Shown: piece after piece, positions 1 through 64,000 of the stretch
Layout of the letters: every line of letters begins with the position of its first letter
Position numbering within the stretch: the stretch's first letter is position 1
NCBI RefSeq assembly: GCF_016862935.1
Contig: NZ_BONX01000012.1
Location: 62,001 to 126,000 of the forward strand
Length of the DNA stretch: 64,000 nt
Origin: Plantactinospora mayteni
GTDB taxonomy: Bacteria; Actinomycetota; Actinomycetes; Mycobacteriales; Micromonosporaceae
Direction of reading: 5' to 3'
The notes under the pieces: model-generated
What the model saw: only the letters and a program-made list of their open reading frames with translations
What the model was told of the DNA's origin: nothing
Databases searched by the model: none
Made by a program: the position numbers and the translations under genes

Positions 1-38
1 GCCCGGCGCAGATGGCGATGCCCGGCGCAGATGGCGAT
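1..38. repeat. 19-bp tandem duplication at the window edge
   Basis: A 19-base unit beginning gcccggcgca is present twice in a row (1-19 and 20-38). It lies downstream of the M16 protease pair, in non-coding sequence at the left edge. I see no gene in bases 1-119. Confidence 0.6.
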
Positions 39-119
39 GCCTGGACCTGTGACCACCGCCGGCCTGCCGGGGGCTCCACGGAGCAGCCGCCCGGCACACC
101 CGGCCCGGCGCGGGGGCCG

Positions 120-1481
120 TCAGCCGGCGGCGTCGACCACCTCGCCGAGCCCGCTGGCGACCAACTCGTCCCGGATCACCGCCGCGTCGCCCTCGATCAC
201 CAGGGTCAGCCCCTGCGGGTGCAGGTGCGTCGCTGCCGCCGCCGACACCGCCGGCTCGGCGGTCGACAGCAACTGCTCGCGCAGGGTCGCGTGGTAGTCG
301 TCCGGCAGGTCGTGCACGACCAGCGTGGCGAGCGCGCTGGCGATGGCCCGGGGCGTCTGCAACTCCACCGAGAGCTGCCCGGCCCGCCAGGCCCGGGCGA
401 CCGCCAACTCCGGCTCGGTCACCCCGGCGTCCCGGGTACGGGTGATCTCGCCCACCGCGTCCACCAGGGCCGGCGCGGTCACCGCGGTCTGCACCCCGGA
501 GCTGACCACGAACCGCCCGAACCGCCGCGAGTGGCCGAACTCGGCCCTGATCCCGTACGTGTAGCCGCGTACCTCCCGGATCAGGTGGTTGAGTCGGGAG
601 GTGAAGGCACCGCCGAGCACCGTGGCGGCCAGCGCCATCGGCACGTAGTCGGGGTGCGCCCGGTGCGGTGCGGGGTGCCCGAGCCGCAGCGTGGACTGGA
701 CCGAGCCGGGCCGGTCGACCAGGATGATCCGTCGCTCGTCCCGGGTCCGCACGCCGAGCGGCGGACCGGCCGGCTCCGCCGCGCCGTCCGCACCGGCGAA
801 CGCGGTGGTGCCGAGTTCGTCGAGGTCGATCCGGTCCAGGTCGCCGACGACCAGCAGGGTGCCGAACCGGGTCAGCCAGGCGGCGTGGAACGACGTGACG
901 TCGTCGACGGTGACGGCGGCCACCGAGTCGGGATCGCCGTCCATCGGGCGGCCGGGCCGCTGGTCGGCCCCGAACAGGTCGGCCCGGAGCGCGGCATCGG
1001 CCCGGGGCCCCGGGTTCGCCCAGTACATCCGCAGCGCGGTGACCTCGTCGTCGCGTACCCGGGTGATGTCCGCCGGGTCGAGGCGTGGGGTCCGGACGGC
1101 CTCGGCCAGCAGCTCCACCGCGGCCGGTAGCCGCTCCACCGGGACCTGCACGCTGACCTGGAACGCGTCCCAGTCGGTGGCGATGGTCAGCTCGGTGCCG
1201 AGCCCCTCCAGCGCCAGCGCGTACGCCGTGGAGTCGCGCCGGGTCGTCCCCTCCTCCAGCGCCTTCGCGAGTACCCCGGAAAGCCCCTCCCGGCCGAGCG
1301 GCTCACGCCCGGCGCCGCCGTCGAGCATCAGCACCGCGACGGCGAGGTGGTGCCCCGGCAGGTGGGCGGCGACGACCTTGCCACCGGCCACCGCCTTCCG
1401 GACCACCCGGGGAAAGGTGTACGGCCGGGCGGCCCCGGTCGGCGGCCGTTCCGTGCTCAGGATGGGGCCGGGCTCGGTCAT
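120..1481 (-). CDS. M16 family peptidase, non-catalytic partner subunit
   Basis: 453-residue protein of the insulinase/pitrilysin (M16) fold. It has two M16 half-domains, but at the place where the active subunit carries HxxEH this one has a non-zinc sequence (GLSGVLAKALEEG). A late segment reads LIREVRGYTYGIRAEF, the conserved region seen in the non-catalytic chain of M16B heterodimers. The ATG at 1481 overlaps the stop codon of the upstream subunit (ATGA), so I place the start there although the frame stays open further upstream. Inferred role: partner of the zinc subunit encoded just upstream, together closing a chamber around short peptides. There is no signal peptide, so it should act in the cytoplasm. 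Confidence 0.9.
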   Translation of the reverse strand: MTEPGPILSTERPPTGAARPYTFPRVVRKAVAGGKVVAAHLPGHHLAVAVLMLDGGAGREPLGREGLSGVLAKALEEGTTRRDSTAYALALEGLGTELTIATDWDAFQVSVQVPVERLPAAVELLAEAVRTPRLDPADITRVRDDEVTALRMYWANPGPRADAALRADLFGADQRPGRPMDGDPDSVAAVTVDDVTSFHAAWLTRFGTLLVVGDLDRIDLDELGTTAFAGADGAAEPAGPPLGVRTRDERRIILVDRPGSVQSTLRLGHPAPHRAHPDYVPMALAATVLGGAFTSRLNHLIREVRGYTYGIRAEFGHSRRFGRFVVSSGVQTAVTAPALVDAVGEITRTRDAGVTEPELAVARAWRAGQLSVELQTPRAIASALATLVVHDLPDDYHATLREQLLSTAEPAVSAAAATHLHPQGLTLVIEGDAAVIRDELVASGLGEVVDAAG

Positions 1482-2785
1482 CAAGACGCCTCTTCCTGGG
1501 TCTCCGGCAGGTAGGTCAGGGTCGCCCGGTCCTCGGGCCGGAGCAGCTCGGCGGCGAGCCCGCTCACCTGCTCCGCGGTGACCGAGAGCCAGCCCGGCAG
1601 CCGGTCGGCCGCCCGGGCCGGATCGCCGAGCTGGGTGGCGTGCCGGCCGAGGATGTCGGCCCGGCCGTCCACGCTGGCGAGCTGCCGCCACCAGCCAGTG
1701 GTGAGCAGCGCCTTGGCCCGGTCGAGTTCGGCCCCGGTCACCCCGTCGGCCAGCCCGTCCAGCACCTCGACGAGCCCCGCCTCCAGCTCGTCGGCGGTCA
1801 CCCCGTCCCGGGCGGTGGCGGTGACGATCATCGGAGCCGGCGCGTACGCCAGGTCCACGCCGAACGCGCCCACACTGTCCGGCTGGGCGAGCCGGGCCCC
1901 GTCGGCGAGCCGCTGGTAGAGCCGGCTGCCCCGGCCGCTGCCGAGCAGCGTGGCCAGCACGGTAACCGTGTCGTAGCCGGGCCCGCCGAACGGGTGGGTC
2001 CGATGTGTCAGATAGACCCTCGGCGCCGGCACGTCCGCGGTGACGGTCTCCCGGACCGGCACACCGGTGGCCGGCACCTGCGTGCCGTCCGGGGCCGGCG
2101 GGATGTCCGACTGCGGCACCAGCTTGCCGAAGTAGCGCTCGGCCAGCGCGAAGACCTCGTCGGCCGAGGCGTCCCCGGCCACTGTGAGCACCGCGTTGTT
2201 CGGCGCGTAGTAGGTGGTGTGGAACGCCTGGAAGGTGGCCAGGTCGGCGGCGTTCAGGTCGGCCATCGAGCCGATCGTGGCGTGGTGGTACGGATGGCCG
2301 GGCGGATAGAGCAGCGGCAGCAGGCGCAGCCAGGCGTCCCCGTACGGGACGTTCTCGTAGCGCTGCCGCCGCTCGTTCTTCACCACCTCGCGCTGGTTGT
2401 CCAGGGTCTCCTGGGTGAGCGCCGGCACCAGGCCGCCCATCCGGTCCGCCTCCAGCCAGAGCGCGAGCGCCAGGTGCTCCGACGGCAGCGTCTCGAAGTA
2501 GTTGGTCCGGTCCGGGTTGGTGGTCGCGTTCAGCGAACCGCCGGAGCCCTGCACCAACTGCATGTGCTCGGTCTTGGCCACGTTGACCGAACCCTCGAAC
2601 ATCAGGTGTTCGAACAGGTGGGCGAAGCCGGTCTGACCGTCGGGCTCGTGCCGTGAACCGACGTCGTACCAGAGGTTGACCGCTACGACGGGGGCGCTGC
2701 GATCCTCGCTGACCACCACGCGCAGGCCGTTGTCCAGCCGGGTGGTCTCGATCGGCCAGGGATAACCGGTCTCGGGCATGGCCAC
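1481..2785 (-). CDS. M16 family zinc metallopeptidase, catalytic subunit
   Basis: 434-residue inverted-zincin protease. The zinc motif HLFEH is at residues 56-60, and Glu137 in the segment KNERRQRY sits about 77 residues later, as expected for the third zinc ligand of pitrilysin relatives. No signal peptide. The gene is translationally coupled to its non-catalytic partner by an ATGA overlap at 1481, the usual layout of actinobacterial heterodimeric M16B proteases. The start is either the first ATG (2785) or the ATG two codons later. Inferred role: degradation of peptides or processing of small proteins; the substrate cannot be read from sequence. Confidence 0.93.
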   Translation of the reverse strand: MAMPETGYPWPIETTRLDNGLRVVVSEDRSAPVVAVNLWYDVGSRHEPDGQTGFAHLFEHLMFEGSVNVAKTEHMQLVQGSGGSLNATTNPDRTNYFETLPSEHLALALWLEADRMGGLVPALTQETLDNQREVVKNERRQRYENVPYGDAWLRLLPLLYPPGHPYHHATIGSMADLNAADLATFQAFHTTYYAPNNAVLTVAGDASADEVFALAERYFGKLVPQSDIPPAPDGTQVPATGVPVRETVTADVPAPRVYLTHRTHPFGGPGYDTVTVLATLLGSGRGSRLYQRLADGARLAQPDSVGAFGVDLAYAPAPMIVTATARDGVTADELEAGLVEVLDGLADGVTGAELDRAKALLTTGWWRQLASVDGRADILGRHATQLGDPARAADRLPGWLSVTAEQVSGLAAELLRPEDRATLTYLPETQEEAS

Positions 2786-2876
2786 GACGCTATCCGATCG
2801 GCCCGCCCCGGCGCGGACAGCCCCGCCGAGGGCGGGCGCCCCGGTCCGGGCGGGCCCGCCCGGACCGGGGCTCGTC

Positions 2877-3851
2877 TCAGGTGGCCGGCAGGTTGACGGT
2901 CATCCAGATCGGCAGGTGGTCGGAGGACTCGACCGGCGAGCCGGGCCGTCCGCAACTGTGCGCCAGGTCGGCGTTGGTGAAGAGGTAGTCAATCTTGATG
3001 GTGTCGGCGTTGTTGTGCGGAGTGCTCCTGTAGTAGGTACCCGGGCCGGTCCGCGGCGAGCCGGTGGTGGCCTGGGCGCACTCCACGAAGGAGTCGTAGA
3101 GCGGGGTGAGGCCGCCACCGGGATAGCTGGCATTGGCTGGCGGTTGCAGGTTGAGGTCACCGCCGAAGATCACCCGGAATCGGGACGGCCAGACGTACGC
3201 CTGGTAGGCCGCGACCTGCTGGGTACGGAACGCGTACGAGGCGTCGTCGCCGTTGTAGGAGAAGTGGGCGTTGCAGAGCTTCACCCACCACGACTCGACC
3301 GTGGCGCAGATCCCCACCCGCCACTCCGCACCGTCGGCCGACGGTAGGTAGCGCGCCTCCCACCAGGTGTTCTCGTCCGGTACCGCGAGCATGATCCCGT
3401 AGTCGCCCCGGCCGCGTACGCACTGCTTGTTCGGTGAGGTCGCCGGGTCGGCGGTCTGCTTCAGCTTGATCGGAGCGAAGCGGACGTCCCAGCCGTACCC
3501 GTAGTAATCCTCCAACTGGTATTCGAGCGGCTTGGCGAAGGAACTGCACACCTCCTGGATGATCGCCGCGTCCATCGGGGTGCCGTGGTTGCGCATGTGC
3601 CAGCGAATGGTCCCGATCAGCCCGTTCGGGTCCTCGTAGTACTTGCACGCCGAGTTGTTGCCGCAGGCGTTCCAGGTCATGACCTTGACCGTCCGGGCCG
3701 GCACCGCCGCCACCCCGACCTCCGCCACCCCGACGTCCGCCCCGCTGCCCGGCTCGACCGGGCGGGCGCCCGCGACCCCGGGAACACCGAGCGCCGCCAC
3801 TGTGCCCACCAGCGCCAAGCCGACCGTTATCCAACGCCGTACCGACCTCAT
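2877..3851 (-). CDS. Secreted endonuclease/exonuclease/phosphatase family protein
   Basis: 324-residue exported protein. An N-terminal signal peptide (RRW, then a hydrophobic stretch ending GVAGARP) is followed by the EEP fold. The motifs VMTWNACGNN, AAIIQEVC, FGGDLNLQPP and SSDHLPIW supply the expected metal-binding Asn/Glu, the catalytic Asp/Asn and the terminal Asp-His. The chosen ATG (3851) has GGGGAG about six bases upstream; the longer open frame has no such site. Family members cleave DNA, RNA, phospholipid head groups or phosphate esters, so substrate is open. It is divergent from the secreted metallopeptidase gene at 4084, with a 232-base shared promoter region. Confidence 0.85.
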   Translation of the reverse strand: MRSVRRWITVGLALVGTVAALGVPGVAGARPVEPGSGADVGVAEVGVAAVPARTVKVMTWNACGNNSACKYYEDPNGLIGTIRWHMRNHGTPMDAAIIQEVCSSFAKPLEYQLEDYYGYGWDVRFAPIKLKQTADPATSPNKQCVRGRGDYGIMLAVPDENTWWEARYLPSADGAEWRVGICATVESWWVKLCNAHFSYNGDDASYAFRTQQVAAYQAYVWPSRFRVIFGGDLNLQPPANASYPGGGLTPLYDSFVECAQATTGSPRTGPGTYYRSTPHNNADTIKIDYLFTNADLAHSCGRPGSPVESSDHLPIWMTVNLPAT

Positions 3852-4083
3852 CGCGCTCCCCGTCCGAAAGGCGTGTAGAGGCACAGATATATAGCACCAT
3901 GCGGCGTTACCCCGGGGCCCGTGACCACAGTGACCGGTCCTGCTTCCGGCCGTGTGGAGGCTGTTCACGGCAGGTCCGGGCGCCTATCGTGCGATCACCC
4001 CCACAACTGGTCGATGGCTTGGCCGGGTGGCAGGAACGCCCGCGCGACCGACCGGCGCTCGGAGTAGTCCCAAGGAGACAGAG

Positions 4084-7000
4084 TTGACGACCCCCTCGTT
4101 ACCCGCCGCCACCCGCGGTCGGGCGGCACCCCGCCGACGCCTGGCCATCCTCGCGGTGGCCGCCCTCACCGCCGGCGTACTGCCGGTGCTGGCCACCCCG
4201 GCCTCGGCCGCCCCCAGCCAGCCGGCCAACCCGTGGACCCGGCTCGCCGACGGCTCCAGCGCCGCCCGGTCCGCCGGACCGACCGACGTCCACGCCGAGC
4301 GGTTCACCGGGTACGCCCTGGACCGGGCGAGCCTGGCCGCCACCCTGGACCGGGTACCCGAGGAGCGCCTCGGGACTGCTTCGGCCCAGTCCCTGGTGGT
4401 GGCGCTGCCCGCCCCGGACGGCACGTTCCAGCGGTTCGCGCTGGTCGACTCGCCGGTGATGGCGCCCGGCCTGGCCGCCCGGCATCCGGAGATCCGCACG
4501 TACGCCGGCCGAGGGCTGGACGATCCGACCGCGACCGTCCGGGCCGACCTCACCCCGCTGGGCTTCCACGCCTCCGTCCGGTCCGAGCGCGGCGTCTGGT
4601 ACGTCGACCCGTACAGCCGGCAGGACCAGGGCCGGTACGCCAGCTACTTCGTGCGGGACAGCACGAACCCGGACGAGCCGTTCGTCGAGCGGGAGGACGT
4701 GGCGCAGACCGCCGAGGCGCTCGCCGACGAGGTCGGGGCGGCCCCGAGCACGGCCGGTGCCGACGTGACACTGCGGACGTACCGGCTGGCCCTGGTGACC
4801 GACCCGTCCTACGCCACCTACTTCGGGGCGGCGAACGTGACGGCCGCCAAGGTGACGCTGGTGAACCGGGTGACCCAGATCTACGAGGACGAGACCGCGA
4901 TCCGGCTGGTGCTGGTCGACGAGACCGAGAAGACCAACCTGAACACCCCGGCCGAGGCGACCGGGACGAACGGGCCGTGCGGGGCGTCGCCCTGCTACAC
5001 GGCGGCGCAGATCTCCTCCTGCGGCAGCGGCACGCTGAACCGCAACAACATCGTGCTCGGCCAGCTCGTCGGGGCGTCCAACTACGACGTCGGGCACATC
5101 GGGCTCGGTGTGAACGGCGGCGGGGTCGCCGGGCTGGGCGTGGTCGGCGGGGCGAACAAGGCGCGCGGCTGCACCGGCCTGCCGACCCCGGTCGGTGACT
5201 TCTTCGCGGTCGACTACGTCTCGCACGAGATCGGGCACCAGTTCGCCGGCAACCACACCTTCAACGGCACCCAGTGGAACTGCTCCGGCGGCAACCGCAG
5301 CGCCGCCAACTCGTACGAGCCGGGCAGCGGTTCGTCGATCATGGCGTACGCCGGCATCTGCCAGCAGGACAACCTGCAACCGCACAGCGACCCGTACTGG
5401 TCGCAGCGCAGCTACACCGAGATCACCACGTACGTCAGCTCGGCCCGCCCGGCCGTCAACGAGGTGCAGAACGTCTCGCTGCGCGAGTTCGGCACCAACG
5501 GCGACTCGTTCACGCTCAGCTTCGGCGGTGCCGAGTCGGCGCCGATCGTCCGGGGCGGCAACTACAGCGCGGCCGGGATCAAGGCGGCGATCGAGGCGAT
5601 CCCCGGCTGGCCGGCCGGCGCCCTCGTCACCGTCGCGCCGTTCGGCGGCACCGGCCTGCTGGACGACACCGGGTTCCAGGTCACCTTCGCCGGTGGCCCG
5701 GTGGCCGGCGTCAACGTCGGGGCGCTCACCGTCACCAACCTCACCGGCACGGACGGGTTCGTCGGCGAGACGGTCAAGGGTGGCCCGATCGACAACGGCG
5801 GCTGGCAGGTCGCGCAGACCGGCAACTCCGCCCCGGTGGTCACCGTGCCGGCCGCGTACACGATTCCGGTCCGTACCCCGTTCGCGCTGACCGGCAGCGC
5901 CACCGACGCGGACGGCGACACGGTGACCTACCTGTGGGAGCAGAACGACCGGGGCGGGGTCAGCGGCGGCAGTACCGCCGGGACCGCGCTGGTCAGCAAC
6001 ACCAAGACCAACGGTCCGCTGTTCCGGCAGTTCGGTACGGCGGCGATCGTCAGCCCGACCGACACCCTGGAATACCACTCCCCCGGGCTGAACGCGGTCA
6101 GCACCAATCCGACCCGGGTCTTCCCGGACCTGGAGCAGATCGCCTGGAACAACACGAACGCGAAGACCGGCACCTGCCCGGCCGCGCCGGCACCACCGGC
6201 CAGCGGCGGGGCGAGCAACGTGCCGCCGGAGGTCGTCGACTGCTACTCGGAGTTCCTGCCCACCGCCGACTGGGTCGGCTTCAACGGTGACCGGACCATG
6301 CACTTCCGGCTCACCGCCCGGGACGGAAACCCGGGCGCGGGCGGGATCGGCAGCGCCGACACCGCGCTGACCCTGGCCCCGGCCGCCGGGCCGTTCCTGG
6401 TCACCTCGCAGGCCACCGCCGAGCCCCTGGTCGGCGGCACGGCCGTGCCGGTGAGCTGGGACGTCGCCGGCACCGACGCCGCGCCGATCGGGGTCAGCGA
6501 GGTGAAGATCTCGCTCTCCGTCGACGCCGGCAACACCTTCCCGTACGTCCTGGCGGAACGGACCGCCAACGACGGCGCCGAGACGGTGACCCTGCCGAAC
6601 GTGGGCGCCAAGGCTGCTCGGATCAAGATCGAGGCGGTCGGCAACGTCTTCTTCGACCTGAACGACGCCAACTTCGCCCTCCGGGCCACCCCGAAGGTGA
6701 CCTTCACCGGGGGTGACCTGGTGACGGTCCAGTACAGCGACCCGATCCTGCCGGAGGTGCGGGTCACCGCCACCGACCCGGACGGCGGCCCGGGGCAGCT
6801 CACCGCGACCGCCACCGGGCTCCCCGCCGGCCTGCTGTTCCGCAACACGACGCCGTCGGAATCGGAGGAGAACGGCGTGCCCGCCGTCTGGGGAGTCGTC
6901 GGCAACAACCGGGCGGCTCCGGGCGACTACCCGGTGACGGTGACCGTCGCCGACCAGCACGGCCTGGGCGAGACCCTCTCGTTTGTCATCCGGGTACTGC

Positions 7001-7797
7001 CGGAGGCGGCGGAGCTGGCGTACACCGGGGACACGCTGGTCTCGGCGGCCGGTTCGGGCCGGAACGCGGAGGTACTGCTCCAGGCCACCCTGCGGGAGAT
7101 CTCGCCGTACACCGGGGCGGAGCCGTGGCCGGGTGACGTCTCGACCGCCACGGTGACCTTCGCCGCCGGTGGCCGGACGCTCTGCACGGACGTACCCGCG
7201 CCGCTCGACACCGACGACTTCGGATCGGTGGCGAGCTGCACGGCGAGCCTGCCGACCGGCGGCCACGAGGTGACCGTCACGCTCGGCGGCAACTACGCCG
7301 GCAGTACGAAGGCGCGGGTCGAGGTGGCCCGCTCGGACACCCGGGTGGTGATCGGCGGCGGCTCGGTGACCCCGACCAGGTCGGCCGGGGCGTACCCGGT
7401 GGATCCGAAGTCCAAGGTCGACGTCACCGTACTGGTCGCACAGACCCGGCTCGGCGGCACCGGTACGACGATCCTCTCCTTCCGCTCCGAGGGCCGGAAG
7501 TACGAGATCCGGGGCGTCGGGCTCGACTCGTTCGGCGTACGGTCCAACGGCGGCATCGACCACATCGACCTACGTACCCGAGCCGGCCTGTACGACGTCA
7601 CCGACCCCCGCCGACCGGTCGCGGTGGCCACCGGACTCAACCTCCGGATCACCGGTACCGACCGTGGCCTGCTCGGCGGTAGGGACAGTGTCGCGGTCAC
7701 CCTGACCGAGGGCGACCGACTGCTCCTCTCCACCGACTGGACCGGCCTGACCACCCAGGAGATCAACCTCACCACCGGGACGCTATTCGTCCTCTGA
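4084..7797 (+). CDS. Secreted reprolysin-like zinc metallopeptidase, large multidomain
   Basis: 1237-residue exported protease. The TTG at 4084 is chosen as start because AAGGAG ends six bases before it and a signal peptide (RRRLAILAVAALTAG ... ATPASAA) follows directly. A propeptide-like N-terminal region precedes the catalytic domain, whose zinc motif HEIGHQFAGNHTF carries HExxHxxGxxH with a downstream Met-turn segment SSIMAYAGIC. After that come several beta-rich modules of Ig/cadherin type (for example TDADGDTVTYLWEQ and ATDPDGGPGQLTATATGLPAGL), which are usually adhesion or substrate-binding repeats. It ends directly before a long hairpin that may terminate it. Confidence 0.88.
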   Translation: MTTPSLPAATRGRAAPRRRLAILAVAALTAGVLPVLATPASAAPSQPANPWTRLADGSSAARSAGPTDVHAERFTGYALDRASLAATLDRVPEERLGTASAQSLVVALPAPDGTFQRFALVDSPVMAPGLAARHPEIRTYAGRGLDDPTATVRADLTPLGFHASVRSERGVWYVDPYSRQDQGRYASYFVRDSTNPDEPFVEREDVAQTAEALADEVGAAPSTAGADVTLRTYRLALVTDPSYATYFGAANVTAAKVTLVNRVTQIYEDETAIRLVLVDETEKTNLNTPAEATGTNGPCGASPCYTAAQISSCGSGTLNRNNIVLGQLVGASNYDVGHIGLGVNGGGVAGLGVVGGANKARGCTGLPTPVGDFFAVDYVSHEIGHQFAGNHTFNGTQWNCSGGNRSAANSYEPGSGSSIMAYAGICQQDNLQPHSDPYWSQRSYTEITTYVSSARPAVNEVQNVSLREFGTNGDSFTLSFGGAESAPIVRGGNYSAAGIKAAIEAIPGWPAGALVTVAPFGGTGLLDDTGFQVTFAGGPVAGVNVGALTVTNLTGTDGFVGETVKGGPIDNGGWQVAQTGNSAPVVTVPAAYTIPVRTPFALTGSATDADGDTVTYLWEQNDRGGVSGGSTAGTALVSNTKTNGPLFRQFGTAAIVSPTDTLEYHSPGLNAVSTNPTRVFPDLEQIAWNNTNAKTGTCPAAPAPPASGGASNVPPEVVDCYSEFLPTADWVGFNGDRTMHFRLTARDGNPGAGGIGSADTALTLAPAAGPFLVTSQATAEPLVGGTAVPVSWDVAGTDAAPIGVSEVKISLSVDAGNTFPYVLAERTANDGAETVTLPNVGAKAARIKIEAVGNVFFDLNDANFALRATPKVTFTGGDLVTVQYSDPILPEVRVTATDPDGGPGQLTATATGLPAGLLFRNTTPSESEENGVPAVWGVVGNNRAAPGDYPVTVTVADQHGLGETLSFVIRVLPEAAELAYTGDTLVSAAGSGRNAEVLLQATLREISPYTGAEPWPGDVSTATVTFAAGGRTLCTDVPAPLDTDDFGSVASCTASLPTGGHEVTVTLGGNYAGSTKARVEVARSDTRVVIGGGSVTPTRSAGAYPVDPKSKVDVTVLVAQTRLGGTGTTILSFRSEGRKYEIRGVGLDSFGVRSNGGIDHIDLRTRAGLYDVTDPRRPVAVATGLNLRITGTDRGLLGGRDSVAVTLTEGDRLLLSTDWTGLTTQEINLTTGTLFVL

Positions 7798-7826
7798 GGT
7801 CGAGGAAGGGCGTCGAAAAGGTGCCG

Positions 7827-7885
7827 CTGACCTGGACGACAGATGCGCTACCGGCGAGCTGTAGCGCCTCTGTTGTCCAGGTCAG
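7827..7885. terminator. Long near-perfect hairpin after the metallopeptidase
   Basis: Two 25-base arms (7827-7851 and 7861-7885) are complementary except for one T-C mismatch and one G-U pair, with a 9-base loop. It starts 29 bases after the peptidase stop. There is no T-tract, which is common for actinobacterial terminators, but the stem is unusually long and precise for a terminator alone. Confidence 0.6.
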
Positions 7886-7991
7886 GCGGGATGACCGGCT
7901 TGGCACCGCCTGTCCGCTTCGGCGCGCGCCAGCCGGTGATTCCGTGCGTACCAGGAGTTGGACAGCTGGTCCGGCGGGGGCCGGCATCGGG

Positions 7992-7997
7992 TATGGT
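7992..7997 (+). promoter_or_regulatory. Possible -10 box for the DAHP synthase leader transcript
   Basis: TATGGT fits the actinobacterial TAnnnT -10 pattern. The next possible start codon is the GTG at 8005, seven bases downstream, which would make the leader peptide mRNA leaderless. I see no good -35 at the usual distance (TTGGAC at 7958 is too far), so this is tentative. Confidence 0.4.
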
Positions 7998-8004
7998 TCC
8001 GTCC

Positions 8005-8064
8005 GTGGCGCGTTCCTATCGATGGTTTAGTCAGCCGGCTCCGGAGCCGGTGACTCAGCCATGA
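8005..8064 (+). CDS. Putative aromatic leader peptide upstream of DAHP synthase
   Basis: A 19-codon reading frame starting at GTG 8005 (an in-frame ATG lies at 7993) encodes VARSYRWFSQPAPEPVTQP. Tyr, Trp and Phe lie within four codons, and Tyr and Phe use TAT and TTT, which are very rare in this genome. The frame ends just before sequences that can form alternative stems, then a short hairpin with a T-run, then the DAHP synthase gene. This is the layout of a ribosome-mediated attenuator. Corynebacterium glutamicum has a known precedent, the AroR leader upstream of aroF. Function here is inferred. Confidence 0.65.
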   Translation: MARSYRWFSQPAPEPVTQP

Positions 8065-8143
8065 CCTGACGTCACCAAGATCCAGCAAGAGCCGGCTGAA
8101 GCAGGGACATCGTCCCTGCTTTTTTCATGGAAACAGCCGGCTC
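8031..8143 (+). promoter_or_regulatory. Candidate attenuator with intrinsic terminator before DAHP synthase
   Basis: Bases 8101-8107 (gcaggga) pair with 8113-8119 (tccctgc) and are followed by six Ts (8120-8125), a standard intrinsic terminator and a rare T-run in this window. Segment 8031-8040 is perfectly complementary to 8090-8099. The segment 8089-8098 can instead pair with 8134-8143, enclosing the terminator. Bases 8035-8050 form their own palindrome. These mutually exclusive pairings sit directly after the leader peptide's Tyr/Trp/Phe codons. The switching model is inference. Confidence 0.6.
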
Positions 8144-8196
8144 GGCTCCCGGGCGCCGGCCCCGGGGTGGCGGTCGGCAGAGAGGGAGCCTCCACG

Positions 8197-9291
8197 ATGA
8201 CCACCACCGGGATGGGTCGGGTCAGCGACCAGCGCATCGACCGGATCGTGCCGCTGACCACCCCGGCGCTGCTGCACCACGAACTGCCGCTGGACGAGCC
8301 GCTGGCCAGCGCCGTACTGGACGGCCGACGATCGGTCGCCCAGGTGCTCGACCGGGAGGACGATCGGCTGCTGGTCGTCGTCGGCCCGTGCTCGGTGCAC
8401 GATCCGGCGGCGGCCCTCGACTACGCGCGACGGCTGCGGGTGGCGGCGGCCGAGCACGCCGACGACCTGCTGGTGGTGATGCGGGTCTACTTCGAGAAGC
8501 CCCGCTCGACCGTCGGCTGGAAGGGCCTGATCAACGACCCGGGGCTGGACGGCTCCGGCGACGTGAACGCCGGGCTGCGGGCCGCCCGCGCGCTGCTGCT
8601 GGACGTACTCCGGCTGGGGCTGCCGGTCGGCTGCGAGTTCCTGGACCCGATCACCCCGCAGTACATCGCCGACACGGTGGCCTGGGGTGCCATCGGCGCC
8701 CGTACCGTCGAGAGCCAGGTGCACCGCCAGCTCTCCTCCGGGCTCTCCATGCCGATCGGGATGAAGAACCGCCCGGACGGCAGCGTGGGTACGGCGGTCG
8801 ACGCGATCCGGGCCGCCGGGGTGCCGCACGTCTTCCCCGGCATCGACATCTCCGGGGCTCCGGCGATCATGCACACCCGGGGTAACGCGGACTGCCACCT
8901 GGTGCTGCGCGGCGGCCGGGGCGAGCCCAACTACGACGCCGAGTCGGTGGCGGAGTCGCTCTCGCTGCTCCGGGCGGCCACGCTGCCCGAGCGGCTGGTG
9001 ATCGACGCGAGCCACGACAACAGCGGCAAGGACCACCGCCGGCAGCCGGTGGTCGTCGCCGACGTGGCCCGGCAGATGGCCGACGGCCAGCGCGGCATCG
9101 TCGGGGTGATGCTGGAGTCGTTCCTGGTACCCGGCCGGCAGGACCTGGACCCGACCCGGCCGCTGGAGTACGGGCAGTCGATCACCGACGCCTGCCTCGG
9201 CTGGCCGGAGACCGAAGAGGTATTCGCGGACCTGGCGGCGGCGGTCCGGGCCCGGCGGGTGGCGGCACCGGCGGGTACCGCTCTGGGCTGA
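8197..9291 (+). CDS. 3-deoxy-7-phosphoheptulonate (DAHP) synthase, class I
   Basis: 364-residue enzyme joining phosphoenolpyruvate and erythrose 4-phosphate in the first step of the shikimate pathway, in the cytoplasm. Class I (AroF/G/H type) motifs are present: VVGPCSVHDP for PEP/metal binding, RVYFEKPRSTVGWKG, GARTVESQVHRQ, IGMKN, and the histidine- and cysteine-bearing region GNADCHLVLRGG. Length matches the family (about 350-365). The ATG at 8197 is chosen because AGGGAG lies eight bases before it; the upstream in-frame GTG lacks this. The preceding leader suggests control by aromatic amino-acid supply in addition to the usual feedback inhibition of this enzyme class. Confidence 0.95.
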   Translation: MTTTGMGRVSDQRIDRIVPLTTPALLHHELPLDEPLASAVLDGRRSVAQVLDREDDRLLVVVGPCSVHDPAAALDYARRLRVAAAEHADDLLVVMRVYFEKPRSTVGWKGLINDPGLDGSGDVNAGLRAARALLLDVLRLGLPVGCEFLDPITPQYIADTVAWGAIGARTVESQVHRQLSSGLSMPIGMKNRPDGSVGTAVDAIRAAGVPHVFPGIDISGAPAIMHTRGNADCHLVLRGGRGEPNYDAESVAESLSLLRAATLPERLVIDASHDNSGKDHRRQPVVVADVARQMADGQRGIVGVMLESFLVPGRQDLDPTRPLEYGQSITDACLGWPETEEVFADLAAAVRARRVAAPAGTALG

Positions 9292-9300
9292 GTGTCCGGG

Positions 9301-9330
9301 TCGGCGGCGGCCGGTCGGGGCCGCCGCCGA
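9301..9330 (+). terminator. GC-rich hairpin after DAHP synthase
   Basis: Twelve-base arms 9301-9312 and 9319-9330 (tcggcggcggcc and its complement) with a six-base loop, ten bases after the stop codon. No T-run. Confidence 0.6.
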
Positions 9331-9494
9331 AACTCCGGGTGTGACGTAGCAGTCAGTTGGGAGAGCCACGGCCACGCAACCGTGCGGTTCGGTGCGGCGT
9401 CTGGATCAATAGGGCGAAAAGCGCGCGTACGGTTGTGCTCGCGCCGGCCGCCCCGCCCGCGACCTGCCCGCCAGACCCAGAGGTTCACGCGATC

Positions 9495-11936
9495 ATGCCG
9501 AAAGTCCGCCGGCGTAGCCTGCCGAAGGCCGCCACGCTGCTCATCTGTGCCCTACTCACCGGGGTGGTGGTCGCCGCGGCCGCGTTCCCGGCAGTGGCCA
9601 TGTCCGGGCTGGCGGCAAAGGCCGGAGCCGACTCGTTCCAGGACCTGCCGACCGAGCTGACCGTGCCCCAGGTGCCGGAGGCCACCCAGGTCTACGCCGC
9701 CGACAACAAGACGCTGATGGCGACGTTCTACGACGAGAACCGCCAGGACGACCCGCTGGCCGAGATCTCCCCGGCGATGCGGAATGCGATGATCGCCGCC
9801 GAGGACCACGCGTTCTACCGGCACAACGGGGTCGACGTGAAGGGCGCCATGCGGGCCCTGGTCTCGAACTTCACCGGCAACTCCCGGCAGGGCGCCTCCA
9901 CGTTGACCATGCAGCTCGTCCGGATGTCGATCACCTACGGCGCGACCGACCCGAACGACGTGGTGGCGGCCAGCGAGGACACCAACGCCCGGAAGTGGCG
10001 CGAGATGCGCCTGGCGGCGGCGCTGGAGAACAAGCTGACCAAGGACCAGATCCTGGAGCGCTACCTCAACATGGCGCCGTTCGGCCACGGGACGTACGGG
10101 GTGGCGGCGGCGAGCCGGTTCTACTTCGGCAAGGAGCCGAAGAACCTGACCGTACCGGAGGCGGCGATGATCGCCGGCCTGGTCAAGTCTCCGAGCTACT
10201 ACGACGCGCTGGACAGCAAGGGACCCGGCTACGGCCTGACGCTGAACCGCCGCGACTGGGTGATCGGGCAGATGAAGGAGACCGGTGCGATCACCGAGGA
10301 GGAGAAGACGGCGGCGCTGGCCACCCCGCTCAAGGTGACGGGCAAGCAGCCGACCAACGGCTGCACCAGCGCGGTGCACAACGACTGGGGCTTCTTCTGC
10401 GACTACTTCTACCGCTGGTGGATGGACCAGGAGACGTTCGGCAGCACCTCGTACGACCGCGAGCGGCGGCTCAAGGGCGGCGGCTACCGGATCGTCACCA
10501 CCCTCGACCCGGCGGTGCAGAAGGCGGCGTACAAGAACGTGCAGCAGTACCTGCCCACCGGCAGGAAGGACGCTCTGATGCTGGCCGCCGTCGAGCCGGG
10601 CACCGGCCGGGTACGCGCACTGGCCACCAACCGGACGTTCGGGCTGGACGACGCGGCGAAGCCGAAGAACCCGATCTCCAGCAACCCGAAGCAGGCGGAC
10701 AAGGGGATGCGGGCCACCTATCCGCGTACCACCAACCCGCTGCTGACCGGCGGCGGTGGGGTGGCCGGATACCAGGCCGGCTCGACGTTCAAGATGTTCA
10801 CCATGGTGGCCGCGCTGGAACAGGGCTACCCGCTCAGTACCAGCTACAACGCCCCGCAGCGCTACCAGTCGAAGTACTCGGCGGCGGCCGGCTCCGACTC
10901 GGCCTGCCCCGGCACCGAGCGGTGGTGCCCGGTCAACGACAACGAGGGCATGGCCGGCATGCACGACATGTGGACCGCGTTCGGCCGCTCCGTCAACACC
11001 TACTTCGTGCCCCTGGAGGAGCGGGTCGGGGCGGCCAAGGTCGTCGACGCGGCGGAGCGGCTCGGCATCCGGTTCCGGGAGCCGGGCGAGGCGGCGATGG
11101 CCGACGACCCGGCCCAGGCGGACGGCTGGGGCTCGTTCACCCTCGGCGTCTCGGCGACCACCCCGCTGGACCTGGCCAACGCGTACGCCACACTGGCCGC
11201 GGACGGCAAGCACTGCGAGCCGATTCCGGTGCAGGAGATCAAGGACCAGACCGGCAGGGCGTTCGATATCGCCGCACCGCGCTGCGACCGGGCGGTGGAC
11301 CCCGAGGTGGCCCGGGCGGCGATCGACGCGGCCCGGTGCCCGGTCGGCGACCAGTCCGCGTACGGCAAGTGCCGTGGCGCGACCGAGGCGGACGCGCACC
11401 GGGTGGTGGACCACCCGGTGGCGGGCAAGACCGGCACCACGGACAGCGAGCGGACGGCATCGCTGGTCACCACGACCACCTCGCTCTCGGTCGCCGGCAT
11501 CATGGCCAACCCGGACTGGCCGGAGACCACCACCGACATGGACCACGACATCGTCAACCCGGCCGTCTACGAGACGCTGGCCGACGCGATGAAGGGGAAG
11601 CCGAAGAAGGACTTCCCGAAGCCGAGCGAGAAACTGGTCTACGGGGACCAGCGCTCGGTGCCCTCGGTCACCTGCCGCTCGGTCGACGACGCCACCAACG
11701 CGCTACGGAACGCCGGGTTCAAGGTCGAGGTCGACCCGAACCAGGTGGCCTCGAACTGCCCCGCCGGTACGGTCGCCGGCACCGATCCGGACGGCCGGAC
11801 CGTCTCCGGCGGTGTGGTGATGCTCCGGGTCAGCAACGGCCAGTCCTCGGTGAACGGCCCCGGCAGCGGTCCCGGCAGCGGCCAGTCCTCAACCGAGGGC
11901 GGCACCTCCGGCGGCCTGCCCGGACGACGCGGCTGA
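9495..11936 (+). CDS. Class A penicillin-binding protein with PASTA domain
   Basis: 813-residue bifunctional peptidoglycan synthase. A membrane anchor lies at about residues 12-35. The glycosyltransferase 51 domain follows with EDHAFYRHNGVD (catalytic Glu103) and RQGASTLTMQLVR. The transpeptidase domain has SxxK at Ser430-Lys433 (GSTFK), SVN in FGRSVNTYF, and KTG at 645-647. A single PASTA domain (VPSVTCRSVDDATNALRNAG ...) precedes a Gly/Ser-rich tail. It polymerises lipid II and cross-links stem peptides outside the membrane. ATG 9495 is the last start before the membrane anchor; upstream in-frame codons give an implausible N-terminus. A strong hairpin follows the stop, so it is probably monocistronic. 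Confidence 0.93.
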   Translation: MPKVRRRSLPKAATLLICALLTGVVVAAAAFPAVAMSGLAAKAGADSFQDLPTELTVPQVPEATQVYAADNKTLMATFYDENRQDDPLAEISPAMRNAMIAAEDHAFYRHNGVDVKGAMRALVSNFTGNSRQGASTLTMQLVRMSITYGATDPNDVVAASEDTNARKWREMRLAAALENKLTKDQILERYLNMAPFGHGTYGVAAASRFYFGKEPKNLTVPEAAMIAGLVKSPSYYDALDSKGPGYGLTLNRRDWVIGQMKETGAITEEEKTAALATPLKVTGKQPTNGCTSAVHNDWGFFCDYFYRWWMDQETFGSTSYDRERRLKGGGYRIVTTLDPAVQKAAYKNVQQYLPTGRKDALMLAAVEPGTGRVRALATNRTFGLDDAAKPKNPISSNPKQADKGMRATYPRTTNPLLTGGGGVAGYQAGSTFKMFTMVAALEQGYPLSTSYNAPQRYQSKYSAAAGSDSACPGTERWCPVNDNEGMAGMHDMWTAFGRSVNTYFVPLEERVGAAKVVDAAERLGIRFREPGEAAMADDPAQADGWGSFTLGVSATTPLDLANAYATLAADGKHCEPIPVQEIKDQTGRAFDIAAPRCDRAVDPEVARAAIDAARCPVGDQSAYGKCRGATEADAHRVVDHPVAGKTGTTDSERTASLVTTTTSLSVAGIMANPDWPETTTDMDHDIVNPAVYETLADAMKGKPKKDFPKPSEKLVYGDQRSVPSVTCRSVDDATNALRNAGFKVEVDPNQVASNCPAGTVAGTDPDGRTVSGGVVMLRVSNGQSSVNGPGSGPGSGQSSTEGGTSGGLPGRRG

Positions 11937-12272
11937 CGTCGGCGACGGGAAATGGATACGCCGCCCATGGCGAGGCCATGGGCGGCGCGGTGTCGGTGTG
12001 CAGGTCGCCTCTCGGCGAGTGGCACGACGCGGCTCCAGCCGGACGGTATTCCGCGAGGGCAATATGGTGAGGCCCGGGGACACTGGACACACCGACAGTC
12101 GTAGTCAACCTCGGATCCGGGCCCGGTGTTCCGTCCTTTGCCGTGACGCACGTCACCTGCTTCGTCCCGAGTACGGGTCACCGCCGAGGGCGGGCGAGGG
12201 GGTACGGCGAACCGGACGCCCGGCCGTCATCCGGGCGGGTTTGGCCGATTCGGCACCGGGTAGCTGATCTCC
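11937..12272. other. Intergenic stretch after the PBP gene
   Basis: About 336 bases without a credible gene. It begins with a strong hairpin (11959-11987). The rest has only weak short palindromes and no clear promoter that I can place for the downstream small gene. Confidence 0.5.
11959..11987 (+). terminator. Terminator hairpin of the PBP gene
   Basis: Arms cgccgcccatgg (11959-11970) and its exact complement (11976-11987) with a five-base loop, 23 bases after the stop codon. No T-run. Confidence 0.7.
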
Positions 12273-12494
12273 GTGACCGACCAACCGACCCGGGACGACT
12301 CGGCGAGTCCGGACCTCGACGCCCTGCTCGACGACCTGTACTCCGGCCAGGAGCGGGTCACGCAGTCGGAGATCCAGCGACGGGCCGTCGCCGCCGAGGT
12401 ACCCGCCGAACTGTTGACCAGGATCACCGCACTCCCCCAGGGCGAGTACGCGGTCGACGAGGTCGCCGACCTGCTCGGCGGTACGGCCGGCTGA
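12273..12494 (+). CDS. Small conserved hypothetical protein
   Basis: 73-residue acidic protein starting at GTG 12273. It has a disordered acidic N-terminus and a helical C-terminal part (VTQSEIQRRAVAAEVPAELL ... YAVDEVADLLGG) that resembles small DUF2795-like proteins of actinobacteria, but I cannot assign it firmly. No signal peptide or membrane segment. Codon use is typical of the genome, which supports it being real. It is followed at 67 bases by another small acidic protein gene on the same strand. Confidence 0.65.
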   Translation: MTDQPTRDDSASPDLDALLDDLYSGQERVTQSEIQRRAVAAEVPAELLTRITALPQGEYAVDEVADLLGGTAG

Positions 12495-12561
12495 CCCCGG
12501 GGGCGGCACGGGAGAGAGCCGGGGCGGCAAGGAGTCCGGGGCGGTGCGAGGAGGGAACCCG

Positions 12562-12780
12562 ATGACCGAAGACGACCGGCCGGAGCGGGCCCGAGACGAC
12601 CGGCCGGAGCCGGCCCGCCTGGTTCCGCTCGGCCAGGCACCCGGTGACCCGGATCCACGGGACGATCCCGACTTCACCACCGAGCACGACAAGACGGCGG
12701 TGGACGAGGAGATCATCACCGGCGCCGACACCGAACGGGAGCCGGAGTCGCCCCGGGGCTGGTCCGGCATGCAGCGCTGA
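12562..12780 (+). CDS. Small acidic hypothetical protein
   Basis: 72-residue protein very rich in Asp, Glu, Arg and Pro (ERARDDRPEPARL ... DEEIITGADTEREPES), predicted to be disordered. ATG 12562 has GAGGAGGG at a good distance; the upstream GTG at 12544 overlaps that site and is rejected. I do not recognise the family beyond small actinobacterial acidic proteins. Its stop lies just before a 21-base tandem repeat. Confidence 0.55.
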   Translation: MTEDDRPERARDDRPEPARLVPLGQAPGDPDPRDDPDFTTEHDKTAVDEEIITGADTEREPESPRGWSGMQR

Positions 12781-12792
12781 GCCGCCAGCCGA

Positions 12793-12873
12793 GCGAATCG
12801 CCGTCAAGGGCCAGCGAATCGCCGTCAAGGGCCAGCGAATCGCCGTCAAGGGCCAGCGAATCGCCGTCAGGGA
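12793..12873. repeat. 21-bp tandem repeat, nearly four copies
   Basis: The unit gcgaatcgccgtcaagggc+ca (21 bases) occurs at 12793, 12814 and 12835 identically, with a partial fourth copy at 12856. It starts 13 bases after the stop of the small acidic gene and runs toward the convergent DUF1360 gene. No coding frame through it looks real. Confidence 0.85.
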
Positions 12874-12955
12874 GCGAGCGAACCCGCCGACGGCCGGGCG
12901 CACCACCGAGGGCCGAGCGAATTCGCCGCCGCCCCGGCTAGCTCGCCGCCCCGTG

Positions 12956-13474
12956 CTACGGCCGGGAGGCGGCGCGCTGCGCGACGGCGTAGCCCATCTG
13001 GAGGAAGTCGGAGGCGGCCACCGCGGTGAAGGCCGTCGCCACCAGTCGGGTCAGCCGGGGGGCGAGCACCAGACCGCCGGTCAGCCCGGTGGCGACCCAG
13101 ACGGCCAGGCAGAACGGGCAACTGAGCAGTTCGCCGACGGCGTGCCTGGTCGAGCTGCCCTGGTCGCGTACCTGCTCCATCACCTCGCCGCTGCCGATCG
13201 GCCGGTCGTACCGGGTGAACGGCGCGCGCAGCGGGCTGGTCACGGCGTCCTTGGAGAGCAGCCGGCTGAGCTTGTGGGTGGCCACCGACAGCAGTACGAC
13301 GTCGGAGGCGCCCGGCCGGTCCGGAGCCCGGCGCCCGGTCGTCTTCGCCGCGATGCCCAGCGCCAGCGCCACCCCGGCGTACGTGCCCATCGCCGCAAGA
13401 TAGCCGCCGAGCGGCCGGTACTCGTCGGGCGCGTACGCCTGCCGAAGTCGCGCCACCCTGTCCCGTACGTTCAT
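12956..13474 (-). CDS. DUF1360 family membrane protein
   Basis: 172-residue protein with several hydrophobic segments (about residues 24-42, 50-62, 118-140 and 150-165) and the conserved region SVATHKLSRLLSKDAVTSPLRAPFTRY ... ELLSCPFCLAVWVA typical of DUF1360. The CPFCLAVW motif is diagnostic. ATG 13474 has a GGCGGG site in front; the longer open frame upstream is Arg/Pro-rich and not coding-like. The family is found near sporulation and envelope genes in Gram-positive bacteria but its function is unknown. Confidence 0.85.
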   Translation of the reverse strand: MNVRDRVARLRQAYAPDEYRPLGGYLAAMGTYAGVALALGIAAKTTGRRAPDRPGASDVVLLSVATHKLSRLLSKDAVTSPLRAPFTRYDRPIGSGEVMEQVRDQGSSTRHAVGELLSCPFCLAVWVATGLTGGLVLAPRLTRLVATAFTAVAASDFLQMGYAVAQRAASRP

Positions 13475-13545
13475 CCCGCCTCGTTCCACGTTCCGCCTGC
13501 CGTGTACTGCTGCCGCCTGCCATCCGTCCCGGTACACCGGCACGC

Positions 13546-13881
13546 TCAACCCGGGGCGAGGTTGTCGTCGACCTCCCGGGCGAGGCTGGCCAGCGACTCG
13601 TCGGCGATCTCGGGCAGCCGCCGTTCCGCCGGGTCGGCCTCCAGTTCGAGTCGTACCGTGGCTCCCCCGGCGTCGACCGGTGACACCTGCAACCGGGCCG
13701 ACCAGTCCGGGGAACCGGCGCTGCGCCACCGGGCCCGCAGCTCGGCGGCGGCCAGTTCCGGTCCCGGCATGCCGGTCCGGCGCAGCGGGGCGGGCAGCCA
13801 GGCCGAGACCCGGTCCGGGTCGGTGGCGGTGTTGAACACCACCTCCGGCGGGGCGGAGATGCCCCGCTCGGCGCGGGCCAT
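13546..13881 (-). CDS. SRPBCC/polyketide cyclase-like small protein
   Basis: 111-residue protein with a START/SRPBCC-like pattern: RAERGISAPPEVVFNTATDPDRVSAWLP at the N-terminus, a central beta-rich part and a C-terminal amphipathic helix (DESLASLAREVDDNLAPG). This fold binds hydrophobic ligands in its cavity. The ATG at 13881 overlaps the upstream stop (ATGA), so the two genes are translationally coupled; a GTG two codons earlier is a less likely start. Specific ligand unknown. Confidence 0.75.
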   Translation of the reverse strand: MARAERGISAPPEVVFNTATDPDRVSAWLPAPLRRTGMPGPELAAAELRARWRSAGSPDWSARLQVSPVDAGGATVRLELEADPAERRLPEIADESLASLAREVDDNLAPG

Positions 13882-14243
13882 CACCACGCGCCGTCCCGCA
13901 GGCGGCTCGGATCCACCTCCCGGCCGGGGTGCCGGGTCAGGTACTCGGTCTCCAGGTCGGCGGTGCGCCGCAGGTGGTTGCCGAGCGCGGTGTCGGCGGC
14001 GTGCCGGAGCGTGTCCAGCCTGGTCCGGTGCAGGCTGTGCATCTCCCGGTACAGGTCCTCGTCGCTCAGCTCGACCGGGTCGATGCCGAGCACCTCCTCC
14101 TCGGCGACCACGAAGTCGCTGGCGGTGCCGCCGTGCCGGACCGGGTCACCGTCCCACTGGCCGACCCGCTGTTCGGGGCTGGCGTCGATCGGTGTACCGA
14201 CGTCGGCCGGGGAGAACTCGTCGTGGCGTACTGATTCGGACAT
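13881..14243 (-). CDS. DUF6158-like hypothetical protein
   Basis: 120-residue soluble protein. The C-terminal half (GIDPVELSDEDLYREMHSLH, then helical Arg/Leu-rich sequence and TRHPGREVDPSRLRDGAW) resembles the family known as DUF6158, common in Micromonosporaceae. ATG 14243 follows a GGGGGCGAC purine run; the extended frame upstream is rejected. It is the first gene of a two-gene operon with the SRPBCC-like protein. Function unknown. Confidence 0.7.
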   Translation of the reverse strand: MSESVRHDEFSPADVGTPIDASPEQRVGQWDGDPVRHGGTASDFVVAEEEVLGIDPVELSDEDLYREMHSLHRTRLDTLRHAADTALGNHLRRTADLETEYLTRHPGREVDPSRLRDGAW

Positions 14244-14365
14244 CGTCGCCCCCGATAACTCGTCTGGGTGGACGACTAGACGGTTGCCCACACCGGGCAC
14301 CGCCAAACCCCGGCTGGTCGGGCGACACTACGACGCCGCGTCGGAGACGGGACCGACCCGCCCGG

Positions 14366-14371
14366 TACGCT
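14366..14371 (+). promoter_or_regulatory. -10 box for a leaderless transcript
   Basis: TACGCT (TAnnnT) ends seven bases before the ATG at 14379, and there is no ribosome binding site between them, so the transcript probably begins at or next to the start codon. Confidence 0.45.
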
Positions 14372-14378
14372 CGTGGGC

Positions 14379-14801
14379 ATGAAACGGCTGTGCACACCGG
14401 CGTGGATCATGCGCCACGTGTTCACCGTCGCGGTGGTGGTCGGTTTCCTGGCCCTCGGCTGGTGGCAGATCAGCCGGGCCCTGGCGGGCAACACCCTGAG
14501 CTGGGCGTACGCCTTTGAGTGGCCGATCTTCGCCGGGTTCGTCGTCTTCCTCTGGGTGCGCGAGGCGCGCTACACGCTGCGCGGTGGCCGGTCACCCGCC
14601 GTCGAGCCGGCCGCTCCGCCGGCCCGGCCGACCACTCCGGGGGTACGCCGACCGGTGCGCGCGGCCCGGCCACGGCTGGCGGCCGAAGGGCCGGAGGACC
14701 CGGCGCTGACCGAATACAACCACTACCTCGCGTGGCTGAACGCCAATCCGGGCGCTCGGCCCGCCGACTATCCCGGCCTGGGCCGGCAGCAGGAAGGATG
14801 A
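14379..14801 (+). CDS. Conserved actinobacterial membrane protein
   Basis: 140-residue protein with two membrane spans: residues about 13-33 (HVFTVAVVVGFLALGWWQI) and 46-62 (FEWPIFAGFVVFLWV). The LGWWQ motif recalls the N-terminal span of SURF1-like proteins. A Pro/Ala-rich linker leads to a conserved C-terminal motif ALTEYNHYLAWLNANPG. Such proteins are widely paired with DUF3817 proteins, as here, where the next gene begins three bases after the stop. Function unknown; the association suggests a small envelope or respiratory assembly role. Start is ATG 14379 rather than the GTG at 14373 because of the promoter spacing. Confidence 0.75.
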   Translation: MKRLCTPAWIMRHVFTVAVVVGFLALGWWQISRALAGNTLSWAYAFEWPIFAGFVVFLWVREARYTLRGGRSPAVEPAAPPARPTTPGVRRPVRAARPRLAAEGPEDPALTEYNHYLAWLNANPGARPADYPGLGRQQEG

Positions 14802-14804
14802 ACC

Positions 14805-15128
14805 GTGGGCGCAGCCCTGACCCGCTACCGTGTGGTCGCTTACGTCGTCGGCGTCGTGTTGATCGCGCTCGTCGTGGTGGGCATGCCGCTCAAGTATGTC
14901 TGGGACGACCCGGTGGTCGTCGAGACGGTCGGCCCGGCACACGGCTTCCTCTACATGGTCTACCTGCTGGCCACCTTCGACCTGGGTCGCCGGGCGCGCT
15001 GGCCGCTGAGCCGGATGGTGCTGGTCATGCTCGCCGGGACGATCCCGTTCGTCTCGTTCGTCGCCGAGCGGGCGGTCACCCGGCAGGTACGCCAGCCGGA
15101 GCCGGAGCCGGAGCCGGTGGCCGGCTGA
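14805..15128 (+). CDS. DUF3817 integral membrane protein
   Basis: 107-residue protein starting at GTG 14805, with an AGGAAGGA site inside the end of the preceding gene. Three hydrophobic spans are visible (about 12-27, 44-58, 68-85). The motifs MPLKYVWD, VGPAHGFLYMVYLL and ARWPLSRMVLVMLAGTIPFVSFVAER are characteristic of DUF3817. The C-terminus is a Glu-Pro repeat. It forms an operon with the membrane protein upstream. Function unknown. Confidence 0.85.
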   Translation: MGAALTRYRVVAYVVGVVLIALVVVGMPLKYVWDDPVVVETVGPAHGFLYMVYLLATFDLGRRARWPLSRMVLVMLAGTIPFVSFVAERAVTRQVRQPEPEPEPVAG

Positions 15129-15279
15129 ACGCCGCCCGGGGCGGCCACGACCGCGAGCCGCCCCGTCGACCGTTGAACCGTTCATTCATTTGAATGTCTC
15201 GCGATAAGCGAGGCCAACCACCGTGCTCAGCGGCTCCGCCAGACCGGAACGTGAATGAATCACGCCTCCGGATCGGCTT

Positions 15280-15465
15280 TCACGCGTTGCGGAGCCCGTG
15301 TACGAATGCCTGCCAGGCACCCGTACCGAACAGCAGTGACTGCTCCGGATCGACCGAGTCACGGACGGCGGCGCCGCCCCCGACCTGAGCCACCTCGACA
15401 CAATGCTGCGATTCGCATCGAGTGCTCTTCCGCCAGTTGAGCTCGGCGGAACCAGTCTGTGACAT
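15280..15465 (-). CDS. DUF397 domain protein
   Basis: 61-residue protein consisting of one DUF397 domain: LNWRKSTRCESQHCVEVAQV, a central AVRDS segment and the C-terminal WQAFVHGLRNA. The ATG at 15465 is preceded by GGGGAGGG. DUF397 genes in actinomycetes usually sit beside XRE/DUF5753 regulators; here the regulator is divergent, 312 bases away. Pairs of this kind (for example BldB/WhiJ-related sets in Streptomyces) act in developmental control and have been compared with toxin-antitoxin systems. Role here inferred from context only. Confidence 0.88.
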   Translation of the reverse strand: MSQTGSAELNWRKSTRCESQHCVEVAQVGGGAAVRDSVDPEQSLLFGTGAWQAFVHGLRNA

Positions 15466-15777
15466 GCACCCTCCCCGGCACTAATACTGTTGCGGCAGAT
15501 GCCGCGACAACGGACAGAGGCTACCCGTCTCCCCCGCATTCCGCACGGCCGGAATATCCGCGATTATGATGTCGACATCGACAATGGACACAACCGGTGA
15601 TGGCGTCGTCGCGGCAAGCAGGGGCGCTGGTGGAACGCAGCCTGCCCGTGTAGCCTGCACAAAAGTCTGGCAATCTGGCAGGTAGCCGGTAGCCAGGTGG
15701 CAGGTTGCCGGGATCAGAATGAGCCGAATTGACCCCTCGCTCGGCCGCCGGGGCGCCGTTTGAAGGGAGCGTTCCCG
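15466..15777. promoter_or_regulatory. Divergent control region between DUF397 and XRE genes
   Basis: 312 bases of lower GC than its surroundings. It contains a perfect 12-base palindrome gatgtcgacatc (15568-15579), a palindrome around 15492-15505 (gcggcagatgccgc), and three spaced copies of tggcaggt-like sequence between 15665 and 15705. These are plausible XRE operator sites. No gene is seen inside. Confidence 0.5.
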
Positions 15778-16644
15778 ATGACTACGGCGTACGGCCCGAC
15801 GGTGGGTCGCCGCAAGCTCCGCTCGGCGATCCGGCGGGCCCGGGAAGCGGCCGGGTTCACCCAGGAGCAGGTGGCCGTCGCGATGGACTGGTCGCTCTCC
15901 AAGCTGATCCGGATAGAGGCGGGATACGTCTCGATTTCCACCAACGACGTCAAGGCGTTGCTCGATTACTATCAGGTGCGCGATCCGGAACAGGTCGCCG
16001 AACTGGTGCAACTGGCCCGGGTGTCCCGGCAGCGCACCTGGTGGTCGCAATACCGTGACGCACTGCGGCCCGCCTATTATTCGTACATCGGACTGGAGGC
16101 GGAGTCCTCGGAACTCTATTTCTACCAGTCGGTCGGCATGCCGGGACTGCTCCAGACAGAGGCGTACGCGCAGGCGGTCCTCAAGACGGCAATTCCCAAA
16201 CTGGACGATCCCGAGGAGGCACAGGCATCCATCGCGTTGCGGTTGCGCCGCCAGCAGGAAATGCTCGGTCGACCCGATCCGCCGAACATTGTCGTGGTCT
16301 TCGACGAGGCGGCCCTGCACCGGCAGACCGGCGGCCCGGCGGTCATCCGGGAACAGCTCCTGCATCTGGTCGGCCTCGCCGACTCCGGCCGGATCACCGT
16401 CCAGGTGCTGCCGTTCACCTCCACCGTCTACACCCCGCTCGGGCAGTTCGTGATCATCCGCTTCGCCACCGAGGAGGACGCCGACGTCGTCTACCTGGAG
16501 AGCACCGGCCTGGAGGACGTACTCGACGATCCCGAGGCGGTGACCGCGCACCTGCGGACCTTCACCGGGCTCCGCGACGCGGCCCTGACCCCGGCCGACT
16601 CGCTGCGCCGGATCTCGGAGATCGCCGCCGAGCTGGCCCGCTGA
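15778..16644 (+). CDS. XRE-family regulator with DUF5753 domain
   Basis: 288-residue DNA-binding protein. The N-terminal helix-turn-helix (RRAREAAGFTQEQVAVAMDWSLSKLIRIEAG) is followed by the DUF5753 domain, with landmarks YIGLEAESSELYFYQSVGMPGLLQTEAYA and a late segment ADVVYLES. ATG 15778 has GAAGGGAG in front; an earlier TTG inside that site is rejected. It is divergent from a DUF397 gene. Family members regulate DUF397 partner genes and development in Streptomyces; the effector sensed by DUF5753 is unknown. A short TIR-bounded repeat lies downstream. Confidence 0.9.
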   Translation: MTTAYGPTVGRRKLRSAIRRAREAAGFTQEQVAVAMDWSLSKLIRIEAGYVSISTNDVKALLDYYQVRDPEQVAELVQLARVSRQRTWWSQYRDALRPAYYSYIGLEAESSELYFYQSVGMPGLLQTEAYAQAVLKTAIPKLDDPEEAQASIALRLRRQQEMLGRPDPPNIVVVFDEAALHRQTGGPAVIREQLLHLVGLADSGRITVQVLPFTSTVYTPLGQFVIIRFATEEDADVVYLESTGLEDVLDDPEAVTAHLRTFTGLRDAALTPADSLRRISEIAAELAR

Positions 16645-16752
16645 CGGGCACTCCCGTCCGACAGGGGTCCGGATCGGACGGTCACCGGTGGCCCGGGCGG
16701 CACCGCCGGACCCGTCGAAGGTCCGGCGGACCCCGCCCCGGGCTCACTCCAT

Positions 16753-16844
16753 TGAACCTTTTTCAACCTCCCCTTGCGGTCCGCCGTGGCCGCAGGTGGA
16801 AGTCGGGGCGCATGCGCCGCGCGGTTCACGTTGAAAAAGGTTCA
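16753..16844. mobile_element. MITE-like dispersed repeat, copy 1
   Basis: A 92-base element bounded by perfect 15-base terminal inverted repeats (tgaacctttttcaac at 16753-16767 and its complement at 16830-16844). The interior has a block of about 50 bases (ending around the palindrome gcgcatgcgc) that recurs in inverted orientation near 56.9 kb. It encodes nothing and lies between two convergent genes, its right end abutting the stop codon of the DUF6232-like gene. It may be a non-autonomous transposon or a mobile terminator. Confidence 0.65.
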
Positions 16845-17384
16845 CTACGGCATCGGCTCGTACGGGGTGTCCGAGGCGGGCGGAAACGCCAGCCCGCCCA
16901 GCCGAGCGGCTTCGCGGGCCCGGATCAGTGCCCGGGTCACCTGACCGAACTGCCGCTCGTGGTCGGAGCTGAACAGCAGCAGCGTCTCCCCCTTGTACCG
17001 CCCCCACAACTCGTACGCCGGCGGTCGCCACCGGTGGCCCACCAGGGCGAGTCCGACCGGCACGAAGGCCGCGAGCCCGAGCCCGGCGTACGTGGTGGCG
17101 GGCAGCCGGTGCAGGTCACCGGTGTAACCCAGCGCTACTCCGATGCCGACCAGCACTGCGGCGGTGACCATCACCGCGCGCAGGGTCAGTCGGTCGTGCG
17201 GCCCACGGGCGGTCTGTAGGTGGGTGAGTCCGGAAATCGAGAACCTGCGGCCGGCGACGATGAACGCCTCGTTGGTGATCCGTACGCCGGGTTCCCGGTA
17301 GAGGTCGACCGGACGGGGGCGGGCCAGTCCAGATACCTCGAATGACGCGTCTGGCAGGTGGACGGGAGGGCGAGTAGGCTCCAT
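16845..17384 (-). CDS. DUF6232-like membrane protein
   Basis: 179-residue protein. The N-terminal region (LYREPGVRITNEAFIVAGRRFSISGLTHLQTARG) is a small beta domain typical of the DUF6232 group. Two membrane spans follow (about residues 72-88 and 97-113). A C-terminal domain contains YKGETLLLFSSDHERQFGQVTRALIRA. ATG 17384 has TTGGAGG immediately upstream. Function unknown. Stop codon touches the terminal repeat of the MITE-like element. Confidence 0.75.
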   Translation of the reverse strand: MEPTRPPVHLPDASFEVSGLARPRPVDLYREPGVRITNEAFIVAGRRFSISGLTHLQTARGPHDRLTLRAVMVTAAVLVGIGVALGYTGDLHRLPATTYAGLGLAAFVPVGLALVGHRWRPPAYELWGRYKGETLLLFSSDHERQFGQVTRALIRAREAARLGGLAFPPASDTPYEPMP

Positions 17385-18060
17385 TCTTGCCTCCAACGGC
17401 TCCTGAGGCGGGCTGGTGTGGATGGTTCGTAGAGATCGGCATCTGGTGGCAGCCGGATGCCGATCGTCTTGCGGACGGCGACCTCGGGCGCGCTGACGGC
17501 CCGTAAGCTACGACTGGTTCACTGCACGCGACCTCGCCCCCCTGCTGGCGACTACGCCGTGTACTAATACGCCGGTCCCCCCGGAGAGCCTGTCGGCTCC
17601 TGCATTCATTGTGCGAAGCGCACTCCAGCAAGTGGAAGGGACGCAGACAGCCACCTGGCAGATTTCCAGGCGGCAGCCGGGCTGCTCGCAGCCCTCTGCC
17701 CGGTTCCGTGGTGGTTTGCCCATACTCAGCCCGAGCCACCATCCGCCAAGACCGACCTATCGGGCGAAGAGCGAGGGAGTGGCCCGACATCCCGCCCACT
17801 GCCAGCCAATATCACGCTCGGGACGTCCGCCGGCACGGTTCGTGATCACGACATTCTGGTTATCGCTCTCCACTGCCGCATCTCGCCCGCCGACCACTGT
17901 CGGTAATCCCGGACCCGGGTTACGTTGAACCGGCCGGCCCGGTCATCAGTCATCCCTGGAGGGTGGCGCCGGCCCGGTGCCGCCGCAGGAGCGGTCGCGG
18001 TGGCGTACGGCCGCCACACGCTCCACCGTGGTGGCGTGAGGAAGAAGGGTTCTGCACACG
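17385..18060. other. Long intergenic region upstream of the NlpC/P60 gene
   Basis: About 676 bases. I find no reading frame with genome-like codon use, no recognisable tRNA and no match to the c-di-AMP (ydaO) riboswitch that often precedes such hydrolase genes. GC is slightly lower between 17400 and 17650. It may hold promoters for both flanking divergent genes. Confidence 0.5.
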
Positions 18061-19023
18061 TTGTCTTCGGTGCGGATCCTGCTGCGTACCCTCGTCGTGG
18101 CCGGCCTGTCGGCGGCACTTCTCGCCCCGATGTCGGCGGCCCGGGCCGAACCGTCGGCCAGCGAGCTCACGCAGCGGATCAACAGGGCCTCCGCCGAACT
18201 GGAGAAGGTCGTCGAGTCGTACAACAAGCTCAACGAGGAGATCAAGGAGAGCAAGGCCGCCGCGGCCACGCTCGGCGCCCGGATCGGACCACTGCAACAG
18301 CAGGCGGACCAGAGCCGGGCCGAGGTGGCCGAACTCGCCACCCGGGCGTACAAGCTCGGTGGCTTGAGCACGGCGAGCGCGTTGCTGAGCCGGGGCGACG
18401 GCAGCAGTCTGGTCAACCGGCTCGGTGCGCTGGAGCAGTTGGCCCGGGACCGGGACCGACAGATCGCCGGGTTCGACGCGACACAGCGCCAGTACGCCGA
18501 GGAGAAGGCCCGGCTCGACGCCACGCTGGCCCGGCAGACCGCCCAGGCGAAGCAACTGGCCAGCGGCAAGAAGAAGATCGAGGGCGATCTGGCCAAGCTC
18601 TACGAGATGCGCCGCGAGGCGTACGGGTCGGCGACCTCGTCCGGCAGCAGGTACACCGGCAGTGTCCCGGCGGTCTCCGGCAAGGCCGGTGTCGCCGTCC
18701 GGTACGCCTACGACGCGATCGGCACCCCGTACGTCTGGGCGGCCGAGGGGCCGAACGGCTACGACTGCTCCGGGCTGACCCTGGCCGCCTGGCGGGCCGC
18801 CGGCAAGTCACTGCCGCACAACGCGGCGATGCAGTGGGACAAGGTGGCACACATCGGCCGTGGTGAACTGAAACCCGGTGATCTCGTCTTCTACAGTGGA
18901 CTCGGCCACGTCGCGCTCTTCGTGGGCAGCGGCAAGGTGATCCACGCACCATCGGCGGGCGAGAGCGTCAAACTCGCCAGCGTCGACATGATGACCCCGT
19001 ACGGCTACGGACGCGTCCGCTAG
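18061..19023 (+). CDS. Secreted NlpC/P60 peptidoglycan endopeptidase (RipA-like)
   Basis: 320-residue exported cell-wall hydrolase starting at TTG 18061, with AAGAAGGG about eleven bases upstream. A signal peptide (ILLRTLVVAGLSAALLAPMSAARA) is followed by a long coiled coil (residues about 33-185), as in RipA-type enzymes where it restrains or localises activity, and then the NlpC/P60 domain. The catalytic triad is visible as Cys236 (YDCSG), His283 (GHVAL) and His295 (VIHAP). It cuts stem peptides of peptidoglycan outside the cell, probably in division or wall turnover. Its TAG stop overlaps the convergent ddl stop within CTAG. Confidence 0.92.
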   Translation: MSSVRILLRTLVVAGLSAALLAPMSAARAEPSASELTQRINRASAELEKVVESYNKLNEEIKESKAAAATLGARIGPLQQQADQSRAEVAELATRAYKLGGLSTASALLSRGDGSSLVNRLGALEQLARDRDRQIAGFDATQRQYAEEKARLDATLARQTAQAKQLASGKKKIEGDLAKLYEMRREAYGSATSSGSRYTGSVPAVSGKAGVAVRYAYDAIGTPYVWAAEGPNGYDCSGLTLAAWRAAGKSLPHNAAMQWDKVAHIGRGELKPGDLVFYSGLGHVALFVGSGKVIHAPSAGESVKLASVDMMTPYGYGRVR

Positions 19024-20048
19024 TTCTGGAGCAGGGTCGCTCGCGCGCCGGACCGGTCGGGCCGGCGCGCGAGTGCGTTCTCGACCAGTACGTCCAGCAG
19101 TTCCGGGTAGTCCAGCCCGGCGACCTGCCAGATCCGGGGGTACTGCGAGACCGGAGTGAACCCGGGGAAGGTGTTGACCTCGTTCAGCACCGGGGCCAGG
19201 CCGTCGCGGAGGAAGAAGTCGATCCGGGCCAGCCCGGCGCAGCCGAGCGCCCGGAACGCGCGTACCGCCAGGTCGGAGAGTTCGGCGGTGACCGCGTCGG
19301 CCAGTCGGGCCGGGATCTCGAAGACCGTGCCCGGGTCGTCGTACTTGGCGTCGTAGTCGAAGAACGACCGGTCGCCGGTGACCCGGATCTCCAGCGGCGG
19401 GCCGACGTCGAGCCGGCCGTCGGGGTGCTCCAGCACCGCCAGGTCGATCTCGCGGCCGGGGACCGCCGCCTCGACCAGTACCTTCGGATCGCTGGACCGG
19501 GCCCACTCCAGCGCCGCCGGCAGTTCGGCCCAGTCGGTCACCCGGGTCACGCCGAGGCTGGAGCCGGCCCGGGCCGGCTTGACGAAGACCGGCAGGCCGA
19601 GCCGGCGCAACTCCGCCTCGGGCGGCACCCCGTCCGGGTCGGTCGGCCGGGACACCACCGCGTCGGCCACCGGAATCCCCTCGGCGGCGAGCAGCTTCTT
19701 GGTGAACTCCTTGTCCATCCCGGCGGCGCTGGCCAGTACGCCGTTGCCGACGTACGGCACGCCGGTCAGTTCCAGCACCGACTGGAGGGTGCCGTCCTCG
19801 CCGTACGGGCCGTGCAGGGTCGGGAAGATCACGTCGACCGTACGCAGCCGGTCGACCGCCTCGAAGACGCTGACCGGCATCCCGGTGCCGAAGACCCACT
19901 GCCCGGTACGGGTGATCAGTACCGGTTCCGGCCGGTAGCGCGCCGGATCCAGGTTCTCCAGTACGCTCGCCGCCGACCGGCGGGAGACCCGGTGTTCTCC
20001 GCTGCGCCCGCCGGAGAGCACCGCGATCCTGATCGACGACTCAGACAC
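19020..20048 (-). CDS. ddl: D-alanine--D-alanine ligase
   Basis: 342-residue ATP-grasp enzyme making D-Ala-D-Ala for peptidoglycan precursors. Visible motifs: LSGGRSGEHRVSRRSAASVLE (N-terminal substrate site), TLHGPYGEDGTLQ, GMDKEFTKKLLAAEGIPV, FVKPARAGSSLGV (ATP loop) and INFFLRDG-like segment ARIDFFLRDGLAPVLNEVNTFPGFT with the metal-binding Glu and Asn. The GTG at 20048 is chosen because it overlaps the end of alr by eight bases (gtgtctga), coupling the two genes. The 3' end shares its stop codon with the convergent NlpC/P60 gene. Length matches the family. Confidence 0.95.
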   Translation of the reverse strand: MSESSIRIAVLSGGRSGEHRVSRRSAASVLENLDPARYRPEPVLITRTGQWVFGTGMPVSVFEAVDRLRTVDVIFPTLHGPYGEDGTLQSVLELTGVPYVGNGVLASAAGMDKEFTKKLLAAEGIPVADAVVSRPTDPDGVPPEAELRRLGLPVFVKPARAGSSLGVTRVTDWAELPAALEWARSSDPKVLVEAAVPGREIDLAVLEHPDGRLDVGPPLEIRVTGDRSFFDYDAKYDDPGTVFEIPARLADAVTAELSDLAVRAFRALGCAGLARIDFFLRDGLAPVLNEVNTFPGFTPVSQYPRIWQVAGLDYPELLDVLVENALARRPDRSGARATLLQN

Positions 20049-21219
20049 TGACCCGCTCCCGTCCACTCTGCCGCTCGACCCGCACCGGCAGATAGCGCCG
20101 GCCGACCCGGGATCCGATGCCGGTGAAGATCTCGTGGGGGTTGGTACCGGCCCAGCCGGCCCAGTCGACGACCGTCGGCTCGCCCCGGTCACCGGGACCG
20201 AAGAGCAGCACCTCGTCGCCGGTGCGTACCGGCAGGTCGCCGACGTCGACGACGATCTGGTCCATGGTCACCCGACCGGCGACCGGGCACCGGCGGCCCT
20301 GGATCCACACCTGGGCCGCTCCGGCGGCGGCCCGGGGGATCCCGTCCGCGTAGCCGACCGGCACCAGCGCCAGGGTGGTCGGGGCGGCCGTGACGTAGTC
20401 GTGCCCGTAGGAGATGCCGGTGCCCGCCGCGACCCGCTTGGTGAGGATGACCCGGGACCGCAGGGTCATCGCCGGCCGCAGTCCCACCGGCCGCTCCGGC
20501 ACCGGCTCCACGCCGTAGCCGGCGATGCCGGCCCGGACCAGGTCGAAGTGCGTCTCCGGCCGGCCGACCAGGGCGGCCGAGTTCGCCAGGTGCACCAGGT
20601 CGGGCGCGAGCCCGGCGGCCCGGGCCAGCGCGAGCGCCCGACCGAACCGCCGCAACTGCGTGGCGTCCCCGGGGTCGGCCGGAAACTCCCCGCCGGCCAG
20701 ATGGGACCAGACGCCGCGTACCCGGATCCGCCCGACGGTCTCGAAGCCGCGTGCCAGGCGTACCAGCTCGGGCCAGACGCCGTCGGTCGCACCGTTGCGG
20801 GACAGCCCGGTGTCGACCTTGAGATGCACCTCGGCCCGTACGCCGGCCCGGGCCGCACCGGCGGCGATCCCCCGCAGGTGCGCCACGGAGGGCACCGACA
20901 GGTCGATCCGGGCCGCGACGACCGGGGCGAAATCCTCGTCCTCGGCGTGCAGCCAGCACAGCACCGGCGCGTCGACGCGGCCGGCCCGCAGGGTCAGCGC
21001 CTCGGCCCGGGAGGTCACGCCCAGCCACCGTGCGCCGGCCGCCAGCACCGTCCGGGCCACCGGCAGGACGCCGTGCCCGAACCCGTCGGCCTTGACCACG
21101 GCGAGCAGCTCCGCACCGGTCCGGCCGGCCAGGGTACGGGCGTTGTGCGCGATCGCGTCGAGGTCGACCACCGCCTCCGCGAGTGGGGTCAGGCCACCCG
21201 CTCCGCCGAGTTTGGTCAC
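20041..21219 (-). CDS. alr: Alanine racemase
   Basis: 392-residue PLP enzyme interconverting L- and D-alanine for wall synthesis. The PLP lysine is Lys43 in VVKADGFGHG and the second catalytic base is Tyr271 in GISYGHDY. Other marks are HLKVDTGLSRNG and VTMDQIVVDVGD. GTG 21219 has no ribosome binding site. A TAGTCT box eight bases upstream suggests a leaderless transcript. It forms an operon with ddl, joined by an eight-base overlap, so both D-Ala steps are co-produced. Confidence 0.95.
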   Translation of the reverse strand: MTKLGGAGGLTPLAEAVVDLDAIAHNARTLAGRTGAELLAVVKADGFGHGVLPVARTVLAAGARWLGVTSRAEALTLRAGRVDAPVLCWLHAEDEDFAPVVAARIDLSVPSVAHLRGIAAGAARAGVRAEVHLKVDTGLSRNGATDGVWPELVRLARGFETVGRIRVRGVWSHLAGGEFPADPGDATQLRRFGRALALARAAGLAPDLVHLANSAALVGRPETHFDLVRAGIAGYGVEPVPERPVGLRPAMTLRSRVILTKRVAAGTGISYGHDYVTAAPTTLALVPVGYADGIPRAAAGAAQVWIQGRRCPVAGRVTMDQIVVDVGDLPVRTGDEVLLFGPGDRGEPTVVDWAGWAGTNPHEIFTGIGSRVGRRYLPVRVERQSGRERVSV

Positions 21220-21345
21220 ATTGCGTGAGACTAGAAGGAGTCTGTGCGGTTTTCATGAAGGCGAAGTGCGGGAACGGTTCGGCCACCTGCCGACCCGGAT
21301 CGCCCCGAGACCCTGGTCCCGCCCCTGGCCGTGCCCGACCCGACA

Positions 21346-21400
21346 CCGTGCCCGATCCGGTGCCGGGCCCCGGCCCGCGCCGTGCCCGATCCGGTGCCGG
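21346..21400. repeat. 21-bp direct repeat upstream of a membrane protein gene
   Basis: A 21-base sequence ending cccgatccggtgccgg occurs at 21346-21366 and 21380-21400. It lies in the divergent region between alr and the gene at 21427, just upstream of that gene's -10 box. Confidence 0.6.
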
Positions 21401-21414
21401 AGCCGGAGAGGCGC

Positions 21415-21420
21415 TAACCT
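21415..21420 (+). promoter_or_regulatory. -10 box of a leaderless transcript
   Basis: TAACCT (TAnnnT) ends six bases before ATG 21427 with no ribosome binding site between, which fits a leaderless mRNA. Confidence 0.5.
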
Positions 21421-21426
21421 GCCGGG

Positions 21427-22125
21427 ATGACTCCGTCGGAGGCCAGGGAACTCGCCGCTGTGCTGCTCGACCGCCTCGCCCCACACCTGCCCGAGGTCGC
21501 CACAGCCGGTGACTCGGACCCGGCCCGTCGACTATACGGCCTGGTGGCGGAGCGGCTGCGTGCCCTCGGCGAGCAGGATGCGCTGGCCGACCTGGTCCGG
21601 GAACCCCGGAACAACTCGCTGGTCAAGCGCCTGCTGAGCACGGCCGCGATCGAGGATCCCGGGTACGCCGCCGAGCTGGCCGCCGCCGTCGAAGCCCTGC
21701 CGGCGGCGGCCGGCAAGCCGGTCCCGGCGAACCGGACGACCCCCGCCGGAGCGACCCGGCCGGAGAGCCGGGAGCCGGTCGAGGCGGCGGAGGCCGTACC
21801 CGGATCGGGCGGTGATCGACGGCCGCGCCGCTACGGTCCCTGGATCGCGGTCGGCGCGGTCGTACTGCTGCTGGTGGTGGGCGGCCTGGTCGTCCGCGCG
21901 GTGCTCGACGGGCTCACCGACGCCGGTGGGCTGACCGCCGACTCGACCTGCGAGGAATACCAGCAGGCCCCGCCCGAGGAGCGGGTCGCCGCGATCCGGC
22001 AGATCGGGCTGGCCAAGGGAATCTCCGGAGTGGACAGTCCGCTGGTGATGACGGCGGTGGACCAACTCTGCGACGCCTCCCCGTCGGCCCGGATCGGCGA
22101 CCTGGTCGCCCGCTTCGACGGCTGA
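21427..22125 (+). CDS. Hypothetical single-span membrane protein
   Basis: 232-residue protein. A helical N-terminal domain (residues 1-95, with LYGLVAERLRALGEQDALADLVREPRNNS) is followed by a Pro/Ala/Glu-rich linker, one membrane span at about 139-160 (WIAVGAVVLLLVVGGLVVRAV), and an outer domain with two cysteines (STCEEYQQAPPEER ... VDQLCDASP) that could form a disulfide. No family assigned. Its stop codon lies in the first unit of a 16-base tandem repeat. Confidence 0.7.
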   Translation: MTPSEARELAAVLLDRLAPHLPEVATAGDSDPARRLYGLVAERLRALGEQDALADLVREPRNNSLVKRLLSTAAIEDPGYAAELAAAVEALPAAAGKPVPANRTTPAGATRPESREPVEAAEAVPGSGGDRRPRRYGPWIAVGAVVLLLVVGGLVVRAVLDGLTDAGGLTADSTCEEYQQAPPEERVAAIRQIGLAKGISGVDSPLVMTAVDQLCDASPSARIGDLVARFDG

Positions 22126-22192
22126 GCCCTCGACAGCCGAGCCCCTCGACAGCCGAGCCGCTCGACACCTGATCCCCTCGACGGCTGAGCCG
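22113..22192. repeat. 16-bp tandem repeat spanning a stop codon, five units
   Basis: Five 16-base units at 22113, 22129, 22145, 22161 and 22177, of the form cttcgacggctgagcc / ctcgacagccgagccc. The first unit holds the last codons and the TGA of the preceding gene, so the array appears to be copied from the gene's 3' end. Confidence 0.8.
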
Positions 22193-22215
22193 TTGGGCGG
22201 GCGTCGGCCCGGCGC

Positions 22216-23013
22216 TCAGGTGACATCCCGGCGCAGGGGTACGGCGACGGCGAGCACCGTGGCCACCGCCGCGTAGCCGGCGAGCAGCAGCCCGCCGCCG
22301 AACGGTGACAGGAGCTGGACCGGTGCGGTACCGAGCCCTTCGGCCGCCGCGTCCACGACGTAACTGAACCCGGTCAGCGAGGCGGTCGCCCCGGCCGGCA
22401 GGTACGGATACAGCCGGCTCACCCCGGGGACGATCGCCAGCAGGGGTTCGAGCAGGTAGAAGTAGCCGACGACCACGGCGAGGGCCGCCACCTGGTTGCC
22501 GACCAGCGCGCCGATCCCGACTCCCAGCAGCGTGTACACCGCCATCGAGAGGGCCAACCGGGCGAACAACTCCAGGATCGACCCGGTGGAGAGTCCCGGG
22601 CTGATGCCCCGGGCCGCCGTACCGGCGAAGAACACCGCCGCAGCGGTGCCGGTGAGCACCAGCCCGTACGCCAGCCCGGCGACGCCGTACGCGACCAGTT
22701 TCGACACCAGCACCCGCCAGCGCCGGGGCGCGAACAGGAAGGTGAAGTCGACGGTCCGGTGCCGGTACTCCGCGCTGACCGCCAGCGTGCCCAGCACCGC
22801 CGGGACGAACATGGTGTAGCCGACCATGCCGAGGACGACCCGTACCCCGGTCTCGGTGTCGAGCCCCGGCATCGGCGGGTCGAAGTTCTCCGGACCGAGC
22901 AGGGTCAGCAGGCCGATCAGACCAGCGCCGCAGACCACGGCGATCAGCAGCGCGACCAGCCAGAGCCGGGTGGCCAGCAGGCGACGGAACTCGGCTCGGA
23001 CCAGGCGGTTCAT
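22216..23013 (-). CDS. ABC transporter permease
   Basis: 265-residue integral membrane protein with six hydrophobic spans (for example LWLVALLIAVVCGAGLIGLLTLL and TLLGVGIGALVGNQVAALAVVVGYFYLL) of the ABC-2 type. The N-terminal LVRAEFRRLLATRLWL and the motif SAEYRHRTVDFTFLFAPRRWRVLVSKL are typical of bacterial ABC-2 permeases. Its ATG (23013) overlaps the stop of the ATPase gene (ATGA). Substrate unknown; YtrA-regulated systems of this build often respond to cell-wall stress. Confidence 0.88.
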   Translation of the reverse strand: MNRLVRAEFRRLLATRLWLVALLIAVVCGAGLIGLLTLLGPENFDPPMPGLDTETGVRVVLGMVGYTMFVPAVLGTLAVSAEYRHRTVDFTFLFAPRRWRVLVSKLVAYGVAGLAYGLVLTGTAAAVFFAGTAARGISPGLSTGSILELFARLALSMAVYTLLGVGIGALVGNQVAALAVVVGYFYLLEPLLAIVPGVSRLYPYLPAGATASLTGFSYVVDAAAEGLGTAPVQLLSPFGGGLLLAGYAAVATVLAVAVPLRRDVT

Positions 23014-24206
23014 CGGATTCCCTCCGCAGTCTCGGCACGGTCACCGGTGGCCGTGCCCGGGCCAGCCTGCTGCTGGTCGCCGCCGTCGGCGTCCGGCGCG
23101 GTCGAGGTGAGCCGGAGGAAGAGCTGTTCGAGGCTTCCCGACGCGCCGACGAGGTCGACGAGCCGGCCGGCCACCAACCGCCGTCCGCCCCGGATCACCA
23201 CGACGTCGTCCACCAACTGCTGGACCTCGCTCAGTACGTGACTGGAGACCAGCACGGTCCGGCCCTCCCGGGCCAGCTCGCGGAGGAAGTCCCGCAGCCA
23301 GGCGACGCCCTCCGGGTCGAGCCCGTTGCCCGGCTCGTCGAGCAGCAGTACCGACGGGTCGCCGAGCAGCGCGGTGGCGAGGTTCAGCCGCTGCCGCATG
23401 CCGGTCGAGAAGGTCCTCGTCCGGCGGTGGGCCGCGTCGGACAGTCCGAGCAGCCGGAGCAGCTCGTCGACCCGGCCGTCCGGGTAGCCGCCCATCGCGG
23501 CGTACGTCCGGAGGTGGTCCCGGGCGGTGTGCCCGGGATGGAACGCCGAGGCGTCGAAGACCGCGCCGACGATGTCGGAGGGCCGGTCCAGGTCCCGGTA
23601 GCGCCGGCCACCGATCGTCGCGGTACCCGAGGTCGGCCTGACCAGACCGAGGATCATCCGCATCGTCGTGGTCTTGCCCGCGCCGTTGGGCCCGAGAAAG
23701 CCGGTGATCGCCCCGGGGCGGACGGTGAAGCTCAGCTCCCGCACGGCGGTGACCGCGCCGAACCGCTTGGTCAGCCCGGACACCTCGACCGGGACGGCCG
23801 CCCGGCTCATGCCCGGTCCCCGGTGCCGGTGCCGGTGCCGGCGACGCCGCTCGACGGCCGCGGCGAGGCGGGCCGCGTCCGGGGTGGCGAAGACCACCTC
23901 GTCGAAGGCGCCGTCCACCATGCTCCGATCGAGCCGCAGGTGCAGGCCGGGCAGGCCACGGCGGGCGTACACCAACTGGCGTGGGCCACCGAACACGCCC
24001 CAGACCCCGATCTTGGCGACGCCGCTGACCACCAGTCCCCGGCGGGCGCCGGAGGCCAGCCGCAGTGGCCGCTCGACGTACGCCACCCGCCGGATGGACC
24101 GCAGCGGCACGGTCAGGGCCTGCCGACCGAGCCAGAGCCGTTCCAGGCCCTCGAACTCGAAGGCCACCGTGTCGCTGGAGATCCTCATCGTCGCCATCCG
24201 TTCCAC
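23010..24206 (-). CDS. PH-like domain fused to ABC transporter ATPase
   Basis: About 398 residues in one uninterrupted frame. Residues about 7-115 form a small beta-rich domain (VAFEFEGLERLWLGRQALTV ... FDEVVFATPDAARLAAAVE) resembling bacterial PH-like domains. An Arg/His linker leads to a full ABC ATPase with Walker A GPNGAGKTT, signature FSTGMRQRLNLA, Walker B VLLLDEPGNGLDP and switch His in VSSHVL. GTG 24206 is chosen because GAGGAA lies six bases before it; ATG 24197 is possible. It could energise the permease encoded next (ATGA overlap). The in-frame fusion is unusual; the ATPase alone could also start at the internal ATG preceding SRAAVPVEV. Confidence 0.82.
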   Translation of the reverse strand: MERMATMRISSDTVAFEFEGLERLWLGRQALTVPLRSIRRVAYVERPLRLASGARRGLVVSGVAKIGVWGVFGGPRQLVYARRGLPGLHLRLDRSMVDGAFDEVVFATPDAARLAAAVERRRRHRHRHRGPGMSRAAVPVEVSGLTKRFGAVTAVRELSFTVRPGAITGFLGPNGAGKTTTMRMILGLVRPTSGTATIGGRRYRDLDRPSDIVGAVFDASAFHPGHTARDHLRTYAAMGGYPDGRVDELLRLLGLSDAAHRRTRTFSTGMRQRLNLATALLGDPSVLLLDEPGNGLDPEGVAWLRDFLRELAREGRTVLVSSHVLSEVQQLVDDVVVIRGGRRLVAGRLVDLVGASGSLEQLFLRLTSTAPDADGGDQQQAGPGTATGDRAETAEGIR

Positions 24207-24301
24207 CCGCGTTTCCTCGTCGTGGTCGGTCACGTCCGACCGAACTCGCGCCCGGCCAGCCGCCGCCGCCTCGGTCGCCACCTTCTGGCCAGGACGACTA
24301 T

Positions 24302-24324
24302 CTGTTCTATTAGTTGTATAGCAG
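24302..24324. promoter_or_regulatory. GntR/YtrA operator in front of the PH-ABC gene
   Basis: The sequence begins ctgttctat and ends atagcag, an imperfect dyad closely matching the second site at 24441-24463. It overlaps the expected promoter of the leftward ABC genes. The regulator gene is divergent at 24478. Confidence 0.65.
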
Positions 24325-24334
24325 ACCTCGGAGC

Positions 24335-24372
24335 CGATGGCGAACGGCGGCCGATGGCGAACGGCGGCCGGC
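24335..24372. repeat. Short direct repeat between the two operators
   Basis: A unit of about 18 bases (gatggcgaacggcggcc) appears twice in succession in the region between the divergent ABC and GntR genes. Non-coding. Confidence 0.5.
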
Positions 24373-24440
24373 GACGAACCGCGACGGGCAGGGATCGAGG
24401 ACCGGTCGCCGCCACGGCGAGCTTGTCAGGAGAGACCGGG

Positions 24441-24463
24441 CTGTTCTATAACTTGTGGAACAG
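24441..24463. promoter_or_regulatory. GntR/YtrA operator at its own gene
   Basis: CTGTTC (24441-24446) and GAACAG (24458-24463) form a perfect 6+6 inverted repeat around an AT-rich core. The right arm touches the ribosome binding site of the GntR gene, so binding should block its own expression. Confidence 0.75.
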
Positions 24464-24477
24464 GAGGGGCGGCCGGC

Positions 24478-24879
24478 GTGATAATCGAGGTGGACCCGAA
24501 CAGCGAGGTCCCGATCTACCAGCAACTGCGCGACCGGGTGGTCGAGGCGATCGCCAGCGGCGCGCTCCAGGAGGGCAGCCCGCTGCCCTCCACCCGCGCC
24601 CTGGCCACCGACTTCGGCATCAACTTCCACACCGTCAACAAGGGCTACGACCTGCTGCGCCAGCAGCGCCTGCTGCGGATCAACCGCAAGTCGGGCGCGG
24701 TGGTGCTCCGGGACGGCAACTCGGGTCCGCCGGCACCGGAGTTCGTCGCCGACTGGACCGGCCGGGTCACCACGCTGCTGGCCGAGGCGACCGCGCACGG
24801 CCTGGGCCGGGAAGAGGTACTCGACATCTGTCGCACGGTGCTGAAGACGTTCGGCGAGAGTCAGGAGGAGTCGCGATGA
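24478..24879 (+). CDS. GntR-family regulator, YtrA subfamily
   Basis: 133-residue repressor-type protein. The winged helix covers residues about 1-75 (VDPNSEVPIYQQLRDRVVEAIASGALQ ... LPSTRALATDFGINFHTVNKGYDLL) and a short C-terminal helical dimerisation part follows (LLAEATAHGLGREEVLDICRTVLK), the short build that defines the YtrA group. GTG 24478 has AGGAGGGG eight bases upstream. Its stop overlaps the start of the DUF1648 gene (ATGA). YtrA regulators generally control adjacent ABC-2 transporters; two matching operators flank the intergenic region. Confidence 0.9.
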   Translation: MIIEVDPNSEVPIYQQLRDRVVEAIASGALQEGSPLPSTRALATDFGINFHTVNKGYDLLRQQRLLRINRKSGAVVLRDGNSGPPAPEFVADWTGRVTTLLAEATAHGLGREEVLDICRTVLKTFGESQEESR

Positions 24880-26000
24880 TGACGGCCGCCTGGATCAACC
24901 TCGCGCTGCTCACGATCGTCGGTTCCGCCTGGATGATGCCCTCCGTCCAGCGCCCGACACTGCCGTTCGGCGTACGGGTGCCCGCCCAGCGGGCCGGCGA
25001 CGCCGCGATCGCCGGTCAGGTCCGTACCTTCCGGGGCAGGGTCGCCGCGAGTGGACTGGTCGGACTGCTGACCGCTGTCGCCCTCACGCTGACCGTGGCC
25101 GGTGACGGCGACGACGAGCGGGTGGCGCTGGTCGGCCTGGCGCCGACGGTGGCCCTGATGCTGCTGGTCGCGCTCTTCTACCTGCGAGCCCGCCAGGCGA
25201 TCCAGCGGGTCAAGGCCGAAGACGGCTGGTACAGCGGCGTCGCCCAGCGGGTCGCGGTGGACACCTCGCTGCGTACCGGGCCGGAGCGGCTGCCCTGGCC
25301 GTGGGTACTACCCGCGCTGCTGGTCCCGCTGGTCACGCTCGCCGTCGGAATCGCCGGCTATCCGGAGATGCCGGAGCGGGTGCCGATCCGCACCAACGGC
25401 TCCACGGTGGTGGCCTGGCAGGCGAAGTCGCCGTGGGTGGTCGGCGTACCGGTGGCGATCGAACTGGTCACCACGGTCCTGCTGGTCGCCCTGGTCGCCT
25501 GGTCCTACCGGAGCCGGCCCGATCTGGAGCCCTCCGCCCCGAGGCGCTCGGCCCTCCAGCACCGGCTCTTCCTCCGGCGCGTCTCCCGGGCCCTGCTGGT
25601 GCTCGCCACCTGTGGAAACCTCACCATCCTCTTCGCCTACGTACCGATCTGGCAGGGGCGGGCACCGGGTCCGCTGGCCACCGCCGCGATGCTGCTCTCC
25701 GCGCTGCTCGGCACCGCCTACGTGGTCGTCGTGGCGGTACGCGCCGGCCAGGGCGGCAGCCGGATCGCCACCGTCCCGGCCCCGTCGGCCGAACGCCCCG
25801 ACGCCGCGCACACCGACGACGACCGGTACTGGCGGTTCGCCGGCCTCTGCTACGTCAACCGCGACGACCCGGCGATCCTGGTGCAGAAGCGGATCGGCGT
25901 CGGCTGGACCTTCAACTTCGGCAACCCCCGCAGCCTGCTGCTGCTCGCCGCCGTCCTGGCGGCGCTGCTGGCCGGCATCCTGGTGCCCGCGCTGGGGTGA
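24876..26000 (+). CDS. DUF1648/DUF5808 membrane protein
   Basis: 374-residue protein with about seven membrane spans. The central part holds a DUF1648 segment (IAGYPEMPERVPIRTNGSTVVAWQAKS) and the C-terminus a DUF5808-like domain (YWRFAGLCYVNRDDPAILVQKRIGVGWTFNFGNP). A pair of adjacent ATGs (24876, 24879) lies behind AGGAGGAG; the first overlaps the GntR stop. Related proteins (SdpI group) are immunity or signalling membrane proteins in Bacillus. Here it is coupled to a YtrA regulator, suggesting a role in envelope stress; this is inference. Confidence 0.83.
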   Translation: MMTAAWINLALLTIVGSAWMMPSVQRPTLPFGVRVPAQRAGDAAIAGQVRTFRGRVAASGLVGLLTAVALTLTVAGDGDDERVALVGLAPTVALMLLVALFYLRARQAIQRVKAEDGWYSGVAQRVAVDTSLRTGPERLPWPWVLPALLVPLVTLAVGIAGYPEMPERVPIRTNGSTVVAWQAKSPWVVGVPVAIELVTTVLLVALVAWSYRSRPDLEPSAPRRSALQHRLFLRRVSRALLVLATCGNLTILFAYVPIWQGRAPGPLATAAMLLSALLGTAYVVVVAVRAGQGGSRIATVPAPSAERPDAAHTDDDRYWRFAGLCYVNRDDPAILVQKRIGVGWTFNFGNPRSLLLLAAVLAALLAGILVPALG

Positions 26001-26043
26001 GGAGTGGACTGCCCGGGGTGGTCCGAGGCCCGGGGCAGCCGGG

Positions 26044-26250
26044 TCAGCCGGGGACCCGGCCGTCGGAGCCGAGGGCCGTGAGAAAGGCCACCCAGTCGGT
26101 CGACACGAACCGGAGTACCGGGCCGTCCGTGTCCTTCGAGTCACGTACGGCGACGCCGGCGGTCAGCCGGGCCACCTCGACACAGTTGCCGCCCTCGCCC
26201 CCGGATCGGCTGCTCTTTTGCCAGGTCAGCGTGTTTTCGTCCGGCCGCAT
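26044..26250 (-). CDS. DUF397 domain protein
   Basis: 68-residue DUF397 protein: LTWQKSSRSGGEGGNCVEVARL, then AVRDSKDTDGPVLRFVSTDWVAFLTAL. It starts at ATG 26250, 15 bases after the stop of the XRE/DUF5753 gene on the same strand, so the two are in one operon. See the divergent pair at 15280-16644 for the same families in another arrangement. Confidence 0.88.
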   Translation of the reverse strand: MRPDENTLTWQKSSRSGGEGGNCVEVARLTAGVAVRDSKDTDGPVLRFVSTDWVAFLTALGSDGRVPG

Positions 26251-26265
26251 CCCGTCCGGCCCTCC

Positions 26266-27120
26266 TCATGTCCAGAAGGCCGCCGTCTCCCTGAGCAGCC
26301 GCGCCGATTCTTTCCGCGACAACGCTGCCGCAACCAGGTGGTCGAAGGCAAGCGCGAAGGAGGCGATCTGGGCCGGCTCGTCGATGTAGAGCGCGCCGGT
26401 TCGGTGTTCGGTGTAGACGAGGCCCGGATCGGTGGGCTCGGGAAAGCCGAGGATCGCGAACGGCCGGCCGAAGGCGGTGTACGCCGGACTGCCGAACCGG
26501 ACCACCCGCAGCTCGACGTGGGACCGTTCGGCCAGCACCGCCAGGTGGCCGAGTTGGTCGCGCATGATCGCCTCGTCGCCGACCCGGCACCGCAGTACCG
26601 CCTCGCCGAGCACCACCCGCAGCCGCATCGGGTCGTGCTCGTGCAACCGCCGTTGCCGGGCCAGCCGGAGTTCGACCTGACGGGTCAGTTCCTCGGCCGG
26701 CGCGAGCGGCTGGGTGGCCCGGATCAGCGCGGTCGCGTACGCCTCGGTCTGCAACAGGCCGGGCACCAGATGGGTCTCCACGGTACGGATCTCGGTCGCC
26801 TCGGACTCCAGTCCGACGTACACCTCGAACCAGTCCGGGATCGCCCCGCCGTAGGTGACCCACCAGCCGCGCTGGGTCGACTGCTTCGCCAGGGTCGCCA
26901 GCACCTCACGGGTACGCTCGTCGGCCACCCGGTAGATGTCGAGCAGGGCGAGGACGTCGCGGGTCCTGGTGGAGTGCTTACCCGCCTCGATCCGGGAGAT
27001 CTTGGCATCGGAGCACTTCATCCGCTGTGCCACCTGGAGAAGCGTGAGCTGCTCCCGCTCGCGCAGGCGGCGCAGTTCGATACCGAGCCGGCGACGCCGG
27101 GCGGTCGGACTGATCGGCAC
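26266..27120 (-). CDS. XRE-family regulator with DUF5753 domain
   Basis: 284-residue protein with an N-terminal helix-turn-helix (ELRRLREREQLTLLQVAQRMKCSDAKISRIEAGK) and a DUF5753 domain (VYVGLESEATEIRTVETHLVPGLLQTEAYA ... LVYTEHRTGALYIDEPAQIASF). GTG 27120 has GGGGAGGA at good spacing; the extended frame upstream is Pro/Arg-rich and rejected. It is followed by its DUF397 partner. Likely autoregulatory and possibly developmental; target genes unknown. Confidence 0.9.
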   Translation of the reverse strand: MPISPTARRRRLGIELRRLREREQLTLLQVAQRMKCSDAKISRIEAGKHSTRTRDVLALLDIYRVADERTREVLATLAKQSTQRGWWVTYGGAIPDWFEVYVGLESEATEIRTVETHLVPGLLQTEAYATALIRATQPLAPAEELTRQVELRLARQRRLHEHDPMRLRVVLGEAVLRCRVGDEAIMRDQLGHLAVLAERSHVELRVVRFGSPAYTAFGRPFAILGFPEPTDPGLVYTEHRTGALYIDEPAQIASFALAFDHLVAAALSRKESARLLRETAAFWT

Positions 27121-27287
27121 GGAGTCCTCCCCGGATTCCTCCGTCGGTGACGGGCGCGCCGACCGTTCGGGGCTGGCGCACCTTCCGACGCGAGTGGAAC
27201 TCACTGTCGTGGTGCCGGTCACCCTAGTGGTTGATATTGGTACGGCGCTGCGCGGACACCCGGCATCCGGTCCCGGGTACGGACGAC

Positions 27288-27322
27288 GAGTGGCCGGCGT
27301 CCCCGTCGGACGCCGGCCACTC
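27288..27322 (-). terminator. Terminator hairpin after the sigma factor gene
   Basis: Fifteen-base perfect arms (27288-27302 and 27308-27322; gagtggccggcgtcc and its complement) with a five-base loop, 135 bases beyond the sigma factor stop and before the XRE gene on the same strand. No T-run. Confidence 0.65.
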
Positions 27323-27383
27323 ACCGGTTTGTCGAAGTTCCTGACCCCGGCTACCCCGCCGGAGTCACCAGCCCTGTTCGTTG

Positions 27384-27460
27384 GCTCAGGCCCCGGTTGG
27401 CTCGGGCCCTGTGGTCCGCTCAGGCCCCGTGTCACTCAGGCCCGTGTGTGTGTCGCTCAG
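27384..27460. repeat. Degenerate gctcaggccc repeats at the sigma gene 3' end
   Basis: Four or more imperfect copies of gctcaggccc (around 27384, 27415, 27433, 27453). The last copy contains the stop codon and final alanine codons of the sigma factor gene, so the series looks like it was derived from that 3' end. Confidence 0.55.
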
Positions 27461-28467
27461 GCCGCCTGGAGCCCTTCGGCCCGGGCCAACTCGCGCAGCC
27501 GGCCCAGCGCCTGGATCTCCAGCTGCCGGATCCGCTCCCGGGAGAGCGAGAAGCGGGACGCGACCTCGGTCAGCGAGTGCTCGCGGCCGTCCTCCAGGCC
27601 GTACCGGGCCCGCATGATCCCGGCCGACCGGTCGTCGAGGTGGTTCAACAGGCCCTCGATGCGCTGCCGCTCCAGGCCGGTGAGCACGATCTCCTCGGGC
27701 GACGGTGCGTCGCTGTCCGCGACCAGGTCACCGAGGTTGGTGTCCCCGTCGTCGCCGACCGGGGTGTCCAGCGAGACGGTGTCCTGCGACCAGCGGACCA
27801 GCTCGTGTACCCGCTCGACGGGCACGCCGAGCGACGCCGCGATCTGCTCCGGCTCCGGGTCGGTACCCAGCTCACGGGTGAGCTGACGGGCCACGTTGCG
27901 CATCCGGTTGACGTCCTCGACCAGGTGCACGGGCAGCCGTACGGTGCGCTCCTGCTGGGCGATCGCCCGGCTGATCGCCTGCCGGATCCACCAGGTCGCG
28001 TACGTCGAGAACTTGTAGCCCCGCTCGTAGTCGAACTTCTCGACCGCCCGGACCAGACCGGTGTTGCCCTCCTGGATCAGGTCCAGCATCGGCATCCCGG
28101 AGCGGACGTACCGGCGGGCGATGGAGACGACCAGCCGGAGGTTGGCCCGGATGAAGAGGTCCTTCGCCCGCTCCCCCTCGACCACCAGCCGCTCCAACTC
28201 CGCGCGGCTGACGCCGACCGGGAGCTTCTCCTCGTCGACCAGGTGCTCAGCGTAGAGGCCAGCCTCGATGGCCTTGGAGAGGTCGACCTCGGCGGCGGCG
28301 TCGAGCAGCGGTGTGCGGGAGATCTCGTGCAGGTACACGCCGACCAGGTCGCGCTCCTCGGCGACCTCGTCGGTCCGCATCACGATCTTCTTCTCCACGT
28401 TCCCCACGGTCCCCTCGTCGTTCCTCCCGGTGGCCCGGGTTCCTGCCCCTGCCATCCCCACGTTCAT
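27457..28467 (-). CDS. RNA polymerase sigma-70 factor, HrdB/SigB-like (group 2)
   Basis: 336-residue sigma factor. Region 1.2 is [16 protein letters not shown], region 2 carries [37 protein letters not shown] and [18 protein letters not shown] (-10 recognition), region 3 [14 protein letters not shown], and region 4 ends with [30 protein letters not shown] (-35 recognition). It lacks the long region 1.1 of the main vegetative factor, so it is likely an alternative primary-like sigma. ATG 28467 follows GGGGAGGG. Monocistronic, with a hairpin downstream. Confidence 0.93.
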
Positions 28468-29035
28468 CAGCCCTCCCCGTAACTTCCGCTGTGTCCCGCG
28501 GTGCTGACACCTACACAACAGTTGAGACGCGTTAGGGATTCCATCTGGTGAGTCGAAAGTGTCACGAATGCCTGAGTAGTTGCTGAAAGCACGATCGACG
28601 TTTGCTGTCAGTCGTCCCGATCGGGGTAGGTCGGAGCCGGCGATACCGCAGCTACCGGGCCTGCGACGGCTGTCCACCGGCTATCGCATCATCGCCACAC
28701 AACGACACACAGCGATCCAGGTCACCTGAGTCCTGCGATGCTCGTCACGCCTCGATATACGCACGGCGCGGCCAGTCGGTTCATCCCGCCCGCTCCAGGG
28801 TTACCCTTCCGCCTACGCAACAATCCGGAGCCCGGAGATAGTCCCACAGTCTCTCCGTCGGGTCCCCGACACTCCCGGCCCCGCCGCTCCGGGTCCGGCC
28901 CGGCCCGGGTCGCCCCCAAACCCAGGAGCAGCACTTCGACACCCGGCCGTGGCGCACCCCGCACCGGGCCAGGCCGAACACGGCCGCGCCGGGGTCCTGG
29001 CCGGGCCGGTCGGTCGGATTCCGGACCGCCGGCAC
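28468..29035. other. Intergenic region upstream of the sigma factor
   Basis: 568 bases between the end of murQ and the sigma factor start, both leftward. The part next to the sigma gene (28470-28740) is lower in GC and likely holds its promoter and a 5' untranslated region. No convincing gene or tRNA was found. Confidence 0.5.
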
Positions 29036-30115
29036 TCAGCCGGCGAGCAGGGCGATCGCGCCGCGTACCTGGTTGGCCGAGCGGTCCAGCGCGGCACGGG
29101 CGTCGGCGACCGCCGCACCGGACAACAGCGACACCAGGGCGGCCTTCAGGTCCCCGTCGGCCTCGGTCAGCGCGTGCTGCGCGACCTCCTCGGCAGAACC
29201 GGTCGCCTCCACGAGGATCGAGATCATCCGTCCCCGAAGTTTGGCGTTGGTGGCAACCATGTCGATCATCAGGTTTGAGTAGACCCGGCCCAGCCGCACC
29301 ATCACGGCGGTGGAAAACCCGTTCAACACCAGTTTCTGGGCCGTCGCGGCCTTCATCCGCGTCGAACCGGTAACCACCTCCGGGCCGGTCTCGACCCCGA
29401 TGAACACCGTCACCGACCGGGCCGCCAGGGCGCCCGGATCGGCACAGATGAGCACGGTGTCCGCACCCAGGTCGGCCGCCGTGCGCAGCGCCCCGAGCAC
29501 GTACGGGGTACGCCCGCTGGCGGCCAGGCCGACCACGACGTCACCGGGGCGTACGCAGGCCCGCGCCTCGTCTGCCCCGCCGGTCTCGTCGTCCTCGGCA
29601 TCCTCGACGGCCCGCAGCATCGCGTCCGGCCCACCGGCCAGGTGGGCACAGAACCACCTGTCCGGGGCGTTGAACGTGGGCGCCAGTTCGGCGGCGTCGA
29701 GCACACCGAGCCGCCCCGAGGTGCCCGCGCCGAAGTAGTGCACCCGGCGCCCGGCCCGCAACGCCGTCACGGCCAACTCGACCGCCACGGCGATCTCGTC
29801 CAGCACCTTCGCCACCGCGGTCGGTACCCGCCGGTCGTCCTCGTTGATCACCTTCAGGACGTCCCGGACGGACATCAGGTCCAGGTCACGACTGCGCGGA
29901 TTGCGCAGCTCGGTCGGGGAACTGACCCGGACCACCGCCCGGGGCTGCCGCTCCCGCCCCTCGGCCGCGCCTGCCGGCGGGCCAGGGTCCCCGGACTGCG
30001 CGCCTCCGCCGTCCGGCCGGTGGCCCGGCTCGACCGGCGGGTAAGAGGACCCCGCGTCGGAATCCGGACGCGGGGTGGCAGGTAGCGCACCGGGCTCGAC
30101 CCGTCCGGCCGTCAT
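29036..30115 (-). CDS. murQ: N-acetylmuramic acid 6-phosphate etherase
   Basis: 359-residue enzyme that splits MurNAc 6-phosphate to GlcNAc 6-phosphate and lactate in cytoplasmic wall recycling. The SIS domain is clear: HYFGAGTSGRLGVLDAAELAPTF, VVGLAASGRTPYVLGAL, and the signature VTGSTRMKAATAQKLVLNGF. ATG 30115 has a G-rich site five bases upstream, but gives an unusual 60-residue Pro/Gly-rich N-terminal extension; GTG 29935 would give the normal family length of about 300. The MurR/RpiR regulator is encoded 118 bases upstream on the same strand. Confidence 0.92.
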   Translation of the reverse strand: MTAGRVEPGALPATPRPDSDAGSSYPPVEPGHRPDGGGAQSGDPGPPAGAAEGRERQPRAVVRVSSPTELRNPRSRDLDLMSVRDVLKVINEDDRRVPTAVAKVLDEIAVAVELAVTALRAGRRVHYFGAGTSGRLGVLDAAELAPTFNAPDRWFCAHLAGGPDAMLRAVEDAEDDETGGADEARACVRPGDVVVGLAASGRTPYVLGALRTAADLGADTVLICADPGALAARSVTVFIGVETGPEVVTGSTRMKAATAQKLVLNGFSTAVMVRLGRVYSNLMIDMVATNAKLRGRMISILVEATGSAEEVAQHALTEADGDLKAALVSLLSGAAVADARAALDRSANQVRGAIALLAG

Positions 30116-30232
30116 GTCCGCCCCCCAGCACCTCGACCACCGCCGAGCCAGTGACTCATCCCGCCGCCGCCTCGCCGCGCCCGGCGCCGCCCTGCGGCAC
30201 CGTCGCGCCGGACCGGCTGGTCCACACGCCTG

Positions 30233-31141
30233 TCATGCCCGTCTCCCCTTGACCCGGTGCGGCTGCACCGCTTCGGCGGTGACCTCGAGTGCCTTCTTGG
30301 CTCTGGCCCGGTTGCGCGCGGCGACCCCGACGAAGAGGCAGTCGACCACCGTCAACTGGGCAAGCCGGCTGGCCATCGCGCCGGACCGGTACGTCGTCTC
30401 CCGCGCCGCCGTGGTGAGCACGTAGTCCGCGACGTCGGTGATCGGCGACCGGGGGAAGTTGGTCAGCGCGACCGTGGTGGCACCCCGGGCCCGGGCCTGC
30501 TCCAGTACCTCGATCGCGTCCAGCGTGGTGCCGGTGTGCGAGATGCCCATCGCGACGTCGCCCTTGCCGAGCAGGGCCGCCGAGGTGAGCGCGGTGTGCA
30601 CGTCCGGGAAGTAGAACGCGGTCCGGCCGATCCGGTGCAGTTTCTGCTGGAAGTCGGAGGCGACGAAGCCGCTCGCCGCGGCGCCGTAGATGTCGACCCG
30701 GCCAGCTCCGCTGATCGCCTCGACCACCTGCTCGCAGACCGCCGCGTCGAGCTGCTCCGCGGTCTCCTCGACGGCCCGGGCGTCGCTGAAGGCGATGGTC
30801 GCGATGATCTGCGCCAGGTCGGCGCCGGGTGGGATGTCACCGCCGACGACCCGGGCGTCCGGCGGCTCCACCCGGCGGGCGGCCTCGGCCGCGAGCCGGA
30901 TCCGCAGTTGCGGGTAGCCGTCCATGCCGACCGACCGGCAGAACCGGATGACGGTGGCCTCGGAGGTCTCGGCGGCGGTCGCGAGATCTGTGATGGTCCG
31001 GCGAGCGGCGTCAGCGGGATCGGCCACCACGAGTCTGGCGACCCGTTGCTCGGCGGGCGACAGCGATGGGAGCAGGCCGCTGATATGGACAATCAGCCCA
31101 CCTGTCTCGTGACTCGCAGAAACCTTCGCAGTCTTCACCAC
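30233..31141 (-). CDS. MurR/RpiR family transcriptional regulator
   Basis: 302-residue regulator. The N-terminal RpiR helix-turn-helix (LSPAEQRVARLVVADPADAARRTITDLATAAETSEATVIRFCRSVG) is followed by a SIS sugar-phosphate sensing domain (VDIYGAAASGFVASDFQQKL, GDVAMGISHTGTTLDAI). It starts at GTG 31141 without a clear ribosome binding site. It most likely controls murQ downstream in response to MurNAc 6-phosphate. A 15-base dyad just upstream suggests self-control. Confidence 0.9.
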   Translation of the reverse strand: MVKTAKVSASHETGGLIVHISGLLPSLSPAEQRVARLVVADPADAARRTITDLATAAETSEATVIRFCRSVGMDGYPQLRIRLAAEAARRVEPPDARVVGGDIPPGADLAQIIATIAFSDARAVEETAEQLDAAVCEQVVEAISGAGRVDIYGAAASGFVASDFQQKLHRIGRTAFYFPDVHTALTSAALLGKGDVAMGISHTGTTLDAIEVLEQARARGATTVALTNFPRSPITDVADYVLTTAARETTYRSGAMASRLAQLTVVDCLFVGVAARNRARAKKALEVTAEAVQPHRVKGRRA

Positions 31142-31144
31142 GGA

Positions 31145-31159
31145 TGAAACTTACTTTCA
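31145..31159. promoter_or_regulatory. Operator-like dyad before the MurR/RpiR gene
   Basis: TGAAACTTACTTTCA has perfect TGAAA/TTTCA arms around a 5-base spacer and lies three bases upstream of the regulator's start codon, in an AT-rich patch. A good candidate for autoregulation. Confidence 0.6.
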
Positions 31160-31390
31160 CGGAGGCGGGAGCGTCAACCGTGACGCGCTACACCTGCGAA
31201 AGTACGCCCAACCGGTGGGAAACTGCGGACAGTCGGCCCAGCCGAGCGTGCCATTCCCACCACACCTTCGTCTCGACAGGCCCACCGAGCCCGCAACGCG
31301 GGACGGCGTCCGGGTGAATAGTCATCCGTCGATAGGCTACCGGAGTGGCTCCGGCAACGGTCCGAAAAACTGGTCTCCGGTGCTGCCGAT

Positions 31391-31396
31391 AGCGTG
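31391..31396 (+). promoter_or_regulatory. -10 box before an SDR gene
   Basis: TAGCGT (TAnnnT) ends six bases before ATG 31403, with no ribosome binding site between, which fits a leaderless transcript. Confidence 0.4.
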
Positions 31397-31402
31397 GCAG
31401 GC

Positions 31403-32110
31403 ATGGCGGATCGCAGTGTGCTCATCAGCGGCGGGGCGGGCGGGCTCGGCGGGGCGGTCAGTGCCGCGTTCGTCGCGTCCGGGTGGCGGGTGGTCGTACC
31501 CGTGCGGCCGGCCGGCGGGGCAGTGCCGCCCGCGCTGCCCGGCGAGGCGGGCGACGGTGTGTTGCGGATACCGGCGGACGTCACCGATCCGGAGCAGGTC
31601 GCGGCGGCGGTCGAGGTGGCCGGCGGCGATTCCGGGGCGCCGTTGCGGGCGGTGGTGAACCTGGCCGGCGGGTACGCGGCCGGCGGGCTGGTGCACGAGA
31701 CCCCGGTCGCCGACTTCGAGCAGATGCTCGTCCGCAACCTGCGCCCGACCTACCTGGTCACCCGGAGCGCGCTGCCGTACCTGCTGGAGGCCGGCGGCGG
31801 ATCGGTGGTCTGCGTCTCCTCCCGGGCGGCGCTCGCCCCGTTCCCCGGTGCCGCCGGCTACGTCACCGCGAAGGCGGCGGTACTCGCCTTCGCCTCGGCG
31901 GTCGCGGTGGAATACCGGCCGGCGGGCGTGCGGTGCAACACCGTGCTGCCGAGTGTCATCGACACGCCGGCCAACCGGGCGGCGCAGCCCAACGCGGACC
32001 ACTCCCGCTGGGTGGCGCCGGCGGAGATCGCCGGGGTGATCCGCTTCCTGGCCAGTGACGAGTCGGCGCCGACGAGCGGTGCGGCGATACCGGTGTACGG
32101 CCGGGCCTGA
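31403..32110 (+). CDS. Short-chain dehydrogenase/reductase
   Basis: 235-residue Rossmann-fold oxidoreductase. The cofactor loop is SGGAGGLGGAV (a variant of TGxxxGxG), followed by NLAGGY in place of NNAG, a catalytic Ser in VVCVSSRAAL and the YxxxK motif in GYVTAKAAV. ATG 31403 is preferred over GTG 31394 because of the promoter spacing. Substrate unknown. Its last 155 bases overlap the coding tail of the convergent dTMP kinase-like gene. Confidence 0.85.
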   Translation: MADRSVLISGGAGGLGGAVSAAFVASGWRVVVPVRPAGGAVPPALPGEAGDGVLRIPADVTDPEQVAAAVEVAGGDSGAPLRAVVNLAGGYAAGGLVHETPVADFEQMLVRNLRPTYLVTRSALPYLLEAGGGSVVCVSSRAALAPFPGAAGYVTAKAAVLAFASAVAVEYRPAGVRCNTVLPSVIDTPANRAAQPNADHSRWVAPAEIAGVIRFLASDESAPTSGAAIPVYGRA

Positions 32111-33029
32111 CCGAACCGGCCCCGGCCGGCTCCGCCTCGTCCGGCCCGGCCGACCGGCTGGCCGGATCCGGCGTACCCAGCGGATCCGCAGCACCACGAG
32201 AGCCCGCCGAATCACGCGAGCCGGTCGGATCGGCCTTGGCGGGGTCGGTGGGGTCGGTGGGTCCGACGGTCTGGGCGCCGACGGGCGGGGCCGGGCCGGG
32301 ATCGGCGGGCGCGGGGCCAGGAACGCCTGGCGCGGGGGCGGATTCGCTGGGCGGTACCGGTGATTCGGTGCCTCGGCCGGGCACTGGGTGGTCGGCCGGC
32401 AGCCACGTCCGCAGGCCGGCCCGGATCGCCCGGGTCACCTCGTCCGGGGAACGGTTGGCGTCCACCACCACGAACCCGGCGAACTCCGGCAGCGAGCGGT
32501 ACGCCGCCGACCCGGCGGCCAGGTAGGTGATGTTCTCGTGGTCGGTGCCCCGGGCCTCGATCCGCCGGTACGCCTCACCCGGGTCCACCGCGAGCAGCAG
32601 GGTGACGTCGGGCGGCGGGAAGATCCGGTACAGGAGCCGGGCGAGGGTCTCCCAGCGGCGTCCGCCACCGTGCGCCCGGATGCTGGCGTACTGGCAGACC
32701 GAGTAGCGGTCCATCACGGCGACCCGGGAGCGGAGCCGGGAGCGGAGCAGTGCCCGGGCGATGGCCAGCCAGCGCAGTGCCGATTCGGCCAGCAGCATCC
32801 CGTCCCGGCCCAGCAGGCGCTGGGCGTCCCGCCGGCCCAGTTTGCGGGCCAGTCGGCCGAACCACCGCCGCCCGCCGGCGTTCTGCCAGTACGTCGCCGG
32901 GATGCCAGCCGTGGTCAGGGCGTCCGCCAACCGGTGTGCCTGGGTGGTCTTGCCCGAGCCGTCGATTCCGACCAGGGCGACGGTCCGCAGCCGTCCCCCG
33001 TTCCGCCGCTCGTACAGAGTTCGGGCCAC
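31956..33029 (-). CDS. Thymidylate kinase-like protein with long disordered tail
   Basis: 357-residue P-loop kinase. Residues 1-220 show the dTMP kinase fold: VALVGIDGSGKTTQAHRLADAL (P-loop), MDRYSVCQYAS (DR-Y motif) and a LID-like VDPGEAYRRIEARG. About 135 residues of Pro/Ala/Thr/Asp-rich low-complexity sequence follow, ending inside the antisense of the SDR gene. GTG 33029 is chosen as the start nearest the conserved ARTLYERRNGGRLRT; no strong ribosome binding site is seen. It may be a nucleotide or sugar kinase relative rather than the essential Tmk. Confidence 0.75.
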   Translation of the reverse strand: MARTLYERRNGGRLRTVALVGIDGSGKTTQAHRLADALTTAGIPATYWQNAGGRRWFGRLARKLGRRDAQRLLGRDGMLLAESALRWLAIARALLRSRLRSRVAVMDRYSVCQYASIRAHGGGRRWETLARLLYRIFPPPDVTLLLAVDPGEAYRRIEARGTDHENITYLAAGSAAYRSLPEFAGFVVVDANRSPDEVTRAIRAGLRTWLPADHPVPGRGTESPVPPSESAPAPGVPGPAPADPGPAPPVGAQTVGPTDPTDPAKADPTGSRDSAGSRGAADPLGTPDPASRSAGPDEAEPAGAGSVRPGRTPVSPHRSSAPTRHWPGSGSPRRSPPAPPSGSGPRWAAPPGWPACR

Positions 33030-33317
33030 GCTCAGCAACGGTACCCGGCGCGCGCAGCCCCCCGGCCCGACAGAGCCCGTACCGCGCGGGATGAGCCGTT
33101 CCGGCCGGCCCGTCCCGGCGGGCGCGGCCACGCCCTCCGTGCCGGTACGTCCGGTTCGGTCGGGGCGGCGGGACTCGGCCCGGACCAGGGGTGAGCCGCC
33201 GGATCCCGGCCCAGGTGTGAAGGAACGAAGTGCCGGGTACCGGTAAATCTCCACCCCGTTGACCAGATGCCCACCGACCCGACGACCCGACCGACCCACC
33301 GACCCGGGGAGAGCCCG

Positions 33318-33959
33318 ATGGATCACCGCGGCGACGAGACCCTCCTTGCCACCCTCAAACGGGTCGCCGCCGTCCTCAAGCAGTCCGAGATCCCGTTCGC
33401 GCTGGGCGGCAGCTTCGCCGTGTACGCGCACGGCGGCCACTCCAGCGAGCACGACGTCGACTTCCTCATCCGCGAGCAGGACACCGAGCGCGCCCTGGCG
33501 GCGTTGGTCGAGGCCGGTTTCACCGCCGAGCGCCCCCCGGAGGACTGGCTGGTCAAGGTCTGGGACAGCGACCGGATGGTGGACCTGATCCACCGGCCGA
33601 TCGAGACCCCGGTCACCGACGAGACGTTCCGGGACACCGTGGTACGCCCGGTCGACGCCATCCACATGCCGGTGTTGTCGGCCACCCATCTGATGGTGCA
33701 CAAGCTGCTCAGCTTCTCGCAGCACTACTGCGACTTCGCCCGTGGGCTGCCACTGGCCCGTTCGCTCCGGGAACAGATCGACTGGGACCGGGTACGCAAG
33801 GAGACGGCGCACTCCCCGTACGCCGAGGCGTTCCTGGTGCTGCTGGACCGGCTGGACGTGGTGCCGTACTCGCCGACCGGCGAGGAGAAGCGCTATTCGC
33901 CGGCCGGGGCGGAGAAGGAGATGACCGGCATGGACGAGCGGAGCGAGGTGGCGACATGA
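33318..33959 (+). CDS. Nucleotidyltransferase-fold protein
   Basis: 213-residue protein with a pol-beta type nucleotidyltransferase signature: FALGGSFAVYAHGGHSSEHDVDFLI gives the GGS and the DxD pair (DVD). The following KVWDSDRMVDLIHRP supplies a third acidic position. It resembles minimal nucleotidyltransferases of the AbiEii/MNT kind. ATG 33318 has GGGGAGAG in front; the upstream ATG is rejected. It begins a tight operon with a BON protein (ATGA overlap), a metallophosphoesterase and a GPGG membrane peptide. Substrate unknown. Confidence 0.78.
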   Translation: MDHRGDETLLATLKRVAAVLKQSEIPFALGGSFAVYAHGGHSSEHDVDFLIREQDTERALAALVEAGFTAERPPEDWLVKVWDSDRMVDLIHRPIETPVTDETFRDTVVRPVDAIHMPVLSATHLMVHKLLSFSQHYCDFARGLPLARSLREQIDWDRVRKETAHSPYAEAFLVLLDRLDVVPYSPTGEEKRYSPAGAEKEMTGMDERSEVAT

Positions 33960-34231
33960 CCCAGCGCGGCGCGGCGGGCACCGATCCGCCCGACGACTAT
34001 CTGGAGGCGGCGATCCAGCGCCTGCTCACCGAGTGCACCGAGATCGCCGAGCAGGGCATCACGGTGACCCGCCGGGACCACTCCGTACTGCTCTGCGGCG
34101 AGGTGGAGAGCGCCCGGCGCCGCGAGGAGATCCTCCGCCTGGTGGTGGAGCACTTCCCCGAGGTGCCGGTGACCGTCGACATCGGACTGATCCGTACCCA
34201 GGCGCCGACCGAGGTGGAGGAGCTGCGGTGA
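33956..34231 (+). CDS. BON-domain-like small protein
   Basis: 91-residue soluble protein with a single BON-like alpha/beta domain: YLEAAIQRLLTECTEIAEQGITVTRRDHSVLLCGEVESARRREEILRLVVEHFP. BON domains usually bind membranes or phospholipid. No signal peptide here, so it should stay in the cytoplasm. Start ATG overlaps the stop of the nucleotidyltransferase gene. Its own stop lies 13 bases before the metallophosphoesterase. Confidence 0.7.
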   Translation: MTQRGAAGTDPPDDYLEAAIQRLLTECTEIAEQGITVTRRDHSVLLCGEVESARRREEILRLVVEHFPEVPVTVDIGLIRTQAPTEVEELR

Positions 34232-34244
34232 GGGAGGCGGCGAC

Positions 34245-35018
34245 ATGGTGATCCGGATAGCGGCGGTCGGCGACGTGCACCTGGACCAGGACGTGGTCGG
34301 GCGGTTCCGGCCCGCCCTGGAACAGTTGCCGGAGAGCGCCGACGTCCTGCTGCTGGCCGGTGACCTGACCAGGCACGGCACCGAGTCCGAGGCCCGCTGC
34401 GTGGCGACCGAGTTCGGCGACCTCGGCGTACCGGTGGTCGCGGTGCTCGGCAACCACGACCACCACTGCGACGAGGTGCCGGCGGTGATCCGGGTACTGG
34501 AGGACGCCGGCATCCTGGTGCTGGAGGGCACCAACGTGGTGCTGGAGTGTGCCGGGGTGCGGCTCGGCATCGCCGGGGCGAAGGGCTTCGGCGGCGGCTT
34601 CGCCGGCCGGTGCGCCAGCGAGTTCGGCGAACCCGAGATGAAGGCGTTCGTCCGGACCACCAGCGCGATCGCCGACCAGCTCGGCGAGGCGTTGCGCGAG
34701 ATGGACTGCGACCTGCGGGTGGCGCTGACCCACTACGCCCCGGTACCCGACACTCTGGCCGGGGAACCGCCGGAGATCTATCCGTTCCTCGGCTCGTACC
34801 TGCTCGGTCAGGCCATCGACTCGGCGCCGACCGAGTTGGCGCTGCACGGGCACGCGCACGCCGGCAGCGAGCGGGGCACCACCCCGGGCGGGGTACGGGT
34901 CCGCAACGTCGCGCACCCGGTGATCAAGCAGGCGTACAGCGTGTTCCACCTGCACCCGCCGTACGCCGGGGCCACCGCGGGCAAGGTTTCCGCGGTCAGC
35001 GCCGGGGGTAGTTCCTGA
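34245..35018 (+). CDS. Metallophosphoesterase (calcineurin-like)
   Basis: 257-residue enzyme with all the binuclear-metal motifs: GDVH (Asp10, His12), GDL (Asp40), GNHD (Asn70-Asp72), a later TH (ALTHYAP) and the final GHAHAG. Members hydrolyse phosphomonoesters or diesters; this one has no signal peptide, so the substrate is probably a cytoplasmic nucleotide or phosphoprotein. The AGGGAGGCG site in front supports ATG 34245. Operon context with a nucleotidyltransferase suggests opposite acts of adding and removing a nucleotide group, which is inference. Confidence 0.9.
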   Translation: MVIRIAAVGDVHLDQDVVGRFRPALEQLPESADVLLLAGDLTRHGTESEARCVATEFGDLGVPVVAVLGNHDHHCDEVPAVIRVLEDAGILVLEGTNVVLECAGVRLGIAGAKGFGGGFAGRCASEFGEPEMKAFVRTTSAIADQLGEALREMDCDLRVALTHYAPVPDTLAGEPPEIYPFLGSYLLGQAIDSAPTELALHGHAHAGSERGTTPGGVRVRNVAHPVIKQAYSVFHLHPPYAGATAGKVSAVSAGGSS

Positions 35019-35021
35019 GGC

Positions 35022-35165
35022 ATGGACTTCCTGCTCTGGATCCTCGCGGTTGTACTGGTGGTCGCTGGTGTGCTGGCACTGTTCCGGCGGCAGATCCTCT
35101 GGGGCGTCGTACTCATCATCGTCGGCCTGCTCGTCGGCCCCGGCGGCGTCAGCATCTTCAGTTGA
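35022..35165 (+). CDS. GPGG-motif small membrane protein
   Basis: 47-residue protein, four bases after the phosphoesterase stop with CTGAGG at the junction. It starts MDFLLWILAVVLVVAGVLAL, a single hydrophobic span, continues with FRRQILWGVVLIIVGLLV as a second, and ends GPGGVSIFS. The two spans and the GPGG end match a small actinobacterial family of that name. Function unknown. Placement at the end of the operon suggests it acts with the upstream proteins at the membrane. Confidence 0.8.
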   Translation: MDFLLWILAVVLVVAGVLALFRRQILWGVVLIIVGLLVGPGGVSIFS

Positions 35166-35298
35166 CGCACGGCCGAAGACCCCCACGGACAAGCCGGGGT
35201 CACCGCGCCCGGGTCTCCCGCTCCCGCTGGGTGACCCGGGCCCGGCGGCCCCGGCGAACTGTCTGTCCGGCCTACCGGCGGCCGGGGCTGTCAGCGGC

Positions 35299-36078
35299 TC
35301 AACACCGTGGTACGCCGGGGATGAAGCCGTCGTAGCCGGTGAGGACGTACGCGTCGGAGATGAACCGGCCGGTGCCGATCCGGTCCCAGATGTTGCTGGT
35401 GCCGTAGGTGCCGGTCACCGTGGTGCCGGTGGTCTGGCAGTAGATGGTGACCCCGGCGCCGTCGGCGACCGTGCCGACCGAGGAGTAGTTGGTGCCCGGC
35501 CCGGACCGGACGGTGAGCGGGCCGCCGGCGGTGTTCACCGTGCCGGAGCCGGTGCCGCCGCCGGAGCAGGCGTTGTCGCTGGTGTAGGTGTGGGTGCCCC
35601 AGTAGAGCGCGAGCGCGCCGTTGAACCGCACCTGGACGTCGGAACCGTTGAGCCGCTGCTCGTAGTGCAGGTGCGGGCCGGTGGAGCCGCCGGTGGTGCC
35701 GACGTACCCGATCACGGTGCCGTAGCCGACGGTCCGCCCGACGGCGGTGTTGAAGCTGTTCAGGTGGGCGTAGTAGGTCGTGTACCCGCTGCCGTGGTTG
35801 ATCCGCACGTACTTCCCGTAGCTGGTGTTGCCGAGGTCGGTGACGACGTCGACGGTGCCGGGGGCGCTGGCCACCACCGGGTCGCCCAGGTCGTCGGTGC
35901 GGTTGAAGTCGACCGCGTTGGCCGGGCTGTGGTTGGTCCGGGTCTGCCCGGACCAGGACTGGCCGCAGGGGAACGGCACCTTGAAGGTGGGTGCGGCGGC
36001 GGCCGGCGAGGCCGGCACCAGCACCGCGGCGGCCAGCAGCAGGCCGGCACCGACGGAAGCGAACAGGCGGAAGCGCAC
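35299..36078 (-). CDS. Secreted M23-type peptidase with SH3 domain
   Basis: 259-residue exported protein. A signal peptide (LFASVGAGLLLAAAVLVPASPAAAA) precedes an M23 LytM-like domain with NHSPANAVDFN and GPHLHYE, supplying the HxnD and HxH zinc sites, and the typical DLGDPVVASAPGTV. A C-terminal bacterial SH3 domain follows (GGPLTVRSGPGTNYSSVGTV). GTG 36078 has GGGAGG five bases upstream. Such enzymes cut peptide cross-links in the wall or in competitors' walls. Confidence 0.88.
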   Translation of the reverse strand: MRFRLFASVGAGLLLAAAVLVPASPAAAAPTFKVPFPCGQSWSGQTRTNHSPANAVDFNRTDDLGDPVVASAPGTVDVVTDLGNTSYGKYVRINHGSGYTTYYAHLNSFNTAVGRTVGYGTVIGYVGTTGGSTGPHLHYEQRLNGSDVQVRFNGALALYWGTHTYTSDNACSGGGTGSGTVNTAGGPLTVRSGPGTNYSSVGTVADGAGVTIYCQTTGTTVTGTYGTSNIWDRIGTGRFISDAYVLTGYDGFIPGVPRC

Positions 36079-36093
36079 GATGACCTCCCATGG

Positions 36094-36135
36094 CGAAAGT
36101 TTTCCATGTATCAATTGATCGTGGCAGAAAACTTC
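36094..36135. promoter_or_regulatory. AT-rich nested palindromes upstream of the M23 gene
   Basis: The perfect palindrome atcaattgat (36110-36119) is flanked by the arms gaaagttttc (36095-36104) and gaaaacttc (36127-36135), an imperfect outer dyad. This is among the most AT-rich 40 bases in the window and lies directly before the secreted M23 gene, divergent from the HD protein. Candidate operator/promoter. Confidence 0.5.
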
Positions 36136-36192
36136 AGCCAGCGGAAGAGCGGAACCATGCGCGGGGAGGACCCGCCAATCGGACCGATCCGG

Positions 36193-36198
36193 TATACC
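36193..36198 (+). promoter_or_regulatory. -10 box before the HD-domain gene
   Basis: TATACC followed by T lies eight bases before ATG 36207 and there is no ribosome binding site, which suggests a leaderless mRNA. Confidence 0.4.
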
Positions 36199-36206
36199 TG
36201 GACGAC

Positions 36207-36962
36207 ATGGCCTCGCCGACGTACCTGAGGAGCATGCCGCTGCACGCCGTGACCGAGGTCTACGGCGAAGCCGGCCTGCGGGACCGGTTCCGGCTGGAGG
36301 CCGAGCGCTTCGCCCCGGCGGAGCAGACCCGGCTGACGGCGGCGCTGGACCTCGCCGGCACGCTGCACCGCGACGACCGACGGGTTCGCGAGCCCTACCT
36401 CAACCACCTGCTCCGGGTGGCCATCCGGATCATCTGCTACTACTCGGTGACCGACGTCGACGTGATCGTGGCGGCGCTGCTGCACGACGCGGTGGAGGAC
36501 CATCCGGCGGAACTCGCCGGACTGCCCGCCGGGACGACCGGGCCGGCGGCCACCGAGGCGGCGCTGGCCGAGGTGGCCCGGCGGTTCAACCCCCGGGTCG
36601 CCCGGCTGATCGCGGCGGTCACCAATCCGGAGTACGACCCCGCCCGCGACCGGAACGAGCAATACCACGCGCACCTGGCGGAGAGCCTGGACGGGGAACC
36701 CTGGGCCCGGGTGATCAAGGTGTCCGACTTCACCGACAACGGCGTGGGGGTCATCCACACCACCGGCGACAAGGTGCACCGCTCGGCGCGGAAATACCGC
36801 CCCCTGGTGCCGCTCTTCCGTGACCTGGTCACCCGGCCGGACACCCCGCTCTCCGCCGACGCGCGGGCACACATCCTCGGCCAGCTCGACCTCGCCGAAC
36901 AGCGCTTCGCCGCGATCCTCGACGAGCCCGAACCCGCCCCGGCGGTCCCGGCCGCCGAGTAG
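36207..36962 (+). CDS. HD-domain phosphohydrolase related to (p)ppGpp hydrolases
   Basis: 251-residue single-domain HD protein. The motif YLNHLLRVAIRIICYY is followed by VAALLHDAVEDHP (HD plus ED), and later VIKVSDFTDNGVG, matching the RelA/SpoT-type hydrolase domain without a synthetase. Small alarmone hydrolases have this build, but other nucleotides are possible. Start ATG 36207 is set by the promoter spacing; the longer frame upstream is not coding-like. Monocistronic. Confidence 0.82.
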   Translation: MASPTYLRSMPLHAVTEVYGEAGLRDRFRLEAERFAPAEQTRLTAALDLAGTLHRDDRRVREPYLNHLLRVAIRIICYYSVTDVDVIVAALLHDAVEDHPAELAGLPAGTTGPAATEAALAEVARRFNPRVARLIAAVTNPEYDPARDRNEQYHAHLAESLDGEPWARVIKVSDFTDNGVGVIHTTGDKVHRSARKYRPLVPLFRDLVTRPDTPLSADARAHILGQLDLAEQRFAAILDEPEPAPAVPAAE

Positions 36963-37050
36963 CCGGGCAGCCTCCGGCTGACCGGCAGGCTGTTGGCAGG
37001 TTTCCGAATCGTTACGGCCTCGTGGCTCGCCGGGTCTGGACGACCTTGGC

Positions 37051-37064
37051 TGCAAGCGCTTACA
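37051..37064. promoter_or_regulatory. LacI-family operator upstream of the sugar importer
   Basis: TGCAAGCGCTTACA is a near-perfect 14-base palindrome around the CG centre, the classical LacI/GalR-type operator core (AAGCGCTT). It lies 71 bases before the solute-binding protein start. The LacI gene downstream is the likely binder. Confidence 0.8.
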
Positions 37065-37134
37065 TGTGGTGACGCCCACAGGCCGGCTCGGAAGCCAACA
37101 GGTGACCGGCACGCCGGCACGAAAGGAGGACGGC

Positions 37135-38478
37135 ATGGCGGTCCAGTCCAGACCACGCCAGGCCTTCGCGATTGCCAGTGTGTTGGCCCTGGCACTTGGC
37201 GCCACCGCCTGTTCCGGCGACAGCGAGAGCGGGCTCGACCCCGACTCGGCGGAGTGCCAACCGTACTCGGCCTACCAGGGTCACGACGGCGAGAGCGTTT
37301 CCATCTACGCGTCGATCCGGGACGCCGAGGCCGACCTGCTCCGGCAGTCGTGGAAGCAGTTCGAGGACTGCACCGGCATCGAGATCAAGTACGACGGCAG
37401 CGGCGAGTTCGAGGCTCAGCTCCAGGTCCAGGTGGACGGCGGCAACCCGCCCGACCTGGCCTTCATCCCGCAGCCCGGGCTGCTCGCCCGGTTCGCCCAG
37501 GCCAACAAGCTCAAGCCGATGACGGCGGAGCAGAAGACCCTGGCCGAGGCGAACTACCCGGCCGACTGGCTGAAGTACGCCACCGCTGGTGGGCAGCTCT
37601 ACGGCACGCCGCTCGGCGCGAACGTGAAGTCCTTCGTCTGGTACTCGCCGAAGGCGTTCGCCGAGAAGGGCTACCAGGTGCCGACCACCTGGCAACAGTT
37701 GATGGAACTCAGCGACAAGATCGCGGCGACGAACCAGAAGCCCTGGTGCGTCGGGCTGGAGTCGGGCGAGGCCACCGGCTGGCCGGCGACCGACTGGATC
37801 GAGGACCTGATGCTGCGTACGCAGCCGGCGGAGGTCTACGACCAGTGGACCACCCACGGCATCCCGTTCAACGACCCCCGGGTACTCCAGGCGGTCGACC
37901 AGGCGGGCCAGGTCCTCAAGAACCCGAAGTACGTCAACGGCGGCTACGGTGACGTGAAGAGCCTGACCACCACCCCGTTCCAGGAGGGCGGCCTGCCGAT
38001 CCTCCAGGGCCAGTGCTCGATGCACCGGCAGGCGAACTTCTACGCCAACTACCTGCCGGAGGGCACCAAGGTCGGCCCGGACGGCGACATCTACGCCTTC
38101 TACTTCCCGGCCGTCGACCCGGCCAAGGGCAAGCCGGTACTCGGCGGCGGCGAGTTCACCGTGGCCTTCACCGACGGCCCGGCGGTGCAGGCGGTCCGGC
38201 AGTACCTGATGACCGGCGAGTACGCCAACTCCCGGGCCGCGCTCGGCAACTGGATCTCGCCGAACAACAAGCTCGACGTCAGCAAGGTCGAGCAGGCGGT
38301 CGACAAGCTCTCGATGGAGGTCCTGCTCGACAAGAGCGCGGTCTTCCGGTTCGACGGCTCCGACCTGATGCCGGCCGCCGTCGGCTCCGGCACCCTCTGG
38401 AAGGGCATGGTCGACTGGGTCAACGGCAAGGACACCAAGAGCACCCTCGACTTCATCGAAGGCTCCTGGCCGAAGTGA
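37135..38478 (+). CDS. Sugar ABC transporter solute-binding lipoprotein (alpha-glucoside type)
   Basis: 447-residue exported lipoprotein. The lipobox LALALGATAC places the acylated Cys at residue 26. The mature part is a cluster-1 binding protein (VSIYASIRDAEADLLRQSWKQFEDCTGIEIKYDG ... DLAFIPQPGLL), most like alpha-glucoside-binding AglE proteins. ATG 37135 has AAAGGAGG in front. It is the first gene of the importer operon, downstream of a LacI operator, with a strong hairpin before the permease genes that would favour higher levels of the binding protein. Confidence 0.92.
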   Translation: MAVQSRPRQAFAIASVLALALGATACSGDSESGLDPDSAECQPYSAYQGHDGESVSIYASIRDAEADLLRQSWKQFEDCTGIEIKYDGSGEFEAQLQVQVDGGNPPDLAFIPQPGLLARFAQANKLKPMTAEQKTLAEANYPADWLKYATAGGQLYGTPLGANVKSFVWYSPKAFAEKGYQVPTTWQQLMELSDKIAATNQKPWCVGLESGEATGWPATDWIEDLMLRTQPAEVYDQWTTHGIPFNDPRVLQAVDQAGQVLKNPKYVNGGYGDVKSLTTTPFQEGGLPILQGQCSMHRQANFYANYLPEGTKVGPDGDIYAFYFPAVDPAKGKPVLGGGEFTVAFTDGPAVQAVRQYLMTGEYANSRAALGNWISPNNKLDVSKVEQAVDKLSMEVLLDKSAVFRFDGSDLMPAAVGSGTLWKGMVDWVNGKDTKSTLDFIEGSWPK

Positions 38479-38488
38479 CACCCCCTGA

Positions 38489-38520
38489 CGGTCCGGCCCG
38501 CGCCGCAGCGGGCCGGACCG
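38489..38520 (+). terminator. Intra-operon hairpin between binding protein and permease
   Basis: Thirteen-base perfect arms (38489-38501 and 38508-38520; cggtccggcccgc and complement) with a six-base loop, ten bases after the binding protein stop. Such structures often protect the upstream message and partly terminate transcription. Confidence 0.65.
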
Positions 38521-38554
38521 TCGGCTTCCCGTTCGTTCCGGCTTGGAGGCGCTG

Positions 38555-39622
38555 ATGGAGTTCGCCGACGAGGCACCGAAGCTGCTCATGCTGCTCTACG
38601 GCCTGATCGCCTTCGCGGTCGTGGTCGGCGGACTGCTCGTGCTGCTTGACGTCGTACCCAACTGGTTCGCCCGGCGCCGCGAGGCGGCGCTGGTCGCGGC
38701 CTCGGCCGAGGGCTCGGCGGTCGCCGCCGGCCCCCGGCCGCGCCGCCGTTCGGTGGTGAACCGCCCGGAGGGCGTACTCGCGCTCTTCTTCCTGCTGCCC
38801 ACCCTGCTGCTGCTCGCGATCGGCCTGGTCGTACCGGCCGTCCGGACCACCGTCCTGTCCTTCATGGACGGTGGCAGCGACAACTGGGTCGGGCTGGCCA
38901 ACTACAAGTGGATGTTCGCCCAGGACGAGATCCTCGGCATCCTCACCAACACCCTGATCTGGGTGGTCCTGGTGCCGCTGGTGGCCACCACCATCGGGCT
39001 GGTCTACGCCGTCCTGGTCGACCGGGCCCGGTTCGAGTCGGCGGCCAAGGCCCTGATCTTCATGCCGATGGCGATCTCGTTCGTCGGCGCCAGCATCATC
39101 TGGAAGTTCGTCTACGCCTACCGCTCCGGCGAATACGACCAGATCGGCCTGCTCAACCAGGTCTGGGTGATGGTCGGCGGCGAGCCGCAGCAGTGGCTCA
39201 ACAACCCACCACTGAACACCCTGCTGTTGATCGTGATCATGATCTGGATCCAGGCCGGCTTCGCCATGGTGGTGCTCTCGGCCGCGATCAAGGCGATCCC
39301 GAACGACGTCGTCGAGGCGGCCCGGCTGGACGGGGTGAACCCCTGGCAGATGTTCTGGCAGATCACCCTGCCGAGCATCCGGCCGGCCCTGATCGTCGTG
39401 GTGGTGACCGTCTCGATCGCCACCCTCAAGGTCTTCGACATCGTCCGGACCACCACCAACGGCAACTTCGACACCGGCGTGATCGCCAACGAGATGTACA
39501 ACCAGGCGTTCCGGTTCGGCCAGACCGGGCAGGGGTCGGCGCTGGCCGTCTTCCTCTTCGTCCTGGTGATCCCGATCGTGATCTACCAGGTCCGCAGCCT
39601 GCGCAAGCAGCGGGAGGTATGA
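38555..39622 (+). CDS. Sugar ABC transporter permease (AglF-like)
   Basis: 355-residue membrane protein with an extra N-terminal span (residues about 13-32) before the six-span core, as in AglF/MalF-type permeases. The EAA loop that contacts the ATPase is EAARLDGVNPWQMFWQITLPSIRP. ATG 38555 sits behind GGAGG; the TTG at 38543 is inside that site. The next permease gene begins two bases after the stop. No ATPase is encoded in the cluster, so a shared MsiK-type ATPase elsewhere must drive it. Confidence 0.92.
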   Translation: MEFADEAPKLLMLLYGLIAFAVVVGGLLVLLDVVPNWFARRREAALVAASAEGSAVAAGPRPRRRSVVNRPEGVLALFFLLPTLLLLAIGLVVPAVRTTVLSFMDGGSDNWVGLANYKWMFAQDEILGILTNTLIWVVLVPLVATTIGLVYAVLVDRARFESAAKALIFMPMAISFVGASIIWKFVYAYRSGEYDQIGLLNQVWVMVGGEPQQWLNNPPLNTLLLIVIMIWIQAGFAMVVLSAAIKAIPNDVVEAARLDGVNPWQMFWQITLPSIRPALIVVVVTVSIATLKVFDIVRTTTNGNFDTGVIANEMYNQAFRFGQTGQGSALAVFLFVLVIPIVIYQVRSLRKQREV

Positions 39623-39623
39623 G

Positions 39624-40595
39624 ATGATGACCACCACCACTCCTCCTGCGCCGGCCGGCACGGAATCCGTGCCGGGCCCGCCGGTCACCCGGGCCGCCCG
39701 GGTACGCCGTCGGCTCAACAGCCCGATCGCGACCGGCGCCTCGATCCTGATCGCGGTGCTCTGGACGGTGCCCACCTTCGGGCTCTTCGTCTCGTCGTTC
39801 CGGCCAGAGGACGAGATCAAGACCACCGGCTGGTGGACCGCCTTCAGCAATCCCCAGTTCACCCTCCAGAACTACCAGGAGGTGCTCTTCGGCCGCTCGG
39901 CCTCCTCCGGGCAGCTCGCCGGCTACTTCATCAACTCCCTGGTGATCACGATCCCGTCGGTGCTCTTCCCACTGGCCTTCGCCGCGCTGGCCGCGTACGC
40001 GCTGGCGTGGATGAACTTCAAGGGGCGGGACTGGATCTACATCGCCGTCTTCGCGTTGCAGATCGTGCCGTTGCAGATGGCCCTGGTACCCCTGCTCAGC
40101 TTCTTCTCCGAGGGGGTCAGCCTGGGCGGCATCGAGCTGATGCCGGCGTGGAACCTCGACGATGAGGAGAAGTTCGTCCAGGTCTGGTTCGCACACACCT
40201 GCTTCGCGCTGCCGGTCGCCGTCTTCCTGCTGCACAACTTCATCTCGCAGCTTCCGAAGGACCTGATGGAGGCGGCCCGGGTGGACGGCGCCACCCACCC
40301 GAAGATCTTCCGCTCCATCGTGCTGCCGCTGATCGTGCCGGCGCTGGCCGCGTTCGGCATCTTCCAGTTCCTCTGGGTCTGGAACGACCTGCTGGTGGCG
40401 CTGATCTTCGCCGGTGGCGGCAGCGAGACGGCACCGCTGACCGTACGTCTGGCCGAGCTGGCCGGTACCCGGGCCAACGAGTGGCAGCGGCTCACCTCCG
40501 GCGCGTTCATCTCGATCGTCGTACCGCTGATCGTGTTCCTGTCCCTCCAGCGCTTCTTCGTGCGTGGCCTGCTCGCCGGCGGCGTCAAGGGTTGA
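39624..40595 (+). CDS. Sugar ABC transporter permease (AglG-like)
   Basis: 323-residue permease of the MalG/AglG type with six spans and the EAA loop MEAARVDGATHPKIFRSIVLPLIVPA. It starts at ATG 39624 with GGAGG from the end of the previous gene. The large periplasmic-side loop (FSEGVSLGGIELMPAWNLDDEEKFVQVW) is typical of AglG proteins. It pairs with the upstream permease to form the membrane pore. Confidence 0.92.
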   Translation: MMTTTTPPAPAGTESVPGPPVTRAARVRRRLNSPIATGASILIAVLWTVPTFGLFVSSFRPEDEIKTTGWWTAFSNPQFTLQNYQEVLFGRSASSGQLAGYFINSLVITIPSVLFPLAFAALAAYALAWMNFKGRDWIYIAVFALQIVPLQMALVPLLSFFSEGVSLGGIELMPAWNLDDEEKFVQVWFAHTCFALPVAVFLLHNFISQLPKDLMEAARVDGATHPKIFRSIVLPLIVPALAAFGIFQFLWVWNDLLVALIFAGGGSETAPLTVRLAELAGTRANEWQRLTSGAFISIVVPLIVFLSLQRFFVRGLLAGGVKG

Positions 40596-40614
40596 CCGGC
40601 CGTAACGGGCCGAC

Positions 40615-40646
40615 GACTGCCGGGCGGGCTCCACCGCCCGGCAGTC
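40615..40646 (+). terminator. Terminator hairpin after the importer genes
   Basis: Thirteen-base perfect arms (40615-40627 and 40634-40646; gactgccgggcgg and complement) with a six-base loop, 19 bases after the permease stop. LacI downstream therefore probably has its own promoter. Confidence 0.65.
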
Positions 40647-40700
40647 GGGACCCGGGCCGGGCAGTCGTCACCGGCGGTACGGCCGGATCAGGATGGCACT

Positions 40701-41726
40701 GTGACCACAATCGACGATGTGGCCCGGTTGGCGGGGGTCTCCACCGCCACCGTCTCCCGGGCACTGCGCGGGCTGCCGACGGTCTCCGAGACGACTCGGA
40801 CCCGGGTACTGCGCGCCGCCGAGCAACTCGACTACACCGTGTCGCCCAGCGCCTCCCGGCTGGCCGGTGGCAAGACCGGCACCGTAGCGGTGATCGTCCC
40901 CCGGATCGCCACCTGGTTCGTCGGCGCCGTGGTGCAGGCCGCCGAGGAGGTCCTGCACACCGCCGGCTACGACCTGCTGCTCTACAACATCGGCGGCCGG
41001 GAGCAGGCCCGGACGCGCCTGCTGCACAAGTCCAACCTGCCCAAGCGGGTCGACGCGGTGATGCTGGTGGCGACGCCGATGCGCGCCGACGACCGGGCCA
41101 CCATCGCCAGCCTGGCGCTGCCGGGCGTCACGGTCGGCTCCGGAACGGTGGTACCGGGCTGGCCGAGCATCCGGATCGACGACCGGGCCGCCGGCCGGGC
41201 CGCCACCGAGCACCTGCTGAGCCTCGGGCACCGGCGGATCGCCTGCGTCTGGGGCGAGCCGGTCGACGAGTACTCGCATCCCGCCCATCTGGAGCGGCAC
41301 CGCGGCTACCGGGAGGCGCTCGACGGCGCCGGGCTCGGCCCCGACCCCCGGCTCGGCATCGCGGCCCGGGCGGACGCCGCCGGTGGCCGCGCGGCCACCG
41401 AACGGCTGATCGCCCGGGGCGAGCTGCCCACGGCGATCTTCGCGAGCTGTGACGAGGTGGCGATGGGGGTGCTGAACGCGCTGCGAACGGCCGGGCTGCG
41501 GGTGCCGCAGCAGGTCAGCGTGATCGGCGTCGACGACCACGACCTGGCCGGCGCGTTCGGCCTGACCACCGTGGCCCAGCCCGCGGCCGAGCAGGGCCGG
41601 CTCGCCGCCGGTACGCTGCTGGGCCCGCTGGCCGGCCGGACCCGGACCGGGGAGGAGTCGGCCCCGGTGGTCCTGCCCACCCGACTCGTGCTACGCGATT
41701 CGACCGGTCCGCCTCGGGAGGACTGA
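40701..41726 (+). CDS. LacI-family transcriptional regulator
   Basis: 341-residue regulator. The N-terminal helix-turn-helix and hinge (TTIDDVARLAGVSTATVSRALRGLPTVSETTRTRVLRAAEQLDYTVSPSASRLAGGKTGTVAVIV) lead into a periplasmic-binding-protein-like sensor domain. It begins at GTG 40701; CAGGAT six bases upstream could be a -10 for a leaderless message. It lies between importer and GH13 genes and very likely binds the operator at 37051. Inducer probably an alpha-glucoside; inferred from neighbours. Confidence 0.92.
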   Translation: MTTIDDVARLAGVSTATVSRALRGLPTVSETTRTRVLRAAEQLDYTVSPSASRLAGGKTGTVAVIVPRIATWFVGAVVQAAEEVLHTAGYDLLLYNIGGREQARTRLLHKSNLPKRVDAVMLVATPMRADDRATIASLALPGVTVGSGTVVPGWPSIRIDDRAAGRAATEHLLSLGHRRIACVWGEPVDEYSHPAHLERHRGYREALDGAGLGPDPRLGIAARADAAGGRAATERLIARGELPTAIFASCDEVAMGVLNALRTAGLRVPQQVSVIGVDDHDLAGAFGLTTVAQPAAEQGRLAAGTLLGPLAGRTRTGEESAPVVLPTRLVLRDSTGPPRED

Positions 41727-41810
41727 GCCTCGATCATCGGGAAGACTGGACCTCGACCGACCGGACTCGTACCCCGGGCCCGCGCGGGTCACGACCGATG
41801 GGAGAGCACC

Positions 41811-43562
41811 CTGAACAGCACCGAGACGACGTCCCCTGGCACCGAAGCCGCCGCCCCGCCGGCCCCCGGCAACGGGTCGACCGAGGTCGGACCGTGGTGG
41901 CGGCACGCGGTCATCTACCAGATCTATCCGCGCTCGTTCGCCGACTCGGACGGTGACGGCGTCGGCGACCTGCCCGGGATCACCGCCCGGCTGGACCACC
42001 TGGTCGAGTTGGGCGTGGACGCGGTGTGGCTGTCGCCGTTCTATCCGTCGCCGCAGGCGGACGCCGGCTACGACGTGGCCGACTACCGTGGCGTGGACCC
42101 GCTCTTCGGCACCCTGGCGGACCTCGACCGGCTGGTCGCCGAGACCCGGGCCCGGGGCCTGCGGTTCATCGTCGACCTCGTGCCCAACCACACCTCCTCG
42201 GCGCATCCGTGGTTCACCACCGCGCTGGCGGCCCGGCCCGGCAGCCCGGAGCGGCAGCGCTACATCTTCCGGGACGGTCGCGGCCCGGCCGGCACCGAAC
42301 CGCCGAACGACTGGCAGAGCGTCTTCGGCGGCCCGGCCTGGACCCGGGTCACCGAGCCGGACGGCAGTGCCGGGCAGTGGTATCTGCACCTCTTCGACCG
42401 TGGCCAGCCGGACCTGAACTGGGACCTCCCCGAGGTACGCGCCGAGTTCCGCGACATCCTGCGGTTCTGGCTGGACCGGGGCGTGGACGGGTTCCGGGTC
42501 GACGTGGCGCACGGGCTGGTCAAGCAGGCCGACCTGGCCGACTTCCATCCGCCGGTGGAGCCGGTCACCGGCGAGGGCATCGAGGGGCCCCGGCCGCCGA
42601 TGTGGGACCAGGACGGGGTACACGAGATCTACCAGGACTGGCGGCGGGTGCTGGACGGGTATCCGGGCGAACGGATCCTGGTCGCCGAGGCGTGGGTGCA
42701 GCCGGCCGAGCGGCTGGCCGCGTACGTCCGGCCGGACGAGATGCACCAGGCCTTCAACTTCGAATACCTGGAGGCGGCCTGGACCGCCCCGATCCAGTAC
42801 GCGGTGATCACCCGTTCGCTGGCCGCGAACGAGGCGGTCGGCGCCCCCACCACCTGGGTGCTCTCCAACCACGACGTACTGCGGCACGCCAGCCGGCTCG
42901 GGCTGCCGGTCGGCACGCCCCGTCCCCGGGGCATCGGCGTCGACGATCCGCAGCCGGACGCCGTCGTCGGGCTGCGCCGGGCCCGGGCGGCCACCCTGCT
43001 GATGCTCTCGCTGCCCGGCTCGGCCTACCTCTACCAGGGCGAGGAGCTGGGACTGCCGGAGCACACCACGCTGCCGGACGAGGCCCGGCAGGATCCGACC
43101 TGGGAGCGGAGCGAGCACGCCCAGCGGGGCCGGGACGGCTGCCGGGTGCCGATCCCGTGGGAGGCGGACGCCCCGTCGTACGGCTTCGGGCCGGGGGACG
43201 CGAGCTGGTTGCCGCAGCCCCCGCTCTGGGCCGAGTACGCCCCGGACCGGCAGCGCGGGGTCGCCGGCTCGACGTACGAGCTGTACCGGACCAGCCTGCG
43301 GCTGCGCCGGGAACTGCGGCTCGGCTCCGGCACGGTGTACTGGCTGACCAGCCCGGACGACGTGCTCTCCTTCCGCAACGGCGAGTTGCGGGTGCTGACC
43401 AACTTCGGCGCCGACCCGGCCGAGTTGCCGGCGGGCGCCGAACTGGTGCACGCCAGCGGCCCGCTCGACGCCGACGGGCGGGTACCGACCGACGTCACGG
43501 TCTGGCTCCGGGTCGCCGAGGAGACCGGGCACGAGGAGACCGGGCGCGGCGAAGATCACTGA
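41811..43562 (+). CDS. GH13 alpha-glucosidase/oligo-1,6-glucosidase, probable CTG start
   Basis: About 583 residues. The frame is clearly coding from 41811 (GPWWRHAVIYQIYPRSFADSDGDGVGDL ...), but no ATG, GTG or TTG precedes the conserved first strand; the only start-like codon with a ribosome binding site is CTG 41811 (GGGAGAG five bases upstream). GH13 regions are complete: DLVPNHTS, GFRVDVAHGL (nucleophile Asp231), VAEAWV (acid Glu293) and SNHD (Asp355). It hydrolyses alpha-glucosides delivered by the importer in the cytoplasm. Start codon is inference; TTG 42009 would remove the first catalytic-barrel strand. Confidence 0.85.
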   Translation: MNSTETTSPGTEAAAPPAPGNGSTEVGPWWRHAVIYQIYPRSFADSDGDGVGDLPGITARLDHLVELGVDAVWLSPFYPSPQADAGYDVADYRGVDPLFGTLADLDRLVAETRARGLRFIVDLVPNHTSSAHPWFTTALAARPGSPERQRYIFRDGRGPAGTEPPNDWQSVFGGPAWTRVTEPDGSAGQWYLHLFDRGQPDLNWDLPEVRAEFRDILRFWLDRGVDGFRVDVAHGLVKQADLADFHPPVEPVTGEGIEGPRPPMWDQDGVHEIYQDWRRVLDGYPGERILVAEAWVQPAERLAAYVRPDEMHQAFNFEYLEAAWTAPIQYAVITRSLAANEAVGAPTTWVLSNHDVLRHASRLGLPVGTPRPRGIGVDDPQPDAVVGLRRARAATLLMLSLPGSAYLYQGEELGLPEHTTLPDEARQDPTWERSEHAQRGRDGCRVPIPWEADAPSYGFGPGDASWLPQPPLWAEYAPDRQRGVAGSTYELYRTSLRLRRELRLGSGTVYWLTSPDDVLSFRNGELRVLTNFGADPAELPAGAELVHASGPLDADGRVPTDVTVWLRVAEETGHEETGRGEDH

Positions 43563-43689
43563 GCGGCGAGGATGACTGAGCGGTGAAAGTTACCGGGCGG
43601 TGAAGGTGATTGGGCGGTGAAAGCGGTCTGACAGCCGGCGAAGGTCTACTGGAGCGGTCGACACACCCGTGGGACCTGGGGGGAAACAC

Positions 43690-43968
43690 ATGATCACCCG
43701 ACTGCGCCGGATCGCCCTGACCGCTGCCCTGGCCGGCGGCCTCGTGCTGGGCGGCCTCGCGGCCACCTCGCCGGCCAGCGCCGCCACCGACGCCCGGAAC
43801 ACCGCCTCCGTCAGCCCGATGATGTACGTCGAGTACGGTCCGTTCTCCAGCTCGGACGCGTGCTACATCCACCGGGGGCTGAACGACTGGCGGTACAAGA
43901 GCGACTGCACGTTCCAGTGGGACAGCCGGCATCCGATCGGCTTCTACTACGGCGAGTACAACCGGTAG
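43690..43968 (+). CDS. Small secreted protein with one disulfide
   Basis: 92-residue exported protein. A signal peptide (RLRRIALTAALAGGLVLGGLAATSPASAA) leaves a mature part of about 60 residues rich in Tyr, Trp, Ser and Asp (MMYVEYGPFSSSDACYIHRGLNDWRYKSDCTFQWDS) with two cysteines. ATG 43690 has a GGGGGGAA site. No family recognised. Its stop abuts the stop of the convergent MFS gene. Could be a small inhibitor or surface protein; no function assigned. Confidence 0.75.
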   Translation: MITRLRRIALTAALAGGLVLGGLAATSPASAATDARNTASVSPMMYVEYGPFSSSDACYIHRGLNDWRYKSDCTFQWDSRHPIGFYYGEYNR

Positions 43969-45441
43969 TCAGCGGACCGGGCCGGCCGGGCGGGGATCCC
44001 CGGCCGGCCCGGCGCCGTCCGGGGCCACCTCCTCGGCCCGTGCGGTGAGCAGCTTGTGCACCTGCCGGATGTCCCCGGGGGCGCTGCGCGAGGCGAGCCA
44101 GTACATGATCCCGGTGGGGATGAAGAAGAGCTGGAAGGCGGCGAGCCCGACGGCGAAGTTCAGCGGTGGCGGGAACGCCGAGCGGAGCGCTGCGGCGGCC
44201 ACCCCGATCAGCCCGTTGCCGGCCGCCCGGCCCACCCCGTTGACCAGATTGCCGAGGCTGTAGACCGTACCCCGGTGTTCCGGCGGGTTGACATCGGCGA
44301 TCAGCGCGAACCAGTTCGGTGAGTTGGCCGAGGTGAGGCCGAGCGCGAGCAGGGCGGTGAGCAGGCTGAGCCCGACCGTCGGCTCGGTGAGGACGCTGCC
44401 GAGCACCGCTGCGGCCACCGCGCCGGCACCGGCGCCGTCCGGCACCTCGATCCGGATCGGCACGAAGAAGAGCACCGCGTAGAACGGCACCGCGGCCAGC
44501 ACCCCGACCGCCGCGACCAGGGCCCGGCCCCGGGGGGTACGCCGTTGCGCGGCGTCGCCGACCAGCCCGCCGACGATCGAGAGCACCCCACCGAGCTGGA
44601 ACAGTACGGCGAAGATGCTGCCCACCACCGTGGCGGTGGCCGACGAGTAGCCCTGGGCCTCGGCCCGTTCCCGGAACAGCGCCGGCAGCCAGACCAGCGA
44701 GCCGAAGGCCACCTGCGCGGTGAGCCCCTGGAGGATCAGCCACCGGTTCGTCCAGCCTCGCAGGATCACCGGCAGGTCGGCCCGGCTGATCCGGTAGTCG
44801 TAGTCCCCGCCGACCGCCAGCGCGTCGGTCAACTCCGGCTCGCTCTGGCCGCGCCGGATGTCGTAGGTGAACAGGTAGGCCGCGGTCGCCACCAGGCCGG
44901 CGACGCTGAGCAGCAGGAACGGGCGGCGCCAGTCCTGCGCGCCGAGTACGCCGCCGGCCAGGGTGCCGGCCAGGGTGCCGATGCCCTGGGAGAGCCCCCA
45001 GAAGCTGAGTACCACGCCCCGGCGGCGTGGGCTGACCAGGTCGGTGACCACGGAGAAGCCGACCGCGCCGACCGCGCCGAGCCCGATCGCGGCCAGCAGT
45101 TGCGCGCCGAAGAACGCCAGGTAGGTCGGGGCGAGCGCGCTGCCGGCCGTCCCGGCGGCCCAGAGCAGGGTGCCGAGCATGAGCAGCGGCTTGCGGTTGG
45201 CCCGGTCCCCGACGTACGCCCAGCCGACCGCGGCCACCGCGCTGACCAGGAAACTCGTCGCGGTGACCGCACCGACCGCGCCGATTCCGACGTCGAGGGC
45301 CGGGGCGATGGAGCCGTAGAGCGGTGGCACCAGCCCGATGGCCACGTTGTCCAGCGAGGCGAGCACGACGAAGACGGCGACGCTGTAGAACCGGTGGATC
45401 GGGCCCCCACCTCGGGCGACTCGCTGGCCACCGATCGTCAT
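43969..45441 (-). CDS. Major facilitator superfamily transporter
   Basis: 490-residue membrane protein with about 12 spans. The loop after span 2 (GWAYVGDRANRKPLLMLG) is the MFS motif GxxxDRxGRR variant, and a later SFWGLSQGIGTLAGTLAGG belongs to the antiport motif region. ATG 45441 is preferred to GTG 45450, but neither has a strong ribosome binding site. Substrate unknown. Divergent from the PadR operon, so it may be under PadR control. Confidence 0.88.
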   Translation of the reverse strand: MTIGGQRVARGGGPIHRFYSVAVFVVLASLDNVAIGLVPPLYGSIAPALDVGIGAVGAVTATSFLVSAVAAVGWAYVGDRANRKPLLMLGTLLWAAGTAGSALAPTYLAFFGAQLLAAIGLGAVGAVGFSVVTDLVSPRRRGVVLSFWGLSQGIGTLAGTLAGGVLGAQDWRRPFLLLSVAGLVATAAYLFTYDIRRGQSEPELTDALAVGGDYDYRISRADLPVILRGWTNRWLILQGLTAQVAFGSLVWLPALFRERAEAQGYSSATATVVGSIFAVLFQLGGVLSIVGGLVGDAAQRRTPRGRALVAAVGVLAAVPFYAVLFFVPIRIEVPDGAGAGAVAAAVLGSVLTEPTVGLSLLTALLALGLTSANSPNWFALIADVNPPEHRGTVYSLGNLVNGVGRAAGNGLIGVAAAALRSAFPPPLNFAVGLAAFQLFFIPTGIMYWLASRSAPGDIRQVHKLLTARAEEVAPDGAGPAGDPRPAGPVR

Positions 45442-45516
45442 GTCCGGCACTCAACCAGGATCAGGTAACGGCGGGATGACGGTGCCGTCGGGTGGGGTAC
45501 CCGCCGAAACACTAGG

Positions 45517-45544
45517 TTGAACTCTAGCTAGGGCTTGGTAGAGT
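45517..45544 (+). promoter_or_regulatory. PadR promoter with overlapping operator dyad
   Basis: TTGAAC (45517-45522), a 16-base spacer and TAGAGT (45539-45544) make a good promoter; ATG 45551 lies six bases further, so the message is leaderless. ACTCTA (45521-45526) and TAGAGT form an inverted repeat covering the promoter, a likely PadR autoregulatory site. Confidence 0.7.
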
Positions 45545-45550
45545 ACGACT

Positions 45551-45883
45551 ATGCCTGATCCCCGGATGACACTGCCCACCCGGGCGGTGCTGCGTACCCT
45601 GCTGGAGCACCCGTCGCGCGAGTTCTATGGGCTGGAACTCTGCGCCGCAGCCGGGCTGGCCAGCGGCACCATCCATCCCATCCTGGCTCGGTTGGAGAGT
45701 CTCGGTTGGCTCCGCTCCCGCTGGGAGGATCTGGACCCGCACGAGGCCGGTCGCCCACGCCGGCGTTACTACTCCCTCACCTCGGACGGGGCCGTCCAGG
45801 CCCACCGGGCACTGACTCAGGCGGACGCCCGGGTCGCCAGGCTCGGCGCGCTCCGGCCGGGACTCGCCGGAGGGCAGTCGTGA
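45551..45883 (+). CDS. PadR-family transcriptional regulator
   Basis: 110-residue winged-helix repressor: RTLLEHPSREFYGLELCAAAGLASGTIHPILARLESLGWLRSRWED ... GRPRRRYYSLTSDGA. The C-terminal helix is short, the subfamily-2 build. Start ATG 45551 is set by the promoter. Its stop overlaps the next start (GTGA). Ligand unknown; PadR proteins often respond to phenolics or antibiotics. Confidence 0.9.
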   Translation: MPDPRMTLPTRAVLRTLLEHPSREFYGLELCAAAGLASGTIHPILARLESLGWLRSRWEDLDPHEAGRPRRRYYSLTSDGAVQAHRALTQADARVARLGALRPGLAGGQS

Positions 45884-46506
45884 CCGGGCCGGGGCAGCCG
45901 CCGGAGGCGTACGAGATTACGGTCGGCAACGCCCTGCGACACGCCGACACCGCCGACGAGGTGGTACTGCGGGTCCTCGCCGGCCTGCGCGCTGCCGGCG
46001 GCCCCCGGACCGGCCCGCAGCCGCACCGCACGACGTCGGACTGGCCGCTGCCGCGCCGGATTCCGGGCCTCGACCCCGGCCCCTACGCGCCATGGGCGGA
46101 CCAGCCCCTCGTCCCGGCCGTCCGGGAGGCATCGGCCATCGCCACCAACACCAGCAACTACCTGCGGGGATGGCGGCTCGGCAACGAGGCCGTCCGGGCC
46201 GTCCGGGCTTTCGAGGCCGCGCGGCCGGCGGCTGCCGCAGCCGTGGCCGCCCCGATTCCGCCGCCGGCACTGCCCGGTGTGGTCCGCCGACGGATCGCCG
46301 CCCGGACCGGCGCCGCCGCGATGCGCCTGATCGGCCTCGTCGTACAGGCCCTGCCGGCCGGGGAACGCCCCCGTTACCAGGAGGAGTTCCGGGCCGAACT
46401 GAGCAGGCTGCACGGCCTGCACCAGCTCGGCTACGCCACCCGGCTACTGCTGTCGATGTTCGCGCTCCGCCGCGCGCTGCGGCAGACGCGGGTCGAGGCG
46501 GAGTAG
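45880..46506 (+). CDS. Hypothetical protein co-transcribed with PadR
   Basis: 208-residue protein starting at GTG 45880, overlapping the padR stop. N-terminal YEITVGNALRHADTADEVVLRVLAGLRAAGG and a C-terminal part with RYQEEFRAELSRLHGLHQLGYATRLLLSMFALRRALRQ, which resembles the tail of PadR-linked permease-prefix proteins. The middle is Ala/Pro-rich. Mostly soluble with one amphipathic C-terminal segment. Function unknown. Confidence 0.7.
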   Translation: MTGPGQPPEAYEITVGNALRHADTADEVVLRVLAGLRAAGGPRTGPQPHRTTSDWPLPRRIPGLDPGPYAPWADQPLVPAVREASAIATNTSNYLRGWRLGNEAVRAVRAFEAARPAAAAAVAAPIPPPALPGVVRRRIAARTGAAAMRLIGLVVQALPAGERPRYQEEFRAELSRLHGLHQLGYATRLLLSMFALRRALRQTRVEAE

Positions 46507-46508
46507 CT

Positions 46509-46811
46509 GTGCCACTGCGCCGGACCGGCACGGTCGTGGCCGGCGGCGGGGTCGTGGCCGGCCTGTCGATAGTGGACTGGTCGGTGCTGCTCGCGCTCCT
46601 CGCGGTCGGTGCGATGGCGGTGGGCGCCATCTGTTGGGTGGTGAGCGACCAGGAACGCCCGGAACGGCTCGCGCTGCTGATCCGTAGCTGGCGCGGTCAG
46701 CCGGAACCGACGCGACCACGCGCCCGGCCGGTGGCCCGCCGGCCGTCGGCGGCGGGAGCACGCGCCGCCGCGCCCGCCGCGAGGGCCGCCGGGACCACCG
46801 ACGGTCGATGA
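46509..46811 (+). CDS. Hypothetical single-span membrane protein
   Basis: 100-residue protein starting at GTG 46509, two bases after the previous stop, with GGAG in the overlap. One or two hydrophobic stretches (VVAGGGVVAGLSIV; WSVLLALLAVGAMAVGAICWVV) are followed by a basic, Arg/Ala/Pro-rich tail. Third gene of the PadR operon. Function unknown. Confidence 0.65.
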   Translation: MPLRRTGTVVAGGGVVAGLSIVDWSVLLALLAVGAMAVGAICWVVSDQERPERLALLIRSWRGQPEPTRPRARPVARRPSAAGARAAAPAARAAGTTDGR

Positions 46812-46970
46812 CCCGGCGACGCTACGTCCAGCGCGTGACGCGTACCGGGCCGGCGGCGCTATCCGAGTAGCCGGCTGGGGTGGGGTGTGCGCCCGGTGCC
46901 CCCAGCCACCGAACCACACCCCAGCCGGCCCGTCACCTCTCGCGCCAGCGGGACGGCGCCGGACGGTTCG

Positions 46971-47246
46971 TCACCGGGGCGGCAGGACGTCGCGGCGCTC
47001 CTCGACCCGGCGATACTCGGTCGGCTCGGTGGTGGTGACCTGGCGGTACTCGGTCGGCTCGGCCGTGGTCACCACCGAGCGGCGCCGGTTGTTCCAGATC
47101 ACCATGGTCATGATCAGACCCAGTACGCCGGCCGCCATCAGGATCCAGCCGACCACGTCCAGGTCCAGGCCGCCGATGGTGACGTTCAGAGCGAAGCTGA
47201 GGATCGCACCGAGCGCGATCAGGAAGATGCTGGTGCCGATACCCAT
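46971..47246 (-). CDS. DUF6458-like membrane protein
   Basis: 91-residue protein with two membrane spans (GIGTSIFLIALGAILSFAL and VVGWILMAAGVLGLIMTMVIW) and a polar tail RRRSVVTTAEPTEYRQVTTTEPTEYRRV with a duplicated TTEPTEYR unit. This is the DUF6458 pattern. ATG 47246 follows GAGGAGG. Function unknown. Confidence 0.85.
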   Translation of the reverse strand: MGIGTSIFLIALGAILSFALNVTIGGLDLDVVGWILMAAGVLGLIMTMVIWNNRRRSVVTTAEPTEYRQVTTTEPTEYRRVEERRDVLPPR

Positions 47247-47356
47247 GACACGCCTCCTCGTGGGGGGATGCTTGGCTGTCCCGACTGCTGCTACCCACTC
47301 CCCACAACGCCGAACCGTCGTACCGAGCCGCCCCGTCCCACCTGGCACCCGCCGAT

Positions 47357-47398
47357 CGTGTGCTCCTACTACCCCGCTGGGGGTAGTAGGAGCACACG
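47357..47398 (-). terminator. Nineteen-base perfect hairpin between amidase and DUF6458 genes
   Basis: Arms 47357-47375 and 47380-47398 are exactly complementary, with the four-base loop gctg. It lies 71 bases beyond the amidase stop on the minus strand and should terminate that gene. Confidence 0.7.
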
Positions 47399-47468
47399 CA
47401 GGGATCCGCGTCGGGGTCCACACCAGCAGTGCCGCCTCAGGCGGCGCCAGAACGATGCGGCGTGGACG

Positions 47469-49106
47469 TCATGGTGCGCAGCTCGGGTCGCGGTCACCGA
47501 AGTCGGCGCAGCGGAACAGCGACGGGTTGACCTGAGACGGCGGTCGCCACTTCAGCGACGCCTGCTCGTAGTCGTACGCGAAGGCCAGCAACTGGGCCTC
47601 GGTGTAGGCGGTACCCAGGAAGGACATCCCGACCGGGCGACCGTTCGCCGGGTCGTACCCGATCGGGACCGCGACCGACGGATACTGCGCCCGCGCGCCG
47701 ATCCCGGCCGACCCGCTGCCGACGAAGACGATCGCGTCCAGGTTCTCGGCGGCCAGTGTCGAGTCGATCCGCTCCCGTGCCCCGGCGATCCCGGTGTCCC
47801 GGTTGGACTCGTACGCCGCCTTGGCCACCGGATCGGTCAGGTCGACCTCGTTGGAGGCGGCGAGCTGGGTCTGGCCGAACTTGACCGTGCCCTCGTCGAC
47901 GTGCGCGAGGTTCCACTTCACCACGTCGTCCAGGGTCTCCATCGGGGCGTTGCGGGGCAGCCGGGCCAGGTAGGCGTTCAGGTCCCGCTTGAACTCGTAG
48001 GTCAGGATGCTCGGCGGCAGCCCGCCGGTGTTGACGGTGACCGGCACGACCGTGGCGCCCCGGGCCCGCAGCACGTCCAGCGCCTCGGTGAACAGCACCC
48101 CCTGGTTGCCGGTCGGGTTGCTGGCGACACCGATCCGCTTACCCCGCAACGCGGTCGTCGAGAGCGCCCGGGTGTAGTCGGTGCCGACCACGCCCGCGCT
48201 GGTCTCCGTGACCGGGTCCTCCGGGTCGATCCCGGTCAACGCGCTGAGCAGCGCGGCGGCGTCGTAGACGGTCCGGGTCATCGGGCCGGCGGTGTCCTGG
48301 CTGGCGGCGATCGGCACCACCCCGGTCCGACTGACCAGCCCCACCGTCGGCTTCACCCCGACCAGCGAGTTCGCCGCCGACGGGCTGAGGATCGAGCCGG
48401 AGGTCTCGGTACCGATGGTGACCGTGGCCAGTGCCGCCGCGGCGGCCGAGCCGGAACCCGAACTGGACCCGCTCGGGGTCTGGCTGACGTCGTACGGGTT
48501 GAGCACCTGGCCGCCGAGTCCGCTGTAGCCGGACGGCATCCCGTTGGTGGTGAAGTTGGCGAACTCGGTCAGGTTGGTCTTGCCCAGGATGATCGCCCCG
48601 GCCGCCTTCAGCCGGGTGACCAGGAAGGCGTCCTTCGCCGGGTACGAGTTCTCCAGCGCCATCGCCCCGGCGGTGGTCGGCAGCCCGGACAGGTCGATGT
48701 TGTCCTTGATCAGCACCGGGATGCCGTGCATCGGCCCCTTCGCCCGGCCCTTGCCGCGCTCCTGGTCGGCCCGCTTCGCCTGCGCGAGCGCGTCCCGGGC
48801 GACCACCCGGACGGCGTTCAGGCCCGGGCCGTTGGTGTTCAGCGTCCGGATCCGCTCCAGGTATGCCTGGACGAGTTCCTCCGAGCTGATCCGTCGGGCG
48901 GCCAGCGCCTCACGGATCTGCGGGATGCCGGCCCGTTCCAGGTCGAGCGGGAACGGCCGGTGCCGCCCGGTCGCCTCGGACGGGACGCCGAGCGAGGTGG
49001 CCACCAGTGCGGCGATGCCGACCAGGACGGTGGCGAGAACGACAGGCCGGAACGCGGATCGCGGCCGGATCGGCACAGCGGATTGATGCACAGCGGATTG
49101 ATGCAC
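47469..49106 (-). CDS. Membrane-anchored amidase-signature hydrolase
   Basis: 545-residue protein of the amidase signature family. A signal anchor at about residues 15-38 (FRPVVLATVLVGIAALVATSLG) precedes the catalytic domain. The Ser-cisSer-Lys triad is visible: IKDNID (Lys), TPSGSSSGSGSAAAAA (cis-Ser) and GTETSGSI (nucleophile Ser). GTG 49106 lies seven bases after GGAAGGG. The first codons contain a duplicated HQSAV unit from a 15-base tandem repeat. Substrate unknown; the anchor puts it outside the membrane. Confidence 0.88.
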   Translation of the reverse strand: MHQSAVHQSAVPIRPRSAFRPVVLATVLVGIAALVATSLGVPSEATGRHRPFPLDLERAGIPQIREALAARRISSEELVQAYLERIRTLNTNGPGLNAVRVVARDALAQAKRADQERGKGRAKGPMHGIPVLIKDNIDLSGLPTTAGAMALENSYPAKDAFLVTRLKAAGAIILGKTNLTEFANFTTNGMPSGYSGLGGQVLNPYDVSQTPSGSSSGSGSAAAAALATVTIGTETSGSILSPSAANSLVGVKPTVGLVSRTGVVPIAASQDTAGPMTRTVYDAAALLSALTGIDPEDPVTETSAGVVGTDYTRALSTTALRGKRIGVASNPTGNQGVLFTEALDVLRARGATVVPVTVNTGGLPPSILTYEFKRDLNAYLARLPRNAPMETLDDVVKWNLAHVDEGTVKFGQTQLAASNEVDLTDPVAKAAYESNRDTGIAGARERIDSTLAAENLDAIVFVGSGSAGIGARAQYPSVAVPIGYDPANGRPVGMSFLGTAYTEAQLLAFAYDYEQASLKWRPPSQVNPSLFRCADFGDRDPSCAP

Positions 49107-49252
49107 CTGCACGCCCTTCCATGACGCCACGCCCGGGCGGCCCACGGACACCCGGACGCGAGGGGGATCTCGGAAGCACAAGGTCTTGATGTTGACGCTA
49201 CGATACGGATCGATTTCCGCCCGGTAAAACGATCTTCGTCTCCGCCGGCCAT

Positions 49253-49341
49253 GCCGTTCCCCCGCCGGTGTTCCCGGCAGCACCGCCAGCCCCGCAGTGC
49301 CGTTCCCGGCCGGTGTTCCTGCCAGCGCCGCCAGCCCCGCC
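49253..49341. repeat. Two ~44-bp imperfect tandem repeats
   Basis: Two imperfect copies (about 49253-49295 and 49297-49341) of a unit beginning gccgttccc and ending gccagccccgc. Non-coding; between the amidase start and the next gene's stop. Confidence 0.55.
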
Positions 49342-49394
49342 GGGCCGTTCCGGCCCGCGCCGGTCCGCGCCGGCCCGTTCCGGCCGGCACTGGC

Positions 49395-50900
49395 TCAGCG
49401 GTTGAGCGTGCGGGTCAGGCCGGCGACGACTGCCGTGGTGAGCACCCAACCGGCCAGGACCAGCAGCGCGGCCACGTATTCCGTGCCACCGCTCGGTTTC
49501 CAGGCGTTGTCGTGCCCGAGGTTGACAATCGGCAGCAGCAGGTCGAGGGCCTGGAGCGCGGCGTTCCGCTCCGGCGCCTCGGCCGGGTTACGGGCCACCG
49601 ACGGGTCCAGGGCGAAGCTGAGCGTACCCAGTGCCCAGAAGCCGACCAGCCAGATGCCGGCCAGCCAGGTGCGATAGCCGTACCCGACCAGGGCGTCGAC
49701 CAGACAGCCGAAGAGCCGCCCCGGAACCCGCAGGGTGGCCCGCCGTCGCCGCTGCCGCTCCAGCAGTACCCGGCGGGCCTCCGCCTCCTGCCCACCCCGC
49801 CGGTACTGCTCGGCGAGTTGCTCGTACGGCTGCGGGGTGTAGCCGTCGGGACTGCGCCGCAGCCAGTCCAGCCGCTGCCGCACGGTGACCGGCACCGGTG
49901 GCGACGGCGCGTGCGGTGCGGACGGCGCACGGGCGATCAGCAGCCGGTAGGTGCAGCCGATCAGATCGAGTTCCGCCGGCCAGGTCGCCGGATCGTCGAA
50001 GATCGAGTCGGCCTGTAGACCGGAGAGCCGGACCCGCCCGGTCGGCCGCTCGGCGAAGGTCAGCCAGACGCTGCCGGCCCGGGCACCACCGAGATGCAGG
50101 GTGAACATTCCCGCCCCACGGAGTACGGCGTTGTGGAAGTTGAGCTGGTTGCCGACCTGGGCATGGATGAGCAGTACGTCGCCCTCGGCGGTGAAGCCGT
50201 ACCGGGCGGTGAGGCTGCCGGCCACGGTCAGCCGGTCGGCACTCAGCGCCGCCCCGGTCGGATGCCGCAGGGTGGCGCCGTCGAGATCGAGGTTGCCGCC
50301 GACCTTGGCACCACCGAGCCAGACCTGACCCTCGGCGACGAAACCCTGCCGGGCGTGCAGGTTGCCGGTCACGGTCAGCCGACCCGCCGCCAGGGCCGTA
50401 CCAGGGTCGATCGGCGGGAAGACCGGATCGCCGCTCGGCTCGGCCCGATCGGACAGCCGCGAGCCGTTCAGGGTGACCGTGCCACCGACCTGGGCATCTC
50501 GCAGGTCGATCGGGCCGGTGACGACACAGTGCAGCAGCGCCAGATCGCCGCGCAGGTCGAGCAGCCGGGCCCGAAGTCCGGGCAGGGCGCAGTCGGTGAG
50601 GACCAGGTTGACCGCCCGGGCCTCGGTCAACTCGGGTACGTCGGTGAAGGTGCACCCGCCGATCGAGACCGGCACGGTGATCTCGGCGTGCCGCAGGTCG
50701 AGCCGGCCGACGATCCGGGCCGACCGCAACCGCAGCCCGGCCCGGGAGCCCGCCCGGTCACCGCCGCCGGCGAGCAACTCCACCAGCAACTCCGCCCGGA
50801 CCGGATAGGTCGTGCCGCGCAGGTCGACCTCGGCCCCCCGGCCGAACGCCGCCCACACCCGCCGTTCCGCCGGATTCCACCGCCAGGAAGCCCTTCGCAC
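49395..50900 (-). CDS. Beta-helix/bactofilin-like protein with C-terminal membrane spans
   Basis: 501-residue protein. Residues about 50-300 form repeated short beta turns (IVGRLDLRHAEI, GGTVTLNGSRLS, GGNLDLDGATLRH, VAGSLTARYGF) like pentapeptide or bactofilin-type beta-helices. Two or three C-terminal membrane spans follow (WLAGIWLVGFWALGTLSFAL, VAALLVLAGWVLTTAVVAGL). Relatives are often labelled membrane-associated oxidoreductase without proof. GTG 50900 has no ribosome binding site. Function unknown. Confidence 0.75.
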   Translation of the reverse strand: MRRASWRWNPAERRVWAAFGRGAEVDLRGTTYPVRAELLVELLAGGGDRAGSRAGLRLRSARIVGRLDLRHAEITVPVSIGGCTFTDVPELTEARAVNLVLTDCALPGLRARLLDLRGDLALLHCVVTGPIDLRDAQVGGTVTLNGSRLSDRAEPSGDPVFPPIDPGTALAAGRLTVTGNLHARQGFVAEGQVWLGGAKVGGNLDLDGATLRHPTGAALSADRLTVAGSLTARYGFTAEGDVLLIHAQVGNQLNFHNAVLRGAGMFTLHLGGARAGSVWLTFAERPTGRVRLSGLQADSIFDDPATWPAELDLIGCTYRLLIARAPSAPHAPSPPVPVTVRQRLDWLRRSPDGYTPQPYEQLAEQYRRGGQEAEARRVLLERQRRRRATLRVPGRLFGCLVDALVGYGYRTWLAGIWLVGFWALGTLSFALDPSVARNPAEAPERNAALQALDLLLPIVNLGHDNAWKPSGGTEYVAALLVLAGWVLTTAVVAGLTRTLNR

Positions 50901-50991
50901 GAGAGCGAGAATTCCAGATGGCCACCCCGCACGGGTACCCCGGCGACCACCGCCAGTCAGTCCAGGTCGGACCCCGCCGGCCCGATCGGGC

Positions 50992-51044
50992 GGTCACTCG
51001 GGGTCGTGCACGGTCGGGTGGTCACTCGGGGTCGTGCACGGTCG
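50992..51044. repeat. 28-bp tandem repeat covering a stop codon
   Basis: A unit starting ggtcactcggggtcgtgcac occurs at 50992 and 51020. The second copy contains the true TGA of the leftward gene at 51022; the first looks like a duplication of the gene end. Confidence 0.7.
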
Positions 51045-52080
51045 CCCAGTCGGTCGGGATGAAGTGGTCGGGCGCGTTCAGCACGTTGAGCATGCGCTGC
51101 CGGATGCTCTCGTGCATCACCGGCCCCCACGGGAACCTGCTGGGGTACTGCACCATGTTGCGGAAGGTGTTCGCCGGCCCGTTGTTCCGCTCCAGGTACT
51201 GGATCGCGGCCTGGGTGCAGACGTAGTCGGCGTACGCGAGCGCCTGGTGCGCCGCGGTGAAGAGCGCATCGGTACCGGGCTGGTGCCGCAGGTACGGCTC
51301 GAACCAGGGTAGGTCGACCCCGGCCATCGGGGTGGGCTGGAACTGGAGGTCGCCCGCGAGCGCGATCGGCAGCGGGTCGTACTCGACGCCGTTGGCCAGG
51401 GCGAGTATCTGGGCCCCGGCCAGTACCCCGGCCGGCTCGGCCAGGTCGAGCAGCTTCTGCCGGCCGATCACCGCGTGCTGGTTCCGCTGCATGTACCGGT
51501 CCAGCCCCAGTGGATCGTCCGGAAAGTCGAACGCGATCTCGGCCAGCGCCTCCACCCGGTCGTGCCGGCCCCGGTCGTTGTAGTAGGTGATCATCCAGCT
51601 CATCGCCTTCGGGGCGTACTGCGGATCGCTGGTGGCCCGCGCCTTCGCCATGGCGTCGCGGGCCCGGTCGGGCTCGCCGGCCCGCTCGTGGTTGAGTGCG
51701 ATGTGGAACCACGCCACCGCGCTGTACCCGAGCCGGTACGGCCCGGCGAGCTGGTTCCAGAACCGGTTCGCCAACTCGTAGTCCTCGACCCGGGTGGCGT
51801 GCCCGGCGAGCAGCAGCTTCGCCGCCGGGGTGTAGATCGGATGGTCCCCCTCGGCGGCGATCCGCAGCGCCTCCGCGCCGCCCTCCAACTGCCGGTGCGT
51901 GTACGGCACCGCCTTCGCCAACGCGAGGAGGAACGCCGCCTCGGTCCGGTACGGGGCGCCGGGCGCCGCCTCCGTGAGCCCCTTGAGCTGCGCGGCGGCC
52001 GACTCCGGCTCTCCGGTCAGCAACAACTCGAATGCGTCCCGGCACACCGCCGCGCGCCGGACGCGTTCGGTCTCCTCCAT
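51022..52080 (-). CDS. TPR-like hypothetical protein
   Basis: 352-residue soluble protein built of helical pairs resembling tetratricopeptide repeats (CRDAFELLLTGEPESAAAQLKGL, RTEAAFLLALAKAVPYTHRQ, SAVAWFHIALNHERAGEPDRARDAMAKA). The C-terminal half (GVEYDPLPIALAGDLQFQPTPMAG) is less repetitive. ATG 52080 has GAGGAGG five bases before it; the GTG at 52104 is too far up. No family or partner recognised. Confidence 0.72.
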   Translation of the reverse strand: MEETERVRRAAVCRDAFELLLTGEPESAAAQLKGLTEAAPGAPYRTEAAFLLALAKAVPYTHRQLEGGAEALRIAAEGDHPIYTPAAKLLLAGHATRVEDYELANRFWNQLAGPYRLGYSAVAWFHIALNHERAGEPDRARDAMAKARATSDPQYAPKAMSWMITYYNDRGRHDRVEALAEIAFDFPDDPLGLDRYMQRNQHAVIGRQKLLDLAEPAGVLAGAQILALANGVEYDPLPIALAGDLQFQPTPMAGVDLPWFEPYLRHQPGTDALFTAAHQALAYADYVCTQAAIQYLERNNGPANTFRNMVQYPSRFPWGPVMHESIRQRMLNVLNAPDHFIPTDWATVHDPE

Positions 52081-52198
52081 CAGTGCCTCCTCGGACAGTT
52101 TCACCAGCCCGTAAGGAAGCTACACACCTCGCCGCCATCCGACTACCCACCGTGTCTGCGGTTGGCGCTCCGGCACCGCCTGCCACTCGGTGTCGAAG

Positions 52199-52230
52199 CC
52201 TCGCGGAGCCTCGCGGAGCCTCGCGGAGCC
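52199..52230. repeat. 10-bp tandem repeat near the xylB stop
   Basis: The unit ctcgcggagc is repeated three times ending six bases before the xylB stop codon. Minor. Confidence 0.55.
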
Positions 52231-52235
52231 GCCCG

Positions 52236-53651
52236 CTAGTCCGCCGGCCGGTCCAGGACCAGGTCACGGGCCCGGGCGTACTGCTCCCGGATCTGCGGGA
52301 CGGCACTGCCGACGTACTCCTGGGACTCACCGGCCGACCAGGCGGGCGGCTCCGCTCCACCCCGGACGACCCAGGCGGCCTGCCGGGCTGCCCCGTCGGC
52401 GACGTACTCCCCCGGCTCCGGCACCAGCACCGGGCACCCGAAGACCTCCGGGGCGATCCGGCGTACCGCCTCGGAGCGGGCCCCGCCACCCACCAGGATG
52501 ATCCGGTTCACCGTCGCCCCCTCGGCGAGCAGCGCGTCCAACCCGTCCGCCAGGGCGCAGAGCATGCCCTCCACGGCGGCCCGGGCCAGGTGCCCCGGCG
52601 TCGACGTCCGCAGGGTCAGCCCGTGCACCGCACCCGTCGCCAGCGGCCGGTTCGGGGTCCGCTCACCCTCCAGGTAGGGCACCATCACCAGCCCGTCCGC
52701 ACCGGCCGGCGTGTTCAACGCCAGCTTGGCCAGCTCGTCGAGCCCGACGCCCAGCATCGCCGCCGCCGCGTCCAGCACCCGGGCCGCGTTCAGGGTGCAG
52801 ACCAGCGGCAGGAACCGCCCGGTCGCATCCGCGAAGCCGGCCACCGCACCCGACGGGTCCGCCGCCGGAGTGTCCGCGACGCTGAACACCGTGCCCGAGG
52901 TACCGATCGAGACGACCACGTCACCCGCGACCGCACCGACCCCCAGCGCCGCCGCCGCGTTGTCCCCGGTCCCCGGCCCCAACACCGCCCCGCCCGGCAA
53001 CCGCCCGGCCACCTCCGCCGGCCCCAGCACGGTCGGCACCGCCAGCGCCCGCCCGAACGCCCGCTCCAGCAGATCGATCCGGTACTCACCGGTCGCCGGT
53101 GACCAGTATCCGGTCCCGCTCGCGTCCCCCCGGTCGGTACGCAGCGCGGCCAGCCCGGCCGCGCCAGCCAGCCGCCAGGTCAACCAGTCGTGTGGCAGGC
53201 AGACCGCCGCCACCCGCGCCGCGTTCTCCGGCTCGTGCCGGGCCAGCCAGCGCAACTTGGTGACGGTAAAGCTTGCCACCGGCACGCTGCCGACCGCCGC
53301 CGCCCAGGCCCGCCGCCCGGCCTCGCCGCCGCCCAGCTCCTCGACCAGCTCGTCCGCCGCCCCCGCCGACCGGGTGTCGTTCCAGAGCAGCGCGGGCCGG
53401 ACGACCTCACCCGCCTCGTCGAGGCAGACCATCCCGTGCTGCTGCCCGGCAACCGCCACCGCCGCCACGTCGTCGAGCCCACCGGCCTCGCCGATCGCCG
53501 ATCGCAACGCGTCCCACCAGGCTCGGGGATCGACCTCGGTCCCGTCCGGATGCGCCGCCCGGCCACTGCGGACCAGCGCCCCGGTCTCGGCGTCCCGGAT
53601 CACCACCTTGCACGACTGGGTCGACGAGTCGACCCCGGCAACGAGCGCCAT
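52236..53651 (-). CDS. xylB: Xylulokinase
   Basis: 471-residue FGGY-family kinase converting D-xylulose to xylulose 5-phosphate. Visible: [12 protein letters not shown] (phosphate loop), [20 protein letters not shown] with catalytic Asp230, SIGTSGTVF (second phosphate loop) and [12 protein letters not shown] (adenosine site). ATG 53651 has GGAGGGCGG ahead. It lies 300 bases downstream of xylA on the same strand, the two separated by a long hairpin. Confidence 0.93.
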
Positions 53652-53950
53652 CTCCCGCCCTCCTTCTGGGCTCACGTCAACGTTGTCGCAGTCCCGGCCT
53701 CAACCGGCTGTCGCAGGTCAACATCGGAAAGTTGGTCGTACCCATAGGCGTACCCACATCGGAGCGCGAGCCTGGTCCCGCACCCCGACCAGGTCAGGGG
53801 TTGGGGGCCGGATCGCCCGCGTCGGGATCAAGCCTGACCGCCCAGAGCGGGTGATCCGGCCCCCAACCCCAGCCACGACGCACAGCGGGCAAACCCGAAA
53901 CCCCCACCCCCGCGGACAGCGAGCAAGACCTCAGGCAGTGGGCAAGGAAC
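53652..53950. other. xylA-xylB intergenic region
   Basis: 299 bases. Besides the hairpin at 53797-53870 it has two copies of tgtcgcag near 53690-53740 close to xylB, and no gene. Confidence 0.5.
53797..53870 (-). terminator. Long hairpin between xylA and xylB
   Basis: Eighteen-base perfect arms (53797-53814 and 53853-53870). The loop of 38 bases contains cctgacc (53833-53839), which can instead pair with ggtcagg (53792-53798), so two exclusive structures exist. Likely message protection or partial termination. Confidence 0.6.
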
Positions 53951-55138
53951 TCAACGAGCCCCGAGCAGATGCTCCACCGCAAGCTGGTTCAACCGCACGA
54001 ACCCAAATCCCCGCGCCGCCACCGCGTCGACGTCCAGCTCCTCGAACGCACTCCGATCGGCAAGCAACTCCGCGTACGTCTCCCCCGGGTTCAAGGTAGG
54101 CGTCGACAACTCACCCACCTTGCTCGCCGCCAGCGCCTCCCGTACCTCCGGATCGGCCCGGAACGCCGCCGCCCGCTCCTTGAGCAGCAGGTACGTCCGC
54201 ATGTTCGCCGCCGCCGACGCCCACACCCCGGTGTAGTCCTCGGTACGCGACGGCTTGTAGTCGAAGTGCCGGGGCCCGGTGTACGCCGGTCCGCCCTGCG
54301 GCCCACCGTTCTCCAGCAGGTCCACCAGGGCGAACGAGTTCAGCAGGTCACCGTGCCCGAAGACGAGATCCTGGTCGTACTTGATCCCGCGCTGCCCGTT
54401 CAGGTCCAGGTGGAAGAGCTTGCCGGCCCAGAGTGCCTGCGCGATCCCGTGCATGTAGTTGAGCCCGGCCATCTGCTCGTGCCCGACCTCGGGGTTCAGC
54501 CCGACCAGCTCCGGGTGCGCCAGCTCGTTGATGAAGGCGAGCGCGTGCCCGACCGTCGGCAGCAGGATGTCGCCGCGCGGCTCGTTCGGCTTCGGCTCGA
54601 TCGCGAACTTCAGCCCGTACCCCCGGTCGATGACGTACTCGGCGAGCAGGTCGACCGCCTCGCGGTAGCGGTCCAGCGCCGCCCGGATGTCCTTGGCGGC
54701 GTCGTACTCCGCGCCTTCCCGGCCGCCCCACATCACGAAGGTCTGCGCGCCCAGCTCGGCGGCGAGGTCGATGTTGCGCAGCACCTTGCGCAGCGCGAAC
54801 CGGCGTACGTCCCGGTCGTTGCTGGTGAAGCCGCCGTCCTTGAAGACCGGGTGGGTGAAGAGGTTGGTGGTGACCATCGGCACCACCAGACCGGTCTCCT
54901 CCAGCGCCTTGCGGAACCGGGAGATGTGCTGCTCCCGGGCGGTGTCGTCGGAGCCGAACGGGATCAGGTCGTCGTCGTGGAAGGTGATCCCGTACGCGCC
55001 CAGCTCGGCGAGCCGGTTGACCGCCTCGACCGGGTCGAGGGCCTCCCGGGTGGCTTCCCCGAACGGATCCCGGGCGGTCCAGCCCACGGTCCAGAGGCCG
55101 AAGGAGAACTTGTCGGCTGGGGTTGGTTGGGCTGCCAT
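53951..55138 (-). CDS. xylA: Xylose isomerase, short class I type
   Basis: 395-residue enzyme converting D-xylose to D-xylulose (and glucose to fructose). Active-site residues fall at the standard Streptomyces numbers: His54, Asp57, Glu181, Lys183, Glu217 and His220, plus DLNGQRG for the later Asp ligands. ATG 55138 follows GGAGG. A strong promoter on the minus strand (TTGACA-17-AATAAT) lies upstream and overlaps the divergent ROK regulator promoter. The chain is the short, actinobacterial form. Confidence 0.96.
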
Positions 55139-55236
55139 GGCTGACCTCCAGGGGAACCGACTCGACGTCGAGGTGAGGGGCACAGGTGTGAAATCCCGGG
55201 TTGACGCTCCGGCAACCCGGCCGATTTGTTTATCGG

Positions 55237-55269
55237 TTGAATTATTTGAGCACCGTATGGCATTGTCAA
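55237..55269. promoter_or_regulatory. Overlapping face-to-face promoters of xylA and xylR
   Basis: Minus strand: -35 TTGACA (55264-55269), 17 bases, -10 AATAAT (55241-55246), reading toward xylA. Plus strand: -35 TTGAAT (55237-55242), 18 bases, -10 CATTGT (55261-55266), then seven bases to GTG 55274. Each -10 overlaps the other's -35, so only one polymerase can bind at a time. AT-rich core fits a ROK operator. Confidence 0.7.
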
Positions 55270-55273
55270 TACC

Positions 55274-56587
55274 GTGGCGCAACCCGCGGCGGTGCCGGTC
55301 GGCGCGGCGGTAACCGCCGTCCGCCAGGCGAGCCTGCGCGAGCACAACCTGGCCCTGGTGCTGCGGCAGATCGCCGCCGCCGGGCGTCCACCGTCCCGGG
55401 CCGACCTGGCCACCGCGACCGGCCTGACCCGGGCCACCGTCTCCGCGCTGGTCGACGACCTGATCACCGGACGGCTGCTCACCGAGGTCGCCCCGACCCC
55501 CCGGTCCGGCGCCGGTCGGCCCGCGGTCGGCCTCACCCTCGCCGGGCACGGGCCGGCCGGACTCGGCCTGGAGATCAACGTCGACTACCTCGCCGCCGTC
55601 CTGGTCGACCTCGCCGGGACGGTACGACACCGCACGGTGCGCCGGGTCGACCTCCGGCTGGTACCCCCCGCCGAGGCCCTGGCGCTGGTCGGCGAGCTGA
55701 TCACCGAGGCGGGAGCCGAGGCGGACCGGCAGGACCTGGCGCTGGCCGGTACGGCGCTCGCGGTGCCCGGCCTGGTCACCGCCACCGGGCTGGTCCGGCT
55801 CGCACCGAACCTCGGCTGGCGGGACGTGGACGTTCCGGCGCTGCTCGGCGGGCATCCGGTACTCGGCGGACGCGGGTTGGGAGTGGACAACGAGGCCAAC
55901 CTCGCCGCGCTCGGCGAACTGCACGCCGGCCCGCCCGACTCCGCCAACTTCATCTACATCTCCGGCGAGGTCGGCATCGGCGCCGGGATCGTGCTGCACG
56001 GGACCCTGTTCCGGGGCGCCCGGGGCTGGAGCGGCGAACTCGGCCACGTGCCGGTACACCCGGAGGGCCGGCCCTGTCGGTGCGGCGGTCGCGGCTGCCT
56101 TGAGCAGTACGCCGGTCAGGAAGCCATCCTGGCCGCCGCCCGCCTGACCGACCCACCCACCGTCGACCCCGCATCACCCGACGAAGGGACCGGCCCCGCT
56201 CCACGGCGACCGGCGGTCCCGGCTCCGGTCCCGGCTCCGGGCGTGGCGATCGGCCGGCTGGTCGAGGCGGCCACCCGGGAGGATCCGGTCGCCGAACGGG
56301 CACTGGTCGAGGCGGCCACCGCGCTCGGGGTCGCCGTCGCCGGGGTGATCAACCTGCTGGACGTGGACACGGTGGTGCTCGGCGGCGTCTACGCGCCGCT
56401 GGCCCGCTGGCTGGCCCCGACGGTGGAGGCCGAGATCCGCCGGCGGGTACTGACCGCCGCCTGGTCCCCGGTGACCGTCCGGGCCGCCCTGCTCGGCGGG
56501 GACGCCGCCGCGCTCGGCGCCGCCGGCTCGGTCGTCCGTACGGTGCTGGAGCAGCCCGCCCGGTGGCTCGGTCGCGCCGGCCGGTAG
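55274..56587 (+). CDS. xylR: ROK-family xylose repressor
   Basis: 437-residue regulator. A MarR-like helix-turn-helix ([40 protein letters not shown]) precedes a ROK sugar-binding domain with [29 protein letters not shown] and the zinc site [15 protein letters not shown] Pro/Ala-rich insert lies at about 290-320. GTG 55274 is probably leaderless. Divergent from xylA; likely represses xylA, xylB and itself until xylose is present. Confidence 0.9.
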
Positions 56588-56590
56588 CCA

Positions 56591-56748
56591 CCCGCGGGCG
56601 CTGCCCCGACGTCCGCCCGACCGATCAACCCGCGGGGGTGCTGCCCGGACGTCCGCCCAACCGAGCCATCCGCGGGTGCCGCTCGGACGTCCGCCCGACC
56701 CAGCAACCTGCGGGGGTGCTGCCCGGACGTCCGCCCGACCGGGCCACT
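56591..56748. repeat. ~40-bp tandem repeat, four units
   Basis: Four imperfect units each containing gcggg, ctgcccggacgtccgcc and cgacc, of 38-41 bases. They begin four bases after the xylR stop. The period is near four helical turns. Confidence 0.7.
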
Positions 56749-56884
56749 CGTTACCCGTTCGGCCCCGCCGAGCCTGCCCCGCACAGGCACCATGGGATCG
56801 GCCACGGCAACCGGGGCGACCGCGGCGCCGGGGCCGGACGCCGCTCGCTATTGTTGCCCCCGGACAACTATTCCGACCATCAAC

Positions 56885-56981
56885 CATTGGACCTTCGGCA
56901 ACCTGGACAGCGCGGCGCATGCGCCCCGACTTCCACCTGCGGCCACGACGGACCGCAGGGGGAGGTGGCAGGAGGGTCCAT
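56885..56981. mobile_element. MITE-like dispersed repeat, copy 2
   Basis: About 97 bases with imperfect terminal repeats (attggaccttcggcaacct at the left; right end complementary with several mismatches). The interior block around gcgcatgcgccccgac matches, in opposite orientation, the element at 16753-16844 at about nine positions in ten. Non-coding. Confidence 0.6.
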
Positions 56982-57098
56982 TCTGTGGCGACAGGAGTGC
57001 CAGCGCCGATGTGCACACCTCGACAACCCGGACGACGGGCTGCGGACCTTCCCGCCGCCCCGCGTCCGGACAGCGCCGACGGACGGCCGACGGCCCGC

Positions 57099-57575
57099 TC
57101 AGGCCGATCGTTCGGTCGGCGCGATGTTGGCCCGGAACGCCCGGTCGAACTCGACGAGCCCACGCAGCAGCGCCTGCCGGCCGGCGGGACTCATCCCGGC
57201 GAGCGTCTCGGCCAACCGCTCCCGACGGTCGGCGCGGACCTCGACGAGCAGCTTCTGACCGACCGTGGTGAGATGCAGGGAGATCTCCCGGCGATCCGCC
57301 CGGCCCGGCTCGCGTTCGAGCAGCCCGGCCGCTACGAGCCGGTCGCAGAGCCGGCTGGCCGAGGAGAGCAGCATGCCGAGGATCCCGGCCAGTCCCCGGA
57401 GGTTGATCCCGTCGAACTGCTCGACCACCATCAGGGCCCGCAACTGGGAGCTGGACAGGCGCCCGCTCGTCCGCTCCCGGGCGGCGTCCCAGACCGACAG
57501 CAGCGCCGCCGCGGCATTGTCCACCGCGGTGGCGAGGGTCGGATCCGGTCCGCCAGGACCGCCGGAGTCAACCAT
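57099..57575 (-). CDS. MarR-family regulator
   Basis: 158-residue winged-helix regulator: SSSQLRALMVVEQFDGINLRGLAGILGMLLSSASRLCDRLVAAGLLEREPGRADRREISLHLT. Flanking helices provide dimerisation. ATG 57575 has AGGA six bases ahead. Divergent from the SpoIIE-type gene, suggesting linked control. Ligand unknown. Confidence 0.88.
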   Translation of the reverse strand: MVDSGGPGGPDPTLATAVDNAAAALLSVWDAARERTSGRLSSSQLRALMVVEQFDGINLRGLAGILGMLLSSASRLCDRLVAAGLLEREPGRADRREISLHLTTVGQKLLVEVRADRRERLAETLAGMSPAGRQALLRGLVEFDRAFRANIAPTERSA

Positions 57576-57691
57576 GGTGATCCTGACACTACCGCCGCCA
57601 CGCGGCCGACCGCATCGGTGCGCGCCCGCACAGCCCGTCCGGATCACCCGGAACCGTACGCCGGTACGCCCTCGCCAGCGGCGGACCGCAG

Positions 57692-58873
57692 ATGACGGGC
57701 CGAATGGCCGACATCCGCCGTACCCTGGCCGAGGCTCCGGCGGATCTCGTCGTCGAGCGGCTCGGCACGGAGCTGACCAGGGCGTACGGGATGGTGGAGA
57801 CCGAACTGCTCCAGGTCGACTACCGGTTGGCCGCCCTGGTGCCGCTGCACGGTGGCGATCCGGTGGTCGGGGCCGGCACCCCGGCCTGGCGGTGCTTCGA
57901 CCACCAGACCGAGGTGCTCCAGGACGAGGCGCTGTATCTCCCGGTCACGATGCGCGGCGAGCGGCTCGGCGTACTCCGGCTCACGCCCGCGCCCGGGGAC
58001 CCGGACCGGCGCGACGAGTTGGCGCAGGTCGCCACCGCGCTGGCGCACGAGCTGGTCGCGGTGCGGCCCGGCACCGACAAGTACGCGGTCGGCGCCCGGA
58101 CCCGCCGACTGACCCTGGCCGCCGAGATGCAGTGGGAGTTGCTGCCCGGCCGGAGCCGGATCCGTCCCTCGTTCAGCCTGGCCGGCCAGCTCGAACCGGC
58201 GTACGCGGTGCGCGGCGACAGCTTCGACTGGGCCGACGACGGCCAGCGGCTCTGGCTCTCCACCGTCAACGGCATGGGCGAGGGGGTGACCGCCTCGATG
58301 CTCACCTGTCTCGGCACCAACGCGCTGCGCAACGCCCGCCGGGCCGGTCTCGACCTCGCCGACCAGGCGGCCCTGGCCGACCAGGCGATCTACGCCTACC
58401 ACCAGGGCATCCAGCACCTCTCCGCGCTGCTGCTGGAGCTGGACCTGCACAGCGGAGTGGTGACAGCGGTGGACGCCGGCTCGCCCCGGCTGCTCGTGCT
58501 GCGCGAGGGCGAGATACTCGAACAGCCGCTGGACGACCAGTTCCCGCTCGGCATGTTCGACGGCACCATCTACCAGTCGCAGAGTTTCCGGTTGTCCCAC
58601 GGCGACCGGCTCTTCGTGGTCAGCGACGGAGTCCTCGACGCGAGTTCCCGCACCGCCCGGTACGGCGACACCGCGCTCTACCGCTCCGTCCGGCGGACCA
58701 GGTCGATGGCACCGCTCGAGGCGGTACGGTCACTCCTCGGCGACCTGCGGGCGTTCGTCGGCAGCGACCTGATCGACGACGCCGTGGTGGTCTGCCTGGA
58801 CTGGCACGGCAGCCGGACCGAGCCCTCCCGCTCCGGCGACCGCCAGCCCGACCCGGACGACCGGGGGCAGTAG
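57692..58873 (+). CDS. SpoIIE/RsbU-type PP2C domain protein, one metal ligand changed
   Basis: 393-residue protein. An N-terminal GAF-like region (residues 1-125) precedes the PPM phosphatase fold: YAVRGDSFDW retains Asp176, RLFVVSDGVLDAS and DLIDDAVVVCL keep the later Asp residues. In the motif normally xDGMGxG the metal-binding Asp is Asn193 (TVNGMGEG). The protein may therefore be weak or inactive as a phosphatase. Partner kinases are not nearby. Start ATG 57692; ATG 57704 also possible. Confidence 0.8.
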   Translation: MTGRMADIRRTLAEAPADLVVERLGTELTRAYGMVETELLQVDYRLAALVPLHGGDPVVGAGTPAWRCFDHQTEVLQDEALYLPVTMRGERLGVLRLTPAPGDPDRRDELAQVATALAHELVAVRPGTDKYAVGARTRRLTLAAEMQWELLPGRSRIRPSFSLAGQLEPAYAVRGDSFDWADDGQRLWLSTVNGMGEGVTASMLTCLGTNALRNARRAGLDLADQAALADQAIYAYHQGIQHLSALLLELDLHSGVVTAVDAGSPRLLVLREGEILEQPLDDQFPLGMFDGTIYQSQSFRLSHGDRLFVVSDGVLDASSRTARYGDTALYRSVRRTRSMAPLEAVRSLLGDLRAFVGSDLIDDAVVVCLDWHGSRTEPSRSGDRQPDPDDRGQ

Positions 58874-58890
58874 GCGTTCCCAGAAAGCAA

Positions 58891-58924
58891 CCCGCCCCGG
58901 ACCGGGGAGACAGTCCGGGGCGGG
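58891..58924 (+). terminator. Terminator hairpin after the SpoIIE-type gene
   Basis: Twelve-base perfect arms (cccgccccggac at 58891-58902 and its complement at 58913-58924), ten-base loop, 17 bases after the stop. Confidence 0.65.
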
Positions 58925-58949
58925 TCACCATCGGGTGATGAGTGGAAAG

Positions 58950-59243
58950 TCAGTGTCGGCGGCGGGGAACCCAGTGAACGATCTGGCCGACGATCAGCGC
59001 GGGATGCGTGTCGGGTAGTGCCTGCAACGCGCGGGTGAGGTGCACTCCGAGGTACGTCATCAGAGCCATGCGATCGCCTCCGAAGCTCTTGAGAAGCCTC
59101 GTACGGGCCTCCGAACAGGGCCAGGGGGTGTACTCGCACTTCTGGCAGTTGTAGCGCTCATCGGGCTCGTGTTCAGCGACTCCGGCCGCTCTGGCGCGTC
59201 GCCGCGCTGCGAACCGCTCCCATCGTGCCGATGGCCCGATCAC
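58950..59243 (-). CDS. Small Cys-containing actinobacterial protein
   Basis: 97-residue protein. The core is NCQKCEYTPWPCSEARTRLLKSFGGDRMALMTYLGVHLTRALQALPD, a pattern (CxxC...WPC, then helical) seen in many small Micromonospora proteins linked to XRE regulators. GTG 59243 starts three bases after the upstream stop. Second gene of a pair. Function unknown; the CxxC may bind a metal. Confidence 0.7.
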   Translation of the reverse strand: MIGPSARWERFAARRRARAAGVAEHEPDERYNCQKCEYTPWPCSEARTRLLKSFGGDRMALMTYLGVHLTRALQALPDTHPALIVGQIVHWVPRRRH

Positions 59244-59246
59244 GCG

Positions 59247-59618
59247 TCACGCTCGCGCGTCGAGCCGGGAGCGGTGTTCCTGGGCCGGGGTCAGCGTGCC
59301 TGCCCTGCCGTTGTTCAGGTGTGAGCTGGTGGGTGCATCCCACCGAGGCCGCCGGTTGCTCGCCCGGGGACGGCTCGGCGGTGGAGCGTCCGACAGGGCG
59401 AGAATCTCGGCCCGTTCCGCCTCGGTCAGGTCCATGGGAGTCTCCCGAGGGCTGGACCAACAGTCCCGTTGCGTCAGCGGCGGAACGGATGGACGATCGG
59501 GCCTCGGCAGCAGTTCGACCGAGTCCGGGCAGATCCAGCGGTGGCCGCACCGGCAGTAGCGCCATAGGCGCCACCACGCCCGGCGGTGCCGGGACTTGAC
59601 CTTGTGAGCATGCTTCAC
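59247..59618 (-). CDS. Small hypothetical protein paired with the Cys protein
   Basis: 123-residue protein with a basic, aromatic N-terminus (HAHKVKSRHRRAWWRLWRYCRCGHRWICPDSVELL) containing a CRC-x3-RWIC cluster, and a disordered C-terminal part. GTG 59618 has GGGAGG at good distance. First gene of a minus-strand pair, divergent from the XRE gene at 59801. Recurrent in actinobacterial accessory regions; function unknown. Confidence 0.65.
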   Translation of the reverse strand: MKHAHKVKSRHRRAWWRLWRYCRCGHRWICPDSVELLPRPDRPSVPPLTQRDCWSSPRETPMDLTEAERAEILALSDAPPPSRPRASNRRPRWDAPTSSHLNNGRAGTLTPAQEHRSRLDARA

Positions 59619-59800
59619 GTCTTGCCTCCCGTCGGCGTAAGGGGACGAGGGCGGCGCCACGGCTCCAGTTCCAAGCGCCACCACGTGGGCGCCTCCGCTT
59701 CTGTTCTGGGCAGGGGCGCGTGCTTTCACTCTGTAGGCAGAACACATACGCTCGGGAGTCGAACCCATGCGGCAACAAACGTGCGGCAACCGGAGTAAAG

Positions 59801-61168
59801 ATGCGGACTGGGCCACAGCTACGTCACGCGAGACGCGCCGCAAACCTCACGCTCGCCGAGGTCGCACGGCTCGGAGACCTGTCCGCAGGCCACCTCTCGC
59901 GTATCGAATCCGGGAAGCGGCCGGTCACGCCGGCCACCGTCGATCTGTATCAACGGGCGATACGAGGCGCTATCGCTGAGCTTCCCTCGCCGCCGATGGT
60001 GGACGACGTGAGACGATCAAGCTTCTCGGCACTCGCTGGCGCCACCGCCGCAAACGTCGTCACGGGCGACCCACCCGAGATGAACCAAAGTTGCGGATGT
60101 CCTCCCAGACCCAGAGATGAGGATAGTTCGGTGAATCGTCGCGCGGTTCTGTACGGTCTTGCAGGAGCGGCTGGCACGCTGAGCGGTGCGGCAGGACCAC
60201 TTGCCGACCGCTTGGAGTCGCTCCGGCGTGGCGTCGATAGAGAAATGGATTCCGACACCACCAACGCAGACGTTGACGAGTGGGAGCGAGTTGCATTCGA
60301 ACACGCACACGAGGTCGGCCTGCTGTCGCCTGAGCGTGTGCTTCCCGAACTCGTAGCGGATCTAGACGAGGTACAGGCACGATTGTTGAGGGCCTCCGGA
60401 GATTTGCGTGTCGGCCTGGCACGCGTTTGTGGTCAACTGAGCGCACTCATCGCGATCACCCTTCTCAATCTCGATAACGCGCAGCCGGCAAGGCGCTACT
60501 GGCGCACAGCGATACGTGCCGTTGACAGCACAGCAGACCGCAACCTTCAATCATTGATACGAGGCCGACGTGCGGTGTACGCACTATATGACCAGCGCTC
60601 TGCATCAACTGTCCTCGCACTTGCCGACGAAGCAGTTGGCGCCTCGCAGGGAATCGTGTGTGCGGGCACAGTGAGTGGCCAGGCGGCTCGCACTCAAGCA
60701 TTAGCCCTATTGGGCCGACACGACGAAGCCCGAGCTGCACTTCGCCAGCTGTTCACGTTATTTGCCCAGCTACCACAGGATACGACCACAGACCGACGCT
60801 CCCAATGGGGATGGAGTGAACAACGTCTACGGCACGTCGAAAGTCACGTACATTCATGTGCCGGTCGCACTAGTGACGCAACAAGCGCGCAAGACGCGGC
60901 GCTGTCGCTGTACCCGCCTCGCGCCTACCAGGGTCCAACTCAAATCGAACTACACAGGGCCATCTGTCTAATTGCCGCCGGCGACCCATCCGAGGGTGCC
61001 CGCCACGTGGTTCGAATCGTAGGCGCGCTTCCGGATCCCTTGCGTCGGGACGCACTCGTGCGCCGGACAGCCGCACTGGCACTTGATGTGGTGCCGGCCA
61101 GCGCGGCGAAATTGCCGGCTGTTTCTGAAGCACATGAACTGTTGGCGCTGCCGATTGGGATGCCATGA
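59801..61168 (+). CDS. XRE-family regulator with TPR-like C-terminal domain
   Basis: 455-residue protein. Helix-turn-helix at residues 4-50 (RHARRAANLTLAEVARLGDLSAGHLSRIESGKRPVTPATV). A Gly/Ala-rich stretch NRRAVLYGLAGAAGTLSGAAG follows, as in many XRE-TPR regulators. The rest is helical repeats resembling tetratricopeptides. ATG 59801 has GGAGTAAAG. Its GC is visibly lower than the surroundings, pointing to transfer. Coupled by ATGA to a GNAT gene. Confidence 0.85.
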   Translation: MRTGPQLRHARRAANLTLAEVARLGDLSAGHLSRIESGKRPVTPATVDLYQRAIRGAIAELPSPPMVDDVRRSSFSALAGATAANVVTGDPPEMNQSCGCPPRPRDEDSSVNRRAVLYGLAGAAGTLSGAAGPLADRLESLRRGVDREMDSDTTNADVDEWERVAFEHAHEVGLLSPERVLPELVADLDEVQARLLRASGDLRVGLARVCGQLSALIAITLLNLDNAQPARRYWRTAIRAVDSTADRNLQSLIRGRRAVYALYDQRSASTVLALADEAVGASQGIVCAGTVSGQAARTQALALLGRHDEARAALRQLFTLFAQLPQDTTTDRRSQWGWSEQRLRHVESHVHSCAGRTSDATSAQDAALSLYPPRAYQGPTQIELHRAICLIAAGDPSEGARHVVRIVGALPDPLRRDALVRRTAALALDVVPASAAKLPAVSEAHELLALPIGMP

Positions 61169-61716
61169 TCAACACACCTGAGATTGCGTTTTCTCATTAC
61201 GATGCAGAAAGCACGGAGGAGATTCTTGACACAATCGTTGTCCCAATATACGAAGCAACACACGCCGACGTTATCGGCAATCCTTTCTACAGCGCGGGGC
61301 GGTTCATCGAGCGGGTCCTCGGCTACCTGAAGGCACCTAACTTCGAAATTGTTGCGGGGCAGGTCGACGGACATCCAGTTGGACTGGCCTTTGGATATAC
61401 CTTGCCCGAGGCCGCCCGATGGTGGCAGGGCCTCACGACGCCAGTGGAATCGGACCTGATTCGAGAGGACGGGCGGCGCACCTTCGCCTTGTGCGAACTG
61501 ATGGTGCACCCCGATTGGCAGCGCCACGGTATCGCCCATGCACTACACAAGGAGCTTTTGCTTCACCGATCCGAGGAACGCGCGACGCTTTTGGTTCGCG
61601 AGGATAATACCGCCGCCCAGAAAGCGTACGCCAAATGGGGTTGGAACAAGATAGGAGAGCTCAAGCCGTACCCAGACTCACCAAACTATGACGCTCTAGT
61701 TCTGCAAATAGGATAA
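61165..61716 (+). CDS. GNAT-family N-acetyltransferase
   Basis: 183-residue acetyltransferase. The acetyl-CoA loop is HPDWQRHGIAHALHKELL (Q/RxxGxA), preceded by FALCELMV beta-strand 4. Further NTAAQKAYAKWGWNKIG is the C-terminal motif. Low GC like its partner. Likely modifies a small molecule or protein linked to the XRE regulator; not determined. Confidence 0.85.
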   Translation: MINTPEIAFSHYDAESTEEILDTIVVPIYEATHADVIGNPFYSAGRFIERVLGYLKAPNFEIVAGQVDGHPVGLAFGYTLPEAARWWQGLTTPVESDLIREDGRRTFALCELMVHPDWQRHGIAHALHKELLLHRSEERATLLVREDNTAAQKAYAKWGWNKIGELKPYPDSPNYDALVLQIG

Positions 61717-61809
61717 TCGGCAAGGAGGGACGTTAAGCCCCGATCGACAGTCGGTTCAAGCGCAACCTCGCCCAAGAGCTGCGCAATATCTCCGCGACGA
61801 GGCGGATCG

Positions 61810-61980
61810 GTGGTGCAGTGTCGTGCTCTTGCGTCAGGCGGCGCAGCCAGCCAGGAGGCGGTGAAGCTCGCTGTTGCCGAGGCATCACGGGTCGAGCAGG
61901 CCCCCGAGAACTTGCGCACCATGGCCGCGCTCATGGTCGGTGCGGATCTCATCACGACAACGACGGAGAATGCCCGATGA
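61810..61980 (+). CDS. Possible small protein translationally coupled to the PPC gene
   Basis: A 56-codon frame from GTG 61810 ends ...GADLITTTTENAR with its TGA overlapping the ATG of the next gene (ATGA). Alternation of Ala, Val, Glu suggests helices (SQEAVKLAVAEASRVEQAPENLRTMAAL). Could be a remnant of a longer gene. A GAGGCGG site lies upstream of the GTG. Tentative. Confidence 0.35.
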   Translation: MVQCRALASGGAASQEAVKLAVAEASRVEQAPENLRTMAALMVGADLITTTTENAR

Positions 61981-62309
61981 TCCTGGTATCCGTACTGCCC
62001 GGCCAGGAGGTCATGGCGACGTTGACCGCCGAGCTTGATACGCGGGGCGTGGCGAACGGCGCGATCGTGTCTCTGATAGGGGCGGTCGAGGGCTGCGCGA
62101 TCTCAACGATGGCAGCCGACGACCACACAAAGGACATCGTCACGGAGTACGGCGAGCCGATGGAGTTGACCGGGACCGGAGAGGCAAAGGACGGCGTGGT
62201 CCACGTTCACGTCGTGCTCGGCCGCCAGGACGACGAAGCGAAGGCTGGACACCTGCACTGGGGCAAGGTCGAACACTTTTTCGTCAATGCCTACGTCGTC
62301 CCACTGTGA
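61977..62309 (+). CDS. PPC/DUF296 domain protein
   Basis: 110-residue protein with the PPC fold (plants and prokaryotes conserved): VLPGQEVMATLTAELDTRGVANGAIVSLIGAVEGCAIS ... HVHVVLGRQDDEAKAGHLHWG. The paired histidines (VVHVHV, GHLHWG) are the metal-binding positions of bacterial PPC proteins. Starts at ATG 61977. Trimeric DNA-binding or nucleotide-binding roles are proposed in this family. Confidence 0.85.
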   Translation: MILVSVLPGQEVMATLTAELDTRGVANGAIVSLIGAVEGCAISTMAADDHTKDIVTEYGEPMELTGTGEAKDGVVHVHVVLGRQDDEAKAGHLHWGKVEHFFVNAYVVPL

Positions 62310-62499
62310 CTGGAGCTGACGCCGCCGATTGGGATGCGTGGTCAGCTCGGTGGCGAGGTCCGTGCCTCCGCCGCACGCGCCGTGATGCTGGGCCAGTAGG
62401 AATGGGCAAGGATTGGCGAGCTTTGTTGTACTGGCCGCACACCCGGAGATGTTGTTATTGCGGCGATCGAATCCACGAAACGGAACGGGTGGTTCAACC

Positions 62500-63258
62500 A
62501 TGCGCGTCGCCATCATCACCGGGGGGAGCTCGGGCATCGGGCAGAGCGCCGCCGTCCAGCTCGCGCAGCACGGGACGGGCGTAATCCTGACCTTCCAGGG
62601 CAACGAGGCCGGAGCTTTGGACACGGTCGCGACGATCGAAAAGCGCGGCGGTACGGCCGTCGCACTCCCACTCGATGTCGGCCGCTCCGAGACGTTTCCG
62701 GCCTTCCGCGACTCGGTGGTCGCCGCACTGCGCGACACCTGGCAGCGGGACAGCTTCGACTTCCTCGTCAACAACGCCGGAGCCGGCCACATGGCCCTGT
62801 TCGAGGACACCACCGAGGAGGATTTCGACAGGCTTGCGCGGGTACTCCTCAAGGGACCGTACTTCCTGACACAGACGCTGCTGCCGCTCATGGTCGACGG
62901 CGGTGCGATCGTCAACACCACGAGTAGTTCGGCCCGGATCGTGGGCCTGGAGCCGGGGTACTCCGCGTACGGGAGCATGAAGGGCGGGCTTGTGGTGCTG
63001 ACCCGCTACATGGCGAAGGAGTTCAGCAAGCGGGGCATCCGCGTCAACTCCGTCTCGCCCGGCGTCACCCGTACCCGCATCGGCGACAACGCGTTCGAAC
63101 GTTTCCCCGACCTGATCCCCGGCATCGCCGCCCGTACCGCCCTCGGCCGGATCGGCGAGCCGGACGACGTCGGCATGGCCATCGCGATGCTGCTCGGCGA
63201 GGAAAGCCGCTGGATCACCGCGCAGGACATCGAGGTCTCCGGGGGGTACGACCTCTGA
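62500..63258 (+). CDS. Short-chain dehydrogenase/reductase (FabG-like)
   Basis: 252-residue classical SDR. TGGSSGIGQ cofactor loop, NNAGAGH, catalytic Ser in VNTTSSSARI, YGSMK as the YxxxK motif, and PGVTRTRIG after it. C-terminus ITAQDIEVSGGYDL is typical. ATG 62500 has a weak GGTGG upstream. Substrate unknown; likely a small ketone or sugar derivative. Confidence 0.9.
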   Translation: MRVAIITGGSSGIGQSAAVQLAQHGTGVILTFQGNEAGALDTVATIEKRGGTAVALPLDVGRSETFPAFRDSVVAALRDTWQRDSFDFLVNNAGAGHMALFEDTTEEDFDRLARVLLKGPYFLTQTLLPLMVDGGAIVNTTSSSARIVGLEPGYSAYGSMKGGLVVLTRYMAKEFSKRGIRVNSVSPGVTRTRIGDNAFERFPDLIPGIAARTALGRIGEPDDVGMAIAMLLGEESRWITAQDIEVSGGYDL

Positions 63259-63264
63259 CGACCG

Positions 63265-63299
63265 GGCCGTGTCGAAGGTGTACGCCCTCCGACACGGCC
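63265..63299 (+). terminator. Terminator hairpin after the SDR gene
   Basis: Ten-base perfect arms ggccgtgtcg (63265-63274) and complement (63290-63299) with a 15-base loop, and a further partial outer stem. Lies between convergent genes. Confidence 0.6.
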
Positions 63300-63355
63300 G
63301 CCGGTCGGCGGTGCACAGGTCCGGCGAGAACCAGAACTCCGGAGGAGGCCACGGG

Positions 63356-64000
63356 TCAGTACGCGCCCCGGGTCCGGACCACCGCGCCGAAGGTCTTCCA
63401 CAGGATGGTCAGGTCAGCGGCGAGTGACCAGTTCTCCACGTAGTAGAGGTCCAGCCGGATGCCGTCCTCCCAGCTCAGGTCGGATCGGCCGCTGACCTGC
63501 CAGAGGCCGGTGATGCCCGGCTTCACCAGCAGCCGGCGGGCGACGTCGCCGTCGTAGCGGGCCACCTCGGACGGCAGCGGCGGGCGCGGCCCGACCAGGC
63601 TCATGTGCCCGAACAGCACGTTGGCGAGCTGCGGCAACTCGTCGAGGGACCACTTACGCAGGATCCGGCCGACCCGGGTGACCCGGGGATCGGCCCGCAT
63701 CTTGAACATCAGGCCGTCGGTCTCGTTCTTGGCGGCCAGCTCGGCAAGCAGCGCGTCCGCGTTGACCACCATGGTCCGGAACTTGTAGACCCCGAACTCC
63801 CGGCCGCCCTGGCCGACCCGGATCTGCCGGAAGATCACCGGCCCTCGGCTGTCCAGCTTGATGGCGAGCGCGACGACGGCGAGCAGCGGCAGGGCGACCG
63901 CGAGCGCCGTCGCGGCCAGGGCCCGGTCCACGAACGCCTTGACGATCTTCCGGGCGCCCCGGAACTCGGGCGCCTCGACGTGGATGAGCGGCAGTCCGGC
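63356..64000 (-). CDS. Polyprenyl-phosphate sugar transferase, truncated by the window
   Basis: C-terminal 214 residues of a bacterial sugar transferase (WcaJ/WbaP class) that puts the first sugar phosphate on undecaprenyl phosphate. Motifs: a membrane span [71 protein letters not shown] and [14 protein letters not shown]. The frame runs on past base 64000, so the start and N-terminal domain are outside. Initiates exopolysaccharide or glycan assembly. Confidence 0.9.

Follow-up and report, generated by a model that had tools for sequence, protein, structure and literature searches.

The leader preceding the class I DAHP synthase gene of Plantactinospora mayteni is probably an AroR-type, ribosome-mediated attenuator of this enzyme. 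Comparison of upstream regions establishes its start geometry, a leader ORF with conserved control codons, two RNA helices (A:D and D:F) and a terminator, from which we infer the stalling of the ribosome and the direction of control. All coordinates refer to the window, namely the whole stretch of 64,000 nucleotides that was analysed (Table 1). The downstream gene matches PF00793 with an E value of 6e-83 and TIGR00034 (aroFGH) with 464 bits for a cut-off of 173, in agreement with the preliminary description of this DNA, which had placed a 19-codon frame containing Tyr-Arg-Trp-Phe in front of a DAHP synthase. It is the sole class I DAHP synthase match in the genome, the class II DAHP synthase being located elsewhere. 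The class II gene (L111, minus strand, 2902-2887) has a TACGCT sequence 7 bases before its ATG and may be leaderless itself. In another case (G093:C1), two equal-scoring DAHP synthase copies (45016-46086 and 6736705-6737775) lie near both ends of one 6.74 Mb contig, reflecting either a terminal repeat or an assembly overlap.

Table 1. Features of the DAHP synthase leader region in the Plantactinospora mayteni window.
Feature	Position	Strand	Remarks
-10 box TATGGT, leader promoter	7992..7997	+	read from the sequence
Leader ORF, 19 codons, GTG start to TGA stop, VARSYRWFSQPAPEPVTQP	8005..8064	+	
Control codons TAT CGA TGG TTT (Tyr-Arg-Trp-Phe)	8017..8028	+	Tyr, Trp and Phe kept in 108/108 family leaders; codons U-ending
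Segment A (TCAGCCGGCTC)	8031..8041	+	right after the control codons; pairs with D, or by its core with B
Segment B (AGCCGG)	8045..8050	+	local partner of A; read from the sequence
Hairpin P2 (GGTGACTCAG / CTGA-C-GTCACC)	8049..8076	+	stop codon in loop; predicted fold
Segment D (GAGCCGGCTGA)	8089..8099	+	abuts the terminator; pairs with A or F
Intrinsic terminator hairpin GCAGGGAC/GTCCCTGC + TTTTTT	8101..8125	+	perfect 8-bp stem, ATC loop
Segment F (CAGCCGGCTC)	8134..8143	+	past the terminator; pairs with D across the terminator
Segment H (GGTCGGC)	8172..8178	+	possible partner of F; just upstream of Shine-Dalgarno-like GAGAGGGAG (8180-8188)
Class I DAHP synthase (aroFGH type)	8197..9291	+	ATG 8197; PF00793, TIGR00034

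Seven bases separate the -10 box from the leader GTG, as had been noticed earlier, and RNA polymerase would start at or next to the first base of the leader, whose mRNA is inferred to be leaderless. Among the control codons (TAT at 8017, CGA at 8020, TGG at 8023 and TTT at 8026), the rarity previously attributed to TAT and TTT was borne out in three genes of the window, where TAT accounts for 2 of 65 Tyr codons and TTT for 1 of 66 Phe codons. The GCCGGC core of the first RNA segment starts 8 nt past the first base of TTT. The fold of the 126 bases counted from the leader start (8005-8130) beats 200 out of 200 shuffles (z -3.98). The motif CATGAnCTGA (8060-8069 in the window, and also found in relatives) places a stop codon in each of two frames within the loop of P2; a leader with frame-shifting indels therefore still ends at nearly the same place. 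A simple consensus scan found no sigma-70 promoter at the locus, and no terminator either; the latter's stem and six Ts were read from the sequence, as in the preliminary description, and are backed by covariation in relatives. Further upstream, an imperfect 25-base inverted repeat with a 9-base loop and without T run (7827-7885) sits between the attenuator promoter and the preceding long ORF (3952-7797), which carries a HEIGHQFAGNH motif and presumably resembles a zinc metalloprotease.

The element is well conserved within the Micromonosporaceae, where a sequence search found the enzyme in 219 of 250 genomes. Among the 109 upstream regions examined (30, including that of the window, plus 19 plus 60), a set confined to the closer matches, above the less similar enzymes with E ~1e-89 to 1e-150 (in genera such as g5, g8, g12, g13 and g17), the leader frame is kept in 108, the exception being L041. 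Tyr, Trp and Phe are jointly present in all 108 leaders, and the spacing between the -10 box (TAnnnT) and the start is always 6 or 7 nt (108/108). The first 48 leaders were retrieved with search strings read off their own aromatic codons and with no -10 box required, and all 48 have one; the scan used for the other 60 demanded three aromatic residues of any kind as well as a -10 box, and 60/60 passed. Tyr is encoded by TAT in 110 of 112 codons and Phe by TTT in 121 of 140, counts to be read knowing that the strings used for the first 48 leaders already contain most of their codons. Judged by reading, the peptide past the control codons is not kept in frame, so that the control codons, and not the whole peptide, are the conserved part. 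Upstream of the DAHP synthases of L043, L055 and L092, the aromatic cluster is longer or doubled (e.g., WYSWLPTYSWFEW), which would fit a duplication of the control region.

Downstream of the control codons the RNA can adopt several alternative pairings: in the window, 8031-8041 pairs with 8045-8050 or with 8089-8099, and 8089-8098 pairs alternatively with 8134-8143. The mutually exclusive stems of the preliminary description are therefore found, since A:B, A:D and D:F exclude one another, but none of them excludes the terminator. The P2 hairpin recurs in relatives as GGTGnCTCAG/CTGAGnCACC, a pattern recognized by reading. Compensatory changes support the helix A:D, the terminator stem and the helix D:F spanning the terminator. 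The terminator stem is contiguous over 8-13 bp in 108 relatives, with a T run of at least 3 in 105 of them, and covaries among 88 distinct sequences (C-G 46 / G-C 38 at one position, G-C 65 / A-T 22 at another). Inside the family, the cores of A:D and D:F give no evidence because they are invariant; their flanks, in the 88 distinct sequences out of 108, are paired in 56% of cases versus 20-38% when slid for A:D, and in 63% versus 28-37% for D:F. One D:F column pair (A-T 80, G-C 13) takes tenth place when all column pairs are ordered by MI, in a ranking that also lists pairs that are not base pairs and that reflect relatedness. In the comparison carried out across the family, the leader frame, the control codons, the -10 spacing and the stems thus proved to be conserved, with compensatory changes, in line with the check that the preliminary description had suggested.

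Between families, 80.9% of the A:D cells are paired (59 distinct of 74 sequences), with 105 cells changed on both sides, versus 28-48% for slid controls and a mean of 66% (highest 70%) for permuted partners; this score is biased in favour by own anchors optimised on own pairing and lowered by five misplaced anchors left in (L052, L116, L148, L150 and L269). The A:D duplex energy is -31.5 kcal/mol for own partners versus -26.9 kcal/mol across families. For D:F, the energies are -20.0 for own partners, -18.1 across families and -15.4 for shuffled sequences, and the own energy falls within the best 5 of 100 shuffles in 36 of 74 loci, so that this helix is clear in many loci, not all. Support for a third helix, F:H, is weaker than for A:D and D:F: in the 16 loci where F is ACCGGC, GCCGGT is always its best complement within 75 nt (16/16), all in one clade.

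Loci of the Rhodococcus, Amycolatopsis and Pseudonocardia types seem to have no U-tract terminator, none having been seen by reading; in them F starts 10-14 bases after the D anchor, and D and F make a simple hairpin, which gives the impression that the terminator has been inserted into the D:F loop. The combination of an aromatic leader with a simple D:F hairpin and no U-tract terminator seen was observed at L146, L148, L149, L150 and L158, as well as at L249, L252, L267, L269 and L271. At L296 the terminator finder reported a hairpin with TTT, and families f2 and f22 have short T runs. The automated finder was too strict, listing no terminator in 21 of 48 loci; its misses include L222 of the family, in whose relatives the hairpin is plain, and f22 loci with a hairpin followed by two Ts. 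Rfam provided no match at gathering score in the window or in 12 relatives, and the six matches obtained for 7950-8260 at E up to 10 were all far under their gathering scores.

Folding models back a switch between A:D and D:F only in part. In RNA ending at the terminator, the probability of A:D is 0.48-0.99 without ribosome; placing one at the stop codon gives 0.73-1.0, and placing it at the last aromatic codon lowers the value to 0-0.33. In the read-through RNA, a stalled ribosome gives 0-0.19 for A:D and 0.94-1.0 for D:F, a ribosome at the stop codon 0.07-0.84 and 0.16-0.93 over the groups, and the absence of ribosome 0.02-0.82 and 0.18-0.98. Stalling thus shifts D from A to F in the model, but the genus of the window favours D:F even without ribosome (A:D 0.02, D:F 0.98); the A:B pairing in this genus, also without ribosome, is 0.26 in the terminated RNA and 0.98 in the read-through RNA. 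The terminator forms with a probability of 0.99-1.0 in every modelled state. The control codons are placed in the model such that masking of A frees D. A stall at Tyr leaves A free, and the modelled ribosome footprint would accordingly make Phe and Trp strong sensors and Tyr a weak one, which agrees with the lack of Tyr response reported for AroR.

These observations suggest the following mode of action. RNA polymerase would start at or beside the first base of the leader and a ribosome would take the leaderless GTG as its start. If charged tRNAs for Tyr, Trp and Phe are abundant, it would reach the stop codon in P2, leaving A free to pair with D in a helix stacked on the terminator, and transcription would mostly end at 8125. 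When Trp or Phe (Tyr less strongly) is short, the ribosome would stall at TAT-CGA-TGG-TTT, its footprint covering the 5' part of A, so that D would be released to pair with F once F is made, a state that would lead to more DAHP synthase. Two candidate links may connect the freed D to expression: A:D stacked on the terminator may help the terminator, or D:F may keep F off a pairing beside the ribosome-binding site. D:F may, in the second case, act on translation instead.

A related but less probable scheme, which we regard as possible, would have translation (or Rho) as the regulated step, with the terminator as a leaky unregulated accessory and an ancestral A:D versus D:F switch governing the ribosome-binding site via F:H. 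The occurrence of D:F both with and without a terminator, the simple D:F hairpin of the Rhodococcus-, Amycolatopsis- and Pseudonocardia-type loci and the changes in step of F and H (16/16 loci of one clade) are consistent with it, as is the action on translation of leaderless short ORFs at mycobacterial cysteine genes (Canestrari 2020, as cited in the accessible part of PMC13236596). However, accessibility of the Shine-Dalgarno sequence or ribosome-binding site shows no consistent shift in folding (the D anchor being wrong in 12 of 108 loci), the presence of the terminator hairpin in 108/108 family loci argues for its importance, and AroR is reported, in the available portions of PMC11802643 and PMC4046766, to act on transcription. 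As a folding prediction, sequestration of the ribosome-binding site was rejected because the shift in accessibility was not consistent.

Classical trp-type attenuation, in which a stall would leave 8055-8060 free to form an antiterminator with both D and the terminator's left arm, seems unlikely. By eye, some g30 members have 9-10 complementary bases out of 10 reaching the left arm (L044, L047 and L080), and the window has six contiguous pairs (TCAGCC/GGCTGA) that stop at base 8099, short of the arm. Yet the left arm pairs with upstream RNA no better than shuffles overall, being within the best 5% of shuffles in 3 of 108 loci, all of g30; genus g4 and families f19 and f22 showed no such partner on reading; and in truncated folds the stalled state raises left-arm pairing in no group (D anchor wrong in 12/108 loci). 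As a general mechanism the classical antiterminator was therefore rejected, since reading by eye, truncated folding and duplex energies against shuffles found it only in part of g30. The attenuator reading of the preliminary description was largely right as to the frame, codons and conserved stems, but the element is not a classical trp-type attenuator, as no antiterminator capturing a terminator strand is conserved. Trans action is known for some trp leader RNAs. That the short terminated RNA or its peptide acts here in trans rather than in cis is very improbable: a discrete transcript of ~120 nt with its own ORF is indeed predicted, but the peptide is not conserved in frame past the control codons and the element lies upstream of a pathway gene in the loci read. 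Still harder to believe is that the three identical palindromic AGCCGGCT copies of the window (8033-8040, 8090-8097 and 8135-8142) are repressor sites in DNA and not RNA elements, a reading that we rejected because in other families A and D are replaced by non-palindromic yet complementary sequences (A GGCTCCGGGTGG with D CCACCCGGAGCC; A TTGGCTCTGGAGG with D CCTTCAGAGCCAA).

The AroR-type attenuator that we favour extends far beyond the Micromonosporaceae. A covariance model (R1) trained on 27 family leaders detected the element in 29 genomes of a class-wide sample of 394; it was used solely as a search probe, as its RNAalifold structure took the local A:B hairpin and its alignment misplaces parts of the terminator. 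An enzyme search of a class sample of equal size provided 78 class I DAHP synthase loci. A leaderless aromatic leader precedes 48 of them, compared with 3 hits in 1560 Markov shuffles and none in 78 reverse strands; if the -10 box is not required, the figures become 51 of 78 loci, 58 of 1560 shuffles and 5 of 78 reverse strands. The leader occurs in 20/20 loci of family f2, 17/20 of f22, 3/3 of f1, 2/2 of f39, 2/2 of f6, 1/1 each of f3, f47 and f48, and 1/3 of f29, and in none of the class I DAHP synthase loci of f19 (0/23), f21 (0/1) and f4 (0/1). Trp is absent from 9 of the 17 DAHP synthase leaders of f22. A scan without the -10 condition of 23 actinobacterial loci (the actinobacterial part of a set of 80 named loci, whose other 57 come from other phyla) detected an aromatic leader in 19, belonging to Micromonospora, Paractinoplanes, Kribbella, Rhodococcus, Amycolatopsis, Pseudonocardia, Streptomyces, Mycobacterium, Williamsia, Arthrobacter, Glycomyces and Antrihabitans. 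The same scan found no leader at four loci, namely two of Nocardiopsis plus L154 and L167, but at L154 a WYWRF cluster is visible by reading. In genus g52 the enzyme occurs in 19 of 81 genomes and a leaderless leader precedes it at 16 of 19 loci, all 16 being RFYF; in most of them A GGCTCCGG, D CCGGAGCC and a terminator were recognized by eye, in the same order of elements as in the window.

The element also precedes a second target, chorismate mutase, at 17 loci, 16 of them from f19 and one (L116) from f22 (L115-L118, L120-L124, L127-L129, L131, L132, L134, L136 and L140; element at locus position ~1501). The target was confirmed by tblastn in 17/17 cases, and Pfam detected CM_2 in each of three target proteins searched, two of which have a fused weak DAHP-synthase-like domain. 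Chorismate mutase leads to Phe and Tyr, not to Trp, and the codon content of the leaders fits this branch point: Phe is present in 17/17 chorismate mutase leaders, Tyr in 11/17 and Trp in 0/17, whereas Trp occurs in 36 of 45 DAHP synthase leaders outside the Micromonosporaceae (Fisher p 4e-9, a value that overstates independence as the sequences are related by descent). Three of the chorismate mutase leaders (L115, L121 and L122) have a single aromatic residue. The nine Trp-lacking DAHP synthase leaders of f22 speak against a strict rule of Trp by target. Tentatively, and with somewhat more confidence than we grant to control of translation or Rho, we propose a class-wide family of attenuators needing no antiterminator, in which A would be the sensor, the partner of D (A or F) the output and the terminator a module in the D:F loop, missing in some clades, the control codons having been retuned with the target (Tyr/Trp/Phe for DAHP synthase; Phe, often Tyr and never Trp for chorismate mutase).

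Leader-mediated control by aromatic amino acids has several precedents. The pheA and pheST attenuators of Escherichia coli have leaders led by a Shine-Dalgarno sequence and a classical antiterminator. They resemble the element studied here by their Phe-dependent leader control and differ from it in using Phe only, according to the accessible part of PMC11802643. The closest known system, and the one that makes this kind of element already known, is the AroR leader/aroF attenuator of Corynebacterium glutamicum (Neshat et al. 2014), for which the available portions of PMC11802643 and PMC4046766 describe a Phe-Tyr-Phe leader, enhanced transcription under Phe limitation and no Tyr response. As with AroR, the class I DAHP synthase gene of the window is preceded by a short leader ORF in which aromatic codons are clustered, and a Rho-independent terminator lies between the two. 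The RFYF leaders of g52, with similar A, D and terminator, fit the Phe-Tyr-Phe of AroR. The difference from AroR claimed in the preliminary description holds for the codons (Tyr, Trp and Phe, against the Phe-Tyr-Phe and Phe response of AroR), but not for the fold, which is the same in kind, with the same order of elements. The window-type element, unlike AroR as described, comes with a documented D:F helix and reaches many families and a second target gene.

Other actinobacterial leaders are more distant. The trp attenuators of Streptomyces and Corynebacterium share with the window a control-codon leader peptide and a terminator upstream of a biosynthetic gene, but complementary triples link their antiterminator and terminator, whereas no conserved antiterminator accompanies the element of the window; the conserved amino acid pathway structures in that survey are solely those of Trp, Cys and Leu, plus T-boxes for ileS, in the part of the article available (PMC1262725). 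Streptomyces lividans TK24 has eight mapped leaders, for Leu, Trp, Ala, Ile, Met and Thr; as here, they are leaderless short ORFs with control codons, some without a uridine tract after the hairpin, and none stands before a DAHP synthase gene in the accessible text (PMC8079986). The ilvB1 leader of Mycobacterium tuberculosis likewise combines a translated short ORF of regulatory codons, ribosome masking and a Rho-independent terminator, but with branched-chain codons, a stated antiterminator and another target (PMC13236596, consulted in part). In the literature searched, partly available as excerpts, Corynebacterium is the only case of an aromatic leader upstream of DAHP synthase; prior art could exist in an RNA-seq study (Wolf et al. 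2017), cited for attenuators, of Actinoplanes sp. SE50/110, which likewise belongs to the Micromonosporaceae. As far as seen in that literature, the breadth of the family, the clustering of codons for three amino acids, the Trp-free leaders of the chorismate mutase branch, the helix D:F and the absence of a conserved antiterminator appear to be new.

Judging from the upstream regions compared, the leader very probably lets the cell tune DAHP synthase to the supply of end products. Its distribution points to a single leader family that adjusts the entry step of aromatic synthesis in many actinobacteria, so far described, as far as the literature searched, from a single species. The apparent absence of an antiterminator poses a concrete mechanistic question, and the match between codon content and pathway branch point provides a natural experiment in the retuning of attenuators.
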